A DNA stretch of 64,000 nt, taken from the NCBI RefSeq assembly GCF_003841505.1, contig NZ_REGA01000004.1:186001-250000 (forward strand), written 5' to 3'. The notes beneath the pieces are model-generated. The model was not told the DNA's origin and made no database searches. It was given only the letters and a program-made list of their open reading frames with translations. This DNA comes from Natrarchaeobius chitinivorans. GTDB taxonomy: Archaea; Halobacteriota; Halobacteria; Halobacteriales; Natrialbaceae. How positions within the stretch are numbered: the stretch's first letter is position 1; each line of letters opens with the position of its first letter. This document shows, piece after piece, positions 1 through 64,000 of this stretch. The translations under genes and the position numbers were made by a program.

Positions 1-84
1 TCCGCCCACGGTCGTCCCGATGTATCCGAGTCCGACGACACCGATTCGCAGCGGCGATCGAACGGTGGGGTGGGATTCACTCAT
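1..84 (-). CDS. NAD(P)-binding Rossmann-fold dehydrogenase, N-terminus only
   Basis: Only the first 28 residues are in the window; the gene runs off the left edge. An ATG at 84 opens a frame with a beta-strand followed by a glycine-rich dinucleotide loop at residues 15-23 (GVVGLGYIG). That loop is typical of Gfo/Idh/MocA oxidoreductases and also of UDP-sugar or 6-phosphogluconate-type dehydrogenases. Rossmann loop and strand are seen directly; the subfamily cannot be decided from so short a piece. The upstream 600 bases hold no other gene, so this is probably the first gene of its transcript. Confidence 0.6.
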   Translation of the reverse strand, partial: MSESHPTVRSPLRIGVVGLGYIGTTVGG

Positions 85-699
85 GCGTACGCCACGACGG
101 CCGTCCGTATGCATCTGCCGCCGACTGAACGTGGGAGCCGGGAGACTCACGGCGGTGACGATTTCCGTCTGGACGGTGGGACGACGACCGACTGGACGGT
201 TGGAGACGACGACCGACCGGACGGTGGTGGCGATTTCCCCCTCGGGAACTGGCCGTCCGGCAAAGCCGTCACACCGACCGCCGGTCGCTGGTAGAGACAG
301 CCGGTGACAGTGGAGTTCCCCGGGAGGTCACCGGCGAGTGTACGATCAGTATACGGTGATTCAGGTGGACGATATCGTCTCGAAAGCAGGGGCAACGAAT
401 CCGTAGTTCGGTGCTATAGCGGCGTTACAACCACCCTGTCAACGAGAGACGCGTGCTACTCGAGTCCAATCGACCTCATAACAATGTGGGACGTTGCCCT
501 TCGAACCACGTGCGGGGATGAAACGCCCCGCCGGGTATGCGTTCGGCCCAGACATCACCGCGTTGACCAGCCGATTGCGTGCGTTCGTGCCCGGATCGCT
601 CGGAAGTGGACTCGCCCCCGCTTCGAGTTAGCTCATGTCTCTCATACCGGGGCGGGCCCCGCCCCCGCCCGGGTTTCAGACCCCAGATATTACCGTCGA
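85..699. other. Intergenic region without a convincing gene
   Basis: About 615 bases between a leftward dehydrogenase and the 3' end of the leftward alcohol dehydrogenase. Open frames are present on both strands, but they are arginine/proline-rich products of G+C-rich DNA and have no recognisable domain. Visible structures are a G+C palindrome at 649-665 and a weaker hairpin near 512-531. I see no RNA gene here. Confidence 0.5.
649..665. terminator. GC-rich palindrome downstream of the alcohol dehydrogenase
   Basis: The 17 bases ggggcgggccccgcccc are self-complementary. They lie 35 bases past the dehydrogenase stop codon in its direction of transcription. No T-run follows, so a role as a transcription end or 3' RNA-stabilising hairpin is inference only. 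Confidence 0.3.
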
Positions 700-1761
700 T
701 CAGAACTCCGTGACGACGGGAATGCCGACCGTTTCGTAGTCGTTCATCGCGGCGAGCGTCCCCGGTAATTCCTCGAGCGAAAGCGTCTCGCCGACGATCT
801 TGCCCGGCTCGAGGGTACCCTGCTGGATCAACTCGAACAGCTCTTCGTATGTGACGGGGGGCATGCCGTGAGATCCGTGGAAATCGATCTCGCGAAGCGT
901 CATCACGTCCACCGGAAGCTCGATCGATCCCGCTTCGTCGTCGGTCGTAAGACCCACCTGAACGTGGGTCCCTCTGGTTCCCAGGCTTCGGATCGAGTTC
1001 CGACAGGTGTCCGCGATCCCGAGTGCGTCGACCGAGAGGTCGGCTCCCCCGTCGGTGATCGCGAGGACCTCCCGACCGACGTCTTCGACCGCCGTCGCGT
1101 CGATCGTCTCCGCGGCCCCAAGTTCCCGCGCGCGCTCGAGGGGTTCCGGCCGGACGTCGACGGCGACGGGACGCGCCCCGAGCGCGCTCGCGACGTGGAT
1201 CGCCGAGAGACCGACCCCGCCACAGCCGTGGATCGCGACCCACTGGTCGGGCTGGAGTCGTCCCCGGTTGACCAGCGCGTGGTAGGCCGTCACGAACCGA
1301 CAGCCGAGACCGGCCATCTCGGTGAACCCGACCCCGTCTGGAAGTTCGACGCAGTTGAGGTCCGCTTCCCGAACGGGAAACGCCTCCGCGAACGCACCCG
1401 GAGCGGCGCTCGATAGCCCGAGCGGAACGACCGATTCGCAGTTGTTCGACCGACCGTCACGGCAGTGGGGACACGTGCCGTCGCCGAGGTGAAACGGGAC
1501 CGTCACCCGATCACCTTCCTCGAGCGTTTCGACGCCGTCGCCGACCGCCGCGACGACGCCCGCGGGCTCGTGGCCGAGGATCTGCCCCGGCGACACCGAC
1601 GCTCCGATCCAGCTCCAGTCGCCCTGCCAGGCGTGCCAGTCGCTCCGGCAGACGCCACACGCCTCCGTTTCGACGACGACCTCACCTCGATCGGGTTCGG
1701 GATACTCGACATCCTCGATCACGAGGGGCTCTCCGTGTTCTTCGAGTACGGCAGCTCGCAT
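700..1761 (-). CDS. Zinc-dependent alcohol dehydrogenase (MDR family)
   Basis: A 353-residue medium-chain dehydrogenase/reductase that would oxidise an alcohol or reduce an aldehyde with NAD(P). The catalytic zinc site is visible as C38 in CGVCRSDWH and H64-E65 in GHE. The coenzyme domain has GCGGVG. In the structural-zinc lobe (residues 93-108) C97, C100 and C108 are present, but the position normally held by the first cysteine is D94. The ATG at 1761 was chosen because the family motif MRAAVLEEHGEP starts there; the 14 upstream residues in frame do not look coding. Substrate is unknown. It stands alone, convergent with nothing, just downstream of dnaK. Confidence 0.88.
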   Translation of the reverse strand: MRAAVLEEHGEPLVIEDVEYPEPDRGEVVVETEACGVCRSDWHAWQGDWSWIGASVSPGQILGHEPAGVVAAVGDGVETLEEGDRVTVPFHLGDGTCPHCRDGRSNNCESVVPLGLSSAAPGAFAEAFPVREADLNCVELPDGVGFTEMAGLGCRFVTAYHALVNRGRLQPDQWVAIHGCGGVGLSAIHVASALGARPVAVDVRPEPLERARELGAAETIDATAVEDVGREVLAITDGGADLSVDALGIADTCRNSIRSLGTRGTHVQVGLTTDDEAGSIELPVDVMTLREIDFHGSHGMPPVTYEELFELIQQGTLEPGKIVGETLSLEELPGTLAAMNDYETVGIPVVTEF

Positions 1762-1889
1762 ACACAGTCGTTTCGACGGAGCGTACAAAAAGACACAGCG
1801 CAATCGGACAGCGATCGACTCTCACCAGCCACTCGGTCGGGCGTCGCTCGACCGTGAATCGTCGCGTCACACGACGAGCGGTCGAATCG

Positions 1890-1895
1890 AAAAAA
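1890..1895 (-). terminator. T-run terminator downstream of dnaK
   Basis: Read on the minus strand, six T residues follow a G+C-rich stretch about 75 bases after the dnaK stop. Archaeal RNA polymerase stops at T-runs, so this is a reasonable end for the dnaK transcript before the alcohol dehydrogenase gene. Inference from sequence only. Confidence 0.4.
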
Positions 1896-1970
1896 CCGCA
1901 ACGGGCGACCACGCCGTCTCGAGTCTCCGACGGTGGCCCTGCTCGTCGTCTCGAGTCTGCTACAGCGGCG

Positions 1971-3923
1971 TTACTCGTCGTCTTCGTCCTCGTCTTCGTC
2001 GAAGCTGACGTCCTCGAAGTCCGCGTCGACGAACTCCTCGCCGTCACCGCCAGCACCGCCGTCGCCACCGGGGTTCGGGCCGCCGCCCATGCCACCCATG
2101 CCGCCCATTCCACCGGGTCCTGCGCCTGCACCGGCTCCTTCGGGACCACCTGCGCCGGCACCGCCGGCCGCGCCGGCTTCTTGCTGGTAGACCTGCTTGC
2201 CGATCTCCTGTAGCTCCGAACTCAGCGCTTCGGTAGCCTCCGCTATGTCTTCGGCTTCGGCCTCGTCGTCGTCGATGACCGCCTCGAGCTCCTCGACGGA
2301 GGCGTCGATCGTCTCGCGCAGGTCGTCGTCGATCTGTTCGTCGTTCTCCTCGAGCAGCGTCTCGGCGCGTTGAATCGTCGCCTCGGCGGTGTTTCTGGCC
2401 TCGATGCGCTCGCGCTTTTTCTCGTCTTCCTCGGCGTGTTTCTCGGCTTCCTCCTGCAGGCGGTCGATCTCCTCGTCGGAGAGGCCGGCACCGCCTTCGA
2501 TCGTGATCTCCTCGCTCTCGCCGGTTCCCTGATCCTCGGCGGAGACGTTGACGATCCCGTTCTCGTCGATCGAGAACGTCACTTCGATCTTCGGCGTCCC
2601 GGCGGGAGCCGGCGGGATTCCGGTCAGGTGGAACTCGCCCAGCAACTCGTTTTTCTCGGCGAGTTCACGCTCTCCCTGGAAGACCCGTACCTGCACCGAG
2701 GTCTGGTTGTCGGCCGCGGTGGTGAAAATCTTCGAGGCTTCGGTCGGAATCGTCGTGTTCTTCTCGATGAGCCGTTCGAAGAGGCCACCTTTGACTTCGA
2801 TACCCAGCGACAGCGGCGTCACGTCGAGCAGAACGATGTCGTCGACCTCGCCGCCGAGGACCCCGCCCTGGATCGCCGCGCCCAGCGCGACGGCCTCGTC
2901 CGGATTGACGTTCTTCTGGGGCGCCTGGCCGGTCAAGCTCTCGACCTTTTCGGCGACCTGTGGCATCCGGGTCGACCCGCCGACGAGCAGTACCTCGTCG
3001 ATGTCGTCTTTGTCGTAATCAGCGTCTTCGAGTGCCTGTTCGGTCGGGCCGACGGTCCGATCGATCAGATCCTGGGTCAGCGACTCGAACTTGGCTCGAG
3101 TCAGCGACTCCTCGACGTGGATGGGGCCGTCGTCGGTCGCCGTGATAAACGGGAGGTTGATCTCGGTCTCTTTTCGGCTGCTGAGTTCGATCTTCGCCTC
3201 CTCGGCGGCGTCTTTGAGCCGCTGGAGCGCCTGGCGGTCCTCTCGCAAGTCGATGCCGTGGTCGTCCTCGAAGCGATCGGCGAGCCAGTCGATGATGGCG
3301 TGGTCCCAGTCGTCGCCGCCGAGGTCGTTGTCACCGTTGGTCGCGACGACCTCGTAGACGCCGCCGCCGAGATCGAGAATAGAGACGTCGAACGTCCCGC
3401 CCCCGAGGTCGTAGACGAGAACGGTCTGGTCGGAGTCGTCGTCGAGTCCGTAGGCCATCGACGCCGCCGTCGGCTCGTTGATGATCCGTTCGACGTCGAA
3501 ACCGGCGATCTCTCCTGCATCTTTCGTCGCCTGACGCTGTTTGTCCGAGAAGTACGCGGGGACCGTGATGACGGCCCGTTCGACGTCGTCGCCGAGATAC
3601 TCCTCGGCGTCGCGTTTGATCTTCTGGAGGATCATCGCCGAAATCTCCTCCGGGGAGTACTCCTCGTCTTCGATTTCGACGGTGTAGTCGTCCTCCCCGA
3701 TGTGGCGTTTGATCGAGGCGATCGTCTTTTCGGGGTTCTGAATCGCCTGGTTCTTCGCCGGCTTGCCGACGAGTCGCTCGTCGTCGTCTGTAAAGGCGAC
3801 GACCGACGGCGTCGTCCGGTCCCCTTCAGCGTTGACGATGATCTCCGGATCGCCACCTTCCATGACGGCGAAAGCGCTGTTCGTCGTCCCGAGGTCGATA
3901 CCGAGAATCTTGTTGCTCGCCAT
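1971..3923 (-). CDS. dnaK: Molecular chaperone DnaK (Hsp70)
   Basis: A 650-residue cytosolic Hsp70. It binds unfolded peptides in an ATP-driven cycle with GrpE and DnaJ. The N-terminal ATPase domain begins [10 protein letters not shown] and carries the second phosphate motif [10 protein letters not shown]. The substrate-binding domain follows, then a helical lid, a long Gly/Met-rich linker ([12 protein letters not shown]) and a strongly acidic end (DEDEDEDDE) in place of the bacterial EEVD. Start ATG at 3923 gives [12 protein letters not shown]; an earlier in-frame start at 3947 would add eight unlikely residues. The nucleotide exchange factor gene grpE lies 159 bases upstream in the same direction. 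No dnaJ is seen on the other side, where an alcohol dehydrogenase sits. Confidence 0.97.
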
Positions 3924-4082
3924 TGTCGTGACGGGTATTGTGCGCACTTTGTTTTAAACGTTACTAGCTGGTCTGCCGATTCGAATAAAACTCGAGTCGC
4001 ACCGCTGTCGGGGGATCTCGAGGAGCCGTGTCCAAAATCAGTCACCGTCGAGCGTGGAAAAACACCTCCCGGATGTGGCTCG

Positions 4083-5291
4083 TTACGTCTCGTCAGCGTC
4101 GGCGCCCGAGTCGTCAGCGTCGGCAGCTGAGTCGTCGCTCGGGTCCGTCCCCGTCGAGACCTCCCCGCCGAGTTCGATCGGTTCGCCGTCGCCGTCCTGG
4201 TCTCCCTCAGCACCGTTCGCGCCGTCGCTACCCTCGCCGTCGTCCATCCCGGCTACGTCGCTGCCGTCGGAACCATCCCTCACCCCGTCGTCCGACTCGC
4301 TCGCTCCGTCTCCGGACCCCGTCCCCGTCTCGGCCGCCGCCGGATCGTCGGAGGGCTGTTGCTCGCTCGCTGTCTCGTCCCCTTCGGAGCCGTCGCTCGA
4401 GTCCGCGAGTTCGCCGTTGGAGACCGTCACCTGTGCGTTCTGGATGACCTTCTCGCTCATCTCGTATCCGGGCGTGTAGACGTCCGCAATGGTCCCCTCG
4501 GGTTGATCGCTGTCGACGCGCATCATAACCTCGTGGCGCTGCGGGTCGGCCTCGGCCCCGGGTTCGGGATCGATCTCGGAGACGTTCTCGTCCTCGAGGA
4601 CCCGGTCGAACTCCCGGAGGGTCATCTCGACGCCCTCACGAAGGTCCTCGGCGTCCCCGCTTTCCTCCCCGAGAGCTCGTTTCAGGTTGTCCCGGACGCC
4701 GACGAGCCGTTCGACCAGATCCTCGGTGGCCCGATCTTTGATCTGCTGTTGGCGCTTTTTTGCACGCTTTTTGTAGTTCTGGAAGTCGGCTTGCTTGCGC
4801 TTGAGCCGACTCTTGAGGTCCTCGATCTCCGATTCGTACTCCTCGAGTTGCTCCTCGCGTTCTGACAGCGCCTGCTCTCGACTCTCGAGGTCGTCCTGGA
4901 GGTCGCCGATGGTCTCGGCCTGTGCCTCGACGCGCTCGGAGAGATCCTCGAGTTCCTCGCGCTGGTGGTCGACCGTCGCCGAGAGCTCCCGTACCTCCTC
5001 GATGATCGAACTAATGTTCTCGGCCAGTTCGTCGTCGTAGGCTGTAACCCGCTCGAGGAGTTCCTGGGCGTCCTCGCCCGCATCGCCGATCGGGTCCGAC
5101 CCGTCCGCGGCCGAGTTCGCGTCCATCGGCTCTCCGTCGGCGGGGTCGGACGCCTCCGAGTGCTCGCTCGATTCAGTCTCTTCGCACTCCTCGCTTTGCT
5201 GCTGTTCCGCGACTGTCGCCTCGTCCTCGTCCGGTTCGTCTCCGGACGGGACTCCCTGGGCGGCCGAATTCGTGCCCTCGTCTTCGCTCAT
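4083..5291 (-). CDS. grpE: Nucleotide exchange factor GrpE with long acidic tails
   Basis: A 402-residue GrpE, about twice the usual 170-220. It releases ADP from DnaK. Residues 1-90 are Glu/Asp/Ser-rich and look disordered. A long coiled coil follows (ELLERV through KSRLKRKQADFQNYKKR), then the beta-domain ending near QRHEVMMRVDSDQPEGTI, TPGYEMSEKVIQNAQVTV. The last 100 or so residues are again low-complexity acidic sequence. The start at 5291 (MSEDEGTNS) was preferred over longer arginine-rich upstream frames, which are shadows of the divergent helicase gene. It precedes dnaK on the same strand with a 159-base gap, so the two may be co-transcribed or separately heat-shock regulated. Confidence 0.93.
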   Translation of the reverse strand: MSEDEGTNSAAQGVPSGDEPDEDEATVAEQQQSEECEETESSEHSEASDPADGEPMDANSAADGSDPIGDAGEDAQELLERVTAYDDELAENISSIIEEVRELSATVDHQREELEDLSERVEAQAETIGDLQDDLESREQALSEREEQLEEYESEIEDLKSRLKRKQADFQNYKKRAKKRQQQIKDRATEDLVERLVGVRDNLKRALGEESGDAEDLREGVEMTLREFDRVLEDENVSEIDPEPGAEADPQRHEVMMRVDSDQPEGTIADVYTPGYEMSEKVIQNAQVTVSNGELADSSDGSEGDETASEQQPSDDPAAAETGTGSGDGASESDDGVRDGSDGSDVAGMDDGEGSDGANGAEGDQDGDGEPIELGGEVSTGTDPSDDSAADADDSGADADET

Positions 5292-5398
5292 GTTCGGCTC
5301 AACGAACAGCGGAAATAAAAGGGTTGAGGTCGCCGCTTCCGAGAGGTTCTCACAGAGTTGACCTGTCGGTTTTCCCCGTCCGGTGATCCCGGTAGTAT

Positions 5399-6919
5399 AT
5401 GTCCGATCGTCACCGTACACCGAACGTGACGCGGCCACCGGACGACGATGCGACGGTCGAACTTCGGTACGAGGACGGTACGATCCGGATCGATAGCTTC
5501 GAAACCGGTGACACGCTCGAGGACGTCCTCGAAGCCGTAACCGCCGACTTCCAGGCGGACCACCGGTCGGGAGGCTGGCGCATCCCGGCAGTTCACTACG
5601 CCGCCGTTCGCGAGGCGCTCGCAGACGCCGAGATCGACGTCGACGATCACGCCCTGTCCCTCGAGTCCGTCCCCGCCCTCCAGTCGGCGTACGAACTCCG
5701 CGAGTACCAGCAGGAGGCGCTGTCGGCGTGGCTCGAGACGGATCGCTGGGCTGACGCCGGTGGCGCTTCAGGTCGTCCCGACAGCGCACCGGCTGGAGTC
5801 CTCGAGCTTCCGACCGGCAGCGGCAAGACCGTCGTCGCACTCGAGGCGATCGCCCGCCTCGGCGTGGCGACGCTAGTCGTCGTGCCGACGATCGACCTTC
5901 TAGAGCAGTGGATCCGCGAACTCGAGACGGAGTTTTCCGGTTCCGAATCGGCGGTCGATTCGGCACGGAATCGGGCAGCGGCGTCGTCCGACGGGGTCAC
6001 GATCGGGCGTTTTGGCGGCGGCGAGCAGCGCCTCGAGCCGATCACGGTTTCGACGTACGACTCGGCGTACCTGAAATCCGACGCCGTCGGCGATCGGTTC
6101 GGGCTCGTCGTCTTCGACGAGGTTCATCACCTCGGTGGCGAGGGCTACCGGGAGATCGCTCGTCTGCTCGCCGCGCCGGCGCGACTCGGGCTGACCGCGA
6201 CGTTCGAGCGACCCGACGACGCCCACGAGATCGTCGAGGAGCTCGTCGGACCGGTCGTCTACCGGGTCGATCCCGAGGAACTGGCCGGCGATCACCTCGC
6301 TCCCTACGACGTCAAACGGCTCGAGGTGGCGCTGACGCCCGACGAGCGCGAGGAGTACGAGCGAAAACAGGAGATCTTTACGACCTATCTGGCGCGGTCG
6401 AACGTCCGGATGCAAAGCGGCTCGGACTACCAGGAACTCGTCAAACGGTCCGGGAACGACCCCGAGGCGCGAGAAGCCCTCCTCGCGCGCCAGCGCGCCC
6501 GAGAGATCATGCTCGGGAGCGAGGCCAAACTCGAGACTCTCGAGGGAATCCTCGCAGACCACCGCGAAGAGCGGACGATCGTCTTCACGGCCCACAACGA
6601 CCTCGCGTACGACGTCAGCGAGCGCTTTTTAATTCCGACGATCACCCACCAGACGGGGACCGCCGAACGCCGGGAGATCCTCGAGCGATTCCGCGAGGGA
6701 ACCTACAGTCGAATCGCGACGTCGAACGTACTCGACGAAGGAGTCGACGTTCCCGACGCCTCCGTCGCGGTCGTGCTCTCGGGAAGCGGGAGCGAGCGGG
6801 AGTTTACCCAGCGACTCGGTCGGATCTTGCGGCCGAAATCGGACGGGAGCCGCGCGCTGCTGTACGAAGTGATCAGCCGCGAGACCGGCGAGGAACGGGT
6901 CTCACAACGTCGCCGGTGA
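5399..6919 (+). CDS. XPB/Rad25-type DNA helicase
   Basis: A 506-residue superfamily 2 helicase of the archaeal XPB type. After an N-terminal damage-recognition-like region (residues 1-95) come the Q-motif area RE-YQQEAL, Walker A GSGKT at 140-144, DEVHH (motif II) at 240-244, TGLTATFER, and a C-terminal RecA domain with QRLGRILRP near residue 470. Archaeal XPB unwinds DNA together with the nuclease Bax1 and is linked to nucleotide excision repair. The next gene on the same strand is the Bax1-type partner, which supports this assignment. The stop codon lies inside a 42-bp tandem duplication at 6894-6970. It is divergent from grpE; 107 bases separate the two starts. Confidence 0.9.
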   Translation: MSDRHRTPNVTRPPDDDATVELRYEDGTIRIDSFETGDTLEDVLEAVTADFQADHRSGGWRIPAVHYAAVREALADAEIDVDDHALSLESVPALQSAYELREYQQEALSAWLETDRWADAGGASGRPDSAPAGVLELPTGSGKTVVALEAIARLGVATLVVVPTIDLLEQWIRELETEFSGSESAVDSARNRAAASSDGVTIGRFGGGEQRLEPITVSTYDSAYLKSDAVGDRFGLVVFDEVHHLGGEGYREIARLLAAPARLGLTATFERPDDAHEIVEELVGPVVYRVDPEELAGDHLAPYDVKRLEVALTPDEREEYERKQEIFTTYLARSNVRMQSGSDYQELVKRSGNDPEAREALLARQRAREIMLGSEAKLETLEGILADHREERTIVFTAHNDLAYDVSERFLIPTITHQTGTAERREILERFREGTYSRIATSNVLDEGVDVPDASVAVVLSGSGSEREFTQRLGRILRPKSDGSRALLYEVISRETGEERVSQRRR

Positions 6920-6970
6920 ATTCGAACCGGTGGGAAACGGGTCTCACAACGTCGCCGGTGCATTCGAACC
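6894..6970 (+). repeat. 42-bp tandem duplication spanning the helicase stop codon
   Basis: A 35-base segment beginning aacgggtctcacaacgtcg at 6894 recurs at 6936 with one mismatch (gaattcgaacc versus gcattcgaacc). The first copy carries the last codons and TGA stop of the helicase. The second copy is therefore a silent downstream echo of the gene end. Seen directly. Confidence 0.9.
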
Positions 6971-7059
6971 TATGGCCGGCGATCCGCAACCGGCGTAGTC
7001 CGACGACCGCGCCACCCGTCCGGACGACTTTTGATTTTCGGGCCTCGAGAGGTGGACGA

Positions 7060-8595
7060 ATGCTGACGAAGGACCTGCTTCGCGTCTCGCGCGCCGGCGG
7101 CGGCTACCACCCCCGGTTCGCCGGCCGCGAACACCGACCGCTCGCGGCGCGCGTGATCGGGACGTACCAGGGTCACGTCGGCGAATCGCGTGCGGAACTC
7201 GAGGACTCCCTGACGTCGCTCGAGCGCGACAGCGACGACTTCAAACTCGTCCGGGGATTCGCCGCGTTGCTCGAACGCGACGCGGCGTTCGAAACCGAGG
7301 CCGCGGTCGACCCCGAACGCGCGCGCCGAAAGGCGTTCGAGGCCGCAGAGGCCGTGGGCGTCGTCACCGAAGACGAGCGAGCAACGGCGCTCGCCCGCGC
7401 CGGCGACTCGCTCGCCCTCACGACGGACGACGTCGAGCGGTCGCTGTACGCCGATCTCGAGGAGCGACAGGTCCTCGTCGACGTCGACCTCCGCTGGGAT
7501 CCCGACGGGCTGATCGCGCAGTACAACCTCTCGCTCGCCCAGACCGCGCTGTTCGACGCGACCGAACTGCGCGTCCGCTCGAGCGATCCGAAAGCGCTCG
7601 TGTCGGCGGTCAAGCGCCTCCGGCTGATGTACGAGATTCGCCGGAGCGACGACGGCGGGAGTCGGACCAGCGGAATCAGCGATCGGGAGGTCGTCGTCAC
7701 CGGACCCACGCACCTCTTCCGGGCGAGTCGTCGGTACGGAACCCGGTTCGCCCGCCTCCTGCGGACGGTCGCGAGCGCCGACGCGTGGTCACTCGAGGCG
7801 ACGATCGACGACCGCGGAACCGAACGACGCCTGGAACTCTCGGACGACGATCCGGTCGCCGTGCCCGACGCCGACCCGGTCGCCGACGTCAGCTTCGACA
7901 GCGGCGTCGAAGCCGACTTCGCGGCGCGCTTTTCCGCTCTCGATCTCGAGTGGGACCTCGTCCGCGAGCCCGAACCCCTTGCGACGGGACACCGGGTGAT
8001 GATCCCCGATTTCGCGTTCGACTACCGGTACGACGATTTCCGGGTGTTCTTCGAGATCATGGGTTTCTGGACCCCGGAGTACGTCGAGAAGAAACTCGGC
8101 CAGCTCGAGGACTTAGAGGACGTCGAACTGGTCGTCGCCGTCGACGACTCCCTCGGCGTCGGCGAAGAGATCGCCGCTCAGGACTTCCGTGCGATCCCCT
8201 ACTCGGATACCGTCCGCGTAAAGGACGTCGCGGACGTCCTCCGGCAGTACGAGCGCCAACTCGTCGCGGAGAGCGCGGCCGACCTCCCCGAGACGCTTCG
8301 CCCGGAGGCGGACGTCGTCTCGCTCGAGTCGGTCGCCACAGATCGCGGCGTCAGCGAGGACGCGCTGGACGGGATCGCGTTTCCCGACCACGAACTGGTC
8401 GGCCGGACGCTGGTTCGACCGGCGGTGCTCGAGGCGCTGGCTAGCGAGATCGACGTCGGCATGACCCTCTCGGCTGCGGAAGACGTCCTCGAGGGGTACG
8501 AGATCAGCGACTCGAGTGCGATGCTCGCCGAACTCGGCTATCGCGTGGAGTGGGAGGGCCTCGCCGGGGGAACGATCGTCGAACGCGAAGAGTGA
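7060..8595 (+). CDS. Bax1-type nuclease, DUF790 family (XPB partner)
   Basis: A 511-residue protein beginning MLTKDLLRVSRAGGGYHPRF, which is the DUF790/Bax1 start. Bax1 is a structure-dependent endonuclease that binds archaeal XPB; together they act as a helicase-nuclease machine on bubble DNA. The C-terminal half contains VMIPDFAFDYRYDDFRVFFE followed by IMGFW, which matches the restriction-endonuclease-like nuclease core (Asp and Glu ligands), and then an EYVEKKLGQLE helix. The start at 7060 was chosen over a far longer open frame because upstream codons are a shadow of the helicase. It follows the helicase by 140 bases on the same strand, and co-transcription is likely. Confidence 0.88.
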   Translation: MLTKDLLRVSRAGGGYHPRFAGREHRPLAARVIGTYQGHVGESRAELEDSLTSLERDSDDFKLVRGFAALLERDAAFETEAAVDPERARRKAFEAAEAVGVVTEDERATALARAGDSLALTTDDVERSLYADLEERQVLVDVDLRWDPDGLIAQYNLSLAQTALFDATELRVRSSDPKALVSAVKRLRLMYEIRRSDDGGSRTSGISDREVVVTGPTHLFRASRRYGTRFARLLRTVASADAWSLEATIDDRGTERRLELSDDDPVAVPDADPVADVSFDSGVEADFAARFSALDLEWDLVREPEPLATGHRVMIPDFAFDYRYDDFRVFFEIMGFWTPEYVEKKLGQLEDLEDVELVVAVDDSLGVGEEIAAQDFRAIPYSDTVRVKDVADVLRQYERQLVAESAADLPETLRPEADVVSLESVATDRGVSEDALDGIAFPDHELVGRTLVRPAVLEALASEIDVGMTLSAAEDVLEGYEISDSSAMLAELGYRVEWEGLAGGTIVEREE

Positions 8596-8752
8596 CAGCG
8601 GCAGTCGTTCACACACGGACCGAAACGGTCGTGTCACAGTTCGCGCCGATCGGATCTGACAGTCTGTTGGCGGCGATGATACCCGCCGCGTCCGTCGTGG
8701 TACCACGACCCTCGCAACTGTTATCCGTGCAGTGGGCGTACGTTTGTTCGTA

Positions 8753-8947
8753 ATGGCGAAAGGTAACGTTGATTTCTTCAACGACACAGGCGGCTACGGT
8801 TTCATTTCGACGGACGACGCGGACGATGACGTATTCTTCCACATGGAAGACGTCGGCGGCCCGGACCTCGAAGAAGGCACAGAGATCGAATTCGACATCG
8901 AACAGGCCCCCAAAGGCCCACGCGCGACGAACGTCGTCCGCAACTAA
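8753..8947 (+). CDS. Cold-shock domain protein (CspA-like)
   Basis: A 64-residue single cold-shock domain, an OB-fold RNA chaperone in the cytosol. RNP1-like GGYGFIS and RNP2-like DVFFHMED are both clear, and the length is that of bacterial Csp. MAKGNVDFFND is the standard haloarchaeal start; seven earlier in-frame residues were rejected. A TATA-like TTATCC lies about 30 bases upstream of the ATG, which fits a leaderless transcript. It stands alone. Confidence 0.95.
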   Translation: MAKGNVDFFNDTGGYGFISTDDADDDVFFHMEDVGGPDLEEGTEIEFDIEQAPKGPRATNVVRN

Positions 8948-9123
8948 TTCCGGTCAGATCGTCGCCTGACGGTGACACTGAGCGAAATTTTCCGACAACC
9001 GAAAGCGAAGAGACGCCTCTCTTATCAGGGATCTACACGGACAGCTATCGGCCAATATCGGTGGGACCGCGGACGGGATGCGGTTGCACTCGATACGCAG
9101 AGACGACAGTCCGTGCAGCTGGA

Positions 9124-9498
9124 TCACACCACGAGATTGGCCCCGACGAGCGTCACCTGGAAGATTACGACGGCGGTCATCGTTCCGAACGCGACGAGTT
9201 CGTAGTACGCCCGACCATCCTCGAACGACTCGACGCGCTCGAGACGACGCCCCAACAGTGACAGACCCGCGAAGAGCGCCGTCACGATAATCGGGAACGC
9301 GGCGAGAACCGCGAGGGTCGGTGCGTACTCCGGGCCGAGTTGGTAGTGGGTCCCGACGCTCCAGTGGATTCGCAGTTGCGATCCGAGGAACTGCAGGGCG
9401 ACGAGACTCACCGCGATACTCGAGAGGACCACGATCAATCCGCCGCCCGCGGTCGGTCGGAATCGAGTCCCCGTTCGTTCGCCGATATTCAGCGCCAT
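9124..9498 (-). CDS. Small haloarchaeal membrane protein, unknown function
   Basis: A 124-residue protein that I do not recognise. It has three probable membrane segments: about residues 18-39 (GGLIVVLSSIAVSLVALQFL), 58-80 (a stretch rich in A, L, I ending in GLSLLG) and 99-123 at the very C-terminus. An Arg/Glu-rich loop (GRRLERVESFEDGRAYYE) lies before the last segment. The ATG at 9498 is one codon inside a GTG at 9501. Even codon use and a clear hydropathy pattern make it a real gene. It is convergent with the cold-shock gene and divergent from the next gene. Confidence 0.65.
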   Translation of the reverse strand: MALNIGERTGTRFRPTAGGGLIVVLSSIAVSLVALQFLGSQLRIHWSVGTHYQLGPEYAPTLAVLAAFPIIVTALFAGLSLLGRRLERVESFEDGRAYYELVAFGTMTAVVIFQVTLVGANLVV

Positions 9499-9623
9499 CA
9501 CGTCCGACCGAACGGCCCCCGGATAAAAAACGGGGTGAGCACCGCTTCACGGTCTGCAGTCGTGAAAACGCCTATATCAGGCTTCTGCTCGGACCAATCG
9601 CGTGGAGAATCGTTTCAACGATT

Positions 9624-9631
9624 ACTATATC
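9624..9631 (+). promoter_or_regulatory. TATA box of a leaderless promoter
   Basis: actatatc is centred 28 bases before the ATG at 9655, in an otherwise G+C-rich setting. This is the distance expected when transcription starts at or next to the start codon, which is common in haloarchaea. Confidence 0.5.
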
Positions 9632-9654
9632 TCAGTACGCGCTGACACGTCGAT

Positions 9655-10347
9655 ATGGCGTACGTCCGATCACTCTCGACGGAGTACCGAACGGTCGACC
9701 GCTGGGACGACGGTGTCGGCTGGATCGCACACCCCGACGAACTCGGTCGTCGTGCGAGCCACGCCGTTCGCGGCCAGGACGGAGTCTGGTTGATCGATCC
9801 GGTTCGGTCCGTCGACGTCGACGAGTTGATTGGGACGCTCGAGGACGACGTCGTCGGCGTCGCGGTCTGTTCGTGCTGGCACGCTCGGGACGCCGACTGG
9901 TTCGCGCGGGAATACGACGTGCCCGTCTTCGTGCCCGAGTGGATGGGACGCGTCGAGGAGCGAACCGACGCGCCGGTCCGTCGCTACGACGGCACGCTCG
10001 ACGCCTCGACCCACGTCGTTCGCTGTGAGCCGATGCCGATGTGGGAGGAGGCGATCATCTACTGGGACTCCCACGACACCCTCTACGTTCCCGACTCGAT
10101 GGGGACGGTCGGTTCGTTCGTCGTCGGCGACGAGCGGATCGGGCTGGAGGTGCTTCGGCGACTCGCCCCGCCGCGGTCTCTTCGGCGGTTCGAGCCGGAG
10201 CGAATCATCGTCGGCCACGGCGACGGCGTCTTCGAGGACGCGACGCGGGCGCTCGAGAATGCACTGGCTGGTGGGCGGCGGCGGTTCCCCCGCGCCGTCC
10301 TCGAGAACGGCCCGAAAACGGTTCGTTCGCTCGTCGGTGCCATCTGA
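9655..10347 (+). CDS. Metallo-beta-lactamase-fold-like protein with degenerate metal site
   Basis: A 230-residue protein whose layout resembles metallo-beta-lactamase-fold hydrolases: an early WLIDPVRSVD strand-turn, a central CSCWHARDADWFAREYD segment where the HxHxDH motif would lie, a late VPDSMGTVGSF strand, and a terminal RIIVGHGDGV. Only part of the usual metal ligands is present (one His and Asp in HARDADW, the late His in GHGD), so catalysis is uncertain. This family occurs widely in haloarchaea as a hypothetical or MBL-like protein (from memory). No partner gene is evident; an alpha/beta hydrolase follows 177 bases downstream on the same strand. Confidence 0.6.
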   Translation: MAYVRSLSTEYRTVDRWDDGVGWIAHPDELGRRASHAVRGQDGVWLIDPVRSVDVDELIGTLEDDVVGVAVCSCWHARDADWFAREYDVPVFVPEWMGRVEERTDAPVRRYDGTLDASTHVVRCEPMPMWEEAIIYWDSHDTLYVPDSMGTVGSFVVGDERIGLEVLRRLAPPRSLRRFEPERIIVGHGDGVFEDATRALENALAGGRRRFPRAVLENGPKTVRSLVGAI

Positions 10348-10524
10348 TGAGCGGGAGCCGTAACGGATCGGAAAATCCGGCCCAGACGTGAGGTGTCGTG
10401 GGATCGTCCGCTCCGCGTCCGAAACACGGCACCAGCACGTACACGGCACAGCACCATCACGGACAAAACAGGCACCACCACGTGCAACCGTTTTGCGTGG
10501 CCGGGTGGAGCGTTCGAGAACACG

Positions 10525-11367
10525 ATGATCACCTCTCTCCCTTCCGAAACCGGACGGTTCGCGGAGGCGTTTCCGTACGTACGAGTCGGCACCGGTCCGG
10601 AGACGTTGCTCGTGATACCCGGACTCGGAGACGCGATGTTCGACGGCGAGTACGGTCGGATCGGGACGGCACTCACTCGGCGGAACTTCGATCGCTTCGT
10701 CGGGGAGTACACGGTGTACGTCGTGAGCCGGCCTCGAGGGCTGGCGAAGGACAAGTCCATCGAGCGGATGGCGCGTGAGTACGCGGGCGTCCTCGAGAGG
10801 GACGTCGGAACCGCGTCGGTGCTCGGCCTCTCGATGGGCGGGCTGATCGCGCAGGAACTGGCTCGACTTCGACCCGACCTCGTCGAACGCCTGGTCGTGG
10901 GCGTCTCCGGCTGTCGGGTCGCTGCGGGCAGTCGCCCCATTCTCCGGGACCTGCGGGGACACGCCCTCGAGCGCGAGTGGACGGCGATCCGCTCCCGGCT
11001 GTACGACGAGATGTTCACGGGGATGCGCCGACGGTTCTACCCGTTTCTCTCGGGAACCGTCGGCCGGCTTCGCCCACCGACGCCCGCCTTCGGAAGCGAC
11101 GTCGTCGTCTCCATCGACGCGATCCTCGCGTACGATGGCTCGGACCGACTCGAGGGGATCGACCCCAGAACCCTCGTGATCGGCGGCGACGACGATCCGT
11201 TCTACCCCGAGGAGATCCTGCGGGAGACACACGCCGGACTCTCGGACGCACAGCTTGCGATGTTTCGAAACGCCAGCCACGGCGTCTTCCTCGAGCGAAA
11301 AGCCGCGTTCGATAACTGGACGAGGCGGTTTCTCGACGGAGAGACGACTCGAGTGCGCCAGCAGTAG
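10525..11367 (+). CDS. Alpha/beta hydrolase
   Basis: A 280-residue alpha/beta-hydrolase, probably an esterase or acyl-group hydrolase of unknown substrate. The oxyanion loop is LLVIPGLGD (about residues 28-36). The nucleophile elbow is GLSMGG with Ser103. The acid is likely in GGDDDPFYPEE, and the histidine lies in ASHGVFLER near the C-terminus. The ATG at 10525 puts the hydrolase core at the usual place; the longer frame starting at 10393 is rejected because its extra 44 residues are low quality. It is convergent with the RNA methyltransferase gene pair, whose last stop lies 11 bases away. Confidence 0.85.
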   Translation: MITSLPSETGRFAEAFPYVRVGTGPETLLVIPGLGDAMFDGEYGRIGTALTRRNFDRFVGEYTVYVVSRPRGLAKDKSIERMAREYAGVLERDVGTASVLGLSMGGLIAQELARLRPDLVERLVVGVSGCRVAAGSRPILRDLRGHALEREWTAIRSRLYDEMFTGMRRRFYPFLSGTVGRLRPPTPAFGSDVVVSIDAILAYDGSDRLEGIDPRTLVIGGDDDPFYPEEILRETHAGLSDAQLAMFRNASHGVFLERKAAFDNWTRRFLDGETTRVRQQ

Positions 11368-11377
11368 CCTGCAAGAG

Positions 11378-11926
11378 TTAAAGTTCTCGCTGCCGTCCTT
11401 TCGGAACCATCGAACGAAGTTCGCCGTGGACGTACAGTCCGACCCCGATCGGCTCGAGGTCGCCGGCAATCTCGTGGGCCGCGATCAGATACCCCCAGTC
11501 GCCGTCCCACTCGAGTTCCTGGTCTTCGCCGGCGACGAACCGGCGTGCCGCCTCGGGATCGAGTTCGATCACGCACTCGCTTGCGTGACGGCCGAAGCGC
11601 TGGACGAAATCGGTCGTCGGCTTCCAGTGTTCCTGGCGCGTGCGCAGGCAAGTCATGCCGATGGCTTCGATCTCGACCGGCGAGGACGCCTCGCCGGCGT
11701 AGATCCAGATCTTCCCCGCTCCCTTCTCCCAGAACGAGTAGTCGTCGAACGTCTCGGGCGGAATTCCGAACCGGTCCTCGAAGTACTCGAGGACCTCGCG
11801 TCGGCTGGCGCGTCCCTCGACGGTTCGTTCGGCCGCCGTCGCCGGCAGTCGATCGAACCGCTGGCCGACGTTCGACTCCAGCCCGGTGTCTCGATCCTCG
11901 GCGGCAGTCCCGTCACCGTCGGTCAT
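11378..11926 (-). CDS. PUA-like RNA-binding partner of the NSUN methyltransferase
   Basis: A 182-residue protein whose start codon overlaps the stop of the upstream methyltransferase (ATGA). After a variable 40-residue head it has a region with YFEDRFGIPPETFDDYSFWE, GKIWIYAG, GMTCLRTRQEHWKPTTDF and a C-terminal GLYVHGELRSMVPKGRQ. These resemble the C-terminal PUA-like segment that is fused to NOL1/NOP2/Sun enzymes in other lineages. The separate-gene arrangement suggests a split enzyme, with this subunit binding RNA. In haloarchaeal annotation it is usually a DUF protein next to the methylase (from memory, DUF7122). Confidence 0.7.
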   Translation of the reverse strand: MTDGDGTAAEDRDTGLESNVGQRFDRLPATAAERTVEGRASRREVLEYFEDRFGIPPETFDDYSFWEKGAGKIWIYAGEASSPVEIEAIGMTCLRTRQEHWKPTTDFVQRFGRHASECVIELDPEAARRFVAGEDQELEWDGDWGYLIAAHEIAGDLEPIGVGLYVHGELRSMVPKGRQREL

Positions 11927-12834
11927 TCGGCGGTCACCTCGAGTTTCGCGACGAAGAAGCCGCCGGTGTCGTTGTGGTGGGGATAGATGCGTGCGGCCCG
12001 CTCGAGCGTCGGATCGAACGTCTCGTCGTTCCACTCCCGGAGGCCGGGCGCGTACTCGAGGTCGAGATCGAAGTCGACGACGCGACAGGGTTCGTTCTCG
12101 ATAGCGTGCTGGACGACGGCTTCGTTCTCCTCCGGCGCGAACGTACAGGTCGAGTAGACGACGGTGCCGCCCTCCCGGGTCGTCTGAATCGCTCGTCGGA
12201 GGATGCCCTTCTGGATTCCGGCGACCGAGTGGAGGTGACCTTCGGACCAGTTGTCCAGTGCGTCGGGGTTCTTCCGGATCGTCCCTTCGCAGGAACAGGG
12301 GGCGTCGACGAGCGTCCGGTCGAACGCGTCGAACGGGAACGGCTTCAGCGAGTAGTTCCTGGCGTCGGCGTTCGTAACCGCGAGGCTCGTCGCCCCCAGC
12401 CGTTCGGCGTTGAACCGCAGCGCCGAGATTCGACCGAGGTTGTTGTCGTTGGCGACGACGGTGCCCCGGTCGTCCATCAGGGACGCTATCTGGGTCGCCT
12501 TCCCGCCGGGCGCGGCACAGCAGTCCCACACCCGTTCGCCCGGTTCGGGATCGAGGACGACCGGCGGCACGGCCGAGACTTCCTCCTGGCCGTGCGTAAA
12601 GCCGTGGACGGACGACCACGTCGACCCCGGTGAATCGGTCTCGAGGCGAAGCACGCGCGGGTTCCACGCCGCCTGTTCGAACGCGACTCCGTCTTCCTCG
12701 AGCGCGGCCGTCGCCCGCTCGACGGACGCCTTGATGGTGTTCACGCGGACCGCGTTTCCGAGCGGTCGGTCGCAGGCGGCGAGAAACGCCTCGAACTCGT
12801 CGACGATCGGCCGGTACCGCTCGAGTGGCTCCAT
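11923..12834 (-). CDS. NOL1/NOP2/Sun-family RNA cytosine-C5 methyltransferase
   Basis: A 303-residue S-adenosylmethionine-dependent m5C methyltransferase acting on tRNA or rRNA. The family start YRPIVDEFEAF leads to a short N-terminal domain with the usual AVRVNTIK motif. The SAM-binding loop DCCAAPGGKATQ lies at 104-115. The two catalytic cysteines are C180 in DAPCSCEGTIRKNP and C230 in STCTFAPEENE. The ATG at 12834 was chosen because the preceding codons are arginine-rich noise. The downstream PUA-like gene overlaps by four bases, so the two are translationally coupled. Exact RNA target is not visible. Confidence 0.92.
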   Translation of the reverse strand: MEPLERYRPIVDEFEAFLAACDRPLGNAVRVNTIKASVERATAALEEDGVAFEQAAWNPRVLRLETDSPGSTWSSVHGFTHGQEEVSAVPPVVLDPEPGERVWDCCAAPGGKATQIASLMDDRGTVVANDNNLGRISALRFNAERLGATSLAVTNADARNYSLKPFPFDAFDRTLVDAPCSCEGTIRKNPDALDNWSEGHLHSVAGIQKGILRRAIQTTREGGTVVYSTCTFAPEENEAVVQHAIENEPCRVVDFDLDLEYAPGLREWNDETFDPTLERAARIYPHHNDTGGFFVAKLEVTAE

Positions 12835-13068
12835 CGATCGTCGATTGGGAGGCGCGGCGCTTGTGGGTTTCGAAGCACAGCATCGAACCGACTCGTCCGG
12901 TCGATTCGAGCAACGAAACGAAGACAGAGTCAGAACCGAGTTGCGCCTGATCAACACGCAGAGCCGTCAGTACGGCGGACCAACCACGACGCACCCGGAT
13001 ACGAGAACGGCCTCGAGCGCGTTTCGTCCGTTCGGGGACGGACTTCGGTGACGATCGAAACCGCTCGA

Positions 13069-15132
13069 TCACAGTCCCCAGATGAGGACGATTCCGGCCG
13101 TCGTGACGAGCGCAAGCAGAAACTGTAGCGGGGCACCGACCTTCAGGAAGTCGGTGAACTCGTATCCGCCGGGACCGTACACCATGAGGTTGGTCTGATA
13201 GCCTACCGGCGTCATGAACGAGGTTGCGGAAGCGAACATGACCGCGATCAGGAACGAAAATTCTGAGACACCCAGTCTCGACGCGGCGTCGACCGCAATC
13301 GGAATCATCAACACGATCGTTGCGACGGGGGTGATGACGTTCGCGAGCAGTCCCGTAACGATATAAAACAGTAACAGGACCAGCACCAACGGGAGGACGT
13401 CGCCGGTCGCGACCAGAGAGCTAGCGATGAACTGAGAGCCCCCGGTTTCCTCGAGGGCGATTCCGAGCGGGATAACACCCGCGAGCAGGAATATGACGTT
13501 CCAGGAGACGGCATCGTACGCGTCGCTCGTCGAGAGACAGCCGGTGACGATCATGGCAAAGACGCCGGCGAGTGCCGCAATGACGATCGAGACGAGCCCG
13601 AGCGCAGCGGTTCCGACAACGCCGGCCATGATCGCGATCGTGAGCGGGGTTTTCGGCGATAACGGCGCCACTTCGTCGACGTCCTGCTCGAGCAGTCGAT
13701 CAAACGCGTCCTCATCGACGACGATGAGGTCGTTCGTGCCGGCGAAGTACTCGATCGCCTCTGGAACCGTTTGAACCAGGAGAAGGTCACCCGGTTGTAA
13801 TCGGAGGTTGGCGAGGTCGGTACGGAGCAACTCACCTTCGCGACGGACCGCGAGTACCGTCGTGCGATAGATTTTCCGGAGGTGTGTGTCGGCGATCCGA
13901 TCCCCGACGAACGCCGACTCGGTGGAGACGACGACTTTTGCGAGCAGGTCGTTCCCCGCCGACTCGTCGAAGGTATCTTCGGTCACCGGATTCCGCACGA
14001 GTTGGCGGAGGCCGTGCGTTCCGACGAAGCGGTTGACCGCTTGTAGATTGCCGTGTACGGTAAGAACGTCCCCCTCACGGATCTGCTGATCGGGGTCGAC
14101 GGAGACGACCGACTCGGTTTCTTCGGTCGTCGGCTCGAGAGACTGGACCGCCTCGGACGATAGTTCGGGCTCGATTGGTCCGTCCTCTCGATCGCGTTCC
14201 GTTACCGTCGACGGCTCGTCGAGAACGTCACCGTCGTATTCGAGGAGACGATCCGGCGCGCCGGTCGGATTCGATTCCGACGCGACCGTCTCTCCGCTCC
14301 GGCCCTCATCCGTAGAACGAAGGTCGGCCTCCCGGCGAAGCTGGAGAATACGAACCTTCGCCTCGATACGATCTTCCAGTTCGCGGACCGTAAGTCCAAC
14401 CGGCGTCGACGTCGATCTGACTCGGACGTGAGTGAGGTAATCCTCGAGGTCAAACTCTTCGACCAGATCCGCATCGACCGGCACTCGAGCGGGCGTGAGC
14501 CATCGGCCGACGGTCATCAGGTACGTGAGGCCAACTATCAGGATCACGAGCCCGAGCCCGGCGAACTCGAACATTCCGAGCGGGCTGCGACCGAGTAACT
14601 CCACGGCGAACTCGCTGGCGAGGAGGTTGGTCGACGTCCCGATAAGCGTCAGCGTCCCGCCCAATATCGCGGCGTACGAGAGCGGAAGGAGGAGTTTCGA
14701 CGGCGAAATTCCGATCTTCTCGGCGAGTTCGGAGATCATCGGAATGAAGATCGCCACGACTGGTGTGTTGTTGATGAAGCCCGCGATCGGACCCGTCGTC
14801 GCGATCGTGGCTGCCAGCGCTCGCCGCTCGCTCCCTCTCGTCACCTTCGCGAGGGACGCTCCGAGTCGCTGTACCAGCCCGGTCCGCTGGATACCCGCGC
14901 TGAGCATGTACATGGCGACAATCGTTATCGTCGCGGTGCTGGCGAACCCGGAGATAGCCGTTCGATGACCGACGCCGGTCAGCGGCTCGAGCGCGGCTAA
15001 CGAGACGATAATGCCGATCGCAGTTACGTCGGTCGAGATCGCTTCAGTGACGAACAGCGCGAGCGCAACGGCGATGAGAGCGAATACGACGATCGCACCC
15101 GTCGAGAGATCCGTTCCGAACGTCCCGATCAT
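13069..15132 (-). CDS. SLC13-family sodium/anion symporter with two TrkA-C domains
   Basis: A 687-residue integral membrane transporter. The N-terminal half has about five membrane segments beginning AIVVFALIAVALALFV, with the signature PVVAIFIPMI. A large cytosolic insert (about residues 210-440) contains two RCK/TrkA-C-like modules (TSTPVGLTVRELEDRI... and NDLLAKVVVSTESAFVGD...LRLQPGDLLLVQ), linked by a low-complexity Glu/Ser stretch. A second membrane block ends the protein, with ITPVATIVLMIPIA. Such proteins move sulfate, phosphate, citrate or dicarboxylates with Na+; the substrate cannot be told. ATG at 15132 (MIGTFGTDLS). Divergent from the PAC2 gene. Confidence 0.88.
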   Translation of the reverse strand: MIGTFGTDLSTGAIVVFALIAVALALFVTEAISTDVTAIGIIVSLAALEPLTGVGHRTAISGFASTATITIVAMYMLSAGIQRTGLVQRLGASLAKVTRGSERRALAATIATTGPIAGFINNTPVVAIFIPMISELAEKIGISPSKLLLPLSYAAILGGTLTLIGTSTNLLASEFAVELLGRSPLGMFEFAGLGLVILIVGLTYLMTVGRWLTPARVPVDADLVEEFDLEDYLTHVRVRSTSTPVGLTVRELEDRIEAKVRILQLRREADLRSTDEGRSGETVASESNPTGAPDRLLEYDGDVLDEPSTVTERDREDGPIEPELSSEAVQSLEPTTEETESVVSVDPDQQIREGDVLTVHGNLQAVNRFVGTHGLRQLVRNPVTEDTFDESAGNDLLAKVVVSTESAFVGDRIADTHLRKIYRTTVLAVRREGELLRTDLANLRLQPGDLLLVQTVPEAIEYFAGTNDLIVVDEDAFDRLLEQDVDEVAPLSPKTPLTIAIMAGVVGTAALGLVSIVIAALAGVFAMIVTGCLSTSDAYDAVSWNVIFLLAGVIPLGIALEETGGSQFIASSLVATGDVLPLVLVLLLFYIVTGLLANVITPVATIVLMIPIAVDAASRLGVSEFSFLIAVMFASATSFMTPVGYQTNLMVYGPGGYEFTDFLKVGAPLQFLLALVTTAGIVLIWGL

Positions 15133-15505
15133 GGAGCAGAGGCGTGGCTGGTGTGACAGTCGCAACCAGCCGATCGGTTCGACGACGGAGACCGTGACGG
15201 ATCTCCGCGGGAATTGCTCTCGATACTCTCGCGGATCGATTCGACGACCGAGTACGCTGGCCCCGTCCGCCTCCGTTCGTCGCACGGATCGACGTGAGTT
15301 GACGGTCTGCTCGTCTCGATCCACCGCCCGTCATCACCGGTGTCAACTGGTTGCATCTCAGCGTTCGCCACCGGTGGAGAAGGCACACGCAACTCTCTTC
15401 AATAATCTTCTATAAGTGTGTCGGTTGCACTGATTGCAGGCGGTTCGACGCGGAAACCGGATATCGTGCCATCGTTTTATGGGTTCGCCGAATCTCTTCT
15501 CGCGT
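15133..15505. other. Divergent intergenic region, transporter / PAC2
   Basis: 373 bases between two divergent starts. Overlapping arginine-rich frames exist on both strands without domain resemblance. An AT-rich patch around 15395-15420 and the TTTTAT at 15475-15480 are the only regulatory-looking stretches. Nothing else was seen. Confidence 0.4.
15475..15480 (+). promoter_or_regulatory. TATA box upstream of the PAC2 gene
   Basis: ttttat lies 28 bases before the ATG at 15506 and is the only AT-rich hexamer nearby. The spacing fits a leaderless haloarchaeal promoter. Confidence 0.45.
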
Positions 15506-16255
15506 ATGGCACAGATCCGCGTGCAGGGTCCGGAGGTCGACCTCGAGGAGCCGACGATCGTCGAGGGGTTCCCGGGCGTCGGACTGGTTGGAAAGATCGC
15601 GACCGACCACCTCGTCAGCGAACTCGACATGCGCTACTACGCGAGCGTCCACTGCGAGGGGCTGCCTCGGATCGGCGTCTACCGCGGCGGCGATCGAGCC
15701 GCGCGGCCGCCGGTTCGCCTCTACGTTAGCGAGGAGGAAGACCTGCTCGCCCTCCAGAGCGACGCGCCGGTGAGCGCCCGCGCCGTCGAGGAGGTCGCCG
15801 GCTGCGTCACCAGCTGGATCGTCGACCGCGAGGCGACGCCGATCTATCTGAGCGGGCTTCCCGCCGAGCGCGACGAGGAGCGGCCCGATCTGTACGGGAT
15901 CGCGACCGGCGACGCCGGCGAGCGCCTCGAGGATCACGGCGTGGACGTCCCGCCCGAGGACGGCGTCGTCACCGGTCCGACGGGCGCGCTGATCAACCGC
16001 GCCGCACAGATCGACTACGACAGCATGGGCCTCGTCGTCGAGTGCAGCCCCCAGTTCCCCGATCCGGAGGCCGCGAGCGTCCTGCTCGAGGACGGCGTCG
16101 CGCCGATCGCGGAGCTATCGGTCGACGTGAGCGAACTCGTCGATCGAGCCGAAGAGATCCGACGAAAGCGCGAGCAACTCGCCCAGCAGATGCAGGCGAT
16201 GGCCCAGGACGAGAGCACGCAGGCCCAGCCCCAGCCGCTCCGGATGTACCAGTAG
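15506..16255 (+). CDS. PAC2-family protein (proteasome assembly chaperone-like)
   Basis: A 249-residue cytosolic protein of the PAC2 family, related to proteasome assembly chaperones and to archaeal PbaB-type chaperones. The family core is clear: EPTIVEGFPGVGLVGKIATD (residues 14-33), HLVSELDM, and LVVECSPQFPDPEAAS near 174-190. The C-terminus is a charged helix (EEIRRKREQLAQQMQAMAQ) followed by a Gln-rich tail. Start at 15506 gives MAQIRVQGPEVD, the usual family start; the frame upstream is a shadow. Single gene; client unknown. Confidence 0.85.
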   Translation: MAQIRVQGPEVDLEEPTIVEGFPGVGLVGKIATDHLVSELDMRYYASVHCEGLPRIGVYRGGDRAARPPVRLYVSEEEDLLALQSDAPVSARAVEEVAGCVTSWIVDREATPIYLSGLPAERDEERPDLYGIATGDAGERLEDHGVDVPPEDGVVTGPTGALINRAAQIDYDSMGLVVECSPQFPDPEAASVLLEDGVAPIAELSVDVSELVDRAEEIRRKREQLAQQMQAMAQDESTQAQPQPLRMYQ

Positions 16256-16381
16256 TCAGACCGATCGTCGTCTCGATTTGCCGGCGGGAGCACAGCCAAC
16301 TCGAGGATCGCCGATCGAGTCGGCGGATCGAACGCGAACCACGTTTCGTCGTCCTATCGGCGTCAGAACAATTCCCACGTG

Positions 16382-16390
16382 TTTTTTATT
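16382..16390 (+). promoter_or_regulatory. TATA-like T-rich box of the reductase promoter
   Basis: ttttttatt is centred about 29 bases upstream of the ATG at 16417 and stands out from G+C-rich surroundings. It is a probable core promoter for a leaderless or nearly leaderless mRNA. Confidence 0.45.
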
Positions 16391-16416
16391 CTCCATTACG
16401 TCGTCGAAGAACAGAG

Positions 16417-17793
16417 ATGCCAGCGTCCACGGAATCGTACGATATCGTCGTCGTCGGTGGCGGGACCGGCGGCTGTTTCGCCGCCGCGACCGCGGCTCGA
16501 GGGGGCCTCGACGTCGCGCTTCTCGAGCGCAAAGACGAGGACGAAGCGGGGAAGATCGCCTGCGGTGACGGAATCAAGGGGAAGAGTTCGTTCCCCGACG
16601 TCGTCGACCGAGAGCGGCTCAAATCGGAGTCGTTCACCAACCGGGAAATCAGCCGCGGCATCTTCGAGAACCCCCGGACCGGGGAGTCGATCGAGATTCC
16701 GTTCGGCCAGACGGGAGCGGTCGTCGACCGATGGCGGTACGGGCAGGTGTTGCTCGACGAGACCGACCGCGCTGGTGTCGACATCCACTACGACACGGTC
16801 GTCAACGACGTCGTCCAGCAAAACGGTGCGGTGACGGGCGTCACCGCGGTTCGCGAGGGTGACCCACTCGAGTACGAGGCGGACGTCGTCGTCGACGGCG
16901 CGGGAGCGCTGTCGGTGCTCCAGGACAAGGCCGACTTCGCGTCGTCGTCGTTCGACACGAACGTCAACTACTCGCAGTTTTGCTCGGCCTATCGCGAGGT
17001 CCTCGAGATACCGGAGCCGGTCGAATGGGACGACGCGCTGGTGTTCAAACCGACGGCTGAACTGGGATACCTCTGGTACTTCCCGCGCTCGTCGACGGAG
17101 ATCAACGCGGGGCTTGGCTTCCAGATGTGCCAGGAGCCCATGGAGTTAGTCGACGTGCTCAAAGACGACATCGCCAACAGGGCGGAGTTTTCGGGCGCGA
17201 CGGTCAAGAACAAACTCGGTGCGGCGTTGCCGACTCGGCGGCCGTACGATTCGGCAGTCCACTCCGGGTACGTGGCCGTCGGCGACGCAGCCGGCCACGT
17301 CAATCCCTGTACCGGCGGCGGAATCCCCGGAGCGGCGAAAGCCGGCCACTGGGCCGCCCAGGTCGCGATCGACGCCATCGCCGACGGCGACACGAGCGAG
17401 GCCGCGCTGTGGGAGTACAACGAACGCGTCCAGACGGACTTCGGCAAGCGCTTTGCGGCGATGGACCTCTACAACATCTTCGGAACCGCACACGAACTCG
17501 ACGAACTCGTCTCGATCGTCACCGCCGTGCCCGGCCAGCAACTCGTCGACGCGATCGGCAAGAAAGGAACCGCGGACATGAGCCTCGGCCTCAAACTCAA
17601 GACGCTGGTGAAGACCGTCGGCCACTGGGACGTCCTCTACGAACTGTACAAGGTCCAGAAGGCCGCGACCTCGCTCAAAGACGTCTACGACAGCTACCCC
17701 GCCGCCCCCGATCACTTCGACGCCTGGCAAAGCGAACGCGATGCGGTCCTCGAGCAGGTCTACGAGATCACCGGTGCAGAGCCCAAGTACTAG
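16417..17793 (+). CDS. Geranylgeranyl reductase family FAD-dependent oxidoreductase
   Basis: A 458-residue flavoprotein. Residues 14-19 (GGGTGG) form the FAD loop, followed by ERKDEDEAGKIACGDGIKGK. The geranylgeranyl-reductase signature LGYLWYFPRSSTEINAGLG is present near residue 210, with GDAAGHVNPCTGGGIPGA near 289-306. In archaea this family saturates the isoprenoid chains of membrane lipids or of quinones. Haloarchaea have several paralogues, so the exact substrate is open: archaeol core, menaquinone side chain or another polyprenyl. The ATG at 16417 gives MPASTESYDIVVVG. It stands alone 66 bases before the aldo/keto reductase on the same strand. Confidence 0.88.
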   Translation: MPASTESYDIVVVGGGTGGCFAAATAARGGLDVALLERKDEDEAGKIACGDGIKGKSSFPDVVDRERLKSESFTNREISRGIFENPRTGESIEIPFGQTGAVVDRWRYGQVLLDETDRAGVDIHYDTVVNDVVQQNGAVTGVTAVREGDPLEYEADVVVDGAGALSVLQDKADFASSSFDTNVNYSQFCSAYREVLEIPEPVEWDDALVFKPTAELGYLWYFPRSSTEINAGLGFQMCQEPMELVDVLKDDIANRAEFSGATVKNKLGAALPTRRPYDSAVHSGYVAVGDAAGHVNPCTGGGIPGAAKAGHWAAQVAIDAIADGDTSEAALWEYNERVQTDFGKRFAAMDLYNIFGTAHELDELVSIVTAVPGQQLVDAIGKKGTADMSLGLKLKTLVKTVGHWDVLYELYKVQKAATSLKDVYDSYPAAPDHFDAWQSERDAVLEQVYEITGAEPKY

Positions 17794-17859
17794 CACTCCC
17801 AAGCCCGACGACCGTTCCGCAACCGCAACCCATTTTCTCGCGCTGTCCGTTGCGTTCGT

Positions 17860-18702
17860 ATGGTATCCGAAGACGCCGGCGAAGACGAATCAGCACCGAA
17901 TCCGACCGTAAACGGCGTCCCGATGCTCGGAATCGGAACCTGGCAGAACGAGGATCCGGACCAGTGTGCAGAAAGCGTCCGGACGGCCCTCGAGATGGGG
18001 TATCGCCACGTCGACACCGCGCAGGCCTACGAAAACGAAGCCGCCGTCGGCGAGGGGATCGAACGAGCGACCGTCGACCGCGAGGAGGTCTTTCTGGCGA
18101 CGAAAGTCTGGCTTTCGAATCTGGCTCGAGAGGACGTCCTCGAGACGGCTCGCGAGAGTCTCGATCGACTCGGCGTCGACTCGGTCGACCTGCTTTACGT
18201 CCACTGGCCGGCACGGACGTACGACCCCGCGGAGACGCTCGACGCGTTTTCCCACCTCTACGACGAGGGCCTGATCGAGGGCGTCGGCGTGAGTAACTTC
18301 CTCCCCGAACAACTCGAGGAAGCGATCGATATCTGTGACGCCCCGATTCTGGCGAATCAGGTGGAACTGCATCCGATGCTCCAGCAGTCGGATATTCGGG
18401 CGGCCTGTGCAGCCAACGACGTTGCCGTCGTCGCGTACTCGCCGCTGGCACGAGGCGAGGTCTTCGATCGGCCGGAAATCCGAGAGATCGCGGCCGAACA
18501 CGACGTCAGCGAGGCACAGGTCAGTCTCGCCTGGCTTCGGGAGAAGGGCGTCGTCGCGATCCCGAAAGCGACGGGCGAAGAGCACATTCGGGACAACTTC
18601 GAGTCGCTGTCGCTCGACCTCGAGCCGGAAGAGATCGACGCGATCGACGCGATCGACGAGGTCGACCGGCAGGTCGATCCGGAGTTCGGCCCCTGGAACT
18701 GA
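17860..18702 (+). CDS. Aldo/keto reductase
   Basis: A 280-residue (alpha/beta)8-barrel NADPH-dependent carbonyl reductase of the AKR superfamily. The full catalytic tetrad is visible: D52, Y57, K82 and H115, in HVDTAQAYENE, TKVWLS and LLYVHWPAR. The coenzyme phosphate site AIPKATGEEHIRDNF lies near 230. Length is standard. Natural substrate is unknown, with 2,5-diketogluconate-type or general aldehyde reduction possible. The TGA stop is the first triplet of a 108-bp inverted-repeat element (18700-18807). Confidence 0.92.
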   Translation: MVSEDAGEDESAPNPTVNGVPMLGIGTWQNEDPDQCAESVRTALEMGYRHVDTAQAYENEAAVGEGIERATVDREEVFLATKVWLSNLAREDVLETARESLDRLGVDSVDLLYVHWPARTYDPAETLDAFSHLYDEGLIEGVGVSNFLPEQLEEAIDICDAPILANQVELHPMLQQSDIRAACAANDVAVVAYSPLARGEVFDRPEIREIAAEHDVSEAQVSLAWLREKGVVAIPKATGEEHIRDNFESLSLDLEPEEIDAIDAIDEVDRQVDPEFGPWN

Positions 18703-18807
18703 TACTGTTGGACAGAACTATTTGAAGATCGGTCGCCCTCCTGCGGCCGTCTCCAACGGTGCCGGCCGCGAATTCGCGACCTCACTGACTTCTGTCCAAC
18801 AGTATGA
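18700..18807. mobile_element. 108-bp inverted-repeat element anchored on a stop codon
   Basis: The left end reads TGATACTGTTGGACAGAA (18700-18717). The right end, read on the other strand from 18807, is TCATACTGTTGGACAGAA: 17 of 18 bases match. About 72 bases separate the arms, and the interior has no coding frame. The first triplet is the aldo/keto reductase stop. It looks like a small non-autonomous element with terminal inverted repeats. A related solo palindrome lies at 22535-22555. Confidence 0.65.
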
Positions 18808-18875
18808 TCCGCGGACCTGTCGAGCGGCCGGAAAGAGAAGGAAAGTTTACGGTACGTCGGTAGTTTGGCTTCCGT

Positions 18876-19628
18876 ATGTCAACCCGCTCTCGGAGAGGTG
18901 GTGGAGGTGGGGTCGTCGGCGCGGTTAGAGCCGACCTCGGGCGGTTACACGGAGCGTGGATGGAGATCATCTTTCCGCGTCAGCGCGGCCGTGGCCACTC
19001 CGTCATGGGCAAGTGGAAACCGGAGACGCTTCCGCAAAAGATCGGCTATCACGGTTGGAGCGTCCTCGGAACGATCGGCTTGCTCGTCCTCTATCCTCTC
19101 ACGGTTCTCGGCTTTGCAACTCGCTACTACGCGGTGAAACTCGACTCGACGCGGACGCGTCTCGGCATCGTCGGCATCACGGGTATCGCCGTCGTCGCGT
19201 GGGGGACGCTGACCGTTATCGCACACTTGCGATTGCCTTTCGACGCCTTCCTCGCGGTCGCGGCCGCAAGCGGTGTGGGTATCGTATCGGCAGCACTCGC
19301 GGCGGGCTTTTCGAAGGTCGGCGGCAGACTCACGTCGGTGCTGTTCGCGTACCCCTTCGCGATGACCGCGATCTTCCTCCCGCCGGTCGTCGCCGCGCTC
19401 GTGACGCCGGCGCTGCAACCGTACGTGCTCGATCCGAGCTACGACTTCGCCGTCTGGATCCTCGACACCATCCTCCACGTCGGCGGACTCAACGAGTGGC
19501 TCCGGGCGAACTTCACGCTCGAGGGGGCGGCGTACGCCGCGATGTGGATCGGTATCTCGTTCCCGCTCGGCTGGTTCCTCGGGATCCCGATCGCACTGGC
19601 CGATCTCGTGCGACCATCGGACGACTGA
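18876..19628 (+). CDS. Haloarchaeal multi-pass membrane protein, unknown function
   Basis: A 250-residue protein not recognised beyond being a membrane protein. The first 60 residues are basic and cytosolic (RSRRGGGGG, FPRQRGRG, KWKPETLP). Six or so hydrophobic stretches follow, including VLGTIGLLVLYPLTVLGFAT, VGITGIAVVAWGTLTVIAHL and MTAIFLPPVVAALV, and a final MWIGISFPLGWFLGIPIALA. No enzymatic motif was seen. TATA-like tttacgg lies about 28 bases upstream of the ATG. Codon use matches its neighbours. Confidence 0.7.
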   Translation: MSTRSRRGGGGGVVGAVRADLGRLHGAWMEIIFPRQRGRGHSVMGKWKPETLPQKIGYHGWSVLGTIGLLVLYPLTVLGFATRYYAVKLDSTRTRLGIVGITGIAVVAWGTLTVIAHLRLPFDAFLAVAAASGVGIVSAALAAGFSKVGGRLTSVLFAYPFAMTAIFLPPVVAALVTPALQPYVLDPSYDFAVWILDTILHVGGLNEWLRANFTLEGAAYAAMWIGISFPLGWFLGIPIALADLVRPSDD

Positions 19629-19706
19629 TCTCGAGAGGTGGCCGTTTTGCCGGGACGATTTTCCGGTTCCCGACGATACTCGGTCGCTCGCATCCTTCCG
19701 TCGCGT

Positions 19707-19980
19707 ATGGAGTTCGATCTATAGTAGCCACTGAAAGTCATTGCACACCCGATCGCCAGATGGATCGGCGATCGGTGTGTAACCCGTTTCAGTTGTTACT
19801 ATAGCGAAAACAGTCGGGGCGTTCGCACTGATCGTTGCTCTCGGGGCCGCCGGATTGCTCGTTTCCCCGATGATGGCGACCGATACCGTGGTGACGATGG
19901 TCGTCCCGTCGATGATCGTCTTCGGCGCGATCGTACTCGCCATCGGAGTCAAACACGGCGAGTACCGCGCGACGCGGTGA
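19707..19980 (+). pseudogene. Small two-helix membrane protein gene interrupted by an 80-bp element
   Basis: ATG at 19707 encodes MEFDL and then runs into a TAG that belongs to an inserted element (19722-19801). Removing that element and one TA copy restores an unbroken frame. It reads MEFDLAKTVGAFAL, then two hydrophobic segments (IVALGAAGLLV, MVVPSMIVFGAIVLAIG), and ends VKHGEYRATR with TGA at 19978-19980, 64 residues in all. This pattern matches a small conserved haloarchaeal membrane family (from memory, DUF7333). After insertion the downstream part has no ATG until the paired Met codons about 23 codons in, so the gene is probably inactive unless a weak internal start is used. Confidence 0.75.
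19722..19801. mobile_element. 80-bp MITE-like inverted repeat with TA target duplication
   Basis: The left arm TAGTAGCCACTGAAAG matches the reverse complement of the right arm, TAGTAACAACTGAAAC. Pairing continues inward through CACACC-GATCGCC, so nearly the whole element folds on itself. TA flanks it on each side (19720-19721 and 19802-19803). Excising the element plus one TA restores the host reading frame, which is strong evidence that these are the true ends. TA duplication is a hallmark of IS630/Tc1/mariner-type transposition. No transposase is encoded, so it would have been moved in trans. A second, solo arm is at 40697-40734. Confidence 0.82.
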
Positions 19981-20052
19981 GCAGCGACGCCGGCCCGCAT
20001 CGACGAGCGACACGGGGTGGGACACTGGAGTCGTGCGAGGCCGACCGAAATC

Positions 20053-20114
20053 GGTCACAGCGGGGAGAACGGTCACAGCAGAGAGAACGGTCACAGCGGG
20101 GAGAACGGTCACAG
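20053..20114 (+). repeat. 18-bp tandem repeat, 3.4 copies
   Basis: ggtcacagcggggagaac is repeated at 20053, 20071 (two mismatches) and 20089, with a partial fourth unit at 20107. It lies just past the stop of the leftward PAPS-reductase-like gene. Because the unit is a multiple of three it stays open in several frames, but no gene covers it. Confidence 0.9.
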
Positions 20115-20139
20115 ACCGAGACGCACTACGGCGCGGGCG

Positions 20140-21111
20140 TCACATGTAGCCGAGATCGCGAAGCCGTTCCATCAGGTCTTCTTTGTCCTGTGCACGACCG
20201 GCGCGTTCGGTCGTCGTCTCGAGGTCCTGGAGCCAGGCCGGATCTTCGTCGCTCTTTTCGGTGCTGATCTCGCTGCCGAGCGAGCGGAAGCCGGCGAAGT
20301 ACTTGGGCGAGACGGGGATATCGTCCTGGGTGAGGTCGTTCGGCAGGTCGTCGTCGCTCTGGGGGACGTAGCCGTCGTCGGGGAACTCGGCGACGGTGTC
20401 GGGGACGACGAAGTTCCAGAACGCCTCCCAGACGGCAGCCTCGTCGAACTGCAGGATGGGCTGGACGCGGTCGTGTGGCGGGTAGATATCCGGATCGTGT
20501 CGCGGCGAGAAGAACGTCTCGTCGGCGCGGGCTTCCTGTTCGTCCCAGCGGACGCCCGAGATGACGCCGTCGACGTCGTACTCCTCTAAGGCGTCGTTGA
20601 GCGCGACGGTCTTCAGCAGGTGGTTGCCCGCGTAGGTGTCGAGCAGGAACGGGAACGTCTCCTCGTCGTACTCGAGGATGTTCTCGACGTGGTGGCGGTT
20701 GTGCTCGGAGAGGTCGGAAACGGGGATCTCGTCGCCGGGTTCGAGGTCGTTCTCCTCGACGTACCCGCCGATGTCCTCGTTGCGCGCGTAGATGACCTCG
20801 AGATCCCACTCGTCGGCCCAGCGGTCGACGAAGTCGTGGATCTCGTCGAAGTGCTGGTAGTGGTCGATGAAGATCGCCGGCGGCACCTCGAGGTCGTACT
20901 GCTCGGCGACCTCTTTGACGAAGTAGAGCACGAGCGTGGAGTCCTTGCCGCCGGTCCACATGACCGCCGGATTCTCGTACTCCTCGAGGCCCTGTCGGGT
21001 GACCTCGATCGCCTTCTCGATCTTGTCGTTGATGTGCGAGTAGTCCGCCGGGTCTTCGCCGTCTCCGTCGTCGTAATCGACATCGACGTACTCGGGGAAG
21101 TTCGTTTGCAT
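20140..21111 (-). CDS. PAPS reductase / ATP sulfurylase small-subunit-like protein
   Basis: A 323-residue adenine-nucleotide alpha-hydrolase of the PAPS-reductase/CysD superfamily. The PP-loop is TGGKDS (residues 53-58). The C-terminus ERAGRAQDKEDLMERL with a final GYM echoes the CysD ending. Such enzymes bind ATP or PAPS in sulfur assimilation, or adenylate another substrate such as FAD or a tRNA base. No cysteine typical of the PAPS-reductase catalytic C-terminus is present, which argues against a true CysH and for a CysD-like or uncharacterised role. No cysN-like partner is adjacent. Start MQTNFPEYVDVDY at 21111; an AT-rich patch (ttagatataattacc) just upstream fits a promoter. Confidence 0.8.
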   Translation of the reverse strand: MQTNFPEYVDVDYDDGDGEDPADYSHINDKIEKAIEVTRQGLEEYENPAVMWTGGKDSTLVLYFVKEVAEQYDLEVPPAIFIDHYQHFDEIHDFVDRWADEWDLEVIYARNEDIGGYVEENDLEPGDEIPVSDLSEHNRHHVENILEYDEETFPFLLDTYAGNHLLKTVALNDALEEYDVDGVISGVRWDEQEARADETFFSPRHDPDIYPPHDRVQPILQFDEAAVWEAFWNFVVPDTVAEFPDDGYVPQSDDDLPNDLTQDDIPVSPKYFAGFRSLGSEISTEKSDEDPAWLQDLETTTERAGRAQDKEDLMERLRDLGYM

Positions 21112-21406
21112 CGTCTGTAATTAGATATAATTACCACACTTAAACCGTTTGGGAGTCCGGAAACCTCTGACGGAAACTGAGACCGCAGGCCCCGTCCCAC
21201 GATCGGAGTGGCTGACCGTCTCGTGCGCCGCGTGCACTGGTTGAACGGCCCTTTCCCGTGTCGTTCGGGCAGCGTGACGGCCCACCTCGTTGCCGAACCG
21301 CCGCCGCCGGATGGGGAAACACTTGCCAGTACCACAAACCGATGTGGGGCCGACAGCTCGCGATGGGATACGGCACCGCCACGCCGGCCGATCGACAGCC
21401 CGGAGC

Positions 21407-22516
21407 TCAATCGAGCGAGGGTACTTCGAACTGTCGTTCCGAACCCTCCGCGTCGAACTGCGTCTCGAGCAACCGGACGATCCGACGGGCGGCGGTCCCG
21501 TCCCCGTAGGGATGTGGATTCGACTCCGGTTCCCACCCGTCGCGAAGGCCGTCGCGTATCGCGTCCGCGTCCGACCCGACGAGTCTGTTCCACCCGCAGT
21601 CGATGGTTTCGACCCACTCGGTTTCCTCACGGAGCGTGAGACAGCGTGTCCCGAGGAAAAACGCCTCCTTCTGTACGCCGCCGGAATCCGTCGCGACGCG
21701 CTCGGCGGCGTCGAGCAACCGGACGAAATCGAGATAGCCGAGCGGTTCGATCACCTCGAGTTCGTCCGTCGCACGGTCCCAGAGGTCGTACTCCTCGAGT
21801 CGAGAGACCGTCCGCGGGTGTGCCGGAAGGACCACCGGGAGCGGTGCCGACGCGAGTCCGTCGAGTATCGAGGCGAGCCTCGAGCGGTCGTCCGTGTTTC
21901 CGGCCCGGTGGACGGTCGCCAGGACGAACTCCTCCTCGCGAACCTCGAGTTGCTCGAGGATCGTCGACCGCCGTCTCGAGCGCTCGCGCGCGTCGAGAAT
22001 CGCGTCGTACATCACGTCGCCGGTCCAGTGGACGCCGTCGGTGATTCCTTCCTCGGCGAGGTTGGTTACCGCGGCCTGACTCGGCGCGAAACAGAGTTCG
22101 GAGGCGTGGTCGGTCAGCACCCGATTGACTTCCTCGGGCATCTCCCAGTTGTCGCTTCGCAGCCCTGCTTCGACGTGTGCGACGGTGAGGTCCCGCTTCG
22201 AGCCGACGATCGCGCCCGCCAGCGTCGAGTTGGTGTCGCCGTAGAGCAAGAGCACGTCGGGGTCGGTCTCCTCGACGACGGGCTCTAACGCCGCGATCAT
22301 CTTCGCCGTCTGGCGACCGTGGGTATCCGACTCGACGCCGAGGTTGTACTCGGGTTCGGGGATGTCGAGTTCCTCGAAGAAGACGTCGGACAACGCTTCG
22401 TCGTAGTGTTGACCGGTGTGAACCAGAACCTCCTCGCCGACGTCACGAAGTTTTCGAGAGACGACCGCGGCCTTGACGAACTGCGGGCGAGCGCCGACGA
22501 CGGAACAGACCCGCAT
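21407..22516 (-). CDS. wecB: UDP-N-acetylglucosamine 2-epimerase (non-hydrolysing)
   Basis: A 369-residue cytosolic enzyme that interconverts UDP-GlcNAc and UDP-ManNAc, feeding glycan or N-glycosylation pathways. The GT-B-like core starts VVGARPQFVKAA. The expected acidic residues are visible as D94 (YGDTNST), E116 (HVEAGLRS) and E128/E129 (MPEEVNR). TDSGGVQKEA, the UDP-binding motif, is near residue 290. Length is standard. No other sugar-nucleotide gene is adjacent. A perfect dyad (atactgtcggacagtat, 22537-22553) sits 20 bases upstream of the start codon and could affect its promoter. Confidence 0.95.
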   Translation of the reverse strand: MRVCSVVGARPQFVKAAVVSRKLRDVGEEVLVHTGQHYDEALSDVFFEELDIPEPEYNLGVESDTHGRQTAKMIAALEPVVEETDPDVLLLYGDTNSTLAGAIVGSKRDLTVAHVEAGLRSDNWEMPEEVNRVLTDHASELCFAPSQAAVTNLAEEGITDGVHWTGDVMYDAILDARERSRRRSTILEQLEVREEEFVLATVHRAGNTDDRSRLASILDGLASAPLPVVLPAHPRTVSRLEEYDLWDRATDELEVIEPLGYLDFVRLLDAAERVATDSGGVQKEAFFLGTRCLTLREETEWVETIDCGWNRLVGSDADAIRDGLRDGWEPESNPHPYGDGTAARRIVRLLETQFDAEGSERQFEVPSLD

Positions 22517-22534
22517 CAGTTCACCCCCGGGTCG

Positions 22535-22555
22535 TCATACTGTCGGACAGTATTA
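22535..22555. repeat. Solo dyad related to the 108-bp element arm
   Basis: tcatactgtcggacagtatta is almost fully self-complementary and shares ATACTGTYGGACAG with both arms of the element at 18700-18807. It lies 20 bases upstream of the wecB start. It may be a remnant or an operator. Confidence 0.55.
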
Positions 22556-22997
22556 GTGTACTCGCCCATCCGTCCGAACGCGCACCGGTTGCCTTCGCCC
22601 CCGGAGTCGCCACCGGACCGTCCAATCCACGGACTGGCCACCGACGACCTGATGGAAAAGCGGCATACGCGGATCACTTCGGAAATCATGGCAGTCTCCC
22701 CTTCTAGAACGCATCATTTCGTTATCGTGGCGTTACCGGATCGAAGCCGGTCACTGTGGCTCTCGGCCGAGGACGTCTGACGGCCCCAATCGCCGTCGTT
22801 CGCGGCTAACTCGAGTGAACCCGGAAACGAAGCGTGCCACGACCGTCGAGCCCGGAGACGAAGTGTGAATACGACCCTCCTCGCCGTTTTCCCCGGTCGC
22901 AAACGCGACCGACGCTCTCCAGTTTCTCACCAATGTCCCCCGGATACAGTAGGCGGCGGCTACCGGCGGCTTTGTGCTCGAACGATAGCGTTCTCCC

Positions 22998-23042
22998 ATT
23001 ACTTCGAAAGTCAAAGTAATTCACTTCGAAGATCGAAGTGAA
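22998..23042. promoter_or_regulatory. Pair of abutting 23-bp dyads, probable regulator operators
   Basis: attacttcgaaagtcaaagt(aat) at 22998-23020 and ttcacttcgaagatcgaagt(gaa) at 23020-23042 share one base and a repeat period of 22. Both have the pattern TTACTTCGAA-RTC-AAGTRA: AT-rich seven-base arms around CGAARRTC. Two full helical turns between centres suggests two regulator dimers on one DNA face. No start codon lies close on either side that I accept as a gene, so the regulated gene is unclear. Confidence 0.55.
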
Positions 23043-23176
23043 GGGGCGCCGAATTCGGGGGCTTCGCTCGAGTCAATTTTACTGTCGGGCAAAAGTCCGC
23101 AAACATTCGATCGCTTCTCACGGCTCGTCACCGACGGTGACTTCCGCGCGGTGAAAGCCGCAGAAAACGGAGTCCC

Positions 23177-23258
23177 CATACGGACCGCTGTCAGCCATTA
23201 CCGAAGACCGTGCGCCGTCCCGCGGTTTCTGGTACACTGGGACAGCATTCCGTATCAG
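23177..23258. mobile_element. Stop-anchored palindromic element, copy A (82 bp)
   Basis: Read on the minus strand: TGATACGGAATGCTGTCCC, then AGTGTACC, a G+C-rich centre around CGCGGGACGGCG, and finally CGGTAATGGCTGACAG and TCCGTATG. The two arms pair with each other and match copies at 28531, 32399, 38662 and 51713. Its CTGATACGG arm is duplicated once (23-bp period), so the actual stop of the neighbouring gene (23278) lies in the outer duplicate. Confidence 0.8.
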
Positions 23259-23292
23259 CCGGTGATGACAACCCGTATCAGTCGGTGATGAA
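23250..23292 (-). repeat. 23-bp tandem duplication spanning a stop codon
   Basis: ccgtatcagccggtgatgac (23250) and ccgtatcagtcggtgatgaa (23273) match at 18 of 20 positions. The right-hand copy holds the last codons and TGA of the leftward gene. This is the third such stop-spanning duplication in the window. Confidence 0.85.
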
Positions 23293-23859
23293 CTTGTTAT
23301 CCCGCCAGTTGACGCCCGACTCGCCGGAGCCGTGATCTCGAGGCCCTTCCACGACCTCGATGTTCGCGGGCCGGGGTTCGCCTTCGACGATCCGGGTCGC
23401 CTCGAGGTCGCCGTCGTGCTCGGAGATCGCGGTCAGCGTCCCTTTTTCGGCGGCTTCGGCGATCCCACAGAGGACGAGGAACATCTCGTACTGGAGCAGC
23501 GAGTTCTGGAGGACCGTCTCGCGGTCGCCTTTGAACGCCGCGAACTCGACGAGTTCGGACTCGATCTCGTCTTCTTCCTCTTCGTCCCAGCGAAAGGAGT
23601 TACGCCGTTCGTCGGGGTCTTCCTCGTAGACCCGGTTTTCGGTGACGCTCGCTTTCAGTTGGGCGCTTGGCGTGTACTTGCTTACCGATTCGTCCTCGCC
23701 GACCGCCTTGAGAATGAGCGTGTTGTTTCGTCGCGTGATCTCCACGTCGTCGATTCCGTCGGGGTAGGTCACCTCGTCGATGTGTTCGCGAAGGTCTTCG
23801 AGGGGTAGTTCGAGCGTCGAGTGCAGCCGATATACGTGTCTGGATTCCTCTGTTGACAT
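23278..23859 (-). CDS. Haloarchaeal conserved hypothetical protein (DUF7110-like)
   Basis: A 193-residue soluble acidic protein. It begins HVYRLHSTLELPLEDLREHI, followed by a beta-hairpin region (DDVEITRRNNTLILKAVGED). A Glu-rich loop (DEEEEDEIESELVEF) leads to an amphipathic helix (NSLLQYEMFLVLCGIAEAAE) and a 40-residue flexible tail. I know this as a conserved haloarchaeal family without assigned function (name from memory). No catalytic motif is seen. Single gene; a TATA-like box and a 16-bp dyad lie upstream at 23887-23920. Confidence 0.75.
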   Translation of the reverse strand: MSTEESRHVYRLHSTLELPLEDLREHIDEVTYPDGIDDVEITRRNNTLILKAVGEDESVSKYTPSAQLKASVTENRVYEEDPDERRNSFRWDEEEEDEIESELVEFAAFKGDRETVLQNSLLQYEMFLVLCGIAEAAEKGTLTAISEHDGDLEATRIVEGEPRPANIEVVEGPRDHGSGESGVNWRDNKFITD

Positions 23860-23886
23860 AGTGGGAAGGTGTACGACGACAGCTTT

Positions 23887-23902
23887 CGTACGTCTACGTA
23901 CG
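23887..23902. promoter_or_regulatory. 16-bp dyad at the predicted transcription start of the 23859 gene
   Basis: cgtacgtctacgtacg has two 7-base arms around CT. On the minus strand a TATA-like catataag lies about 15-28 bases further upstream (23911-23920). The dyad would therefore overlap the transcription start, a usual place for a repressor site. Inference from spacing. Confidence 0.4.
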
Positions 23903-24000
23903 AGGGCGTGACTTATATGATCTGCTATTAACTACGTGACGGATGCCTCCGGATAAATTCAACTCCGGCGTTCGGGGAGGGATATCGGTTCGATCGTCGA

Positions 24001-24345
24001 TTACTCGGTTCGAAGCGTTTCGCCCAGTTCGTCTCGCTCCTCGAGTTCGGCGAGGATATCCGACCCGCCGACGAACTCGCCGTCGACGAACGTCTGCGGG
24101 ATCGTCTCCCAGCCGCTGTGTTCCTCGAGTGCGACGCGGTACTCGTCTAAGGACTCGAGGACGTCGACCGTCTCGTACTCGTCGCGGTACTGGTCGATCA
24201 GTCCGAGCGCCCGTCGCGAGAACCCACACTGGGGCATCAGTTCCGTCCCCTTCATGAAGAGGACGACGTCGTTCTCTACGATGACCGTTTCGACCTGCTC
24301 GTCGACCTCCTCCTGATCGAGGCCCTGATTCGGTGGGAAGTCCAT
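24001..24345 (-). CDS. Monothiol glutaredoxin (Grx4/GrxD type)
   Basis: A 114-residue glutaredoxin with the monothiol CGFS motif (C40-S43) in KGTELMPQCGFSRR. The glutathione/thiol-binding TIPQTFVDGEFVGGSDI is near residues 82-98. The CGFS class carries or transfers [2Fe-2S] clusters rather than acting as a disulfide reductase. Haloarchaea use gamma-glutamylcysteine instead of glutathione, so the thiol ligand may differ. Start at 24345 (MDFPPNQG) is the usual start; an in-frame ATG at 24426 would add 27 atypical residues. It follows menE on the same strand by about 100 bases. Confidence 0.88.
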   Translation of the reverse strand: MDFPPNQGLDQEEVDEQVETVIVENDVVLFMKGTELMPQCGFSRRALGLIDQYRDEYETVDVLESLDEYRVALEEHSGWETIPQTFVDGEFVGGSDILAELEERDELGETLRTE

Positions 24346-24448
24346 GGATCCCGGTACGGCAGACAGCGGGATAGGCCTTGCGTCATGACTCGCGAGCGTC
24401 CTCGCCGTCTCACTCGGATCCGTCATCGTCAGGCCGGATCCGTCATCG

Positions 24449-26167
24449 TCACGTCGGGCCCGACACGTCAGCACCGTCTTCGCGCAACCGCTCGCGGACC
24501 GCCTCCCGATCGACGGTTCCCGAAGCCGTCCGCGGGAGGGAGTCGACGACGGCGATCGTCTTCGGGTGTTTGAATCCGGCGAGTCGATCCCGGCAGTGCT
24601 CGAGAACCCCCGACGGCTCGAGTTCCCGCTGTCGCGTTTCGAAGTCGCCGCCATCCTCCGTCGAGTCGTCGCCGTCCTCTGCCGAGTCGTCGGCATTCTC
24701 CGACGAATCGTCGCCGTCGACCACCGGTACCACGAGCGCGGAGACGCGTTCTCCCCAGCGTTCGTCTTCGAGACCGACGACCGCGGCGTCGTCGATGGCC
24801 GGATGGGAACGCAGGGTGGCGATCACCTCGCCCGGATCGACGTTCTCGCCGCCGGTGACGATCCGGTCGCTCCGTCGGTTGAGAATCCACAGCCGGCCGC
24901 CGTCGTCCCTGTAGCCGACGTCGCCCGTGTGAAATCCGAGTTCGGAGACGGCGTCTGCGGTGTGATCCGCGTCGAGATATCCCGGCGTTACCGTCGGCCC
25001 GGAGACGACGAGTTCGCCCGGTTCACCCGGTGCAACCGGCTCTCCACCGTCGTCGACGATCGAGACGTCGGTCACCACCAGCGGCCGGCCGACGGTCCCC
25101 TCGTACTCTCGCGTCTCCGCCGGCGTCGCGGTCGCGACCTGCGAGGCCGTCTCGGTCATCCCGTAGGTCGGGTAAACCGGCACGCCGGCCTCGAGACAGC
25201 GCTCGAGAAGGTCGCTCGAGGCCGGTGCACCGCCGAGCAAGACGAATCGAAGCGCCTCGGGCGGCCGCCAGCCGGCCTCGAGCAGCCGTTTGCACATCGT
25301 CGGGACGAGCGAGACGCCGGTCACCCCGTACTCCTCGATGACGCGGCCGGTATCCCCGGCGGAGAACTCCCGCTGGATCACGACGGTCGTCCCGTACAGC
25401 ACCGAGCGAACGACCGGTGCTAGCCCGCCCATGTGGTACATCGGGAGACAGCACAGCCACCGATCATCGGGCGAAACGCCGAGGCGGAACGCGGAGGCGG
25501 TCGCGCTGGCGACGACGTTGCCGAGCGTCAGGCGGACGACCTTCGGCTCTCCCGTCGTTCCCGACGTCCACACGAGCAGGTGGGTTCGATCCGACTCGAG
25601 TGAAATCGGCTCGAGATCGGCGAGCGAGTCCGACTCGAGATCGGCGGCCGGATTCGACCGGGGGCCGGAGTCGGTGAACGGCCGAACCGACGATACGCCG
25701 TCGCGGCTCGGTTCGTCGACGGACGCGATCGGGCAGTCCGCGGCGACCGAGATCTCGAGTGCGCGCTCCTCCGTCGCCGCCTCGCAGACGATCGCGTCCA
25801 GGCCCGTTCGTTCGGCTTTCGACTCGAGTTCCGCCACCGTCTCCCGGACGTTCAGCGCGACGACGACGATCCCGCGGCGCATCGCGGCGAAGTAGGTCGC
25901 TGCGAACGCGGGCCGCGTGTCCATCACGATACCGAGACGGCGGTCGGCGCCGCCGGCTGCGATTTCGCCCTCGTGACCGGCGATATCGGACTCCTCGCGG
26001 ACCAGCGCCTCGAGACGCCGTGCGACGCCATCGACGCACCTGTCGAACTCGGCGTAGGTCCACTCCTCGCCACTGTCGGCGTCGACGACTGCCAGTTCGT
26101 CGGGCGACGTCGACGCGCGGTGAGCGAGGAGATCCCGGGTCGGCCACTCGAGCGGACCGATCGTCAC
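24449..26167 (-). CDS. menE: o-Succinylbenzoate-CoA ligase
   Basis: A 572-residue acyl-adenylating enzyme that activates o-succinylbenzoate with ATP and CoA in menaquinone synthesis. The P-loop is WTSGTTGEPK; A5-type YPTYGMTETASQ, the hinge GFHTGDVGYRDDGGRLWILNRR and the C-terminal catalytic lysine region GFKHPKTIAVVDSLPRTASG are all present. An acidic insert of about 30 residues (DDSSENADDSAEDGDDS) interrupts the C-terminal domain. I chose the GTG at 26167 because it overlaps the menC stop as GTGA, the four-base coupling seen between menC and menA; a GTG at 26176 is the alternative. Last of the menA-menC-menE operon. Confidence 0.93.
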   Translation of the reverse strand: MTIGPLEWPTRDLLAHRASTSPDELAVVDADSGEEWTYAEFDRCVDGVARRLEALVREESDIAGHEGEIAAGGADRRLGIVMDTRPAFAATYFAAMRRGIVVVALNVRETVAELESKAERTGLDAIVCEAATEERALEISVAADCPIASVDEPSRDGVSSVRPFTDSGPRSNPAADLESDSLADLEPISLESDRTHLLVWTSGTTGEPKVVRLTLGNVVASATASAFRLGVSPDDRWLCCLPMYHMGGLAPVVRSVLYGTTVVIQREFSAGDTGRVIEEYGVTGVSLVPTMCKRLLEAGWRPPEALRFVLLGGAPASSDLLERCLEAGVPVYPTYGMTETASQVATATPAETREYEGTVGRPLVVTDVSIVDDGGEPVAPGEPGELVVSGPTVTPGYLDADHTADAVSELGFHTGDVGYRDDGGRLWILNRRSDRIVTGGENVDPGEVIATLRSHPAIDDAAVVGLEDERWGERVSALVVPVVDGDDSSENADDSAEDGDDSTEDGGDFETRQRELEPSGVLEHCRDRLAGFKHPKTIAVVDSLPRTASGTVDREAVRERLREDGADVSGPT

Positions 26168-27306
26168 TCCTCCCACACCCCCTCGACGCCCAGTCCCTTC
26201 GCCTGCGGGACGACCGCTGATCCGCGATCGAGAAAGACCGGATCGCGCCCCAGGTCCTCGGCGAGCAACTCGGCCGTCGCGAGGCCACAGGGTGGCACGT
26301 CCGGGATCGACGCCGCGAGGTGGACGGCGGCCGTCCGCGCGACGACGCCGTCGATCGTCGTCGTCACGATCGGCGTCATCTCGAGTTCCCTGACCCAGAT
26401 CGCGATCTTGCGCGCGACGTCGATCCCGCCCAGCGCCATCGGTTTCAAAACGACCGCGTCGGCCGCTCCGGCTTCGCAGATCGCGTCGACGCCGTGCTCG
26501 AGCAGTCCCTCGTCCAGTGCGATCCGAACGTCCTCGCTTCGCTCCCGAAGCGCCGCGTGGCCCTCGAGCGCACCGGCCGGAAGCGGCTGCTCGAGGATCG
26601 AGAGGCCGACCTCGTCGAACGCCTCGAGGGCGGTTTCGGCCTGTTCGTACGTCCAGGCCTCGTTCGCGTCCGCGCGGAGTTCGATGTCCTCGCCGGCTGC
26701 CTCGCGGACCCGCCGGACGCGTTCGACGTCCTCGTCGACGCTTCGCAGTCCGACTTTCAGCTTACAGGACCCGAACCCGCGGTCGACCGCCTCGCGTGCG
26801 TTCACCGCCGAATCGGACGGGGTGCCGTCGCCGATCGTCGCGTTCACCGGAACCCGACCGATCATCGGTCCCTGACCGAGATATCGGTACAGCGGCGTCG
26901 CCTCTTTCGTCGCTTGCAGGTCCGTCAGCGCGAGCGACACCGCGTGCCGGGCCGCAACCTGGCGGTCGACCGCCTCGAGCGCGTCGCGCGGCCCGCCACT
27001 CCGAAGCGCGTCGGCCGCTCGCTCGAGGGCCGCCTCACAGTCCTCGCGGGATTCGGTCCAGCCCGCAAGCGGGGTCGCCTCGCCGTAGCCGACAGCCGCC
27101 GAACGGCCGACGGTAGCACCGATATTCGTCGCTTTTTCGTCGGTCGCTTCGCCGCCGTCGCCCCGCTCGCCCGGCCCGGGACCGTCGCTGATCCGGACCA
27201 GAAAGCCGTCGCGACTCTCGATCGTTCCGTCGGCTGTCTCGAGGGGGCTCGAAAGCGACAGCGAGAACGACCGGTACTCGAGAGAGTGCGTCGAATCGTC
27301 GGTCAT
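26164..27306 (-). CDS. menC: o-Succinylbenzoate synthase
   Basis: A 380-residue enolase-superfamily enzyme that dehydrates SHCHC to o-succinylbenzoate. Catalytic and metal residues are visible in order: the lysine motif KLKVG, the Asp of LRADANEAW, the Glu of LSILEQPL, an Asp in ALDEGLL, and the second lysine in VVLKPMALGG. An acidic, Gly-rich loop (GPGPGERGDGGEATDE) lengthens the N-terminal capping domain. The ATG at 27306 overlaps the menA stop (ATGA), which fixes the start. The middle gene of menA-menC-menE. Confidence 0.93.
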   Translation of the reverse strand: MTDDSTHSLEYRSFSLSLSSPLETADGTIESRDGFLVRISDGPGPGERGDGGEATDEKATNIGATVGRSAAVGYGEATPLAGWTESREDCEAALERAADALRSGGPRDALEAVDRQVAARHAVSLALTDLQATKEATPLYRYLGQGPMIGRVPVNATIGDGTPSDSAVNAREAVDRGFGSCKLKVGLRSVDEDVERVRRVREAAGEDIELRADANEAWTYEQAETALEAFDEVGLSILEQPLPAGALEGHAALRERSEDVRIALDEGLLEHGVDAICEAGAADAVVLKPMALGGIDVARKIAIWVRELEMTPIVTTTIDGVVARTAAVHLAASIPDVPPCGLATAELLAEDLGRDPVFLDRGSAVVPQAKGLGVEGVWEE

Positions 27307-28250
27307 ACGATCACCAGTCCCGCCGCGAACAGTATCGCATAGAGTGCGAGCAGTTTCCCGGTCGCCTCGAGCGCCGGGTTGAGCGCGTCGCCGTCGGTGC
27401 GGGTCCAGACGGTCCGTGCCGTCAACGCGGCGTACGGCAGCGTCGCGAGCGGCAGCAAGACGCCGGGACCGACGCCTTCGCCCAGCCAGAACCAGACCGG
27501 AATCACGTAGGCGAGGGCGATCATCGCGGTGTACTCGAGGCGACTGATACGGTAGCCGAATCGGACCGCGAGGGTTCGTTTGCCGGTCTCGGCGTCGGTC
27601 TCCCTGTCGCGGACGTTGTTCACCACGAGGATAGCTGTCGAGAGCCCCGCGACGGGGAGGCTGGCGAGGACTGCTTCGCGAGTGACCGTCCCCGGCGGAA
27701 CCGTCGTCGGGACTCCCGAAATCGGGAGGGCGGCGACCGCCTGCACGTAGTAGGTGCCGACGACGGCCACGAGGCCGAAGAAGACGAAGACGAACAGGTC
27801 GCCGAGGCCGTGATACCCAAGCGGGTACGGACCGCCGGTGTAGGCCCACCCACAGAAGACGCTCACGAGACCGATCACGAGGATCGGCAACCCGCCGACG
27901 AAGACGAGGTACGTCCCGGTGACGATCGCGAGTCCGAACGTCACGATCGTTGCGAGTTTGACCTGCTCTGGCGGGATGATTCCCGCCTGTGTAACCCGTG
28001 TAAACCCGTCTCTGTCCTCCGTATCGGCTCCCTTGATCGCGTCGTAGTAGTCGTTCGCGAAGTTGGTTCCGACCTGGATCAGCGCCGCCCCCACGAACGC
28101 CATCAGCGCCGGTAACGGCGCGAATACGCCCTCGTACATCGCGAGCCCAGTTCCCACGATCACCGGTGCGGCAGCCGCCGGCAGCGTCTGCGGGCGGGCG
28201 GCCATCACCCACGCCTTCGTCCGTGACATTTCGACGTCGGCCGTGCTCAT
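27303..28250 (-). CDS. menA: 1,4-Dihydroxy-2-naphthoate polyprenyltransferase
   Basis: A 315-residue UbiA-family membrane enzyme that attaches a polyprenyl chain to dihydroxynaphthoate. Both Asp-rich motifs are present: [14 protein letters not shown] near residue 70 and [15 protein letters not shown] near residue 200. Between and around them are eight to nine hydrophobic helices. I set the start at 28250 ([16 protein letters not shown]). The frame stays open much further upstream, but only through a 25-bp minisatellite, so the extension is not protein-like. First of menA-menC-menE; menB lies 4 kb upstream beyond the iron operon. Confidence 0.94.
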
Positions 28251-28306
28251 TTGCTCGAGTGTCCCACTCGAGAGAGTGTCAACGTTGGCATTGCCACCGC
28301 ACGTGT

Positions 28307-28531
28307 GGGGACACTCTCGAAGGGTACGGCTGGGGACACTCTCCGAGGGGATGGCTGGGGACACTCTCGGAGGGGATGGCTGGGGACACTCTCCGAGGGG
28401 ATGGCTGGGGACACTCTCGGAGGGGATGGCTGGGGACACTCTCCGAGGGGATGGCTGGGGACACTCTCGGAGGGGATGGCTGAGGACACTCCCGAATGGG
28501 ACGACTGGGGACATACTCAAAGGGGACGGCT
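28307..28531. repeat. 25-bp minisatellite, nine units, upstream of menA
   Basis: Nine 25-base units begin at 28307, 28332, 28357, 28382, 28407, 28432, 28457, 28482 and 28507, of the form ggggacactctcNgagggg + atggct. Inner units alternate ctccgag and ctcggag, giving a 50-bp higher-order period. These two heptamers are reverse complements of each other, so neighbouring units can pair into hairpins. The outermost units are diverged, as expected for an old array growing from its centre. Not a CRISPR: no unique spacers. Confidence 0.95.
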
Positions 28532-28616
28532 CAGACGGTTTCTCCTCCGTCAGTTCCGGCACACCGGCGACACGGGCGGCGGGTGTGCCGGGAGATCGGT
28601 ACAGGAATCCGTCTCA
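28531..28616. mobile_element. Stop-anchored palindromic element, copy B (86 bp)
   Basis: The left arm is TCAGACGGTTTCTCC, the right arm read on the minus strand is TGAGACGGATTCCTGTACC, and a G+C-rich stem lies between them (CGGCACACC / GGTGTGCCG). Compared with copy D, the stem bases differ in pairs so that pairing is kept. TGA at 28616-28614 is the stop codon of the cohesin-like gene. It directly abuts the minisatellite on the other side. Confidence 0.75.
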
Positions 28617-29477
28617 GTTTCCGGCCCGTGAAAGCAACAGCGCCGCGGCGATCGCGAGGATAGCGGCCAGTCCGATGAACCCTGAAATTGGGTCTTCGGA
28701 CACCGCCCCGCCCCCGCCGGCGTCATCATCGTCGGAGTCTCCACTCTCCTCGGTGGTCGCGACGTCGGATTCGTCCGCCACTCCGTCGCTTACGTCGTCA
28801 CTCGAGTCGTCGTTTGCCGCGTGATCGTCGGCTCCATCGTCCGCAAACGTCACGCCTTCGGTTTCGTCGTCTCCGTTCCGTTCGTCTCCATCGCTCGACG
28901 GTTCGGCTCCCCCGTCGACGTGAACGGTCGCGTCACGGTCGATGATCGCCTGCGGGTAATCGGTCACGAGGATCGCGGACGCGTCGACGATTTCGATCGT
29001 CTCCGTCGTCGCCGACGCGTCGTCTGCGATCTCGACGGTGAGCGTCGCCGCGGGTTCGGTCGCCGTCGCACCGTCGCCGGATGGAGCACGTTCCTGTTCG
29101 ACCGTCACCGTCCCCGCGTCGTCGTCAATTTCGGCCGTCCCGACGACCTCGGCGTCCGGATCACCCGCCGCGAGCATCTCGCGGTGTTCGACCTCGGTCA
29201 CCGTGAGCACGTCGGCGTCGTACGCGAGTTCGAACGAGATGTCGTCGATCCCGTTCGCGTTGTAATCGCCGTGACTACTCACCAGAAGGTCGAGCGTGAT
29301 CGTCTCGCCGGGATCGGCGTCGGTCTCGTCCGGTTCGAAGTAGAAGATCGTCGTGTTGTCCCCCGCGAGGGCCGGAGCCGAGAGGAGAACGGTGACGGCG
29401 AGACAACACACGATACCGACCGCGAGCGCAACCCCCGCCGTGGAACGACTATGAATTGCCCCGCCGTCTCGCGTCAT
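28614..29477 (-). CDS. Secreted cohesin-like surface protein with C-terminal membrane anchor
   Basis: A 287-residue exported protein. Residues 1-39 form a signal peptide (basic start, then VALAVGIVCCLAVTVLLS, cut after ALA). Residues 42-185 look like a cohesin-type beta-sandwich: TIFYFEPDETDADPGETITL, DDISFELAYDADVLTVTE, and ITVE-type strands. An Asp/Ser-rich stalk of about 70 residues follows, then a final hydrophobic helix (FIGLAAILAIAAALLLSR). The end resembles a haloarchaeal archaeosortase tail, but I see ISGF rather than PGF, so sorting is uncertain. Its ATG overlaps the upstream stop (TGATG), so it belongs to the iron-related operon. Partner unknown. Confidence 0.72.
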   Translation of the reverse strand: MTRDGGAIHSRSTAGVALAVGIVCCLAVTVLLSAPALAGDNTTIFYFEPDETDADPGETITLDLLVSSHGDYNANGIDDISFELAYDADVLTVTEVEHREMLAAGDPDAEVVGTAEIDDDAGTVTVEQERAPSGDGATATEPAATLTVEIADDASATTETIEIVDASAILVTDYPQAIIDRDATVHVDGGAEPSSDGDERNGDDETEGVTFADDGADDHAANDDSSDDVSDGVADESDVATTEESGDSDDDDAGGGGAVSEDPISGFIGLAAILAIAAALLLSRAGN

Positions 29478-30829
29478 CACTGCACCTCTGGAACCGTCAG
29501 TTCGACCGGCTCCATCTCGAGAAACGCGGTTTCGTAGCCCCGGTGGCGGGCGACCTGGGGTGGCGACTCGATCGTGATCGTCACCGTATCGTCGGCCCGG
29601 ACGTCGGCGATCGACGCGCCGTAGTGGAGCCCGTACTCGCTATCGAGGATCTGCTCGAGGGTCGGTTCGGCGACGACCTCGCCGTCGCGTTCGATCGTTA
29701 CAGTCATGGACATATCCGCGAGCGGAACGCGGTTGTACGGCGTCCGCGGCGAGACGAGCAGATACCGCTCGTCGCCGTCCGCCAGCCGGAATCCCGGTTC
29801 GGTAACGGTTGACAGAAACGCGGCGTCACCGCTTCGCGGGAGATCCGCCGTTTCCTCCGGCCGGTCGTCAGCCCGGGACTCGAGGAGGAGCGTTCCGGGG
29901 TACGCCTCGACATCCGGCAGGGCCGAGTAGGGAACGTGATGGTGGCCCTCGTGATCGTCGTGATGACTGTCGTCAGCGTGATCGTCGTGATGACCGTCGT
30001 CAACGTGACCGTGTCCGTCTCCGTGTTCATCACCACCCATGTCGTCTCCGTGGTCCCCGTCTTCCATGCCCCCGCCGTGATCCATCGGTGCGAGCGCACC
30101 GCGGCGCCCCCAGTCCTCTTCGTCCAGATACTCGACGCCGCCGACGACCTCGTGGCGGAACTCGTCGTCGTAGACGAACTCGAACGTCGCCGTCACGCCC
30201 TCCTCGAGTCGGCCGGCGAGATCACCGGTCTTGCGGGTCGATACTGGCGGGATCGTGACCTCGACGGAATAGGTTCCGTCCTCCGGCAGCGAGACGTTGT
30301 CACCGAAGTGAAAGCCCATCTCCTGGGAGATCATCGGCCACGGCGAGCGCGGCTGTCCGACTTGCTCACCGTCTCGAGAGATCCGCAGTTGGGTCCCGTC
30401 GTCGATCGGGAGGACGACGCCGGATTCGTCGTCCCAGAGGGTAAACATCATGTGGACGCCGCGGCCGTCGTCGGGGTCGACTCGTTGGACCTCGTCGTCG
30501 CTCCCACCGCCACCCGCGATCACCCAGAACGGGTGGGGGTACGAGAGCATCGGCGCGAGCCGAAGGTCGCCGGCCGCGATGGGCTCGAGCATCCGCATCG
30601 CTTCCCTGTGGGTCGGCACGTAGACGGCGTCCGGCGGGTCCTCGACTTCGACGACCTCGGGGACTGCCATCACGTCGTCGTCGCTGTCGTCGCCGTCTTC
30701 GGGATCGGGTTCGGATCCGTCACCGCTCTCGCCGTCGGTACGCTGACAGCCCGCGAGTGCGAGCATCCCTGTCACGGCAGCCGTCCGTCGTGTGAAGGTT
30801 CGTCGGTCGATGGTGTCGCGTTCCTGCAT
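29477..30829 (-). CDS. Tat-exported iron-binding lipoprotein (P19/Tpd-like) with His-rich loop
   Basis: A 450-residue exported protein. The N-terminus has a twin-arginine motif (DRRTFTRRTAA) and a lipobox LALAGC, so it should be a membrane-anchored lipoprotein. Two immunoglobulin-like Fe2+-transport-type domains are suggested by YVPTHREAMRML, GFHFGDNVSLPEDGTYSVEV and KTGDLAGRLEEGVTATFEF. Between them lies a metal-binding segment at roughly 250-305, in which about a third of residues are His (GHGHVDDGHHDDHADDSHHD). The neighbouring DyP-like gene fits an iron-acquisition role, as in EfeO/EfeB systems. In haloarchaeal annotation it is an 'iron transporter' or DUF7350 protein (from memory). Confidence 0.8.
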   Translation of the reverse strand: MQERDTIDRRTFTRRTAAVTGMLALAGCQRTDGESGDGSEPDPEDGDDSDDDVMAVPEVVEVEDPPDAVYVPTHREAMRMLEPIAAGDLRLAPMLSYPHPFWVIAGGGGSDDEVQRVDPDDGRGVHMMFTLWDDESGVVLPIDDGTQLRISRDGEQVGQPRSPWPMISQEMGFHFGDNVSLPEDGTYSVEVTIPPVSTRKTGDLAGRLEEGVTATFEFVYDDEFRHEVVGGVEYLDEEDWGRRGALAPMDHGGGMEDGDHGDDMGGDEHGDGHGHVDDGHHDDHADDSHHDDHEGHHHVPYSALPDVEAYPGTLLLESRADDRPEETADLPRSGDAAFLSTVTEPGFRLADGDERYLLVSPRTPYNRVPLADMSMTVTIERDGEVVAEPTLEQILDSEYGLHYGASIADVRADDTVTITIESPPQVARHRGYETAFLEMEPVELTVPEVQ

Positions 30830-30876
30830 GTGTCGTATTCGTGTCGTCGTGATAGTCGATTGGTCAGGGCGTCGTG

Positions 30877-32175
30877 TTAGTCGATTGGTTCACGTTCCGA
30901 ATCCGGGTCGGCCGGCGGCAGCGACCGGAGCGAACGGGGCGGAATCAGGTAGTTTCCGCGGCGGTTCACGAAGATGTAGTGGAGGATTCCGTTGTTCGCG
31001 GACGGAACGTCGAGGTCCGCGCCGGTCATCGCCTCCCGGACGCGGACGAACTCGCCGATTTCCCGCTGGATCGACAGAAAGTGCAGACCAGGTCGGTCCC
31101 CGTCGCCGGTGTTGAAGTCCCGCCGCAAAAGCAGCGGTTCACCGTCTTCCCGGGCTCGAGCCGCTTTCTGTGCGTGTCCGACGACGCCGCGCTCCCGGGC
31201 GTCGGCCGCGGTCGCCTCGATGCGTTCGTCGCTCAACCCGTTCGTCGTCTCGAGTCGCTCGCCGACCGATCCGACGAGGTCCCCCTCGGCGTGTTCGGGG
31301 CTGAACATCTTCGAGACGCGCTGGTAGTGGTTGTCCTGTTCGAACCAGACCTCGAGTTGCAGATCCATCGACGAGACGTGCTGGGTCGTGCCGCCGGCGA
31401 AGGGACCGTCCTCGATCGTCACCCGGTCTTCCGTCGCCTGACTCTCCCGAAACCCCGAGCGAAAGCCCATGAAAAACGGTGCCTCCTCGGGAACCGAGTC
31501 GGGGACGCCCGAGAGGTCCGTCCGGTCGGCGGGAAGCCCCTCGCCGACGAACCCCGTCCGCCGCCGATCGTCCAGCCGGTCGAAGACGCTCCCGAGGTCC
31601 GTTTCGACGTCGACGCCGTTTACCGTCTCTCGGTCGCCGACCAGCCCTTCCTCCGCCTCGAGGACGACCTCGGGACGGTCGCTCGCGAGGTGGACGACGG
31701 CGTCGAACTCGTCGAACGTCGGATTCTCCCGATCGGTCAGCGCGACCGGTTCGGGGAGGTCGACCGAGTCCGGGATCGATCCGTGGTACCGCCGGAAGTA
31801 CGCCGGCGTGTACCCGATCGTAAAGACCAATCCGTCGTTGCTCCACTCGTAGGCCCGCTCGAGGGTTCGCAGCGCTGCTTCCGTCGTCTCACGGGCGTCC
31901 TCGTCCGGTCCTTCGTGCAACGAGAGTGCGAGTAGAACGTGGTGGGCCGGCAACTGGACGTTTCCGTCGTCGTCGCTCGAGAGCGCGCCGTTCCAGGCGT
32001 GTTGGCGTCCGGGGAGTGAGTCGGGATCGTCCGTTCCAGGCGGCGCGTCGACACCCGACCTCTCGTCACCGCCACCGACTGCGTCCAGACACGCCGAGAG
32101 GGCGCTCGCGCCACCCGCGGCTACGAGCGCTCGGACGTACTCACGGCGCGACAGCGAGGACCGATCGGGTGCCAT
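30877..32175 (-). CDS. Tat-exported DyP-peroxidase-like protein (EfeB-like)
   Basis: A 432-residue exported protein beginning with a twin-arginine signal (SLSRREYVRALVAAGGASALSAC, a possible lipobox). The fold looks like a dimeric alpha/beta-barrel peroxidase: FTIGYTPAYFRRYHG, EAPFFMGFRSGFRESQ, then DFNTGDGDRPGLHFLSIQ and the C-terminal NNGILHYIFVNRRGNYLIPP. The canonical GXXDG heme motif is not evident, so heme chemistry is uncertain (DUF7405 from memory). Known EfeB proteins take iron from heme or oxidise Fe2+. First gene of a three-gene operon; 47 bases separate it from the iron-binding lipoprotein. Confidence 0.75.
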   Translation of the reverse strand: MAPDRSSLSRREYVRALVAAGGASALSACLDAVGGGDERSGVDAPPGTDDPDSLPGRQHAWNGALSSDDDGNVQLPAHHVLLALSLHEGPDEDARETTEAALRTLERAYEWSNDGLVFTIGYTPAYFRRYHGSIPDSVDLPEPVALTDRENPTFDEFDAVVHLASDRPEVVLEAEEGLVGDRETVNGVDVETDLGSVFDRLDDRRRTGFVGEGLPADRTDLSGVPDSVPEEAPFFMGFRSGFRESQATEDRVTIEDGPFAGGTTQHVSSMDLQLEVWFEQDNHYQRVSKMFSPEHAEGDLVGSVGERLETTNGLSDERIEATAADARERGVVGHAQKAARAREDGEPLLLRRDFNTGDGDRPGLHFLSIQREIGEFVRVREAMTGADLDVPSANNGILHYIFVNRRGNYLIPPRSLRSLPPADPDSEREPID

Positions 32176-32479
32176 CACTGACAGGAGTTCGGGGACGGAA
32201 CGCCCAAAGCGTTGCGCTTCGCGTCGAAACTACCGCGGCTGGCGACGGCCACGGACACCCAGACTCGACGCCAGAAGACGCCAAACCCTGATCTCGAGAT
32301 GGAACGGCCGGGTCACCGAGCGCTACCGGACACACAGATAGCGGCAGGTATTGCGAGAACAACCGCAGTCAGCCACTCGAGTCATGCTGGCCGACGTATC
32401 AGACGGATTGCTGTCACTGTTTGCCGGCGCGACCGGACGCCGTCCCGCTCGCTCCGACAAGGACGTACAGCAAACCGTA
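32176..32479. other. Intergenic region between the iron operon and menB
   Basis: Just over 300 bases. Its right-hand third is occupied by palindromic element copy C. The rest, upstream of the DyP-like gene, shows no gene. AT-poor throughout, with no clear TATA box. Confidence 0.4.
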
Positions 32480-32482
32480 TCA
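32399..32482. mobile_element. Stop-anchored palindromic element, copy C (84 bp)
   Basis: The left arm is TCAGACGGATTGCTGTCAC. The right arm read on the minus strand is TGATACGGTTTGCTGTACG. The centre is diverged but still G+C-rich. The TGA of the right arm (32482-32480) is the menB stop codon. Length and both arms match copies D and E. Confidence 0.82.
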
Positions 32483-33385
32483 GTAGTGCCAGGGAAACTC
32501 GTCGAACTCCGGCTCTCGGCCCTCGACGAAGGCGTCCCGCCCTTCTTTTGCCTCGTCCGTCATGTAGCCGAGGCGAGTTGCCTCACCGGCGAACACCTGC
32601 TGGCCGACCATGCCGTCGTCGGTCATGTTGAACGCGTACTTGAGCATCCGCATCGCAGTCGGGCTCTTCGAGTTGATGCGCTCGCCCCACTCGAGGGCCG
32701 TCTCCTCGAGTTCGTCGTGTGGGACCGCCTCGTTGACCATTCCCATCTCGGCGGCCTCCGCTGCCGAGTAGGTCTTTCCGAGGAAAAACACCTCGCGGGC
32801 TTTCTTCTGGCCGATCTGTTTCGCGAGGAACGCCGAGCCGAAGCCGGCGTCGTAACTCGCGACGTCCGGATCGGTCTGGAGGAACTTCGCGTGCTCGGCG
32901 CTTGCAAGCGTCAGGTCACAGACGACGTGCAGCGAGTGCCCACCGCCGACCGCCCAGCCGGGGACGACACAGACGACCACCTTCGGCACGTGGCGGATCA
33001 GTCGCTGTACCTCGAGGATGTGGAGCCTGCCCTGTTTCGACGCGCGCTGGGACTCGTTTTCCCCGTCGCCCTCGTACTGGTAGCCGTCGTCGCCACGAAC
33101 CGTCTGGTCACCGCCGGAGCAAAACGCCCAGCCGCCGTCTTTCGACGACGGGCCGTTTCCCGTCAGCAGGATACAGCCGACGTCAGTCTGTCGTTTCGCG
33201 TGATCGAGTGCGTCGTATAGTTCGTCGACCGTCCCCGGGCGGAACGCGTTCCGGAGTTCGGGGCGGTCGAACGCGATTCGCACCGTTCCGGAATCGACCG
33301 CACGGTGGTACGTGATGTCCCGAAACTCCGCGTCTAGGTCCTCGACCGGTTCCCACTGACTTTCGTCGAAGAGCGCTGAAACCAT
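32480..33385 (-). CDS. menB: 1,4-Dihydroxy-2-naphthoyl-CoA synthase
   Basis: A 301-residue crotonase-fold enzyme that closes the naphthoate ring in menaquinone synthesis. MenB-specific signatures are clear: WAFCSGGDQ, PGWAVGGGHSLHVVCDLTLA and DVASYDAGFGSAFLAKQ, with the C-terminal EGRDAFVEGREPEFDEFPWH. The start at 33385 (MVSALFDESQWEPV) is preferred over an Arg-rich upstream extension. The stop codon is supplied by element copy C. It is separated from menA-menC-menE by the iron operon. Confidence 0.95.
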   Translation of the reverse strand: MVSALFDESQWEPVEDLDAEFRDITYHRAVDSGTVRIAFDRPELRNAFRPGTVDELYDALDHAKRQTDVGCILLTGNGPSSKDGGWAFCSGGDQTVRGDDGYQYEGDGENESQRASKQGRLHILEVQRLIRHVPKVVVCVVPGWAVGGGHSLHVVCDLTLASAEHAKFLQTDPDVASYDAGFGSAFLAKQIGQKKAREVFFLGKTYSAAEAAEMGMVNEAVPHDELEETALEWGERINSKSPTAMRMLKYAFNMTDDGMVGQQVFAGEATRLGYMTDEAKEGRDAFVEGREPEFDEFPWHY

Positions 33386-33562
33386 CGGGTGAGTGTGGCC
33401 GGCCGGACGTGAAATAGGTTCTCGTCGCGGATGCGGTTCACCCCTGTCGGAACGCGACGACGGGGTGAAACCGGGGTCGACCGTCCACAGCCACCGACCA
33501 GCCGTCCACAACAAGCGACCGACCGTCCGCACCGACTACCGGAATGTTCGTCGCGTCGGTCG

Positions 33563-33961
33563 TCACCGACCGCCTTCCTCGAGGAACTCGAGAAAGACGT
33601 CCTCGGCGTCGTCGTCGTACGCGAGTTCGATGCGAAACTGCAGGCGCGACACGACGTCGAGACACAGGTCACCGGTCTGGACAGGCTTGACTCGAACGAC
33701 GTCGCCGTACTGTGTGGACTCGATACCCACGACCTCGGCTTCGTAACACGATTTGGGAACGGTCGTCGAGCCGGTGAGTTCGACCCGTCCGTCGCCGAGA
33801 TATTCGACCGCGTATTTGTCACCGGCGTCGGGGTCGCCCGTGTCGATCTCCGATTCGAGTTCGACGATCCGGGGGCCGCCGGTAGCCGACGCCGTGGTCG
33901 CGACCGCCGTTCCTGCGAGTATCGATGCACCGATCGCCTCGAGCGCCGTTCGGCGTCTCAT
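33563..33961 (-). CDS. Small secreted haloarchaeal protein, unknown function
   Basis: A 132-residue protein with an export signal: MRRRTALEAIG, then a hydrophobic stretch ending ATTASA, compatible with twin-arginine transport. The mature part is about 105 residues, predicted beta-rich, with two cysteines (SCYEAEV and DLCLDVV) that could form a disulfide outside the cell. No domain was recognised. Stands alone upstream of the menB promoter region. Confidence 0.65.
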   Translation of the reverse strand: MRRRTALEAIGASILAGTAVATTASATGGPRIVELESEIDTGDPDAGDKYAVEYLGDGRVELTGSTTVPKSCYEAEVVGIESTQYGDVVRVKPVQTGDLCLDVVSRLQFRIELAYDDDAEDVFLEFLEEGGR

Positions 33962-34043
33962 AGCAGCCTAGTTTGCACCGCTCCTGGGGGTATATGTTCA
34001 CCATAAAGAGTTTGATGTCGAGAGGGACTCCGGTGGAATAACG

Positions 34044-35171
34044 TCAGTCCGAGTGGTGGTCGATCCGTGGTGCTGGTTCGGTTTCGAGCGAGGGCGCTTC
34101 GAGTTGTACCGAGCGGCCGAGTTCACCCGACCGGTAGATCGCGTCGATAACCCGCTGGACGAGCAACGCTTCGTCGAGCGTGTTCGTCTCCGGGTCGGCG
34201 TCGTTCGCGATCGCACGGAGGAACTCCTCGTCCTGTTCTGAGTACCCCGTGACCGTCGGGTCACCGTCGAGAGCGACGTCCGCGTAATGGTCACAACCTG
34301 CCGTGCCGGCCTCGAGAATCTTCAGTTCGGTTCCGCCGATGTCGAACTGCGCACCCGCCTGCGTGCCGCGGACGCGAAAGTCCATGCTCTCCTCGCGGTT
34401 GGTCGCCCACGCCGCCTCGAGTGAAATCGTCTGTCCGCTCTCGCATCGGATCAACGCGGTGACGGAGTCGTCGACCTCGTACGTTTCGCTTTCTGCGTTC
34501 CAGTTGTCGCCGAACCCGTCGGGGTCGGCGTACTCCTCCTGACTTCCGAACGTGGTGCGGGTCGTGCCCGAGACCTCGGTTATCTCGGGGAAATCGAGGG
34601 CGTAGAGCGCGAGGTCGAGCGCGTGGACGCCAATGTCGAGCAACGCGCCGCCACCGGATAGATCCGGATCGGTAAACCACGAACCCGGCCCGGGGACGCC
34701 ACGTCGCCGAACGTAATTCGCCTCGACGTGCGTCAACTCGCCGAACCGGCCGCGCGCAGCGTACTCCTCGAACATCGCCATCGACGCCGCGTGACGGTTG
34801 TGAAAGCCAACCATACAGGTTCCGTCCGCCTTCTTCGCGGCGGTTTCGATCCGTTCTGCGCTCTCGAGCGTGTGGGCGAGGGGTTTTTCAACGAGGACGT
34901 GACAGCCGGCCTCCAGCGCGTCGACGGCGATCGGTTCGTGAAACCGGTTCGGAGTCGCGATGACGACTGCGTCGACGGCGTCGTCGACGACGAGCCCCTC
35001 GTGGGTTTCGTAGGTGCTCGCGGAGAACTCGTCGGCGAAGCGCCGCCGCTGGGCCTCGACGAGGTCGGCTCCGGCGACGACGTCGGCCCCGAGTTCCTCG
35101 AGGCTTCGAGCGTGGAGGGTTCCCATGCCTCCGAGCCCGACGATTCCCACCCCGATCCCCGCGCCGATCAT
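34044..35171 (-). CDS. Gfo/Idh/MocA-family oxidoreductase
   Basis: A 375-residue NAD(P)-dependent sugar or inositol dehydrogenase-type enzyme. The Rossmann loop is GVGIVGLGGMGTLHA, followed by the family motif EKPLAHTLESAE (EKP) near residue 95. The C-terminal domain has GGGALLDIGVHALDLALY, with the Asp and His typical of the active site. Divergent from a ThuA-like gene across a 272-base intergenic region. The Gfo/Idh-ThuA pairing is common in bacteria and archaea and points to catabolism of a sugar derivative, though the substrate is not visible. Confidence 0.9.
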   Translation of the reverse strand: MIGAGIGVGIVGLGGMGTLHARSLEELGADVVAGADLVEAQRRRFADEFSASTYETHEGLVVDDAVDAVVIATPNRFHEPIAVDALEAGCHVLVEKPLAHTLESAERIETAAKKADGTCMVGFHNRHAASMAMFEEYAARGRFGELTHVEANYVRRRGVPGPGSWFTDPDLSGGGALLDIGVHALDLALYALDFPEITEVSGTTRTTFGSQEEYADPDGFGDNWNAESETYEVDDSVTALIRCESGQTISLEAAWATNREESMDFRVRGTQAGAQFDIGGTELKILEAGTAGCDHYADVALDGDPTVTGYSEQDEEFLRAIANDADPETNTLDEALLVQRVIDAIYRSGELGRSVQLEAPSLETEPAPRIDHHSD

Positions 35172-35443
35172 GGAGAAACACCTGATTTCTCGGGTGTGAG
35201 AGTGAGCGAGCGGTGAGAAATGAGCCGTTTCGCCGTTGGTTGTCCGTGAGTCCAGATTTCCATGTGAGTACGCAGTCGGCGATCAAAATAAGGGTTGTGA
35301 CTGCTTAATAACCTCATTTTACAACACATTCAGTATAAACAATCTGTTTCTACTACGAGTTTTCGAAACGTTGTCCAGATGGTTGATCGGTTCAATTCTC
35401 GAACCAGCCGACCTAAGGGCGTGGCCGATGGACGACAGTCACC
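35172..35443. promoter_or_regulatory. Divergent control region of the Gfo/Idh-ThuA pair
   Basis: The middle of this 272-base spacer (35285-35375) is far more AT-rich than its surroundings. It contains tataaaca near 35334 and gttttcgaaac near 35358. A small inverted repeat GGTTC-aattctc-GAACC lies at 35389-35405, close to the ThuA start. A shared regulator for both genes is plausible; no regulator gene is adjacent. Confidence 0.45.
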
Positions 35444-36136
35444 ATGGACGTCACGGTCTGGAACGAGTACCGACACGAACGGGAGGACGAGGACGTCGCT
35501 GCGATCTATCCGGACGGCATCCACGCCGCGCTCGCCGACGTCTTCGCCGACGACCACGAGGTCGAAACCGCGACCCTCGAACAGCCCGAACACGGCCTCA
35601 CGGAGGACCGCCTCGAGCGGACTGACGTGTTACTGTGGTGGGGACACGAAGCCCACGACGAGGTCGAAGACGAGATCGTCGACCGCGTCCAGGAGCGCGT
35701 TCTCGAGGGGATGGGCCTGATCGTCCTCCACTCGGGTCACTACTCGAAACCCTTCAAGCGGCTCATGGGAACGAGCTGTAGCCTCCAGTGGCGCGAAGAC
35801 GGCGGAACGGAGCGACTGTGGGTCGTCGACCCCGGTCACCCGATCGTGGACGGGATCGGAGAGTCGATCGAACTCCCGGAAACCGAGATGTACGGCGAGC
35901 CGTTCGACGTCCCCGAACCGGACCGGTTGGTGTTTACCAGCTGGTTCGAAGGCGGGGAAGTGTTCAGAAGCGGCTGTTGTTACCGTCGAGGGAGCGGCCG
36001 GATCTTCTACTTCCGACCCGGCCACGAGACGTATCCGATCTACGAGAACGAGGAGATCCAGCAGGTGCTTTCAAACGCCGTCGAGTGGGCGGCCCCCACC
36101 GAGGGCGGAGTCCGGTCGTTCGGCGAGCGGAAATAG
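35444..36136 (+). CDS. ThuA-domain protein
   Basis: A 230-residue protein of the ThuA (trehalose utilisation) superfamily, which has a class I glutamine-amidotransferase-like fold. Clear family segments are [10 protein letters not shown] at the start, [31 protein letters not shown] and [11 protein letters not shown], with [14 protein letters not shown] and [14 protein letters not shown] at the C-terminal end. ThuA is linked to conversion of trehalose-derived or other sugar compounds. It pairs divergently with the Gfo/Idh oxidoreductase. The start fits the usual M-D-VTVWNE. Confidence 0.9.
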
Positions 36137-36228
36137 CGGAGGGTCGTCGGCGGGCAGACACGCTTCGCCCGTCACGTGCGTCCGATTCGCCGGTTACGTG
36201 CGTCTGCTTCTCCCCTCTCACTCGACCG

Positions 36229-37515
36229 TCACCCGCTTCGTCGGGTGTCGACCAGTTCGACGACGACCTCGAGGTCGACACCCGTCGCGACCTCGAGGCG
36301 CTCGCGTACGTCGTCGGCGAACCCGTCGGGTTCCTCCTCGCCGGGCGGCCGTTCGACGAGAACCGTCACCACCGGCCGGTTGTCCGCATAGACGTCGATC
36401 AGTTCGTACTCGACCGACAGCTCCCTGAACGCGAGGTCGCCGAACGCGGGGTCGTCGCTCATCGCCTCGAGTTCGGTCTGGACGTCGTGTTCGACCGCAG
36501 CGGTCTGGTAGGTTCCGAACGTCACGCCGCCGAGGACGACCGAGAGGAGGACGATCCCAACCAGCAGGACTGCGACGCGCGAACGGATTCGACCGTAGAC
36601 GCGGTCGACGTTCGCCGCGTGGTGTGGACGGTAGCCCGAGACCCACAGGAAGATCAACGCGGTGAGGTTGATCGAGAGTATGTTCACGAGGACGAGCGCG
36701 CCGGCGGTGACGATCATCGTCGGGTGACCCCAGGCGATACCGAGTCCGACGGTCGCGGCCGGCGGCACGAGGGCGACGGCGATCGCCACACCGACCAGCA
36801 CCGAACCGACGTTTCGGACGAGGCTGATCACGCCGGCGATACCGGAGCCGAGCGCGAGAAACACCGCGAGAACGTCCGGCGTGATCCGTTCTCTAACCTG
36901 CGGAACCGTCGCGACGTCGAATCCGGGCGGAAGCAACACGGTCCCCCTGAGTAGCCAGCCGATAGCCGCCGCAGTCGCGACGGCTGCGAGGAGCCCGAGT
37001 GCCTGAAATGCTATCCCGCGAGTCGCGAGTGCGTCGTCGTCGACGACCACGCCGACGCTCGCAGACAGCGCCGGGCCCATGAGCGGGGCGACCACCATCG
37101 CGCCGATGATCGTCGCCGCCGAATCGAGTAACAATCCGGCGGTCGCGATCGCCGTACTCACCACGAGCAGCGTAAAGTACGTCGACGCCGCTGGCGCGAG
37201 ATCCTCGGCTCGAGACTGCAGTTCCTCTCGGGAGATCCTGACCCCGGAAAACTCCCCAATCAGGTCCTCGGTTCTGCTCGAGACGACGGTTTCGGCCGCC
37301 GTGACGACCGTGTACGAATCGTCGTCGAATCCCGCATCTCGAAGTTCGGCGAGCAACGGTTCGACGGCGGCCGGCGGGACGGGGATCGAGACGACCGCCT
37401 CGAACTCCCCGCGGCTCGTCTCCTCGGAGACGGCGTAATCGACGCCCGTCGCCTCCGCCGTCTCGAGGACCAGATTCAGATCACCCTCCGGAACGAACAC
37501 CTGCACGAGGCGCAT
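36229..37515 (-). CDS. DUF389 / TIGR00341-family membrane protein
   Basis: A 428-residue protein. An N-terminal soluble domain (VQVFVPEGDLNLVLETAEAT) carries a conserved SSRTEDLIGEFSG-like hinge. A membrane block with PLMGPALSASVG and VALVPPAATVGLGIAWG follows, the hallmark PPxAT of the family, plus SINLTALIFLWVSG. The C-terminus is a cytosolic ferredoxin-like domain (VTVLVERPPGEEEPD). Function unknown. Single gene. Confidence 0.88.
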   Translation of the reverse strand: MRLVQVFVPEGDLNLVLETAEATGVDYAVSEETSRGEFEAVVSIPVPPAAVEPLLAELRDAGFDDDSYTVVTAAETVVSSRTEDLIGEFSGVRISREELQSRAEDLAPAASTYFTLLVVSTAIATAGLLLDSAATIIGAMVVAPLMGPALSASVGVVVDDDALATRGIAFQALGLLAAVATAAAIGWLLRGTVLLPPGFDVATVPQVRERITPDVLAVFLALGSGIAGVISLVRNVGSVLVGVAIAVALVPPAATVGLGIAWGHPTMIVTAGALVLVNILSINLTALIFLWVSGYRPHHAANVDRVYGRIRSRVAVLLVGIVLLSVVLGGVTFGTYQTAAVEHDVQTELEAMSDDPAFGDLAFRELSVEYELIDVYADNRPVVTVLVERPPGEEEPDGFADDVRERLEVATGVDLEVVVELVDTRRSG

Positions 37516-37598
37516 AGCCCACGTACGACGGTGACGGGGTTAGGCTGTCCTCACGGCCGAGTGAGTGTTCGGATACTCGAGGGGACGGTAACCGGCCT

Positions 37599-37647
37599 CC
37601 GTTGCCGGTTAAAACTCCCGGTAGCCGTTGCCGGTTAAAACTCCCGG
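37599..37647 (-). repeat. 26-bp tandem duplication spanning the eIF2B-like gene stop
   Basis: ccgttgccggttaaaactcc plus cgg occurs at 37599-37621 and again, identically, at 37625-37647. The right copy holds the stop codon TAA and the last residues (EF) of the leftward gene; the left copy is a silent repeat. Seen directly. Confidence 0.92.
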
Positions 37648-38486
37648 CGGCCCTCGTCGGTGATCACACTCTCGAGCAGCGACGTCGGCGTCGCGTCGTA
37701 CGCTGGATTCTCGACGTCGAACCCCTCCGCGGGTTCGGGCATGACCTCGACGCTCGAGCGGAAGTCGTTCTCGAAGACGAACCCCTCGTCGACGATCTTC
37801 GTCACCGAGCCGAGGACGGTGACGGGAACGTCGAGTTGCGCGGCCGTCGCCGCGATCGGGAAGGTTCCAACCCGGTTGTACAGCGTCTCGCCGACGATAC
37901 AGTCCATGCCGACGACGACCCGGTCACAGTCCTCGAGGACGACTCCGTTGGCGCTGTCGGTCACGAGCGTCGGACGCACGCCGTCCATTTCCGCGAGCGT
38001 CCGGGCCGTCTTCCTACCGATGTATCGCGGTCGGGCCTCCGTGACGTAGACGTCGAAAGAGTTGCCGGCAGCGGTCGCCCGCTCGAGGGCTTCGATCACC
38101 GTCGACGAGTAGTCGTGGGTCAAAAGCGTCGCGTCGTCCGCGAGGAGCGAAACGGCGTTCTCGGCGGCACGTTCCTTCGCGGACTCGATACGGGAGACGA
38201 CCGCGTCGATCCGCTCGAGCGTGAGTTCCTGGGCCTCTTCTACGGTTCCCGGTTCTGCCGCGGTGACGTCCTGGACGACGGCCCGGACTGCGTTCTGTAG
38301 GGAAGCGTGAGAAGGGTTCGCCTGACGGAGTATCGCGCCGTTTTGCTCGAGCGAGCGGACGTACTCCTCGACGGTGGCGAACTCGCGATCGGTTAGCTCC
38401 TCTAGGGCCCTGGTCGCACGGATCGCGACCACAGAAGAGCTGTGGGTCTGCATCTCCTGGATCTCTTCGACCGTCTCGTCGATCAT
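37635..38486 (-). CDS. eIF2B-alpha/ribose-1,5-bisphosphate isomerase-like protein
   Basis: A 283-residue protein of the eIF2B/methylthioribose-1-phosphate/R15P isomerase superfamily. An N-terminal helical domain (residues 1-110) is followed by a Rossmann-like domain with ARPRYIGRKTARTLAEM, LVTDSANGVVL, RVVVGMDCIVGETLYNRVG and a C-terminal DVENPAYDATP. The family includes the AMP-salvage isomerase and translation regulators; in archaea without eIF2B the enzymatic role is more likely, but I cannot tell which. ATG at 38486 (MIDETVEEIQ). The last codons are tandemly duplicated. Confidence 0.8.
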   Translation of the reverse strand: MIDETVEEIQEMQTHSSSVVAIRATRALEELTDREFATVEEYVRSLEQNGAILRQANPSHASLQNAVRAVVQDVTAAEPGTVEEAQELTLERIDAVVSRIESAKERAAENAVSLLADDATLLTHDYSSTVIEALERATAAGNSFDVYVTEARPRYIGRKTARTLAEMDGVRPTLVTDSANGVVLEDCDRVVVGMDCIVGETLYNRVGTFPIAATAAQLDVPVTVLGSVTKIVDEGFVFENDFRSSVEVMPEPAEGFDVENPAYDATPTSLLESVITDEGRREF

Positions 38487-38626
38487 AGTCTCACAGATTT
38501 CCCTGACGGAGAAAGGTGTTGTGGGTATCCACAACGGGGATTCGTCCGCCGCCGTCGAACCGTCCCGCTCGAGTGTCTCGCGTTCGGTGGCTGTGAACGT
38601 CTCCGGAAACGGGAACCGCTCCGAAA

Positions 38627-38660
38627 GCGTGATCCGTTTTCCGGCGTGATCCGTTTTCCC
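38627..38660 (+). repeat. 17-bp direct repeat next to element copy D
   Basis: gcgtgatccgttttccg (38627) and gcgtgatccgttttccc (38644) are head-to-tail with one mismatch and end one base before element copy D begins (38662). Confidence 0.85.
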
Positions 38661-38661
38661 G

Positions 38662-38747
38662 TCATACGGATTACTGTAACTGTGTACCGGCGCACCCGCG
38701 ACCCGGGCGGCGGGTGCGCCGGCAATGACTTACAGTAAACCGTATCA
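38662..38747. mobile_element. Stop-anchored palindromic element, copy D (86 bp)
   Basis: The left arm is TCATACGGATTACTGTAAC. The right arm on the minus strand is TGATACGGTTTACTGTAAG. The central stem CGGCGCACCCGC...GCGGGTGCGCCG is perfect. The TGA of the right arm is the gltX stop codon. This is the clearest copy of the family. Confidence 0.88.
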
Positions 38748-40469
38748 GTCGTGTGCGTAGTAGACGACAGTCTCCTCGTCTTCGTCCCCGCTACGATCGA
38801 TCCGGACGAATCCGACCCGTTCGAACTGGACCATTTCGTCGGCCTCGAGTTCCGCCACGCCCGGTTCGGCGCGGCCGGTCACGTCCCCCTCGATCGTTCG
38901 CATCCGGACGGGAACGCTCTCGCGTGCGGGCACCCAGTGGACGACGTCGACGTCACCCTCACGCACCACGTCGATTTCTTCGCCGGTGTACTGGAGAGTA
39001 TCGCGAGTGAACTGGAAACAGCCCAGTCCCTTGAGCCAGATGCGTTCCTCGCGCCCGGGGAGGTCCGCTGGCTCGAGGAGGACGGAGTCGCCGACGGGAA
39101 TCTCCCGAACCCCGCGGTCTTCGTGGTCCGGGTGCAGCGGCGGGTTCGCCTCCGCGGGCGGACTCCCGCCGAGTGGTACCTGGTTGCCGTCGCGGACGAG
39201 GAATCTGCGGTCGGTCTCGTCGTCGATCAGTTCGCGGTTGGTGGCGTAGATCGAACTCATGGCGAGGTCGACGTCGCTGGTCGAGGTCCCAAGCCCGACC
39301 ATCGCGTCGACGATCGCCTCGCCGCGGATGCCCCGCCGCCGAAGGCTCTGGAGCGTCGGGGCGCGCGGGTCGTCCCAGCCGTCGAGTTCGCCCGCCTCGA
39401 TACGCTCCGAGATGGTCGAGGTGCTCATCTTCACGTCGTAGGCGTCGATTTGTACGTGGCCCCAGTGGACGACCTCGGGGTACTCCCAGTCGAAGTAGTC
39501 GTAGACGAACTGCTGGCGTTTCGCCGAATCCTGCAGGTCGATCCCCCTGATGATGTGGGTGATGCCGATCAGGTGGTCGTCGATCCCCGACTGGAAGTCG
39601 AGCATCGGCCAGCACCGGAACTCGCTTGCCTCCTCGCGCGGGTGTGGCGTATCGATCATCCGGAACGCGACCCAGTCACGCAGCGCCGGGTTCTTGTGCT
39701 CGATGTCGGTCTTCACGCGCAGGACCATCTCGCCGCTCTCGTACTCGCCGGCGACCATGTCCTCGAACTCGGCGAGCACCGTGTCGGTGTCCTTGTCGCG
39801 ATGAGGACACGGCTCACCCGCGTTTTTCAGCTCCGAGAACTCCTCACCCGTACACGAGCAGGTGTAGGCACCGCCTACTTCGATCAGTTCACGGGCGTAG
39901 TCGTAGTACGTCTCGAGTCGGTCGCTCGCCCGGAAGACCTCGTTCGGTTCGAAGCCCAGAAACTCGAGGTCCTCGAGGATGGCGTCGTAGGCCTCGAGAT
40001 CCGGTCGCTTCGTCTCGGGGTCGGTGTCGTCGAATCTGACGCAGAACCAGCCGTCGTACCGGTCGCGGTAGGTGCCGATGACGGCGGGCATCCGGGCGTG
40101 GCCGACGTGCCACGGGCCGTTGGGGTTGGGTGCACAGCGCATCCGGACCTCGTCGTAGTCGTCTGGGTTCGGCAGCGAGGGCAGGTCGTGTTCGTCTTCT
40201 TCGTCTTCGGCCTCGATTTCGGCGAGTTCGTCGGGTGCGAGGTCCTCGAGGCGCTCGCGTTTTTCCTCGTAAGCGAGGTCGTTGACTCGGCCGATGACGC
40301 CGCCGATAACGCCCGGAATCTCGTCCCCGTGGGGACGAAAGTCGGGGTTTTCGCCCATCAGCGGCCCCATGATCGCACCGACGTCGGCGTCGCTTTCGTG
40401 TTTGACGGCGTTCAACAGCGCGTGTTTCTCGGCCTCGCGCTCGACGCGCTCGCGGAGATCGTCGTTCAT
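38745..40469 (-). CDS. gltX: Glutamyl-tRNA synthetase, archaeal type
   Basis: A 574-residue class I aminoacyl-tRNA synthetase that charges tRNA-Glu and, in haloarchaea, also tRNA-Gln as the first step of the amidotransferase route. The HIGH motif appears as HVGH at 121-124 in PNGPWHVGHAR, and KMSKS as VKMSTST near residue 340. A zinc-binding-like CSCTGEEF...CPHRD region lies near 205-225. A Glu-rich loop (IEAEDEEDEHD) precedes the catalytic domain. Its stop lies in element copy D. In other archaea gltX closes the isoprenoid/ribosomal cluster; here vapBC and a zinc-finger gene separate it from idsA. Confidence 0.96.
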   Translation of the reverse strand: MNDDLRERVEREAEKHALLNAVKHESDADVGAIMGPLMGENPDFRPHGDEIPGVIGGVIGRVNDLAYEEKRERLEDLAPDELAEIEAEDEEDEHDLPSLPNPDDYDEVRMRCAPNPNGPWHVGHARMPAVIGTYRDRYDGWFCVRFDDTDPETKRPDLEAYDAILEDLEFLGFEPNEVFRASDRLETYYDYARELIEVGGAYTCSCTGEEFSELKNAGEPCPHRDKDTDTVLAEFEDMVAGEYESGEMVLRVKTDIEHKNPALRDWVAFRMIDTPHPREEASEFRCWPMLDFQSGIDDHLIGITHIIRGIDLQDSAKRQQFVYDYFDWEYPEVVHWGHVQIDAYDVKMSTSTISERIEAGELDGWDDPRAPTLQSLRRRGIRGEAIVDAMVGLGTSTSDVDLAMSSIYATNRELIDDETDRRFLVRDGNQVPLGGSPPAEANPPLHPDHEDRGVREIPVGDSVLLEPADLPGREERIWLKGLGCFQFTRDTLQYTGEEIDVVREGDVDVVHWVPARESVPVRMRTIEGDVTGRAEPGVAELEADEMVQFERVGFVRIDRSGDEDEETVVYYAHD

Positions 40470-40807
40470 TGGTCGTGGATATTCGTGCCCGGACCAAAAC
40501 CCCCGCGGTGTCGGCCGGGACTCGAGGGGTTCTCGCTCACTTCGTTCTGCTCACGGGTCGTTCCTCCCCGTTTGCTGTTTCGCGGTTCTCGCTTCCTTCG
40601 GTCGCTCACGGCTCCCTGTGGTCGCCGTTCGCTGTTCCGCGGTTCTCGCTCGTTTCACTCGCTCCGAACCGCGTACGCTCCGAACCACGCTCTCGTCCCG
40701 CGATTCGGTGTGCAATGACGTTCGGTGGCTACTATAGTACACTTCCCCGCCGAAGTTCTTCGCAGGACCAATCCCGGCGAGCGGTTCGTCGATGTGAGCG
40801 CGAGAAG
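40470..40807. other. Intergenic region with low-complexity repeats and a solo element arm
   Basis: The 338 bases hold two related stretches, ctgtttcgcggttctcgctt (40574) and ctgttccgcggttctcgctc (40631), each followed by cgctc-rich DNA, and a solo inverted-repeat arm at 40697-40734. No gene was seen. Confidence 0.5.
40697..40734 (-). mobile_element. Solo arm of the TA-flanked element
   Basis: Read on the minus strand from 40734: TAGTAGCCACCGAACGTCAT then TGCACACCGAATCGC, matching the left arm of the element at 19722 at about 31 of 35 positions. It is flanked by TA at 40735-40736, which is consistent with the same target preference. The opposite arm is missing, so this is a truncated copy. 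Confidence 0.75.
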
Positions 40808-41284
40808 TCAGTCGGGGTAGACGGTCAGTGACGGGAAGTACGTTTCGTAGAATCCGCCGTCGAAACTGACCAACGCATCAGCGTCTACGGTTGCGTGTCC
40901 ACCGATGAGGAAGTCCGCGGCGATATGCTGACGTGGTGTGAGACTTTCAGTACACGCTTCACACGAGACCGTCTGTTTCGCCCCACACGTCGGGCACTGA
41001 AGCCCATCCGGGCGTCGGGTCGTATACTGCTGGAACCGTTCACCCGCTCGGAACAACGCCGCTCGTGACGGTTCGACGAGTTGAATACTGAGGTCCTCGA
41101 GAAACCGATCGAGTTCCGATTCGGTATCGAAGTGACCGTCCGCTGCGAGTTCCGCGTATACGATCGGCGTGATAACGACTCGCCCCTCCCGGTAGACGCG
41201 TCGCAGTTCAGCCTCACTCTCGTTGGCGTGCTCGTCTTCGTACAACAGCGCGAGCAGCGCGTTCGTATCGACTGCCGTAATCAC
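40808..41284 (-). CDS. vapC: PIN-domain toxin VapC with inserted zinc ribbon
   Basis: A 158-residue PIN-domain ribonuclease. The acidic active-site residues are D6 (AVDTNALL), E45 (VYAELAAD), D124 (AADFLIG) and D142 (SFDGGF). Between the third and fourth helices lies a four-cysteine insert, C97/C100 and C108/C111 (CPTCGAKQTVSCEAC), that looks like a small zinc ribbon and makes the protein 20-25 residues longer than ordinary VapC. Its start overlaps the antitoxin stop (ATGA), fixing the start and indicating coupling. Such toxins usually cut tRNA or rRNA; the zinc insert may help recognise the target or the antitoxin. Confidence 0.88.
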   Translation of the reverse strand: MITAVDTNALLALLYEDEHANESEAELRRVYREGRVVITPIVYAELAADGHFDTESELDRFLEDLSIQLVEPSRAALFRAGERFQQYTTRRPDGLQCPTCGAKQTVSCEACTESLTPRQHIAADFLIGGHATVDADALVSFDGGFYETYFPSLTVYPD

Positions 41285-41562
41285 GTCTGTGACCCCGGCT
41301 CGTCATCGTCTTCGTTGCCACCGTCTCGAGGGAACTCCCCGCGGAGCCGACGCATCCGATCCGGCATCGTCTCGTCGCTTTCGGCACTCCCGCGGTACTT
41401 TTCGAAGGGGTCCTCGCCGTCTGCCGTAGTGGGCTCTTTCTTCTCGATCTTGTAGCCGGACGAAACCTCTTCGAAGACGATCTCGTCACCGGGTTCGATC
41501 CCGAGAGAATCCCTGATCTCCTTCGGGATTGTGACCTGGCCTTTGGTGGTAACGCGCGGCAT
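41281..41562 (-). CDS. vapB: AbrB/MazE-type antitoxin (VapB)
   Basis: A 93-residue protein. Residues 1-45 form a swapped-hairpin AbrB DNA-binding domain (MPRVTTKGQVTIPKEIRDSL, then EPGDEIVFEE). The acidic C-terminal half (DPFEKYRGSAESDET) would wrap the toxin. ATG at 41562 is preferred; an upstream frame adds 13 residues through the operator. It is followed by vapC with a four-base overlap. An inverted repeat upstream (41577-41597) overlaps the probable TATA box and would allow autoregulation. Confidence 0.9.
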   Translation of the reverse strand: MPRVTTKGQVTIPKEIRDSLGIEPGDEIVFEEVSSGYKIEKKEPTTADGEDPFEKYRGSAESDETMPDRMRRLRGEFPRDGGNEDDDEPGSQT

Positions 41563-41576
41563 ATCTTCAGTACGTC

Positions 41577-41597
41577 GTAATACTTTATGAGTATTAC
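41577..41597. promoter_or_regulatory. vapBC promoter-operator dyad
   Basis: gtaatact-ttatg-agtattac is a perfect inverted repeat with 8-base arms. On the minus strand its centre reads CATAAAGT, a TATA-like box about 27 bases before the vapB ATG, so the dyad covers the promoter. Autorepression by the antitoxin is the obvious model. Confidence 0.7.
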
Positions 41598-42137
41598 TCA
41601 CTTCTCATACCCGTCACTCGGAAAGCGACGTAATCGTCGAAATCAGTGCGCGCTTGGCTGGTGTTCGGAATCAATTTTGTCGAACGACTACTCTAACGCC
41701 TTCCGGCCGACGTTCTATTTCCGACGCCAAACACCAGTAATTATATTAACATTCAGTGCATCTATCACGACGGAAGCCATCCGCTCCAAAACTGGACGCG
41801 GGGGCATGCGTACGAAATGCCCCGGGTGTAGTAGCACCCGAGACGGGTGGCTTCCAAACCGCGACAGTTTGGCTGCCATGCTTTCGTTACTGCCACCGAG
41901 ACAAAAAGGTCTCGCACGACGGTACAGTATCGCGTCCGATCAGCACGCGCTTTCGGGAACGTATTGTAACACCGAACGTCGTCTCGAGCACCCGCGATTC
42001 CGCCTCGAGCGCCGGCGGTTCGATTCGCAACTGGTGAGCGAACACCCGCGGGATCGAAGCTACGACGATAGCCGTTTCTTCCGTCGTCACCACTCACCAA
42101 GCGGGGCCTCGAGCCGACGACAGTGGGGGCGGTCCCG
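41598..42137. other. 540-bp region without a convincing gene; hairpin series
   Basis: The left 160 bases are AT-rich relative to the genome. A 68-residue minus-strand frame (41887-42093) and a 93-residue plus-strand frame (41756-42037) exist, but neither shows a domain. Three hairpins lie close together at 41801-41872. Base composition and broken frames suggest a decayed insertion. Confidence 0.45.
41801..41872. other. Three consecutive short hairpins
   Basis: GGGGCAT/ATGCCCC (41801-41823), CGGGTG/CACCCG (41823-41840) and CCAAAC/GTTTGG (41854-41872) follow each other within 72 bases. They could be a structured RNA, a decayed palindromic element or chance in G+C-rich DNA. Confidence 0.35.
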
Positions 42138-42383
42138 ATGACCGCCAGCCGCGTTCCCGCCGACACGGCAAAATTGAGCGAACGGCCGGATCGCGTCTGC
42201 GCTCGCTGTGGCGATCCGATCGGCGACGGCCGGCTGTTCATCCTCTCGGCGGTGCCCTGTGTGGAACTCGCAGATCGATACGGCTCCGTCACGGAGCCGT
42301 ACTGTCCCGACTGCGTCGCAGGCATCGGAATGCTCTCGTTTTCTGTGGGGACTCGAGGGCACACTTCGACGAGGACGGACTGA
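42138..42383 (+). CDS. Small zinc-ribbon protein
   Basis: An 81-residue protein with two CxxC knuckles: VCARCGDPIGDG at about residue 22 and PYCPDCVAGIG at about residue 57. This is the layout of the many small haloarchaeal zinc-finger proteins. Between them lies a beta-hairpin LFILSAVPCVELADRYG. The start at 42138 (MTASRVPADTAKL) is favoured over a frame opening five codons earlier. No partner gene. A regulatory or RNA-binding role is possible but unproven. Confidence 0.75.
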   Translation: MTASRVPADTAKLSERPDRVCARCGDPIGDGRLFILSAVPCVELADRYGSVTEPYCPDCVAGIGMLSFSVGTRGHTSTRTD

Positions 42384-42484
42384 CGCGGGCGAAGACAAAC
42401 GGGGAAAACGGAGCAATCGATAAACCGCCGACGGTCGACGTGACCCCTGTGTACGTTCGCCGCCGCTCGAGAGACGGCGGGCCG

Positions 42485-42490
42485 AAAAAA
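42485..42490 (-). terminator. T-run terminator downstream of idsA
   Basis: On the minus strand six T residues lie 16 bases after the idsA stop, in a G+C-rich setting. This fits archaeal T-run termination at the end of the rnj-idsA transcript. Confidence 0.45.
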
Positions 42491-42505
42491 CCGATCGACG
42501 GGCGT

Positions 42506-43579
42506 TCAGTACCCGCGTTCGATCAGATAGTCGCCAATCTCGAACAACAGGTCTCGCGCTTCGTTGTCGGGAACCACCTCGAGTCGGTCCTTGCCCTGTT
42601 CGACCAGATCCCGTGCCATTCCGTTGGCGTAGTCGATCGAACCGGTCTCCTCGAGGGCGGCGACCGCGTCGTCGATTTCGGCTTCGGTGACGGAGTCGAC
42701 GTCGGTCGTATCGACTAACGATCCGACGTCGACGCCCTGATTGCGCGCGTGGACGGTGATCAGTGTCTGTTTGTTCTCGACGAGATCGCTGCCGCGTTGC
42801 TTGCCGAGTTTCTCGCTCGGGACCGTCAGATCGAGGACGTCGTCCTGGATCTGGAACGCACGGCCGATGTCGAGGCCGTAGCCGTAGAGGGCGTCAGCGG
42901 TTTCGTCGTCTGCCCCCATCAAAACGGCCGGCAGACACGCGGAGGCCGCATAGAGGACGGCGGTCTTCTGTTCGACCATCTCGAGGTACTCCTCGGGGGA
43001 GACGTTCTCGCGTTCCTCGAAGGTGACGTCGAGGGACTGGCCTTCACAGATCTTTGTACAGGTCGTCGCGAGAATCTCGAGTGCGCCGACGGTTCGACTC
43101 GGTTTCGCGCCCGTCTGGAGCATGATCTCGAACGCCTTCGAGTAGAGGGTATCGCCCGCGAGGATCGCCGTCTCGAGGTCGTACTCCCTGTGGACGGCGG
43201 GAACGCCGCGTCGCAGATCGTCGTCGTCCATGATGTCGTCGTGGATCAGCGTAAACGACTGGATGACTTCGACGCTGACTGCCGCGTTCATCACGTCGAT
43301 CGGGTCGCCCCCGTGTATCCGCCCGTTCGCTCCGTCGAGCGTCGGAAACGATCGGTAGTCGGTGGCGAGTGGATCGACGTCCGCGAGCGCTTCCGCAGTG
43401 GTCAACAGGACGGTCGGTCGAAGCCGCTTTCCACCCGCGTCGAGCAGATAGCGTGATGCTTCGTAGAGGCGTTCGGGCCGCTGGATCGGCAACTCTTCGG
43501 GAATCGCCTCGTTGACTCGCTCGCGACGCTTCCGGACCGCCTCGAGTACTGCCTCTTCCCGTGCCTTGGGACTGGTCAT
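42506..43579 (-). CDS. idsA: Polyprenyl diphosphate synthase (GGPP-type)
   Basis: A 357-residue all-helical trans-prenyltransferase. It builds C20 and/or C25 diphosphates for archaeal lipids and quinones. The first Asp-rich motif is DDIMDDDDLRRG (114-125) with GGKRLRP (49-55) before it; the second is FQIQDDVLDL near 250. An insert YRSFPTLDGANGRIHGGDP separates the first two helices, as in other haloarchaeal IdsA. ATG at 43579 (MTSPKAREEA). The stop of rnj lies one base upstream, so they are in one operon. Confidence 0.94.
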   Translation of the reverse strand: MTSPKAREEAVLEAVRKRRERVNEAIPEELPIQRPERLYEASRYLLDAGGKRLRPTVLLTTAEALADVDPLATDYRSFPTLDGANGRIHGGDPIDVMNAAVSVEVIQSFTLIHDDIMDDDDLRRGVPAVHREYDLETAILAGDTLYSKAFEIMLQTGAKPSRTVGALEILATTCTKICEGQSLDVTFEERENVSPEEYLEMVEQKTAVLYAASACLPAVLMGADDETADALYGYGLDIGRAFQIQDDVLDLTVPSEKLGKQRGSDLVENKQTLITVHARNQGVDVGSLVDTTDVDSVTEAEIDDAVAALEETGSIDYANGMARDLVEQGKDRLEVVPDNEARDLLFEIGDYLIERGY

Positions 43580-43580
43580 A

Positions 43581-44933
43581 TCAGTCGACGATCTGGATGA
43601 GGTTCCCGTTTCGCGAGACGTGGACGTCCCGGCCCATCTGGTATCCCTCACTCTCACAGAGGTTGACGTATCCTGACAGCCCTTTCAGATCCTGGTGGGC
43701 CGGAATGATGTGCTGGGGCTGAAGCGCGTCGAGCATCGCGTAGTGGCCCTCTTGGTTCATGTGCCCGGAGACGTGGATGTCGTCGTAGATTCGTGCACCC
43801 TGCATTCCGAGGAGCTTCTCGGCCTGGTAGCGTTGGCCCTCGTTGGTCGGCTCCGGAATGACGCGGGCCGAGAAGACGACCTTGTCGCCGTCGTCCAGTT
43901 CGTACGGCGTTTCGCCGCGAGCCATCCGGGTGAGCATCGCACGCGGCTCTCCCTGGTGGCCGGTGACGACGGGCAGGAAGTTCTCCTTGCCCTCGTTCAT
44001 GATCCGTTTGAACGTTCGGTCGACGGATTTTCGGTGGCCGAACATGCCGAGGTCGCTCGGGAAGTCGACGAAGTCGAGACGTTCCGCGGTTCCGGAGTAC
44101 TTCTCCATCGAGCGGCCGAGCAAGACGGGCTGGCGGCCGATGTCCTTCGCGAATTCGACGAGCGAGGTCACACGGGCGATGTGACTCGAGAACGTGGTTG
44201 CGACGATGCCGCCGTCGTAGTCCTCCATGCTGTAGAGGACGTCCCGGAGGTGTTCGCGGGCGACGTTCTCACTCGGCGTTCGGCCTTTCTTGTTCGCGTT
44301 GGTACAGTCTTCGATGTAACAGAGGACGCCTTCGCCCTCGCGGCCGATCTCGCGGAACCGATCCATGTCGATCGGATCGCCGATAACCGGCGTGTGATCC
44401 ATCCGCTTGTCCAGACCGTAGACGACCGCGCCCTCGGGCGTGTGGAGAACCGGATTGATCGCGTCGATGATCGAGTGGGTGACGTTGACGAACTCGAGTT
44501 CGACCTTGCCGCTGTCGCCGATGGACATCGTCTCGCCGGGATCCATCTTGATCAGGTCGTTCTCGACGCCGAATTTCTGTTCGCCCTCGATCTGCTGTTT
44601 GACGAGCTCGATCGTAAACGGCGTCGCGACGACCGGCGCGTTGTACCGGTGGGCCAGTTTCGAGATAGCGCCGATGTGGTCCAGGTGCCCGTGTGTCGGG
44701 ACGATCGCCTGAACGTCGCCCTCGAGGTCGGACATGATCCGGTCGTCCGGAATCGCGCCCATGTCGATCAGGTCGAGGCTGTGCATTCGTTCGGTTTCGA
44801 CGTTGTCGTGGATCAGAACCTGCGAGAGGTTCAGTCCCATGTCGAAGATGACGACGTCGTCACCGGCGCGAACGGCAGTCATCTGCCGCCCGACTTCTTC
44901 GTATCCGCCTATCGTTGCAATTTCGATTTCCAT
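43581..44933 (-). CDS. rnj: Ribonuclease J (5'-3' exonuclease type)
   Basis: A 450-residue metallo-beta-lactamase/beta-CASP RNase. The zinc-binding motif [10 protein letters not shown] (H81, H83, D85, H86) and later beta-CASP motifs ([42 protein letters not shown]) are present. It degrades or trims RNA from the 5' end. Start ATG at 44933 ([15 protein letters not shown]) is the universal start; the 46 residues of open frame before it are noise. Directly upstream of idsA in the conserved isoprenoid cluster. Confidence 0.95.
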
Positions 44934-45353
44934 GGTTCTGTAGCACTGAAAGCCGCGTGATGGACTCTCATCGAAACGGTCCGCGGACTCCCGGTTGTGC
45001 GGCCCCGGCGTCTTACAGCACGTCGGCCATCCCGCTATGCGATCGCGGGGGAGATCTCCCCCATCAGCCACACGACACCGCCGTGAGACACGAACGCACT
45101 TGCCCGCGGGTTTCGCTACTAGTTCCCTACACGCCCGGGTGTTAAAAACACAGTGGGTTGGCCGCCTACAACGAGTTTATCAGCTACCCGGCCGCTCGAC
45201 CCGACAGCCGGTGTCCGGCGACCGCCATCAAAACGAAACAAATGCACACCAAAACAACGCCATATGTGTCGGAATTTAATTCTCGATGAATATAGATGAC
45301 AATCGGTTCCGAAATGCGAAGTTTTCTAAACTCTCGTTCGAAAGCACCTTCCA
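44934..45353. other. Divergent intergenic region between rnj and the APC transporter
   Basis: 420 bases without a gene. A perfect 16-base palindrome GGGGGAGATCTCCCCC sits at 45047-45062. The right-hand part (45230-45330) is unusually AT-rich and should carry the transporter promoter; tgaatatagatg near 45290 is a candidate TATA region. Confidence 0.5.
45047..45062. promoter_or_regulatory. Perfect 16-bp palindrome
   Basis: gggggagatctccccc is fully self-complementary and lies about 115 bases upstream of the rnj start. No T-run follows. It may be a protein-binding site or simply a hairpin in the 5' region of rnj. Confidence 0.35.
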
Positions 45354-47672
45354 ATGACGAAAGACCTCGAGCGAGACCTGGGATTGCTCGCCGTTATCGC
45401 GATCAGTATGGGAGCGATGATCGGGAGCGGTATCTTCATCCTCCCGGGGATCGCGATGGCCGAAGCCGGGCCGGCGGTAATTCTCGCGTTCGTCATCGCC
45501 GCGATCCTCGTGGTTCCGGCGGCGCTTTCGATCGCCGAACTCGGGACGGCGATGCCCGAGGCCGGCGGGGATTACGTCTTCATCGAACGCGGACTGGGGC
45601 CGTCGTTCGGGACGATCGCGGGGCTCGGGACCTGGCTCATGTTGATGCTCAAGGGGTCTCTCGCGCTGTACGGCGGTATGTTTTACATCAACTTCATCTA
45701 TCAGCTTCCGACGTGGGATCTCGCGGTCCCCATCCTCGAGGCGACGGTGGCGATTCCCGGCGTCCGGGCACTCGGGATCACGTTCGCGATCGTCCTCATC
45801 GCGGTCAACCTCATCGGCGTGAAACAGACGGGAGGTCTCCAGCTCATCATGGTCATCGTCATGCTGATCATCCTCTCGGGATTCGTCGCCGCCTCCATCA
45901 TCCAGGTGGAGGGCGCTAACTTCGAGGGCTTTTTCGACGAGGGGATCGACGGCATTCTCACCGCGACGGCGCTCGTCCTCGTCTCCTACGCCGGCGTGAC
46001 GAAAGTCGCTGCCGTCGCCGAAGAGATCGAGAACCCGGGTCGAAATCTCCCGCTCGGATTGCTCGGTTCGCTGATCGCGACCAGCTTCCTCTACGCGCTG
46101 CTCGTGTTCGTGCTGGTCGGCGTGATGGAAGGCGGCGAACTGGCCGATACCGAAGAACCAATGGCCGAAGCGACCAGTCTGCTTTTCGGCCACGTGACGA
46201 TGGCCGTTCCCGGACTCGGCAGCGGCGTTCCAGTCGGCTTTCTGGCCGTCGTGACGATAATCTTCGCCGCGTTGCTTGCGCTCGTCAGCACCGCTAACGC
46301 GGGGATCCTGACCGCTTCGCGGTACCCGCTTGCGCTGAGCCGGGACAAACTCTTCCTGGAGAAGTTCGAGTACATCCACCCGCGGTTCAACACGCCGTCG
46401 GTCGCGATCCTCACGACCGGTGCGGTCATCGTCTTCATCGTCGCCACCCAGGAAGTCGACGAGATCGCCAAGATGGCCGGCGCGTTCCAGATCCTCGTCT
46501 ACATCCTCGTCTGCGGTGCGCTGATCGCCTTTCGCGAACGAGACCTCGAGTGGTACGATCCCGACTTCGACACGCCGGGGTACCCCTGGGTGCAACTGTT
46601 CGGCATCGTCTCGGGCGTGTTCATCATCTCCCAGATGGAACTCCGCGAGATCGTCGGATCGATCGGTATCGTGATCATCGGCTTCGTCTGGTTCAAACTG
46701 TACGCACAGGATCGCATCGACCGCGAGGGCGTCGCGAAGGGGCTTGCCCGCCGGGAAGCCGGCCGTCAGTTCGTCAGCGACACCGAAGAGCAACTCGAGC
46801 GCGACGACACCTACGAGATCCTCGTCCCGCTCCGTCAGGACGTCACCCGCGAACAGGAAGACGCCCTCATACAGCTCGCCGCTCCGATCGTCCGGCAGCG
46901 AGGGGGACGCATCCGCGTCGTTCGATTCGACGAAGTCCCGGACCAGGTTCCGCTCGACCGAGCTGCGTCCGAACTCTCCGAGGCGGACGTCGAGTTCGAA
47001 GAGCGGACCGACGAACTCATCCGCTACCTCGAGGTCCCCGTCGAGGTCGGCGAGATCGTCAGCCACAACACCCGCCACGCGGTCGTCAACTTCGCCGAGA
47101 GAACCGGTGCCGACCTCGTCCTGGCGCGCCAGCAGGCGACCAGCCGACTCGGAACCCTGTTCGGCCGCGACACGGACTGGATCATGGAACACGCCCCGTG
47201 TGACGTCGTCTTCGTCCAGGGCGAGCGAGCCACCGACGTCGACGAGATCGCGGTCGTCACCGACAGAAGCCCGTTCAACGATCCGCTCAAGGTCGAACTC
47301 GCCGACGCGATGGCAAGCGTGCTCGGTGCTCGTCTTCGGTTCCTCTTTGCCGTCTCGGAGGACGCACCCGAGGAACTCGTCGAGACGATCGAGGAGTACC
47401 ACGACGAACTCGACGACCTCTGTACCGTTCCCGTCGACTCGACGATCGTTCGCTCCACCGACGAGGTCGGCGAACTCTCGAGAGAGCTCGAGTCCTCGGA
47501 CCTCGTCATGTTGAGCACCGTAACCCACCGACGGCTTCCGGACCTTGTCGTCGAACAGCGCTCCGATCGGATCGCCGCCGCGATCGAGCAGCCGGTGTTA
47601 CTCGTCCACTCCAAGAAGACGCGCCGGGGATCGTTCTTGCGGCCGATCCTCGATCGCGTGCTGTTCGATTGA
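45354..47672 (+). CDS. APC-family amino acid transporter fused to two UspA domains
   Basis: A 772-residue fusion. Residues 1-460 form a 12-helix APC superfamily permease: GAMIGSGIFILPG in helix 1, GVKQTGG, ALVSTANAGILTASRYPLALSRD, and a final AFRERDLEWYDPDFDTPGYP. Two Usp-like domains follow: YEILVPLRQDVTREQED (about 480-620), and EIAVVTDRSPFNDPLKVEL (about 625-750), which ends with PVLLVHSKKTRRG. The cytosolic Usp pair probably senses ATP or stress and gates amino acid uptake. Such fusions are common in haloarchaea. It interrupts the conserved ipk-rnj order. Confidence 0.93.
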   Translation: MTKDLERDLGLLAVIAISMGAMIGSGIFILPGIAMAEAGPAVILAFVIAAILVVPAALSIAELGTAMPEAGGDYVFIERGLGPSFGTIAGLGTWLMLMLKGSLALYGGMFYINFIYQLPTWDLAVPILEATVAIPGVRALGITFAIVLIAVNLIGVKQTGGLQLIMVIVMLIILSGFVAASIIQVEGANFEGFFDEGIDGILTATALVLVSYAGVTKVAAVAEEIENPGRNLPLGLLGSLIATSFLYALLVFVLVGVMEGGELADTEEPMAEATSLLFGHVTMAVPGLGSGVPVGFLAVVTIIFAALLALVSTANAGILTASRYPLALSRDKLFLEKFEYIHPRFNTPSVAILTTGAVIVFIVATQEVDEIAKMAGAFQILVYILVCGALIAFRERDLEWYDPDFDTPGYPWVQLFGIVSGVFIISQMELREIVGSIGIVIIGFVWFKLYAQDRIDREGVAKGLARREAGRQFVSDTEEQLERDDTYEILVPLRQDVTREQEDALIQLAAPIVRQRGGRIRVVRFDEVPDQVPLDRAASELSEADVEFEERTDELIRYLEVPVEVGEIVSHNTRHAVVNFAERTGADLVLARQQATSRLGTLFGRDTDWIMEHAPCDVVFVQGERATDVDEIAVVTDRSPFNDPLKVELADAMASVLGARLRFLFAVSEDAPEELVETIEEYHDELDDLCTVPVDSTIVRSTDEVGELSRELESSDLVMLSTVTHRRLPDLVVEQRSDRIAAAIEQPVLLVHSKKTRRGSFLRPILDRVLFD

Positions 47673-47756
47673 TTCGCGGATCGTTTCGACATCCCGAACC
47701 GGTCTCACGTGTTCCACGACCCGCTTCGACGTTCTCGAATCGGTTTCACTCGGTCG

Positions 47757-48509
47757 CTACCTGACGGTCGTTCCCGGCTCCTCGCCCGCGAGAAACGCCT
47801 CGAGATCCTCGAGGCCGAAGACGGACGCTCCGGCCTCGAGGTCGAGCAGCGCCCGGACCTTCGCGGCCATCCCGCCGGTCACGTCCGTCGCGTCGCTCTC
47901 GCCCAGAACGTCCGCGACCGAATCGAACGACGAGATGTCGTCGATCACGGCTCCTTCGTCGTCGAGGACGCCCGGAACGGTCGAACAGAGCCCGATCCGG
48001 TCTGCCTCGAGGTCTGCGGCGAGTTCCACGACGAGTTCGTCGCCGCTGACGACGGTCGCCCCCTCGCCCGCGTGAGCGACGAGGTCGCCGTGAACGACGG
48101 GGACGAACCCCTCCCCGAGCAGTGTCTCGACCTGTCCCGTCGGAAGCTGCAGGTCGCCCGCTTCGTCGCGATGGGCCGCGGAGAGCGGATGCACTGGAAC
48201 CGCCGGAACGTCGCGCTCGAGCAGCCGCGAGAGCACGAACGCGTTCAGCGTCTTCATCGCGCCGTGGACGTCCTGAACTGCGAGCGCATCGTGGGTTCCC
48301 GCAGTCGTGGTGACGCCGTGGTCGCTCGCGTTGTGGTGGCCGAAGCTCCCGCCACCGTGGACGACGACGAGGCCGTCCGCGAGCGCGTCGTCGGGCGACT
48401 CGAGTGCGGCGGCGACGGCGTCGGCCGCCCGGTCGAGGGCCTCGCCGTCGACCGTCTCGGCGCGGTCTTTGTGGGTGACGACGCTGCCGCCGAGTTTGAG
48501 GACGATCAT
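47757..48509 (-). CDS. ipk: Isopentenyl phosphate kinase
   Basis: A 250-residue amino-acid-kinase-fold enzyme that makes isopentenyl diphosphate from isopentenyl phosphate in the archaeal branch of the mevalonate pathway. The fold signature LKLGGSVVTHKDR opens the protein, and VVHGGGSFGHHNAS follows with the catalytic His58 or His59. TVVSGDELVVELA and TDVTGGMAAKVRALL are the nucleotide-site motifs. Its ATG overlaps the mvk stop by four bases. Preceding mvk and following rnj complete the isoprenoid cluster. Confidence 0.93.
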   Translation of the reverse strand: MIVLKLGGSVVTHKDRAETVDGEALDRAADAVAAALESPDDALADGLVVVHGGGSFGHHNASDHGVTTTAGTHDALAVQDVHGAMKTLNAFVLSRLLERDVPAVPVHPLSAAHRDEAGDLQLPTGQVETLLGEGFVPVVHGDLVAHAGEGATVVSGDELVVELAADLEADRIGLCSTVPGVLDDEGAVIDDISSFDSVADVLGESDATDVTGGMAAKVRALLDLEAGASVFGLEDLEAFLAGEEPGTTVR

Positions 48510-49492
48510 TCGAGTCGTTTCACCCCCGTCTCGGCCAATTCGGCGCGGAACGCCTCCTCACAGCCCGGCGTAAACGAGAGGGCAGTCTCCGTCTCGGGCG
48601 TCGGATCCAGCGCGACGATACAGCCGCCGCCGCCGGCTCCCGTCAGCTTCGCACCGATCGCGCCGGCGTCACGGGCCGCCCAGACCATCGAATCGAGCGA
48701 CCGCGACGAGACGCCGAGAGCCGAGAGCAGCCCGTGGTTGAAGTCCATCAGCCGACCGACTTCCGCGAGGTCGCCGTCGGCGAGTGCCTCCTCGCCGTTT
48801 CTGACGACGTCGCCGATCGCTTCGACCGTGTCGGCGGCGAACGCGTACTCCTCGCGCAGCGTTCGGACCCCCGCGACGAGTTCGCCCGTATCGCCTGCAC
48901 CGCCGTCGAACCCGACGACGATCGGCAGATCGGGTGCTTCGATCGATCGGCAGTCGTCGCCTTCGACGCGGACCGCTCCGCCAGTCGCCGAACAGAACGT
49001 GTCCGCGCGCGAGGCCTGTCCCTCCTGGACGTCGTACTCCGTTCGGTAGGCTCGCTCGGCGAGTTCGCCGGACTCGAGTGTGGTCCCCACCGCCCGGGTT
49101 CCGGCGTCGATGGCGGCGACCGCGACCGCAGCCGACGAGCCGAGGCCCGCCCCGAGGGGGATGTCGCTCTCTATCGTCACGTCGAATCCGACGTCGTCTT
49201 CGCCAGTCGCGTCTCGCACCTGTTCGATCGCGCTGTCGACGTACTGCGTCGCCGCTGTCACCAGCGATTCGGAAACGTCCACGTCGGGTCTGTCGTCGGC
49301 CGCCGCGCCGTACTCGACGGTAAATCCGTCGAGACTCAGATCCTCCGCGTGAACTCGTAGCTTGCCGTCTTCGCGCGGCTCGACGCCGACCCGTGCCCGT
49401 CGCTCGATCGCACACGGAACGGCGGGTTCGCCGTAGACGACCGCGTGCTCCCCGAAGAGGTAGACCTTCCCGGGGGCGCTCGAGAGTGTCAT
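48506..49492 (-). CDS. mvk: Mevalonate kinase
   Basis: A 328-residue GHMP kinase that phosphorylates mevalonate. It begins SAPGKVYLFGEHAVVYGEPA. The ATP loop is PLGAGLGSSAAVAVA (about 112-126), and KLTGAGGGGCIV (about 285-296) is the third GHMP motif. Length is standard. First gene of a two-gene unit with ipk. In most archaea it directly follows rps2; here about 3.6 kb of other genes lie between. Confidence 0.95.
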   Translation of the reverse strand: MTLSSAPGKVYLFGEHAVVYGEPAVPCAIERRARVGVEPREDGKLRVHAEDLSLDGFTVEYGAAADDRPDVDVSESLVTAATQYVDSAIEQVRDATGEDDVGFDVTIESDIPLGAGLGSSAAVAVAAIDAGTRAVGTTLESGELAERAYRTEYDVQEGQASRADTFCSATGGAVRVEGDDCRSIEAPDLPIVVGFDGGAGDTGELVAGVRTLREEYAFAADTVEAIGDVVRNGEEALADGDLAEVGRLMDFNHGLLSALGVSSRSLDSMVWAARDAGAIGAKLTGAGGGGCIVALDPTPETETALSFTPGCEEAFRAELAETGVKRLE

Positions 49493-49649
49493 AGCCGGCC
49501 GTTCGCACGACGACGATTAATAGCTGTCCTCTCGTGACATTCGATCGATTCGTTTCCGACCGATCGGAATACAAGAGCGTTTCGGTGGCTTGCTGGTCGG
49601 CGCAGCCGATACCCCGGTATATCTTCCCGGGGTTCGATGCTCGAGACGA

Positions 49650-50942
49650 ATGCGACGGAGAGCGAACGAACGATTCGAGAACTGCGACAGACGACGCGTG
49701 CTCCATACTATCGGAACCGGACTCGGGGCCGGAGCGAGTGTTTCGATGGCCGGCTGTCTCGCGTCGATGCCGACGCTCGGCCAGCAGATCAGGTACGCCG
49801 ACGTCGACGTTCCGGAAGCCGGCGATCCCGTGTATGGGGAGTGGATTCCCGCGCGATCCGCGATAGAACACGCCGACGGCGGGTGGCGAACCGTTCGGTA
49901 CGCGAGGCCGAACGACGCGGGCGAAAACGTCGTGGGGGCTATCGATCCGCTCCCGGAACAGACCGTGAGAGCGCGTCTCGACTACCTCGGGGTTGGCTAC
50001 GAGAACTACGATCACGTCGTGAGCGTCGGGCCGGTCACCGTTTGCCTGGGTTCGTTCGACTCGGGGACGGTCCGCGAAACCGTACTGGCGAGCGATTACG
50101 AGGAAATCGGATCCTACGAAGGGTACGATCTGTTCGAACGAACCGACCTCACGCGTGGCGTCGCGGTCCGCGACGGAGCGGTTCTGTTCCGACACCGTGC
50201 GGACGGGTCTGGCCCCCTCGAGTCACCGGACCTCGAGACGGTGATCGACGCCGAAGGCGGACGGGTTCCGCGCCGCGCGGACGAAGACGACGGCTTCGAT
50301 GCCGTCGCTCGAGCGACCGGATCACAACCCACCGTACAGCTGTTCGACGGCTGGGGGCCGATCGTGCGGGAACTCTCCGAGGGGTTCTCGGCCCGGAACT
50401 CGTCGATGGTCTACGCCTACGACGGGGAGTACGTCTACCACCGGACCGTCTGCCTCTTCGAAGCGGAGGCACCGCTCACGCCTCGAGAGGTCGAAGACGT
50501 ACTTGTCGAGCGAAATACTGCCGTCGAGGCCCACGGCGTCGAGGTCACGGTCGACGAGCCGTACCTGTGGGTCGACATCCGGGAGACACACGAAAAGTTC
50601 CGGTCCCGTGTCGGTACCGACGCCGCAAGACGGTATCCCCAGATCACGTGGGGGATCGACGTGGCGGACGACGTCGCGGGGTTCACCGTCCGTCACGACG
50701 GCGGCGATCCGGTCGACGCGGACCTCCTGACGCTGTATTTCGACTCACAGAGTCGAGTTCAGCCGGGAATCGAGCCCCAGTTCGCCGACGAGTTCGACGT
50801 CGTCGAACCTGGCGACTCGTTGACCGTCGCCGGTCTCGAAGGGAACCGAGGCGAATCCGTCGCGCTTCTGTACAGTCCACCGGAGACGAACGACGGAACC
50901 GTGATGGTGCGGTTCGTCCCCGACCGGGTCGCTGGACGGTGA
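49650..50942 (+). CDS. Tat-type lipoprotein, haloarchaeal hypothetical
   Basis: A 430-residue exported protein. The twin-arginine region DRRRVLHTIGTG is followed by a hydrophobic core and the lipobox SMAGC (C36), so it should be a lipid-anchored surface protein. The mature part has GYENYDHVVSVGPVTVCLG, IGSYEGYDLFERTD and FDGWGPIVRELSEG, with two probable alpha/beta repeats, but no family I recognise. ATG at 49650 (MRRRANERF) is preferred over an upstream start at 49590. It lies in the insertion between mvk and rps2. Confidence 0.7.
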   Translation: MRRRANERFENCDRRRVLHTIGTGLGAGASVSMAGCLASMPTLGQQIRYADVDVPEAGDPVYGEWIPARSAIEHADGGWRTVRYARPNDAGENVVGAIDPLPEQTVRARLDYLGVGYENYDHVVSVGPVTVCLGSFDSGTVRETVLASDYEEIGSYEGYDLFERTDLTRGVAVRDGAVLFRHRADGSGPLESPDLETVIDAEGGRVPRRADEDDGFDAVARATGSQPTVQLFDGWGPIVRELSEGFSARNSSMVYAYDGEYVYHRTVCLFEAEAPLTPREVEDVLVERNTAVEAHGVEVTVDEPYLWVDIRETHEKFRSRVGTDAARRYPQITWGIDVADDVAGFTVRHDGGDPVDADLLTLYFDSQSRVQPGIEPQFADEFDVVEPGDSLTVAGLEGNRGESVALLYSPPETNDGTVMVRFVPDRVAGR

Positions 50943-51058
50943 GTGAGCTGTGTCTCTCGAGTGTCGATCCGGCCGCCGCGTTCCCCACACTGGCCGCCCG
51001 ACGCAGAGTCGGACCGTCGGTCGAAGTGATTATAAGGCGAATCTCCGATCGAGTAGCC

Positions 51059-51403
51059 GTGAGTGAGGATCCGTCTCTCGAGACCGTCGTCGGCCTGCTC
51101 GACGACGAGTACGCCCGCACGATCCTCGAAGCCACGCGTACCGAACCCATGTCCGCAAACGAACTGACCGACCGCTGTGACGCCTCGCTCTCGACCGTCT
51201 GTCGTCGACTGGAGCAACTCGAAGCGGCGAACCTCGTCCGCGAACGAACCCGTCCTCGATCGGACGGCCACCACGACACGGTCTACGCCGCGACGCTCGA
51301 GGAGGTTCGGCTCCGCCTCGAGCCCGACGGATTCACGTTCGACCTTCGCCAGCGCGAGGAGGACGCGGCCGACCGACTCCGGCGGCTGTGGGGTGACCTC
51401 TGA
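51059..51403 (+). CDS. ArsR-like winged-helix transcription regulator
   Basis: A 114-residue DNA-binding protein starting at GTG (51059; SEDPSLETVVGLLDDEYA). The winged helix-turn-helix has ANELTDRCDASLSTVCRRLE (about 36-55), then LVRERTRPRSDGHHDTVYAA as the wing. The C-terminus (QREEDAADRLRRLWGDL) looks like a dimer helix. The next gene, a small membrane protein, starts directly after its stop with no spacer. Such HTH/membrane pairs are a recurrent haloarchaeal arrangement, and the regulator may be sequestered by its partner. Confidence 0.82.
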   Translation: MSEDPSLETVVGLLDDEYARTILEATRTEPMSANELTDRCDASLSTVCRRLEQLEAANLVRERTRPRSDGHHDTVYAATLEEVRLRLEPDGFTFDLRQREEDAADRLRRLWGDL

Positions 51404-51715
51404 ATGCTCGAGGCGATTCGCCCGATCGAACTGGTCGTCGGGCTGCTCGCGGCCGGCGCGACCCTGATCGGGCTGTACATCGGCTATCAGGCGTTTCGGG
51501 CCTGGGGCCGCCATCGCGATCCGTCGATGCGGTATCTCGCCGTCGGACTGATCCTCCTGACGGCCGTCACGTACTCGACGTCGTTCGTCGGGACGGTCCT
51601 CATCCACCTGCGCCTGCTCTCGCTTCCACAGCAGGACTGGTTCTGGCTCGTCGTCCACGCCGCCCAGTTCACCGGACTGGCGCTGATCGCATACGCGCTT
51701 CACCGCCGGCCCTGA
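51404..51715 (+). CDS. Small membrane partner of the winged-helix regulator
   Basis: A 103-residue protein with three hydrophobic helices: about residues 8-28 (ELVVGLLAAGATLIGLYIGY), 42-66 and 78-98. A short basic loop (FRAWGRHRDPS) follows the first. This is a haloarchaeal family found next to wHTH genes (from memory, DUF7521). Its ATG immediately follows the regulator stop. Its own TGA is the first triplet of element copy E. Confidence 0.75.
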   Translation: MLEAIRPIELVVGLLAAGATLIGLYIGYQAFRAWGRHRDPSMRYLAVGLILLTAVTYSTSFVGTVLIHLRLLSLPQQDWFWLVVHAAQFTGLALIAYALHRRP

Positions 51716-51798
51716 TACGGATTGCTGTCACTGTGTACCGGAGCGACCGGGCGACGTCCCGCGGTCGCTCCGGTAATGACTTACAGTAAACCGTATGA
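51713..51798. mobile_element. Stop-anchored palindromic element, copy E (86 bp)
   Basis: The left arm is TGATACGGATTGCTGTCAC. The right arm, read on the minus strand, is TCATACGGTTTACTGTAAG. The central stem is ACCGGAGCGACCGGG / CGCGGTCGCTCCGGT. The first TGA is the stop codon of the small membrane protein. This copy has the plus orientation; the other clear copies are minus. Confidence 0.88.
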
Positions 51799-51832
51799 TA
51801 CGGTGACTCGAGTCGTTCCGCGGTAGTCGGAC

Positions 51833-51837
51833 TTATA
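51833..51837 (+). promoter_or_regulatory. TATA box upstream of thiR
   Basis: ttata lies about 27 bases before the ATG at 51862, in the short gap right after element copy E. The spacing fits a leaderless start. Confidence 0.45.
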
Positions 51838-51861
51838 CCGGCGACGTTCGAATCCGGCAGT

Positions 51862-52791
51862 ATGTCCCTCGTCCTGCCGAGCGAACTCGTCGTCGACCGA
51901 TTTTTGCCGACGGTACGTGCGATGCTCGCGGCGCGACTCACCGACCGCGGCATGACCCAACAGGAGATCGCCGCGAACCTCGGCGTCACGCAGGCGGCAG
52001 TGAGCAAGTACGTAAGCGGCGACGGCGGCGGCGACGATCGATTCCGAGACGATCCCGAAACCGTCGCGACGGTCGACCGCATCGCCGACGGACTCACGAG
52101 CGGGGAGATGGACGGCTACGACGCGCTGGCGGAACTGCTCTCGCTCGTGCGCAGCCTCGAGGATCGCGGACCGATCTGTGAACTCCACGAGGAGGAGATG
52201 CCCGAACTCAGGGGACTGGGTTGTGACCTGTGCGTTCGGGGACTCGATCCCGACGTCCGAGCGGAGCGGGACGTCCTGACCAACGTCCGGACGGCGGCGC
52301 GGACCCTTGCGTCGACGCCAGGGATGGCCGAGATCATCCCCAACGTCGGCACGAACGTCGGGATGGCTCTGCCCGACGCCCGCGACGAAACCGACGTCGC
52401 GGCGATTCCCGGCCGGATCTACGCCATGAGCGGCCGGATCGAGATCCCCGCGAATCCGGAGTTCGGCGCATCGAAACACGTCGCGACGGCCGTCCTCGCC
52501 GCCACCGACGTCGATCCCGACATTCGGGCCGCGATCAACGTCGCCACCGACGACACGCTGCTCGAGGCCGCGCGAGAACGCGGGATCGATCCGCTCGAGT
52601 TCGACGCCGATTACGAGGACCGCGGCGAACACCTCCGGGATCGGTTCGACGAACGCGATACCGTGCCCCGCGTCGCCTTCCACCGCGGCGCGTTCGGGAT
52701 CGAACCGACGACCTACGTGTTCGGGTCGTCGGCCAGCGACGCGGCGGATCTCCTCGACGCGTTGCTCGAGGGGTCGTCGATGGAACGCTAA
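51862..52791 (+). CDS. thiR: HTH-ThiN thiamine regulator (ThiR-type)
   Basis: A 309-residue fusion. The N-terminal DNA-binding domain has LTDRGMTQQEIAANLGVTQA followed by AVSKYVSG (about 27-54). A cysteine-containing linker (CELHEEEMPELRGLGCDLC) follows. The ThiN domain spans about residues 125-305 (GMAEIIPNVGTNVGMALPDA, RDETDVAAIPGRI and TTYVFGSSASDAADLL). ThiN binds thiamine phosphate in bacterial and archaeal enzymes; HTH-ThiN fusions act as thiamine-pathway repressors in haloarchaea. No thi gene is adjacent in the window. Confidence 0.9.
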   Translation: MSLVLPSELVVDRFLPTVRAMLAARLTDRGMTQQEIAANLGVTQAAVSKYVSGDGGGDDRFRDDPETVATVDRIADGLTSGEMDGYDALAELLSLVRSLEDRGPICELHEEEMPELRGLGCDLCVRGLDPDVRAERDVLTNVRTAARTLASTPGMAEIIPNVGTNVGMALPDARDETDVAAIPGRIYAMSGRIEIPANPEFGASKHVATAVLAATDVDPDIRAAINVATDDTLLEAARERGIDPLEFDADYEDRGEHLRDRFDERDTVPRVAFHRGAFGIEPTTYVFGSSASDAADLLDALLEGSSMER

Positions 52792-52890
52792 ACCACCCGC
52801 CCTCCCTCGCTCGAGGTCGACTGGTCCGCTCTCCTGGCGGGTGAGATCGTCGCCTCGAAAACGGTGAGACCGCGAATCGTCTCGAGAGTT

Positions 52891-53016
52891 TCAGAACAGT
52901 CCGAGGAGCAATCGGAGCGGGATTCCAATCGCGAAGATCGCGATCAGGGCCGCCGTCGCGAAGACGACGACGGGCGGCAACACCCCTTCTTCGAACTCGA
53001 ACAGGATATCGACCAT
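52891..53016 (-). CDS. 41-residue single-pass membrane peptide
   Basis: A short frame starting ATG at 53016 and ending TGA at 52891. It encodes MVDILFEFEEGVLPPVVV, then a hydrophobic helix (FATAALIAIFAIGIPLRL) and LLLGLF. Strong third-position G/C use and the clean signal-anchor pattern argue for a real gene. It lies 120 bases downstream of rps2 on the same strand, so it could share the ribosomal operon transcript. No function can be assigned. Confidence 0.6.
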   Translation of the reverse strand: MVDILFEFEEGVLPPVVVFATAALIAIFAIGIPLRLLLGLF

Positions 53017-53136
53017 ACGGGCGTTACCGATGGCACTCACCTAACTCCTTCGTTCCAGCTCCGCTGGCGACCAGCGTCGCGACTCGCAGACCAGTATCGA
53101 AAACCGCGAAAACGTCGGCTTCGAAATCGAACGGAG

Positions 53137-53964
53137 TTATACGACGCTCTCGAAGTCCTCGAGCGAGTACGACGGTTCGGCACCGCGACGATCGAGAACC
53201 TCGTTTGCGAGCAGCCAGTAGACGACGGAGAGAGCCTTTCGACCCTTGTTGTTCGTCGGAACGACGAGATCGACGTTGCTGACCTGGTTGTTCGAGTCAC
53301 ACATCGCGATGACCGGGATGCCCACCGTGATCGCCTCTTTGACGGCCTGGGCGTCGCCGATCGGGTCCGTAACGACGACGACGTCCGGTTCGATGTAGCC
53401 GTCGTACTTCGGATTCGTGAGCGTTCCCGGAATGAATCGCCCCGTTCGGGCTCGAGCGCCGACCGCTTCCGCGAACTTCTCGGCCGGGAAGCGACCGTAC
53501 TGGCGACTCGAGGTCACGAGGATCTGTTCGGGGGAGTAGTTCGCGAGGAAGTTCGCAGCCGTTCGGATACGGCCGTCGGTCTTCGAGACGTCGAGGACGT
53601 AGAGACCGTCGGTTCGGACGCGGTGGATGAACCGCTCCATGTCCTTGGTCTTTTGCTGAGTGCCGATGTGGACACCGGCACCGAGATAGTCCTCGACGGG
53701 GATGAGAAGGTCGGCCTCCTCGTCGCTCATTACGTCGTCGTCGAGGGTCGGTCCTGCGTCTTCGACGTCGGACTCGTCCTCGTCGTCGACCGCTGGTTCG
53801 GCGTCCGCGTCGGCCTCGTCGACCTCCGCGTCCGCGGGTTGTTCGTCGGCTGGCTCGACGTCCTCGGCAGGGTCGGCGGCGGGGCCAGCCCCTTCGGCTG
53901 GCTCCTCGTCGATCTCCTCCTCGGCGGCGTCGAGCCCTTCGTGGGTTGCGTCGTTGTCTGTCAT
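53137..53964 (-). CDS. rps2: Ribosomal protein S2 with acidic N-terminal extension
   Basis: A 275-residue archaeal uS2. The conserved fold starts near residue 85 ([20 protein letters not shown]), with [16 protein letters not shown] and [16 protein letters not shown] later. It is preceded by about 80 residues that are mostly Asp, Glu and Ala, typical for haloarchaeal S2. The start overlaps the eno stop (ATGA), which fixes the start at 53964. Last core gene before the insertion that separates it from mvk. Confidence 0.96.
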
Positions 53965-55208
53965 GTCGCGTCGTCTGCGATTCTGATGAGCTCGTTCAGT
54001 TTTGCGGTTCGCTCGCCGCCGACGGCACCCGTCTTGATGAACGGGGCGTCGGTCCCAACGGCGAGGTGTGCGATCGTCGCGTCCTCGGTTTCGCCCGAGC
54101 GATGGGAGACGACCGAATCGTAGCCGTTCTCGGTCGCGAGTTCGATCGCGTCGAAGGCGTCGGTCAGCGTCCCGATCTGGTTGGGCTTGATCAGGATGCT
54201 GTTCGCCGCTCCGACGTCGATTCCCTCCTCGAGTCGGACCGTGTTGGTGACGAACAGGTCGTCGCCACAGATCAGCGTTCGGTCCGCTCGCGAGTCGTGG
54301 CCGCTTGCAGCTCCCGCGTCGCCAACTCGATCGGTGAGTTCGGCGAACCCGTCGTAATCGTTCTCGTCGAGCGGATCCTCGACGTAGACGAGATCGTACT
54401 CGTCGATCAGCTCGGCGATGTAGTCGATCTGTTCGTCGGGATCGCGACTGATTCCCGCGGACTCGTACTCGTAGGTCTCCGAGTCGGCGTCGTACATCTC
54501 GGCGGCTGCGACGTCGAGTCCGAACCGAATCTCGAAGCCGACCTCGGCTTCGACCTGCGAGACCGCCTCGTCGACGATCTCGAAGGCGGTCTCGTCGTCG
54601 ATCGACGGGGCCCACGCGCCTTCGTCGCCTTTCCCCGAGGGAACGCCGCGTTCCTCGAGTAGATCCGCGACGGTGGCGTGGACGTCCGCGTTCGCGAAGA
54701 CGGCGTCTTCGACGCTCGGCGCGCCGACGGGCGCGGAGAGAAACTCCTGGATGTCGGTCGCGTCGGCGGCGTGCTCGCCCCCGCCGACGACGTTTCCGAG
54801 CGGGATCGGGAAGTTCTCGCCGCGGAACGTCCCGCCGAGGTGCTGGAACAGCGGCGCGCCGAGCACGTCGGCACCCGCCTTCGCAGCGGCCATCGAGATC
54901 GCGACAGCGCTGTTCGCGCCGATCTTCGAGAAGTCGTCGGTACCGTCCGCGGCGCGCAAGATGGCGTCGACCTCGCGTTGATTACCGGCATAAGCCTCAC
55001 CGACGAGGCGCGAAACGGCGTGTTCGCGGGCGGCAGCGATCGCCTCGGTCGGCGGTCGCTCGATCGCCTCGTATTCGCCCGTGCTCGCCCCGCTTGGAGC
55101 TGCTGCGCGGCCGAATCCGCCACTTTCGGTCAACACGTCCGCCTCGACCGTCGGGTTTCCGCGGGAGTCGAGGATCCGTCTGAGCCGAACGTCGGTGATC
55201 AGCGTCAT
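53961..55208 (-). CDS. eno: Enolase (phosphopyruvate hydratase)
   Basis: A 415-residue glycolytic/gluconeogenic enzyme that interconverts 2-phosphoglycerate and phosphoenolpyruvate. Family residues are visible in [60 protein letters not shown] and [18 protein letters not shown]. The four-base overlap with rpoK on one side and rps2 on the other shows tight operon packing. A short Ala/Gly/Ser/Asp loop ([16 protein letters not shown]) is inserted near residue 300, as in other haloarchaea. Confidence 0.96.
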
Positions 55209-55390
55209 TGAAACCGTTCCCCTCGGTCGACGGTAAAGGGCAACACGCCGGCGTCGTACTCTTCGGCGGCGATCAGGATCGGCTGGGTCTGATCGGTCTC
55301 GATCAACACCGGTGCCCCGTAGGACACCTGCAGTGCTCGAGCGCCGAGAATCCGTGCTTTCTCGTAGCGATTGTGGTGTTGTTGTTGCAT
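55205..55390 (-). CDS. rpoK: RNA polymerase subunit K
   Basis: A 61-residue archaeal Rpo6/RpoK, the homologue of bacterial omega and eukaryal Rpb6. [20 protein letters not shown] and the closing beta-strand ([15 protein letters not shown]) match the family. It starts with Gln/His-rich MQQQHHNR. It overlaps eno by four bases. Confidence 0.93.
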
Positions 55391-55391
55391 G

Positions 55392-55586
55392 TTACTGGTA
55401 CGGAGAGACGACGTCGACCAGGTCGGTGTGACTGACGAGCATGCGTCGACAGCAGTAGCGGTCGACGGCGAGTTCGTCGAGGACCTGCTGTGGATCCTCG
55501 TCGCCCTCGTTTGCTCGCTCGTCGAACTCTTCCCAGTGTTCGCCGACGACGTTACCACAGGTGAAACACCGAACCGGTACCATCAT
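55392..55586 (-). CDS. rpoN: RNA polymerase subunit N
   Basis: A 64-residue archaeal Rpo10. The zinc site has the expected CFTCG (C7, C10) and the adjacent pair C45-C46 in DRYCCRRML. Two consecutive ATG codons at the start; I used the outer one, as in related proteins. Followed by rpoK one base later. Confidence 0.95.
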
Positions 55587-55598
55587 ACCTGAATCACC

Positions 55599-55997
55599 TC
55601 AGCGGTACGATTTCTGGTAGCGAGCCCGAGCGCCGGGGCCGCCCCACTTTTTCGGTTCGGACTGGCGAACGTCGTTGACCAGCAGCGAGCGATCGAACTC
55701 CATGAACGCGTCGCGGAGTTCGGCGTCGTTCGTGTGCTGGACGATGCCGCGAGCGATGGCGGTGCGGACGGCGTCGGCCTGTCCGCTGATACCGCCGCCC
55801 TCGACGCTGACGTCGATGTCCATCTCGCTTCGAAGCTCGTCGCCGGCGATGCGAAACGGCTCGAGCATCTTGAGACGGGACATCTCGGGTTCGACCAGTT
55901 CGACCGGTTTGGAGTCGATTCGTACGCGGCCTTCCCCCTCGCGTACGGTGGCGCGAGCGACGGCCGTCTTCTTCTTTCCACTCGTGTTCGTTACCAT
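55599..55997 (-). CDS. rps9: Ribosomal protein S9
   Basis: A 132-residue archaeal uS9. Conserved parts are [38 protein letters not shown] and the basic end [17 protein letters not shown] that reaches into the decoding site. It overlaps rpl13 by seven bases. Confidence 0.97.
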
Positions 55998-56440
55998 CTG
56001 ACGTTAGCACCGAGTTGTTCGGAGACTTCGCCCAGGTGGACGAAGCGAATGTTCGACAGGCGATCCAGCGACGTGTCTTCGATGATCTCCGCCTCGCGAT
56101 CGTCGTCGTCCTCGTAGGGATTGCCGACGTAAACGCGGACGTTCTCGAGCGCCTCGCGGCCGCGGGGCTTCTTGTACGGAAGCATGCCCCGGACCGAGCG
56201 CTTGAAGATCGTGTCCGGTCGACGCGGGTAGTACGGTCCGTTGTCGGAACCGAGTTGCAGACGCTTGCGATAGGTCTCGAAGACGTCCTCTTTGTCGCCG
56301 GTGATGACGGCGTCTTCGGCGTTGACGATGGCGATGGTGTCGCCCTCGAGGGCGCGCTGTGCGACCTCGCTTGCGACGCGACCGAGAATGCAGTCGCGGG
56401 CGTCGACGACGACGTCCGCGTCGAACTCGGCGACGCTCAT
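55991..56440 (-). CDS. rpl13: Ribosomal protein L13
   Basis: A 149-residue archaeal uL13. [20 protein letters not shown] at the start, then [11 protein letters not shown] and [14 protein letters not shown] are family hallmarks. An acidic [13 protein letters not shown] segment precedes the C-terminal strand. It overlaps rpl18e by four bases and rps9 by seven. Confidence 0.97.
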
Positions 56441-56790
56441 CGGATCACCCGTACGCCGGATCCGTCGGGGTTCTCTTCGAGCGCTTGCTCGAGCGGTACC
56501 GGGTCGCCGACCTGTTCGATCTTCGTCTCTGCGGACGAAGAGAAGTCGACGGCCGCAACCGTGACGTTCTTCTGTAGTGCGCCGGATCCCAGTACTTTAC
56601 CGGGAACGACGACGGTCTCTTCTTCGCGTGCGTATCGCTCGATTCGGCCCAGGTTCACCTCTGCGTGGGTTCGTCGGGGCTTCTCGAGACGATCCGCGAC
56701 ATCTCGCCAGACGTCGGCGTCCGAGTTACGGGACGTCGACTTCAACTCGGCGATGAGATCGGTAAGCCTCGGGTTAGTCTTGCTACTCAT
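56437..56790 (-). CDS. rpl18e: Ribosomal protein L18e
   Basis: A 117-residue archaeal eL18. Family parts are [35 protein letters not shown] and [18 protein letters not shown] at 56790 (MSSKTNPRL) is favoured over a longer frame that runs into the tRNA region. First protein gene after tRNA-Leu in the rpl18e-rpl13-rps9-rpoN-rpoK-eno-rps2 operon. Confidence 0.96.
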
Positions 56791-56869
56791 TAGTTTCCTC
56801 CAAATAGCTGCAATCGCTCGCGGACGTGAAACGTCCCTCGAGCGTCGTTGGAATCGGTCCGACAGAAGC

Positions 56870-56892
56870 ATGCAGGGAGCAGGATTTGAACC
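56870..56892 (-). other. Duplicated 3' end of tRNA-Leu
   Basis: atgcagggagcaggatttga plus acc is identical to the 3' end of the intact tRNA-Leu gene at 56996-57018. The bases that should complete the T-stem here do not pair. The copy is thus a tRNA fragment, as is left by elements that integrate at tRNA 3' ends, or a simple duplication. It sits between rpl18e and the real tRNA-Leu. Confidence 0.75.
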
Positions 56893-56996
56893 GCCGGGAG
56901 ACAGTCGGTCTCGCGTGTGCTCGACCGCTGTGACTCCCGTGGCTCAAACCTGTCCGTTCCATTTTCACGGCTCTTCGGTCGATCGAGCCGGAAAAA

Positions 56997-57081
56997 TGCA
57001 GGGAGCAGGATTTGAACCTGCGGACTCCTACGAGACAGCGCCCTGAACGCTGCGCCGTTGGCCAGACTTGGCTATCCCTGC
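56997..57081 (-). tRNA. tRNA-Leu (anticodon CAG)
   Basis: An 85-base class II tRNA. The acceptor GCAGGGA pairs with TCCCTGC, with discriminator A. The D-arm is TAGCCAAGTCTGGCCAACGG, the anticodon loop is GTTCAGGGC, the T-arm is GCAGGTTCAAATCCTGC, and a variable arm lies between. The CCA end is not encoded. It stands between rpoD and rpl18e, as in other haloarchaea. Confidence 0.93.
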
Positions 57082-57211
57082 TCGCGCTTCTACCTATCCG
57101 TCGCCCCTTCAAACCCCTTTCGATTCCAGTGTTCGATCCGTCGGCGGTCTCGTCGCTCACGGCGCCGGCGAGCGGATCGCGTCGGTCGGGTCGAGGGCGT
57201 CGGGTCATAGT

Positions 57212-57961
57212 TTACAACTGTACTGCGTCTTCGAGTTCGGTCGCACGCGTCTCGATCGTGTCCGCGGCTCGCGTGACCAGCTCTTCGACCGAGACGGAAC
57301 CGTCCGTCTCCACGTGGAAGACGAAGGCGTTCGGAACGTCTTCGATCTCCACTTGCTGATCGGGATAGCGGTTCGTGAGGTCGTGGTCGAACTCGCTGGT
57401 TGGAACGAGTTCGCCGTCGTCTTCGATGACGCCGCGGACGATCCGTTCTTCCTGTTGTTCGAACTCGGGAAGCTCGCCGACGACCTCGACGCGCTGGAGG
57501 TGTCGGTAGCCGACCGCCACGCCGCCCTGGTGTTTGGCGTGGTTCTTCCCGCGATCGAGAGCGGCCTCCGCCTCGGCTTCGAGGCGCTGGCCGTCTTTGA
57601 GCTCGATGATCGGAACGTTCTCGTCTGCGGGCTGGACGAGACTGTCACTCGAGACGAGATTGCCCGAGTAAGCGGTGGCCGGCCCTTCGACGTCGATCGA
57701 GAGCGTGACGGTGTCGTCCTCGACGAATTCGCCTTCCGGCGGGGTTGTAAGCGGAACGAGTCCCAGCCGGAGCGCGAGCTGTTCGTCGAACATGACCGAC
57801 GAGTTCTCGATGAACCGGACGGTGTCGATCGCCATCGTCGGCACGTCGGCGACCATCGCTCGACGGATGCCGTTTGCAAACGCGGGCGTTACGCCGCGGA
57901 CGAGAAACCGCGCGTCGCGATCCTCGCGTTCGACGAACTCGACGTCGTACTCCTCTGTCAT
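57212..57961 (-). CDS. rpoD: RNA polymerase subunit D
   Basis: A 249-residue Rpo3 (alpha-like, Rpb3 homologue) that nucleates assembly of the polymerase. Family parts: [40 protein letters not shown] and the C-terminal [20 protein letters not shown]. It contains no cysteine at all, so unlike some archaeal subunit D proteins it cannot bind an iron-sulfur cluster. Four bases separate it from rps11. Confidence 0.97.
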
Positions 57962-57965
57962 GGAT

Positions 57966-58352
57966 CTAGTAGCCGCCCTTGCCTTTCGGTGCGCGCGATC
58001 CGTCGTGTGGGATCGGGGTCACGTCTTCGATACGACCGATTTCGATCCCGGAGCGTGCGAGCGCACGGATCGTCGCCTGTGCGCCGGGCCCAGGGGATTT
58101 CTGCAGGTTTCCGCCGGGACCTCGGACGCGAACGTGCAGGCCAGTGATTCCTGCTGCTTTCACTTCTTCGGCGACGGACTCGGCCATCTGCATGGCCGCG
58201 TACGGCGACGCTTCGTCGCGGTTCTGTTTCACTGCCGTCCCGCCGGAGGACTTCGCGATCGTCTCGGCGCCCGTGAGATCGGTCACGGTCATGACGGTGT
58301 TGTTGAACGATGCGTGCACGTGGGCGACTCCCCACTTGTCGTCGTCTGCCAT
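57966..58352 (-). CDS. rps11: Ribosomal protein S11
   Basis: A 128-residue archaeal uS11. [20 protein letters not shown], the [18 protein letters not shown] loop and the end [19 protein letters not shown] are diagnostic. One base separates its ATG from the rps4 stop. Confidence 0.97.
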
Positions 58353-58353
58353 G

Positions 58354-58875
58354 TTACTGTCCCTCCGCTCGTTCTGGGTGGAGTTCGTCCGCGAGTGGAC
58401 TGTTCTCGTCGAACTCGATGCGGTCTTCCTCGTCGACGTCGACGACGTACGACGGGATTCGGTGGCGCTGACCGTCGACGACGATGTGTCCGTGCGAGAT
58501 GAACTGCCTGGCCTGCTGGGTCGTGTTCGCGAGTCCTTTTCGGTAGACGACCGTCTGCAGTCGCCGCTCCAAGACGTCCTCGATCTCGAGACCGAGGATG
58601 TCGCCGAGGTCGTCTTCCTCGTCGAGGACTCCGACGCGTTTGAGTCGTCCGAGGAATTCCTCGGAGCGACGGACGACGGTTTCGTCGCCCTGTGGCTGAC
58701 CGAGCAGCTCTCGTGCCTCGCGTCGGTACGAACGGAGCTCGGACTGTGCACGCCAGAGCTCTTCTTTGTTCGAGAGGCCGTACCGGTCGACCAGCGAGTG
58801 CTCGTTGGCGATCCGTTCACCCTGGTACGGATGATTCGGCGTCTCGTACAGCTTGGTGTTCGTTCCCAGTGGCAT
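58354..58875 (-). CDS. rps4: Ribosomal protein S4
   Basis: A 173-residue archaeal uS4. [20 protein letters not shown] begins the protein, and the S4 RNA-binding domain follows with [20 protein letters not shown], then [20 protein letters not shown]. The acidic tail ends in ERAEGQ. It overlaps rps13 by one base. Confidence 0.97.
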
Positions 58876-59390
58876 TATTCGTCGTCCTCCGCCGCCTCTT
58901 CAGCCTGTTCTTCGCGGATCTCTTCGACGTTGACTCCGATAGTCCCCTCCGTACGACCGGTGGACTTGGTTCGCTGTCCGCGAACCTTCTGGCCGCGCTT
59001 GTGGCGAACCCCTTTGTAGGAGTCGATCATCTTCATCCGGTTGATGTCGTGTTGACGAGTCAACTGGAGATCGTTTCCGGTCTCGTGAGTCGTCTCGCCG
59101 GTGTAGAAGTCCGCCTGGCGGTTGTTGAGCCAGTCCGGAACGTTCCCGGCGTAGTTCTCTACGATCGAAACGACCTCGTCGATCACGTCGTCGTCGAGCC
59201 GACCGAACGTTGCCGTCCGGTCGACGTCAGCCTCGTCGGCGATGATGCGGGCGGTTCGTCGACCGATCCCGTTCATCTCCGAGAGCGAGCGCTCGACGGA
59301 CTTCGTCCCATCGAGGTCGGTCTGACCGATGCGAACGAAGTACCGAAGGTCTTCGTCGTCCTGTTGTTCTTGAGAGTCTTCCTCGCTCAT
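58875..59390 (-). CDS. rps13: Ribosomal protein S13
   Basis: A 171-residue archaeal uS13. [36 protein letters not shown] and the basic [20 protein letters not shown] are family signatures. An acidic tail ([16 protein letters not shown]) follows. First gene of the rps13-rps4-rps11-rpoD group. Just before the ATG the transcript leader is a CA-dinucleotide run (59391-59407). Confidence 0.97.
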
Positions 59391-59407
59391 GTGTGGTGTG
59401 TGTGTGT
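59391..59407 (-). repeat. CA-repeat leader immediately upstream of rps13
   Basis: On the minus strand the bases before the ATG read CACACACACACCACAC, broken only once. An unstructured CA-rich leader would leave the start codon open. There is no purine-rich ribosome-binding site in it. Confidence 0.7.
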
Positions 59408-59535
59408 CTGGTCTGTGCGCGTTGCATTATCGACTGACGGAAAACGCCAGTCTTGCTGGCGGACAACGGTCAGTGATCGCCCGATCGCATCCGATCGGCC
59501 GTAAACCGGTCTGTCCGACAGCAACGTGTATCCGA

Positions 59536-59618
59536 CGTCGCGGCGGGGATTTGAACCCCGGAGGCTTGACGCCACATGGTTAGCAACCATGCGCCTTGGG
59601 CCGCTTGGCTACCACGAC
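59536..59618 (-). tRNA. tRNA-Ser (anticodon GCT)
   Basis: An 83-base class II tRNA. The acceptor GTCGTGG pairs with CCGCGAC (one G-T), with discriminator G. The anticodon stem-loop is CATGGTTGCTAACCATG with loop TTGCTAA. The variable arm is present, and the T-arm is CGGGGTTCAAATCCCCG. CCA not encoded. It lies upstream of rps13 in the same direction. Confidence 0.92.
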
Positions 59619-59754
59619 ACCGTGTCTGTATCGTCGCCCTTCCGGACTCGGGGACTGCGCCCCCTGCACGTATCGCACCAGAACCTACCCCCGTCGGGTA
59701 CTTAAGCGCAACGAAACTCGAGAACCGACCGACCGTCGGGAAAACCTTCACAGA

Positions 59755-59760
59755 CTTATG
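59755..59760 (+). promoter_or_regulatory. TATA-like box upstream of the DUF4129 gene
   Basis: cttatg is about 27 bases before the ATG at 59784. It is the only AT-rich hexamer in this position, which is consistent with a leaderless promoter. Confidence 0.35.
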
Positions 59761-59783
59761 TTCGGCAGTACAACAGATCGGCG

Positions 59784-60719
59784 ATGTCCCGGACTCGAAC
59801 CGTCACCCGAATCGCGGTCGCCCTCGTCGGTATCGCGGCGGTCGCGATGGCCGCGGCGACGATCTCCTCGCCCGTCGAACGCGGCGGAGACGGCGAACTC
59901 GGCGGAGACGGTCCGATCGGTATGCCGGCACAGGAATCAGGCGAAACAGCGTTCGAGGTGCCGTTTTTCCTCGAGGTACTCGTGTTCCTCCTTCTGGTTC
60001 TGGCAGCACTCGTCATCGTCTGGTACCTGCTCACCCATCCCCGGGAATTTTTCACACAGCTCGGCGTCGCCCTCGCGCTGTTGTTGCTCATCGCCGCCGT
60101 CTTCTGGGTCCTGCTCCGGTTCGGAGTGATCGATCCGAGCGCGCTGGAGGAGCCACCGCCGCCACCGCCGGAGGGAACGCCCGGCGACGGCGATCCAGGC
60201 GATGGCGAGAACGACCAACAGCCGTTCTCTATCGGCCCGTTGCTCCTCTTGCTCACCGCGTTGGCCTTCGTGCTGGCCGTCGCGGTGGCCTGGAGCACCG
60301 GCGGAGTCGGATCGTCGTCGAACTCGAGCGGGTCCGCTGGAGTCGACGGCGAGGACCCTGACGGAAGCCACGCGGCGGTCGCGGCGGCGGCCGGGCGGGC
60401 GGCGGATCGGATCGAATCGAGCGACGACGTCGACAACGAGGTATACCGCGCCTGGCTCGAGATGACGCGCCCGCTCGAGGTCGACCGCCCCGAAACGAGT
60501 ACGCCCGGCGAGTTCGCGGCGGCCGCCGTCGACGCCGGTCTCGCGCGAGAGGACGTCGCCGAACTCACGTCGCTGTTCGAGGACGTCAGATACGGCGACG
60601 AGGAAACCACCGGCCAGATGGAGACTCGAGCGACCGCCGTCTTGCGCCGGATCGAAGCCGAGTACGCCGACACCGAGGAAGCCCCGACCGACGGCGACGA
60701 GCCGGGTGAACGGACGTGA
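59784..60719 (+). CDS. DUF4129-domain membrane protein
   Basis: A 311-residue protein. An N-terminal signal or anchor segment (AVALVGIAAVAMAAATISS) is followed by two close helices (about 62-84 and 90-112), a Pro-rich loop (EEPPPPPPEGTPGD), a fourth helix (SIGPLLLLLTALAFVLAVAV) and a cytosolic DUF4129 domain with VYRAWLEMTRPLEVDRPETS and TPGEFAAAAVDAGLA. DUF4129 proteins accompany DUF58 and transglutaminase-like proteins in membrane complexes of unknown job. Its stop overlaps the DUF58 start (GTGA). Confidence 0.85.
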   Translation: MSRTRTVTRIAVALVGIAAVAMAAATISSPVERGGDGELGGDGPIGMPAQESGETAFEVPFFLEVLVFLLLVLAALVIVWYLLTHPREFFTQLGVALALLLLIAAVFWVLLRFGVIDPSALEEPPPPPPEGTPGDGDPGDGENDQQPFSIGPLLLLLTALAFVLAVAVAWSTGGVGSSSNSSGSAGVDGEDPDGSHAAVAAAAGRAADRIESSDDVDNEVYRAWLEMTRPLEVDRPETSTPGEFAAAAVDAGLAREDVAELTSLFEDVRYGDEETTGQMETRATAVLRRIEAEYADTEEAPTDGDEPGERT

Positions 60720-62713
60720 GCGGACGAGGCGGCGACGTCGAAATCAGCCCGCTTCTCGTCGTGGTCGCTATCGGGGCGTTCGTGGCCGCGGTCGGAATTC
60801 TGGCGGGGATCGGGGCGGTAACGATAGCCCAGGCGTTCGTCGGCATCGTCGGACTCGCGGCGTTACTGGCCGCTGCTGTTAGCCTCTCGCAGCGTCGAGA
60901 CGCCCGGAAGTACCGCTCGACGCCGGATCCCGAGCGAAGCGATCCCTCGTCCGTTCCCGGCGCGACTCTCACCGACGCAATCGCCCAGTTCAGTTCACGC
61001 CCTTCCCACCGCACGTACGTGACACGCCGCAGCGTCAAGGGGCTCCGGGTCGCCGCGATCGACGTCCTCACGCGCTTCGAGGGGCTCACGGAGGAGGCCG
61101 CAACCGCTGCCATCGACGACGGCTCGTGGACGGACGATCCGGTCGCGAGCGCGTTCCTCTCCGAAGACGTCACGCCCCCCTCGCGGTCGATCCGCGACCG
61201 ACTCGTCGACCGGATCGCCCGCGACGATCCGTATCGGCGCGGGATCCGACGAACGGCGGCCGCGATCGCGGAGATCGGATACGGCGGCCTGGGGGACCGA
61301 ACCACGCCCGACGACGTTCCGGACCGGGGGCTGGAAACGAGCGACGAGTCCGTCGAGACGCGAACCACGGACAGACGGCTCGCGGCGTCCGAACTGTACG
61401 AACTGCCGTCACGGGCGACCGGACACTGGACGGGGATCGGCGTCGTAGCGCTTGCTGCCATCGGAATCGGCGCGTTCGCAGAGTTACCCGCCGTCGTTCT
61501 GACGGGCGTCGTCGGCATCGGTTACGCCGGCTTCGCGTACCTCGGACGGCCCGCATCGCCGACGCTCGAGATAGACCGAACGGTGAGCGACGACGATCCC
61601 GATCCGGGAGACGAGGTAGACGTCACGGTTTCGGTGACGAACGCCGGCTCGCGCCCGATTCCCGACCTCCGGTACATCGATGGCGTCCCCGCTGACCTGG
61701 CCGTCACCGACGGAACGGCCAGAATCGGAACGGCGATGCGCCCCGGCGAAACCGTTTCCCTCGAGTACAGCCTCACCGTCACGGCCGGCACGCACGAGTT
61801 CGACCCCGCGCTCGTCGTAACCCGCGATCTCTCGCGGTCGGTCGAACGCACCCACTACGTCGGCTGTCCGACCGAACTCGTCTGCGAACCGATGTTGCAC
61901 CCGATCGACGCTCCGGTCCCCCTGCAGGCCGCGACCACGCAGTTTACCGGCCGACTGACGACCTCGAGCGGGGGTTCCGGAACCGAGTTCCACTCCGTCC
62001 GCGAGTACCGGCGCAACGACCCGCTCAACCGCATCGACTGGAACCGGCACGCCCGAACCGGCGAACTCGCGACGATCGAGTTCCACCAGGAACGGGCCGC
62101 ACGCGTCCTCGTCCTCGTCGACGCGCGGAAAGCCGCCTACGTCGCTCCGTCACCGGACGCGATCCACGCCGTCGAGCGATCGACCGGCGCTGCGGTGCGG
62201 ATCGCCGCGACGCTGCTCGAGTCGGGTGACACGGTGGGGCTTGCGGGGCTCGGTCCGACGACGCGGTCCGACGAGGACGGCGACCGCGGCGTCTGCTGGC
62301 TGCCGCCCGCATCGGGGAGTCGTCATCGAATTCGGTTGCGCGAGGCGCTCGCGACCCATCCGCAGTTTTCCACGCTCGAGCCGCCACAGGAAGCCAGGTG
62401 GCTCTCCCAGATGCGAACCCTGCGACGACGACTCTCCGCCGAGACGCAGATCGTCCTGTTGACCCCGCTGACCGACCATGCAAGCGTCGTCATCGCCCGC
62501 CGACTCGCGTCTCACGGCCACGCGGTCACCGTCGTGAGTCCCGATCCGACCGCCGAACGAACGACCGGCCAACAACTCGCGCGGGTCGCCAGACGGGTCC
62601 GACGGTTCGACCTCCAGCGCGTCGGCATCCCGGTCGTCGACTGGGGGACCGACGAGTCGCTCGAGGAGGTATTCACCCGGTACGACGCGGCGACCGGCGG
62701 TGGTCGCCGATGA
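60716..62713 (+). CDS. DUF58-domain protein (von Willebrand-type) with membrane anchor
   Basis: A 665-residue protein starting at GTG. Two helices at the N-terminus (about 12-60) and two more near 240-280 anchor it. An Ig-like region follows (TLEIDRTVSDDDPDPGDEVD, VSVTNAGSRPIPD). The DUF58 core comes after it: FHSVREYRRNDPLNRIDWNR, ARTGELATIEFHQERAARVL and VLVDARKAAY, a MIDAS-like Asp loop. In other organisms DUF58 proteins work with a MoxR ATPase; none is seen next to it. Translationally coupled at both ends. Confidence 0.88.
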   Translation: MSGRGGDVEISPLLVVVAIGAFVAAVGILAGIGAVTIAQAFVGIVGLAALLAAAVSLSQRRDARKYRSTPDPERSDPSSVPGATLTDAIAQFSSRPSHRTYVTRRSVKGLRVAAIDVLTRFEGLTEEAATAAIDDGSWTDDPVASAFLSEDVTPPSRSIRDRLVDRIARDDPYRRGIRRTAAAIAEIGYGGLGDRTTPDDVPDRGLETSDESVETRTTDRRLAASELYELPSRATGHWTGIGVVALAAIGIGAFAELPAVVLTGVVGIGYAGFAYLGRPASPTLEIDRTVSDDDPDPGDEVDVTVSVTNAGSRPIPDLRYIDGVPADLAVTDGTARIGTAMRPGETVSLEYSLTVTAGTHEFDPALVVTRDLSRSVERTHYVGCPTELVCEPMLHPIDAPVPLQAATTQFTGRLTTSSGGSGTEFHSVREYRRNDPLNRIDWNRHARTGELATIEFHQERAARVLVLVDARKAAYVAPSPDAIHAVERSTGAAVRIAATLLESGDTVGLAGLGPTTRSDEDGDRGVCWLPPASGSRHRIRLREALATHPQFSTLEPPQEARWLSQMRTLRRRLSAETQIVLLTPLTDHASVVIARRLASHGHAVTVVSPDPTAERTTGQQLARVARRVRRFDLQRVGIPVVDWGTDESLEEVFTRYDAATGGGRR

Positions 62714-63321
62714 CCGTTCCGGCCAGCCAGGATCGATCAGCCGAGGACGAGGAGCCTATCGACCGGTCCGAACACCGCTTCGAAGAACGGGCCGAGGTCG
62801 ACCGGCGGCCGACGGTCGTCGCCAGTTCGGTCGCTACCGTCGCTGTCGGTCTCTGTACCGTGATCGTCTCGACGGCGACGGCCGCAGGCGGGGCTGTCAC
62901 ACTCCTCGGTGGCCTCCTGCTGGCCGGCGGATTGCTCTCGAGACGCGCGCGCTGGCGGCGACTTCTCGTCGACATCGGCTCGCTCACGGCGTTCGCCGGC
63001 GTCGTCCTCTCCGGACTCGAGGGGGCAGCGGTCGAACCGACGCTCGTGGCGACGGTGAGTCTCGTCGTCGCCTGGGACCTCGCCGGCAGCGCGATCGATC
63101 TGGGAGAGCAACTCGGTCGCGACGCCGACACCCGGCGTCTGGAGGGGGTCCACGCGGTCTCGAGCGCGCTCGTGGGACTGATCGCGATGGCCGTCGGCTA
63201 CGGGACGTTCACGCTGGCACGGGGCGGCCAGCCGATTTCGGCGCTGGTGTTGTTGTTGCTCGCCGGGACGGTCGCGACGATGGCGCTCGGCGTCAAGCGA
63301 AGCTGGGGCGGGACTCGGTGA
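62710..63321 (+). CDS. Haloarchaeal membrane protein of the DUF58 operon
   Basis: A 203-residue protein with an acidic 40-residue head (SAEDEEPIDRSEHRFEERAE) and six hydrophobic segments starting VVASSVATVAVGLCTVIVS. GRDADTRRLEGVHAVSS sits in a central loop. It starts four bases inside the DUF58 stop (ATGA), so is the third gene of the DUF4129-DUF58 unit (from memory the haloarchaeal DUF7519 family). Function unknown. Confidence 0.75.
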   Translation: MTVPASQDRSAEDEEPIDRSEHRFEERAEVDRRPTVVASSVATVAVGLCTVIVSTATAAGGAVTLLGGLLLAGGLLSRRARWRRLLVDIGSLTAFAGVVLSGLEGAAVEPTLVATVSLVVAWDLAGSAIDLGEQLGRDADTRRLEGVHAVSSALVGLIAMAVGYGTFTLARGGQPISALVLLLLAGTVATMALGVKRSWGGTR

Positions 63322-63330
63322 CGGTGGAGC

Positions 63331-63399
63331 TGATACGGATTGGGTGGCGGGCACAAATGGGAGCAACCATACGGCACCGACGGACGGCAGACCGTATTA
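63331..63399. mobile_element. Stop-anchored palindromic element, copy F (degenerate, 69 bp)
   Basis: The left arm is TGATACGGATTGGGTG. The right arm on the minus strand is TAATACGGTCTGCCGTC. The centre has lost the paired stem. The TAA at 63399-63397 is the moaA stop codon. The left arm lies ten bases after the stop of the membrane-protein gene, so the element joins two convergent gene ends. Confidence 0.6.
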
Positions 63400-64000
63400 G
63401 GCCGGAAGATCGAGATACTCGTCGTTCAGTTCCCACTCGCCGTCGCCGTTGCGGACCATGTACTCACCGTAGTAGGGAACGCGGTTCGCGACGACCTCGC
63501 GAAACGCCTCGCGGATCTCGGGTTTCGTCATCTCGCCCATCGGTCTGAGGTCGTCGTTCCGGTTGAGACAGCCCTTCAGGTACCCTTCGTGAGTCACGCG
63601 AACGCGGTGGCAGTTCGCACAGAACGTCGGGTTTTCGACGGGATCGACGATTTCGACCATCCCTCTGCCGGCGTTCGAATCGGATCGGTCCCCGTCGGTA
63701 CCGTCACCGCCGCCGATCCAGTAGCGCTTCCGGTCGTGCATCTCGCGGTGTTCGATCTCGTCCGCCTGTTCGGCGAGCCAGTCGTGAACCCGCTGGATGT
63801 CGATGTTCCACTCGGGCTTGCCCGTCAACTCCGGCATGTACTCGATCAGTTGCAACTGGAGCCCGTCGTTTTCCGCGACGTGGTCGACCATCTCCGGGAC
63901 GTACCCCGCCGTGTGCTCGAAGACGACCATGTTGAGCTTGACCGGGTCCAGCCCGGCCTCGAGCGCCGCGTCCACGCCCTCGAGCACCTTGTCGTACGCC
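63397..64000 (-). CDS. moaA: GTP 3',8-cyclase MoaA, C-terminal part
   Basis: About 200 residues from the C-terminal half of the radical-SAM enzyme that starts molybdenum-cofactor synthesis; the gene continues past the right edge. Visible are [31 protein letters not shown], and the second [4Fe-4S] cluster site [19 protein letters not shown]. An acidic insert ([14 protein letters not shown]) is present before it. Most MoaA proteins end with Gly-Gly; this one ends NDEYLDLPA. The stop is supplied by element copy F. Confidence 0.9.

Follow-up and report, generated by a model that had tools for sequence, protein, structure and literature searches.

The locus examined here raises the question of why a cohesin-like surface protein (COH) should be encoded directly behind a His-rich metal-binding lipoprotein (P19-DUF7350), and of which metal such a gene set might handle. 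It lies in the window, i.e. the whole stretch of 64,000 nucleotides from Natrarchaeobius chitinivorans that was analysed, in which a preliminary description had seen a surface iron-capture complex. The account that we favour, tentatively, is of a three-gene, membrane-anchored module for extracytoplasmic metal capture and relay, composed of a copper-type P19-DUF7350 protein, a DyP-like DUF7405 protein and COH as an adaptor. In reading order on the minus strand, with domains beneath their genes, the features are:

32480-33532, minus strand: menB, first in reading order
30877-32178, minus strand: DUF7405 gene, a Tat-type lipoprotein and distant DyP/EfeB relative (Pfam DUF7405 E 3e-156; Dyp_perox_C 0.008)
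29477-30829, minus strand: P19-DUF7350 gene, 450 aa, a lipoprotein of two beta-sandwich domains with a Tat-type signal (twin Arg, LAGC)
30149..30604, minus strand: P19/FtrA-fold domain, residues 76-227 (VIA Z 12.5 to FetP 3nrq)
29936..30085, minus strand: His-rich loop between the domains, residues 249-298, from sequence, with a 27-bp tandem repeat at 29950-30012
29495..29866, minus strand: DUF7350 domain, residues 322-445 (Pfam), possibly P19-like as well, in which H429 is invariant
28614-29480, minus strand: COH gene, 288 aa, with Sec-type signal, cohesin domain, acidic linker and C-terminal anchor helix
28911..29357, minus strand: cohesin domain, residues 42-190 (pLDDT 93-98; VIA Z 18.1 to 6kgf and 4dh2)
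28689..28910, minus strand: acidic linker, residues 191-264, of low pLDDT and with length not conserved
28623..28685, minus strand: ISGF and terminal helix (predicted helix 269-286), a variant of a PGF-CTERM-like tail
27303-28247, minus strand: menA, last in reading order

The open reading frames of COH and the His-rich lipoprotein are present as first described, and COH does appear to be translated straight after its neighbour, since its start lies on the P19-DUF7350 stop codon; the junction reads CAGTGATGACG, where the stop TGA of P19 shares 4 nt with a COH start at GTG, or 1 nt if the ATG that follows is the start. The third gene, which the preliminary description had mentioned only among its checks, is DUF7405, upstream of P19-DUF7350. 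As read from sequence, the N-termini of DUF7405 and P19-DUF7350 carry a twin-arginine motif and a lipobox (SAC and AGC, respectively), and that of COH a hydrophobic signal ending in ALA; all three proteins are probably located on the outer face of the membrane, and an exported, membrane-anchored metal-binding gene set is well supported. Sigma-70 and terminator scans, which are ill-suited to archaea, gave nothing above shuffles, no Rfam family was found in positions 24000-36000 of the window, and no clear conserved block was seen upstream of DUF7405 across nine sequences. Between COH and menA, at 28306-28531, there are nine 25-bp tandem repeats, six units of which are free of mismatches to the pattern; the relatives L067, L068 and L101 have no like unit (best 16-17 of 25), and an element lying immediately upstream of menA may have given rise to the repeats by expansion.

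The pairing was to be judged in part by whether the genes co-occur elsewhere, and they do. Among the 80 named loci, which are the best 80 of 146 from a P19 profile search, COH is directly downstream of P19-DUF7350 in 36, and in 32 of these 36 a start codon gives the 4-nt overlap, a script having selected whichever start lay closest to it. Both DUF7405 and COH accompany P19 in 31 of the same best 80 of 146 loci, COH alone in 5, DUF7405 alone in 22 and neither in 22; because L183-L186 are alike, these locus counts are not independent. At the level of genomes, DUF7350 and DUF7405 are each present in 120 of the 125 examined from the family, both in 119 and neither in 4 (Fisher p 2.6e-6). A men gene is near 20 of the 31 triads found in the best 80 of 146 loci and near none of the other 11, implying that the triad moves as a unit and that it is probably by chance that it sits among menaquinone genes here. 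Loci of the Natrinema type retain P19 between menB and menA but carry neither DUF7405 nor COH at that site. Nor are COH-type genes confined to the vicinity of P19, as L084, L090, L092, L094 and L100 show. At L084, L088, L090, L092, L094, L100 and L103, COH, alone or with P19, adjoins NurA and HerA-like genes, in most cases with a DUF7344 regulator. In Halovenus-type loci the gene after P19, where COH would stand, encodes a small lipoprotein with no Pfam match (L159:7098-7640, L161:7110-7649 and L152:6799-7323); BLASTP ruled it out as a COH relative. A DsbD_2 gene is near P19 in 4 of the best 80 of 146 loci.

By predicted fold and family profile, COH is a cohesin. Its Pfam Cohesin score is 25.6 bits (E 1.5e-5; cut-off 24.1), a PDB search with a profile of 26 COH homologues reaches cellulosomal cohesins at E 1.6e-9, and every one of the 50 Foldseek matches listed for the model is a cohesin, with a best VIA score of Z 18.1 (rmsd 1.9 over 136 residues). 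The cohesin-type beta-sandwich originally proposed, to be abandoned had the domain not modelled as such, is thus upheld. The same fold is found in cellulosomal type I cohesins (Z 18.1) and in the archaeal, non-cellulosomal cohesin of Archaeoglobus fulgidus (2xdh; Z 16.2); compared with known cohesins, COH is distinguished by having a single cohesin domain, its own C-terminal anchor, a fixed metal-protein neighbour and no dockerin in its own genome. Conserved surface positions look for the most part like general cohesin framework and were not taken to mark a binding face. The COH of the window does have the long acidic stalk, but this is not a general property, its length ranging from 9 to 74 residues across 23 homologues. 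Of the 36 COH-linked named loci, 31 contributed COH proteins to the alignment (A4) and 23 to a stalk correlation, in which stalk length was uncorrelated with the His content of the P19 loop (rho 0.09, n=23), and the idea of the stalk as a spacer matched to that loop was rejected. ISGF does replace PGF before the predicted C-terminal helix, as had been noticed; among 32 COH sequences including that of the window, the tail motif is PGF in 21, SGF in 2, AGF in 2, HGF in 1, TGF in 1 and absent in 5, and 11 of the 32 match TIGR04126 (PGF-CTERM, an archaeosortase substrate family) at E<=1, the ISGF protein of the window giving no match.

The model of P19-DUF7350 has two well-predicted domains (pTM 0.78), matched in Pfam by Iron_transport (PF10634, E 7.7e-8) and DUF7350 (E 1.2e-52). 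Both the Pfam match and structure comparison place domain 1 in the P19 fold, with VIA matches to FetP, P19, FtrA and Tp34 (best Z 12.5, rmsd 2.6, 134 residues). It also resembles Helicobacter pylori CrdA, a copper resistance determinant (Z 9.0 over 101 residues), a likeness that is weak evidence, CrdA being shorter and the score near the range of common arrangements. The residue map, on which three MAFFT modes agree, covers 44 homologues, L071 and L088 having been excluded from the alignment (A1) for their doubtful long starts. His42, Met88 and His95 of P19, which we take to be its copper ligands, correspond to H126, M166 and H174, each kept in 44/44 homologues. The His that is presumably supplied by the partner in the P19 dimer is missing from domain 1. 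In the DUF7350 domain, His429, at a like place of a similar motif, is invariant (44/44), and hhalign relates the two domains at probability 85 in forced global mode, the comparison on which a P19-like nature of DUF7350 rests; P19-DUF7350 may possibly be a tandem, pseudo-dimeric P19. A direct comparison of DUF7350 with FtrA gave no useful alignment, and the DUF7350 half retrieved only general Ig-like sandwiches in VIA (Z up to 7.4). The acidic metal (iron) patch of P19, to which Glu44 and Asp46 belong according to PMC9174327, is not kept: the Glu44 position is M128, Met in 44/44 homologues, and that of Asp46 is T in 22, S in 9, V in 8 and A in 5. Asp92 corresponds to a variable residue adjoining the invariant M171; structures of the E44Q, D92H and M88I variants of P19 have been solved, as entry titles indicate. 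P19-DUF7350 thus shares the fold and the copper-site His and Met positions of the P19/FtrA/FetP family (FtrABCD, FetMP, P19-cFtr1), and differs from it in the DUF7350 fusion, the His loop and the altered Glu44 and Asp46 positions, as well as in its genomic setting, with DyP-like and cohesin partners in a family of which 125 genomes are without FTR1. The genome of the window has a second P19-DUF7350 paralogue, without COH and with a short loop containing CC (G000:C14:19785-20021, L106).

The FTR1/EfeU permease is absent from 125/125 family genomes, including that of the window, with four control genomes positive, and classical P19-FTR1 or EfeUOB iron import was rejected on this ground. Iron capture by another route, in which the His loop and P19 would collect iron, the DyP-like protein oxidise it or free it from haem and COH act as anchor, with an unknown or siderophore-type importer, is nevertheless suggested by the Pfam family name Iron_transport, by the partnership of P19 and DyP proteins in the bacterial iron systems FtrABCD, FetMP and EfeUOB (PMC9174327), and by solved P19-family proteins that, from their entry titles (7r5p, 8t7m), hold copper and iron together. 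We consider it unlikely given the missing permease, the loss of Glu44 and Asp46 and the copper genes that adjoin P19 paralogues; matches to a DtxR-like palindrome pattern also number only two in the window, below chance expectation, neither of them near the operon. Of the surface iron-capture complex first proposed, then, the exported, membrane-anchored metal-binding set stands, while iron as its metal is weakened.

Copper-type genes are near P19 in 10 of the best 80 of 146 loci (L168, L172, L177 and L180-L186), a lower bound obtained with marker queries chosen after looking, from loci showing such genes; they comprise SCO1, CopZ-like HMA, P1B ATPase, halocyanin and multicopper oxidase, the families having been named by Pfam at L182, L168 and L102. 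SCO1 adjoins P19 in 5 of the 40 regions retrieved. For the copy in the window, the copper reading suffers chiefly from the fact that the markers used detected no copper gene at any of the 36 COH-linked loci within the best 80 of 146; the usual neighbours there, men genes and NurA/HerA, are uninformative on metal. DUF7405-P19-P19 sets at L177 and L180-L186 lie on copper-gene islands with a P1B ATPase, halocyanin or multicopper oxidase, which are near-identical across several genera, one being apparently on a plasmid. In Streptomyces, the gene of the DyP protein DtpA shares a copper-trafficking operon with those of the copper lipoproteins Sco and ECuC, and maturation of a copper enzyme depends on DtpA (PMC4736821), so that a set of DyP and metal-lipoprotein genes need not mean iron. 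The likeness of that sco-ecuc-SLI_4212-dtpA operon to the present locus lies in a Tat-exported DyP-type protein beside copper lipoproteins, and is echoed by the SCO1 genes adjoining P19 paralogues in the family, though not the COH-linked copies; neither P19 nor a cohesin is named for it in the passages of PMC4736821 that were consulted.

The second member of the set, DUF7405, is homologous to the DyP C-terminal domain. A profile of 17 DUF7405 sequences aligns with four EfeB proteins (hhalign probability 95.8, E 7.1e-9), and Dyp_perox_C is matched at E<=1 by 7 of the 17 (best 7e-4), the Pfam score of the window protein lying below the cut-off. The Asp of GxxDG and an Arg are presumably the distal residues of DyP-type peroxidases; in 17/17 DUF7405 sequences the position of the Asp in GFKDG of EfeB is S or N, and that of EfeB Arg273 is S, A or E, which makes peroxidase activity doubtful. 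H335 is invariant (17/17), but hhalign does not place it exactly opposite EfeB H329. DUF7405 thus shares its alignment and a Tat signal with the deferrochelatase/peroxidase EfeB, and departs from EfeUOB in lacking the Asp and Arg positions and in having no EfeU in the 125 genomes; our best guess is a haem protein without the ordinary peroxidase residues.

According to the favoured copper-module account, P19-DUF7350 would catch a soft metal, most likely copper, outside the cell at its His/Met site, with the His-rich loop collecting or buffering metal for it. DUF7405, as a probable haem lipoprotein, might be a redox partner handling the redox state of copper, or a supplier of haem chemistry, and COH may be an adaptor, translated together with the lipoprotein and anchored through its own terminal helix, whose cohesin fold keeps at the cell surface either the lipoprotein in its His-loop form or a shared partner. 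What the data establish is the genes and their linkage, the predicted folds, the residue pattern and the lack of FTR1; copper, haem, a redox role and any physical contact are inferred. It counts against this account that His-rich loops are also able to bind Zn, Ni and Fe.

The loop with its many His residues, described from the start, does lie between the P19 and DUF7350 domains, and can readily grow and shrink because of the 27-bp DNA repeat inside it. Among 104 distinct P19 proteins its median His count is 14 with COH downstream (n=51) and 0 without (n=53; Mann-Whitney p 3e-13), L154, whose contig ends 2 bases after P19, being counted as without COH; in DUF7405-linked P19 proteins only, the medians are 15 (40 proteins) and 1 (18). 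Several COH-linked loops have 0-3 His, L109 has 9 without COH, and where copper genes are close by, the loop is often short and rich in Met (e.g. MDMEM). On a quick tree of 103 P19 proteins, from which the loop and L154 were left out, COH status changes at least 8 times; phylogenetic regression gave a COH effect of +2.40 (se 0.39) log2(His+1) (p 1.8e-8), with no added effect of DUF7405 (p 0.75), and simulation gave p 0.0002. A stricter test, by independent pairs and with only 6 of them, was not significant (4.2 in the same direction, 0 opposite, 1.8 without difference; p 0.125). That the His-rich loop goes with a downstream COH is therefore likely but not proven, resting as it does on about 8 switches.

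The shared operon and overlap, loop His content that tracks COH rather than DUF7405, and a genome without dockerin would together fit direct docking of COH on P19-DUF7350, via the His loop or a domain surface, as a cohesin pair without dockerin. We nonetheless regard such docking, which is compatible with the copper-module account and was assessed separately from it, as rather doubtful: the switches are few and the pairs test falls short of significance, COH genes are also found away from P19, and stalk length does not follow loop His.

The dockerin-like partner whose search the preliminary description had advised did not emerge from the genome of the window, where there is no match at E<=1 and a single cohesin above the cut-off; docking by a classical dockerin encoded in the same genome was accordingly rejected. 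Across the family, dockerins are present at E<=0.01 in 59 of 125 genomes, and cohesin matches in 112 of 125, a count that includes unlike multi-cohesin proteins. These dockerins, with the cohesin-dockerin pairs verified in archaea (PMC9012536), lend some weight to the proposal that the surface proteins are merely co-expressed and that COH has a general adhesive role in the envelope or S-layer, binding dockerin proteins encoded elsewhere and having no metal role. This we judge improbable, because not only the genome of the window but also two of the same genus with the triad, G038 (L101) and G040 (L067), lack a dockerin, and because the position of COH behind P19 is near-constant. A 2087-aa scaffoldin-like archaeal protein with 14 cohesin domains is encoded at L193:4662-10925 (minus strand; G032:C1), with others at L104 and L194, and that of L193 is set amid subtilases with type I dockerin ends (Pfam), which together look like a protease counterpart of the cellulosome; PMC9012536 states that large scaffoldins are lacking in archaea, with up to 5 cohesins in ANME.

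The overall results describe known folds in a new combination, in which two defining features of iron systems, FTR1 and the acidic patch, were sought and are missing. In the literature searched, which mostly lacks subscription journals, no paper dealing with DUF7350 or with cohesin domains of haloarchaea came up, nor any description of the COH/P19-DUF7350/DUF7405 gene set. A more specific and speculative possibility, which we hold to be unlikely as yet, is that a cohesin fold now serves, with no dockerin involved, as partner to a metal-collecting loop rich in His; a cohesin-metalloprotein complex, in place of a cohesin-dockerin pair, would then make up a surface copper-handling device together with the DyP-like haem protein. 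The analysis joins DUF7350, DUF7405 and single haloarchaeal cohesins, previously without an assigned joint role, into one testable module, which almost every genome of a large family of haloarchaea carries at least in part. The label 'Fe2+ transport protein' on such proteins may be wrong, and the locus is an instance in which a metal-binding loop, rather than a dockerin, may be what a cohesin works with.
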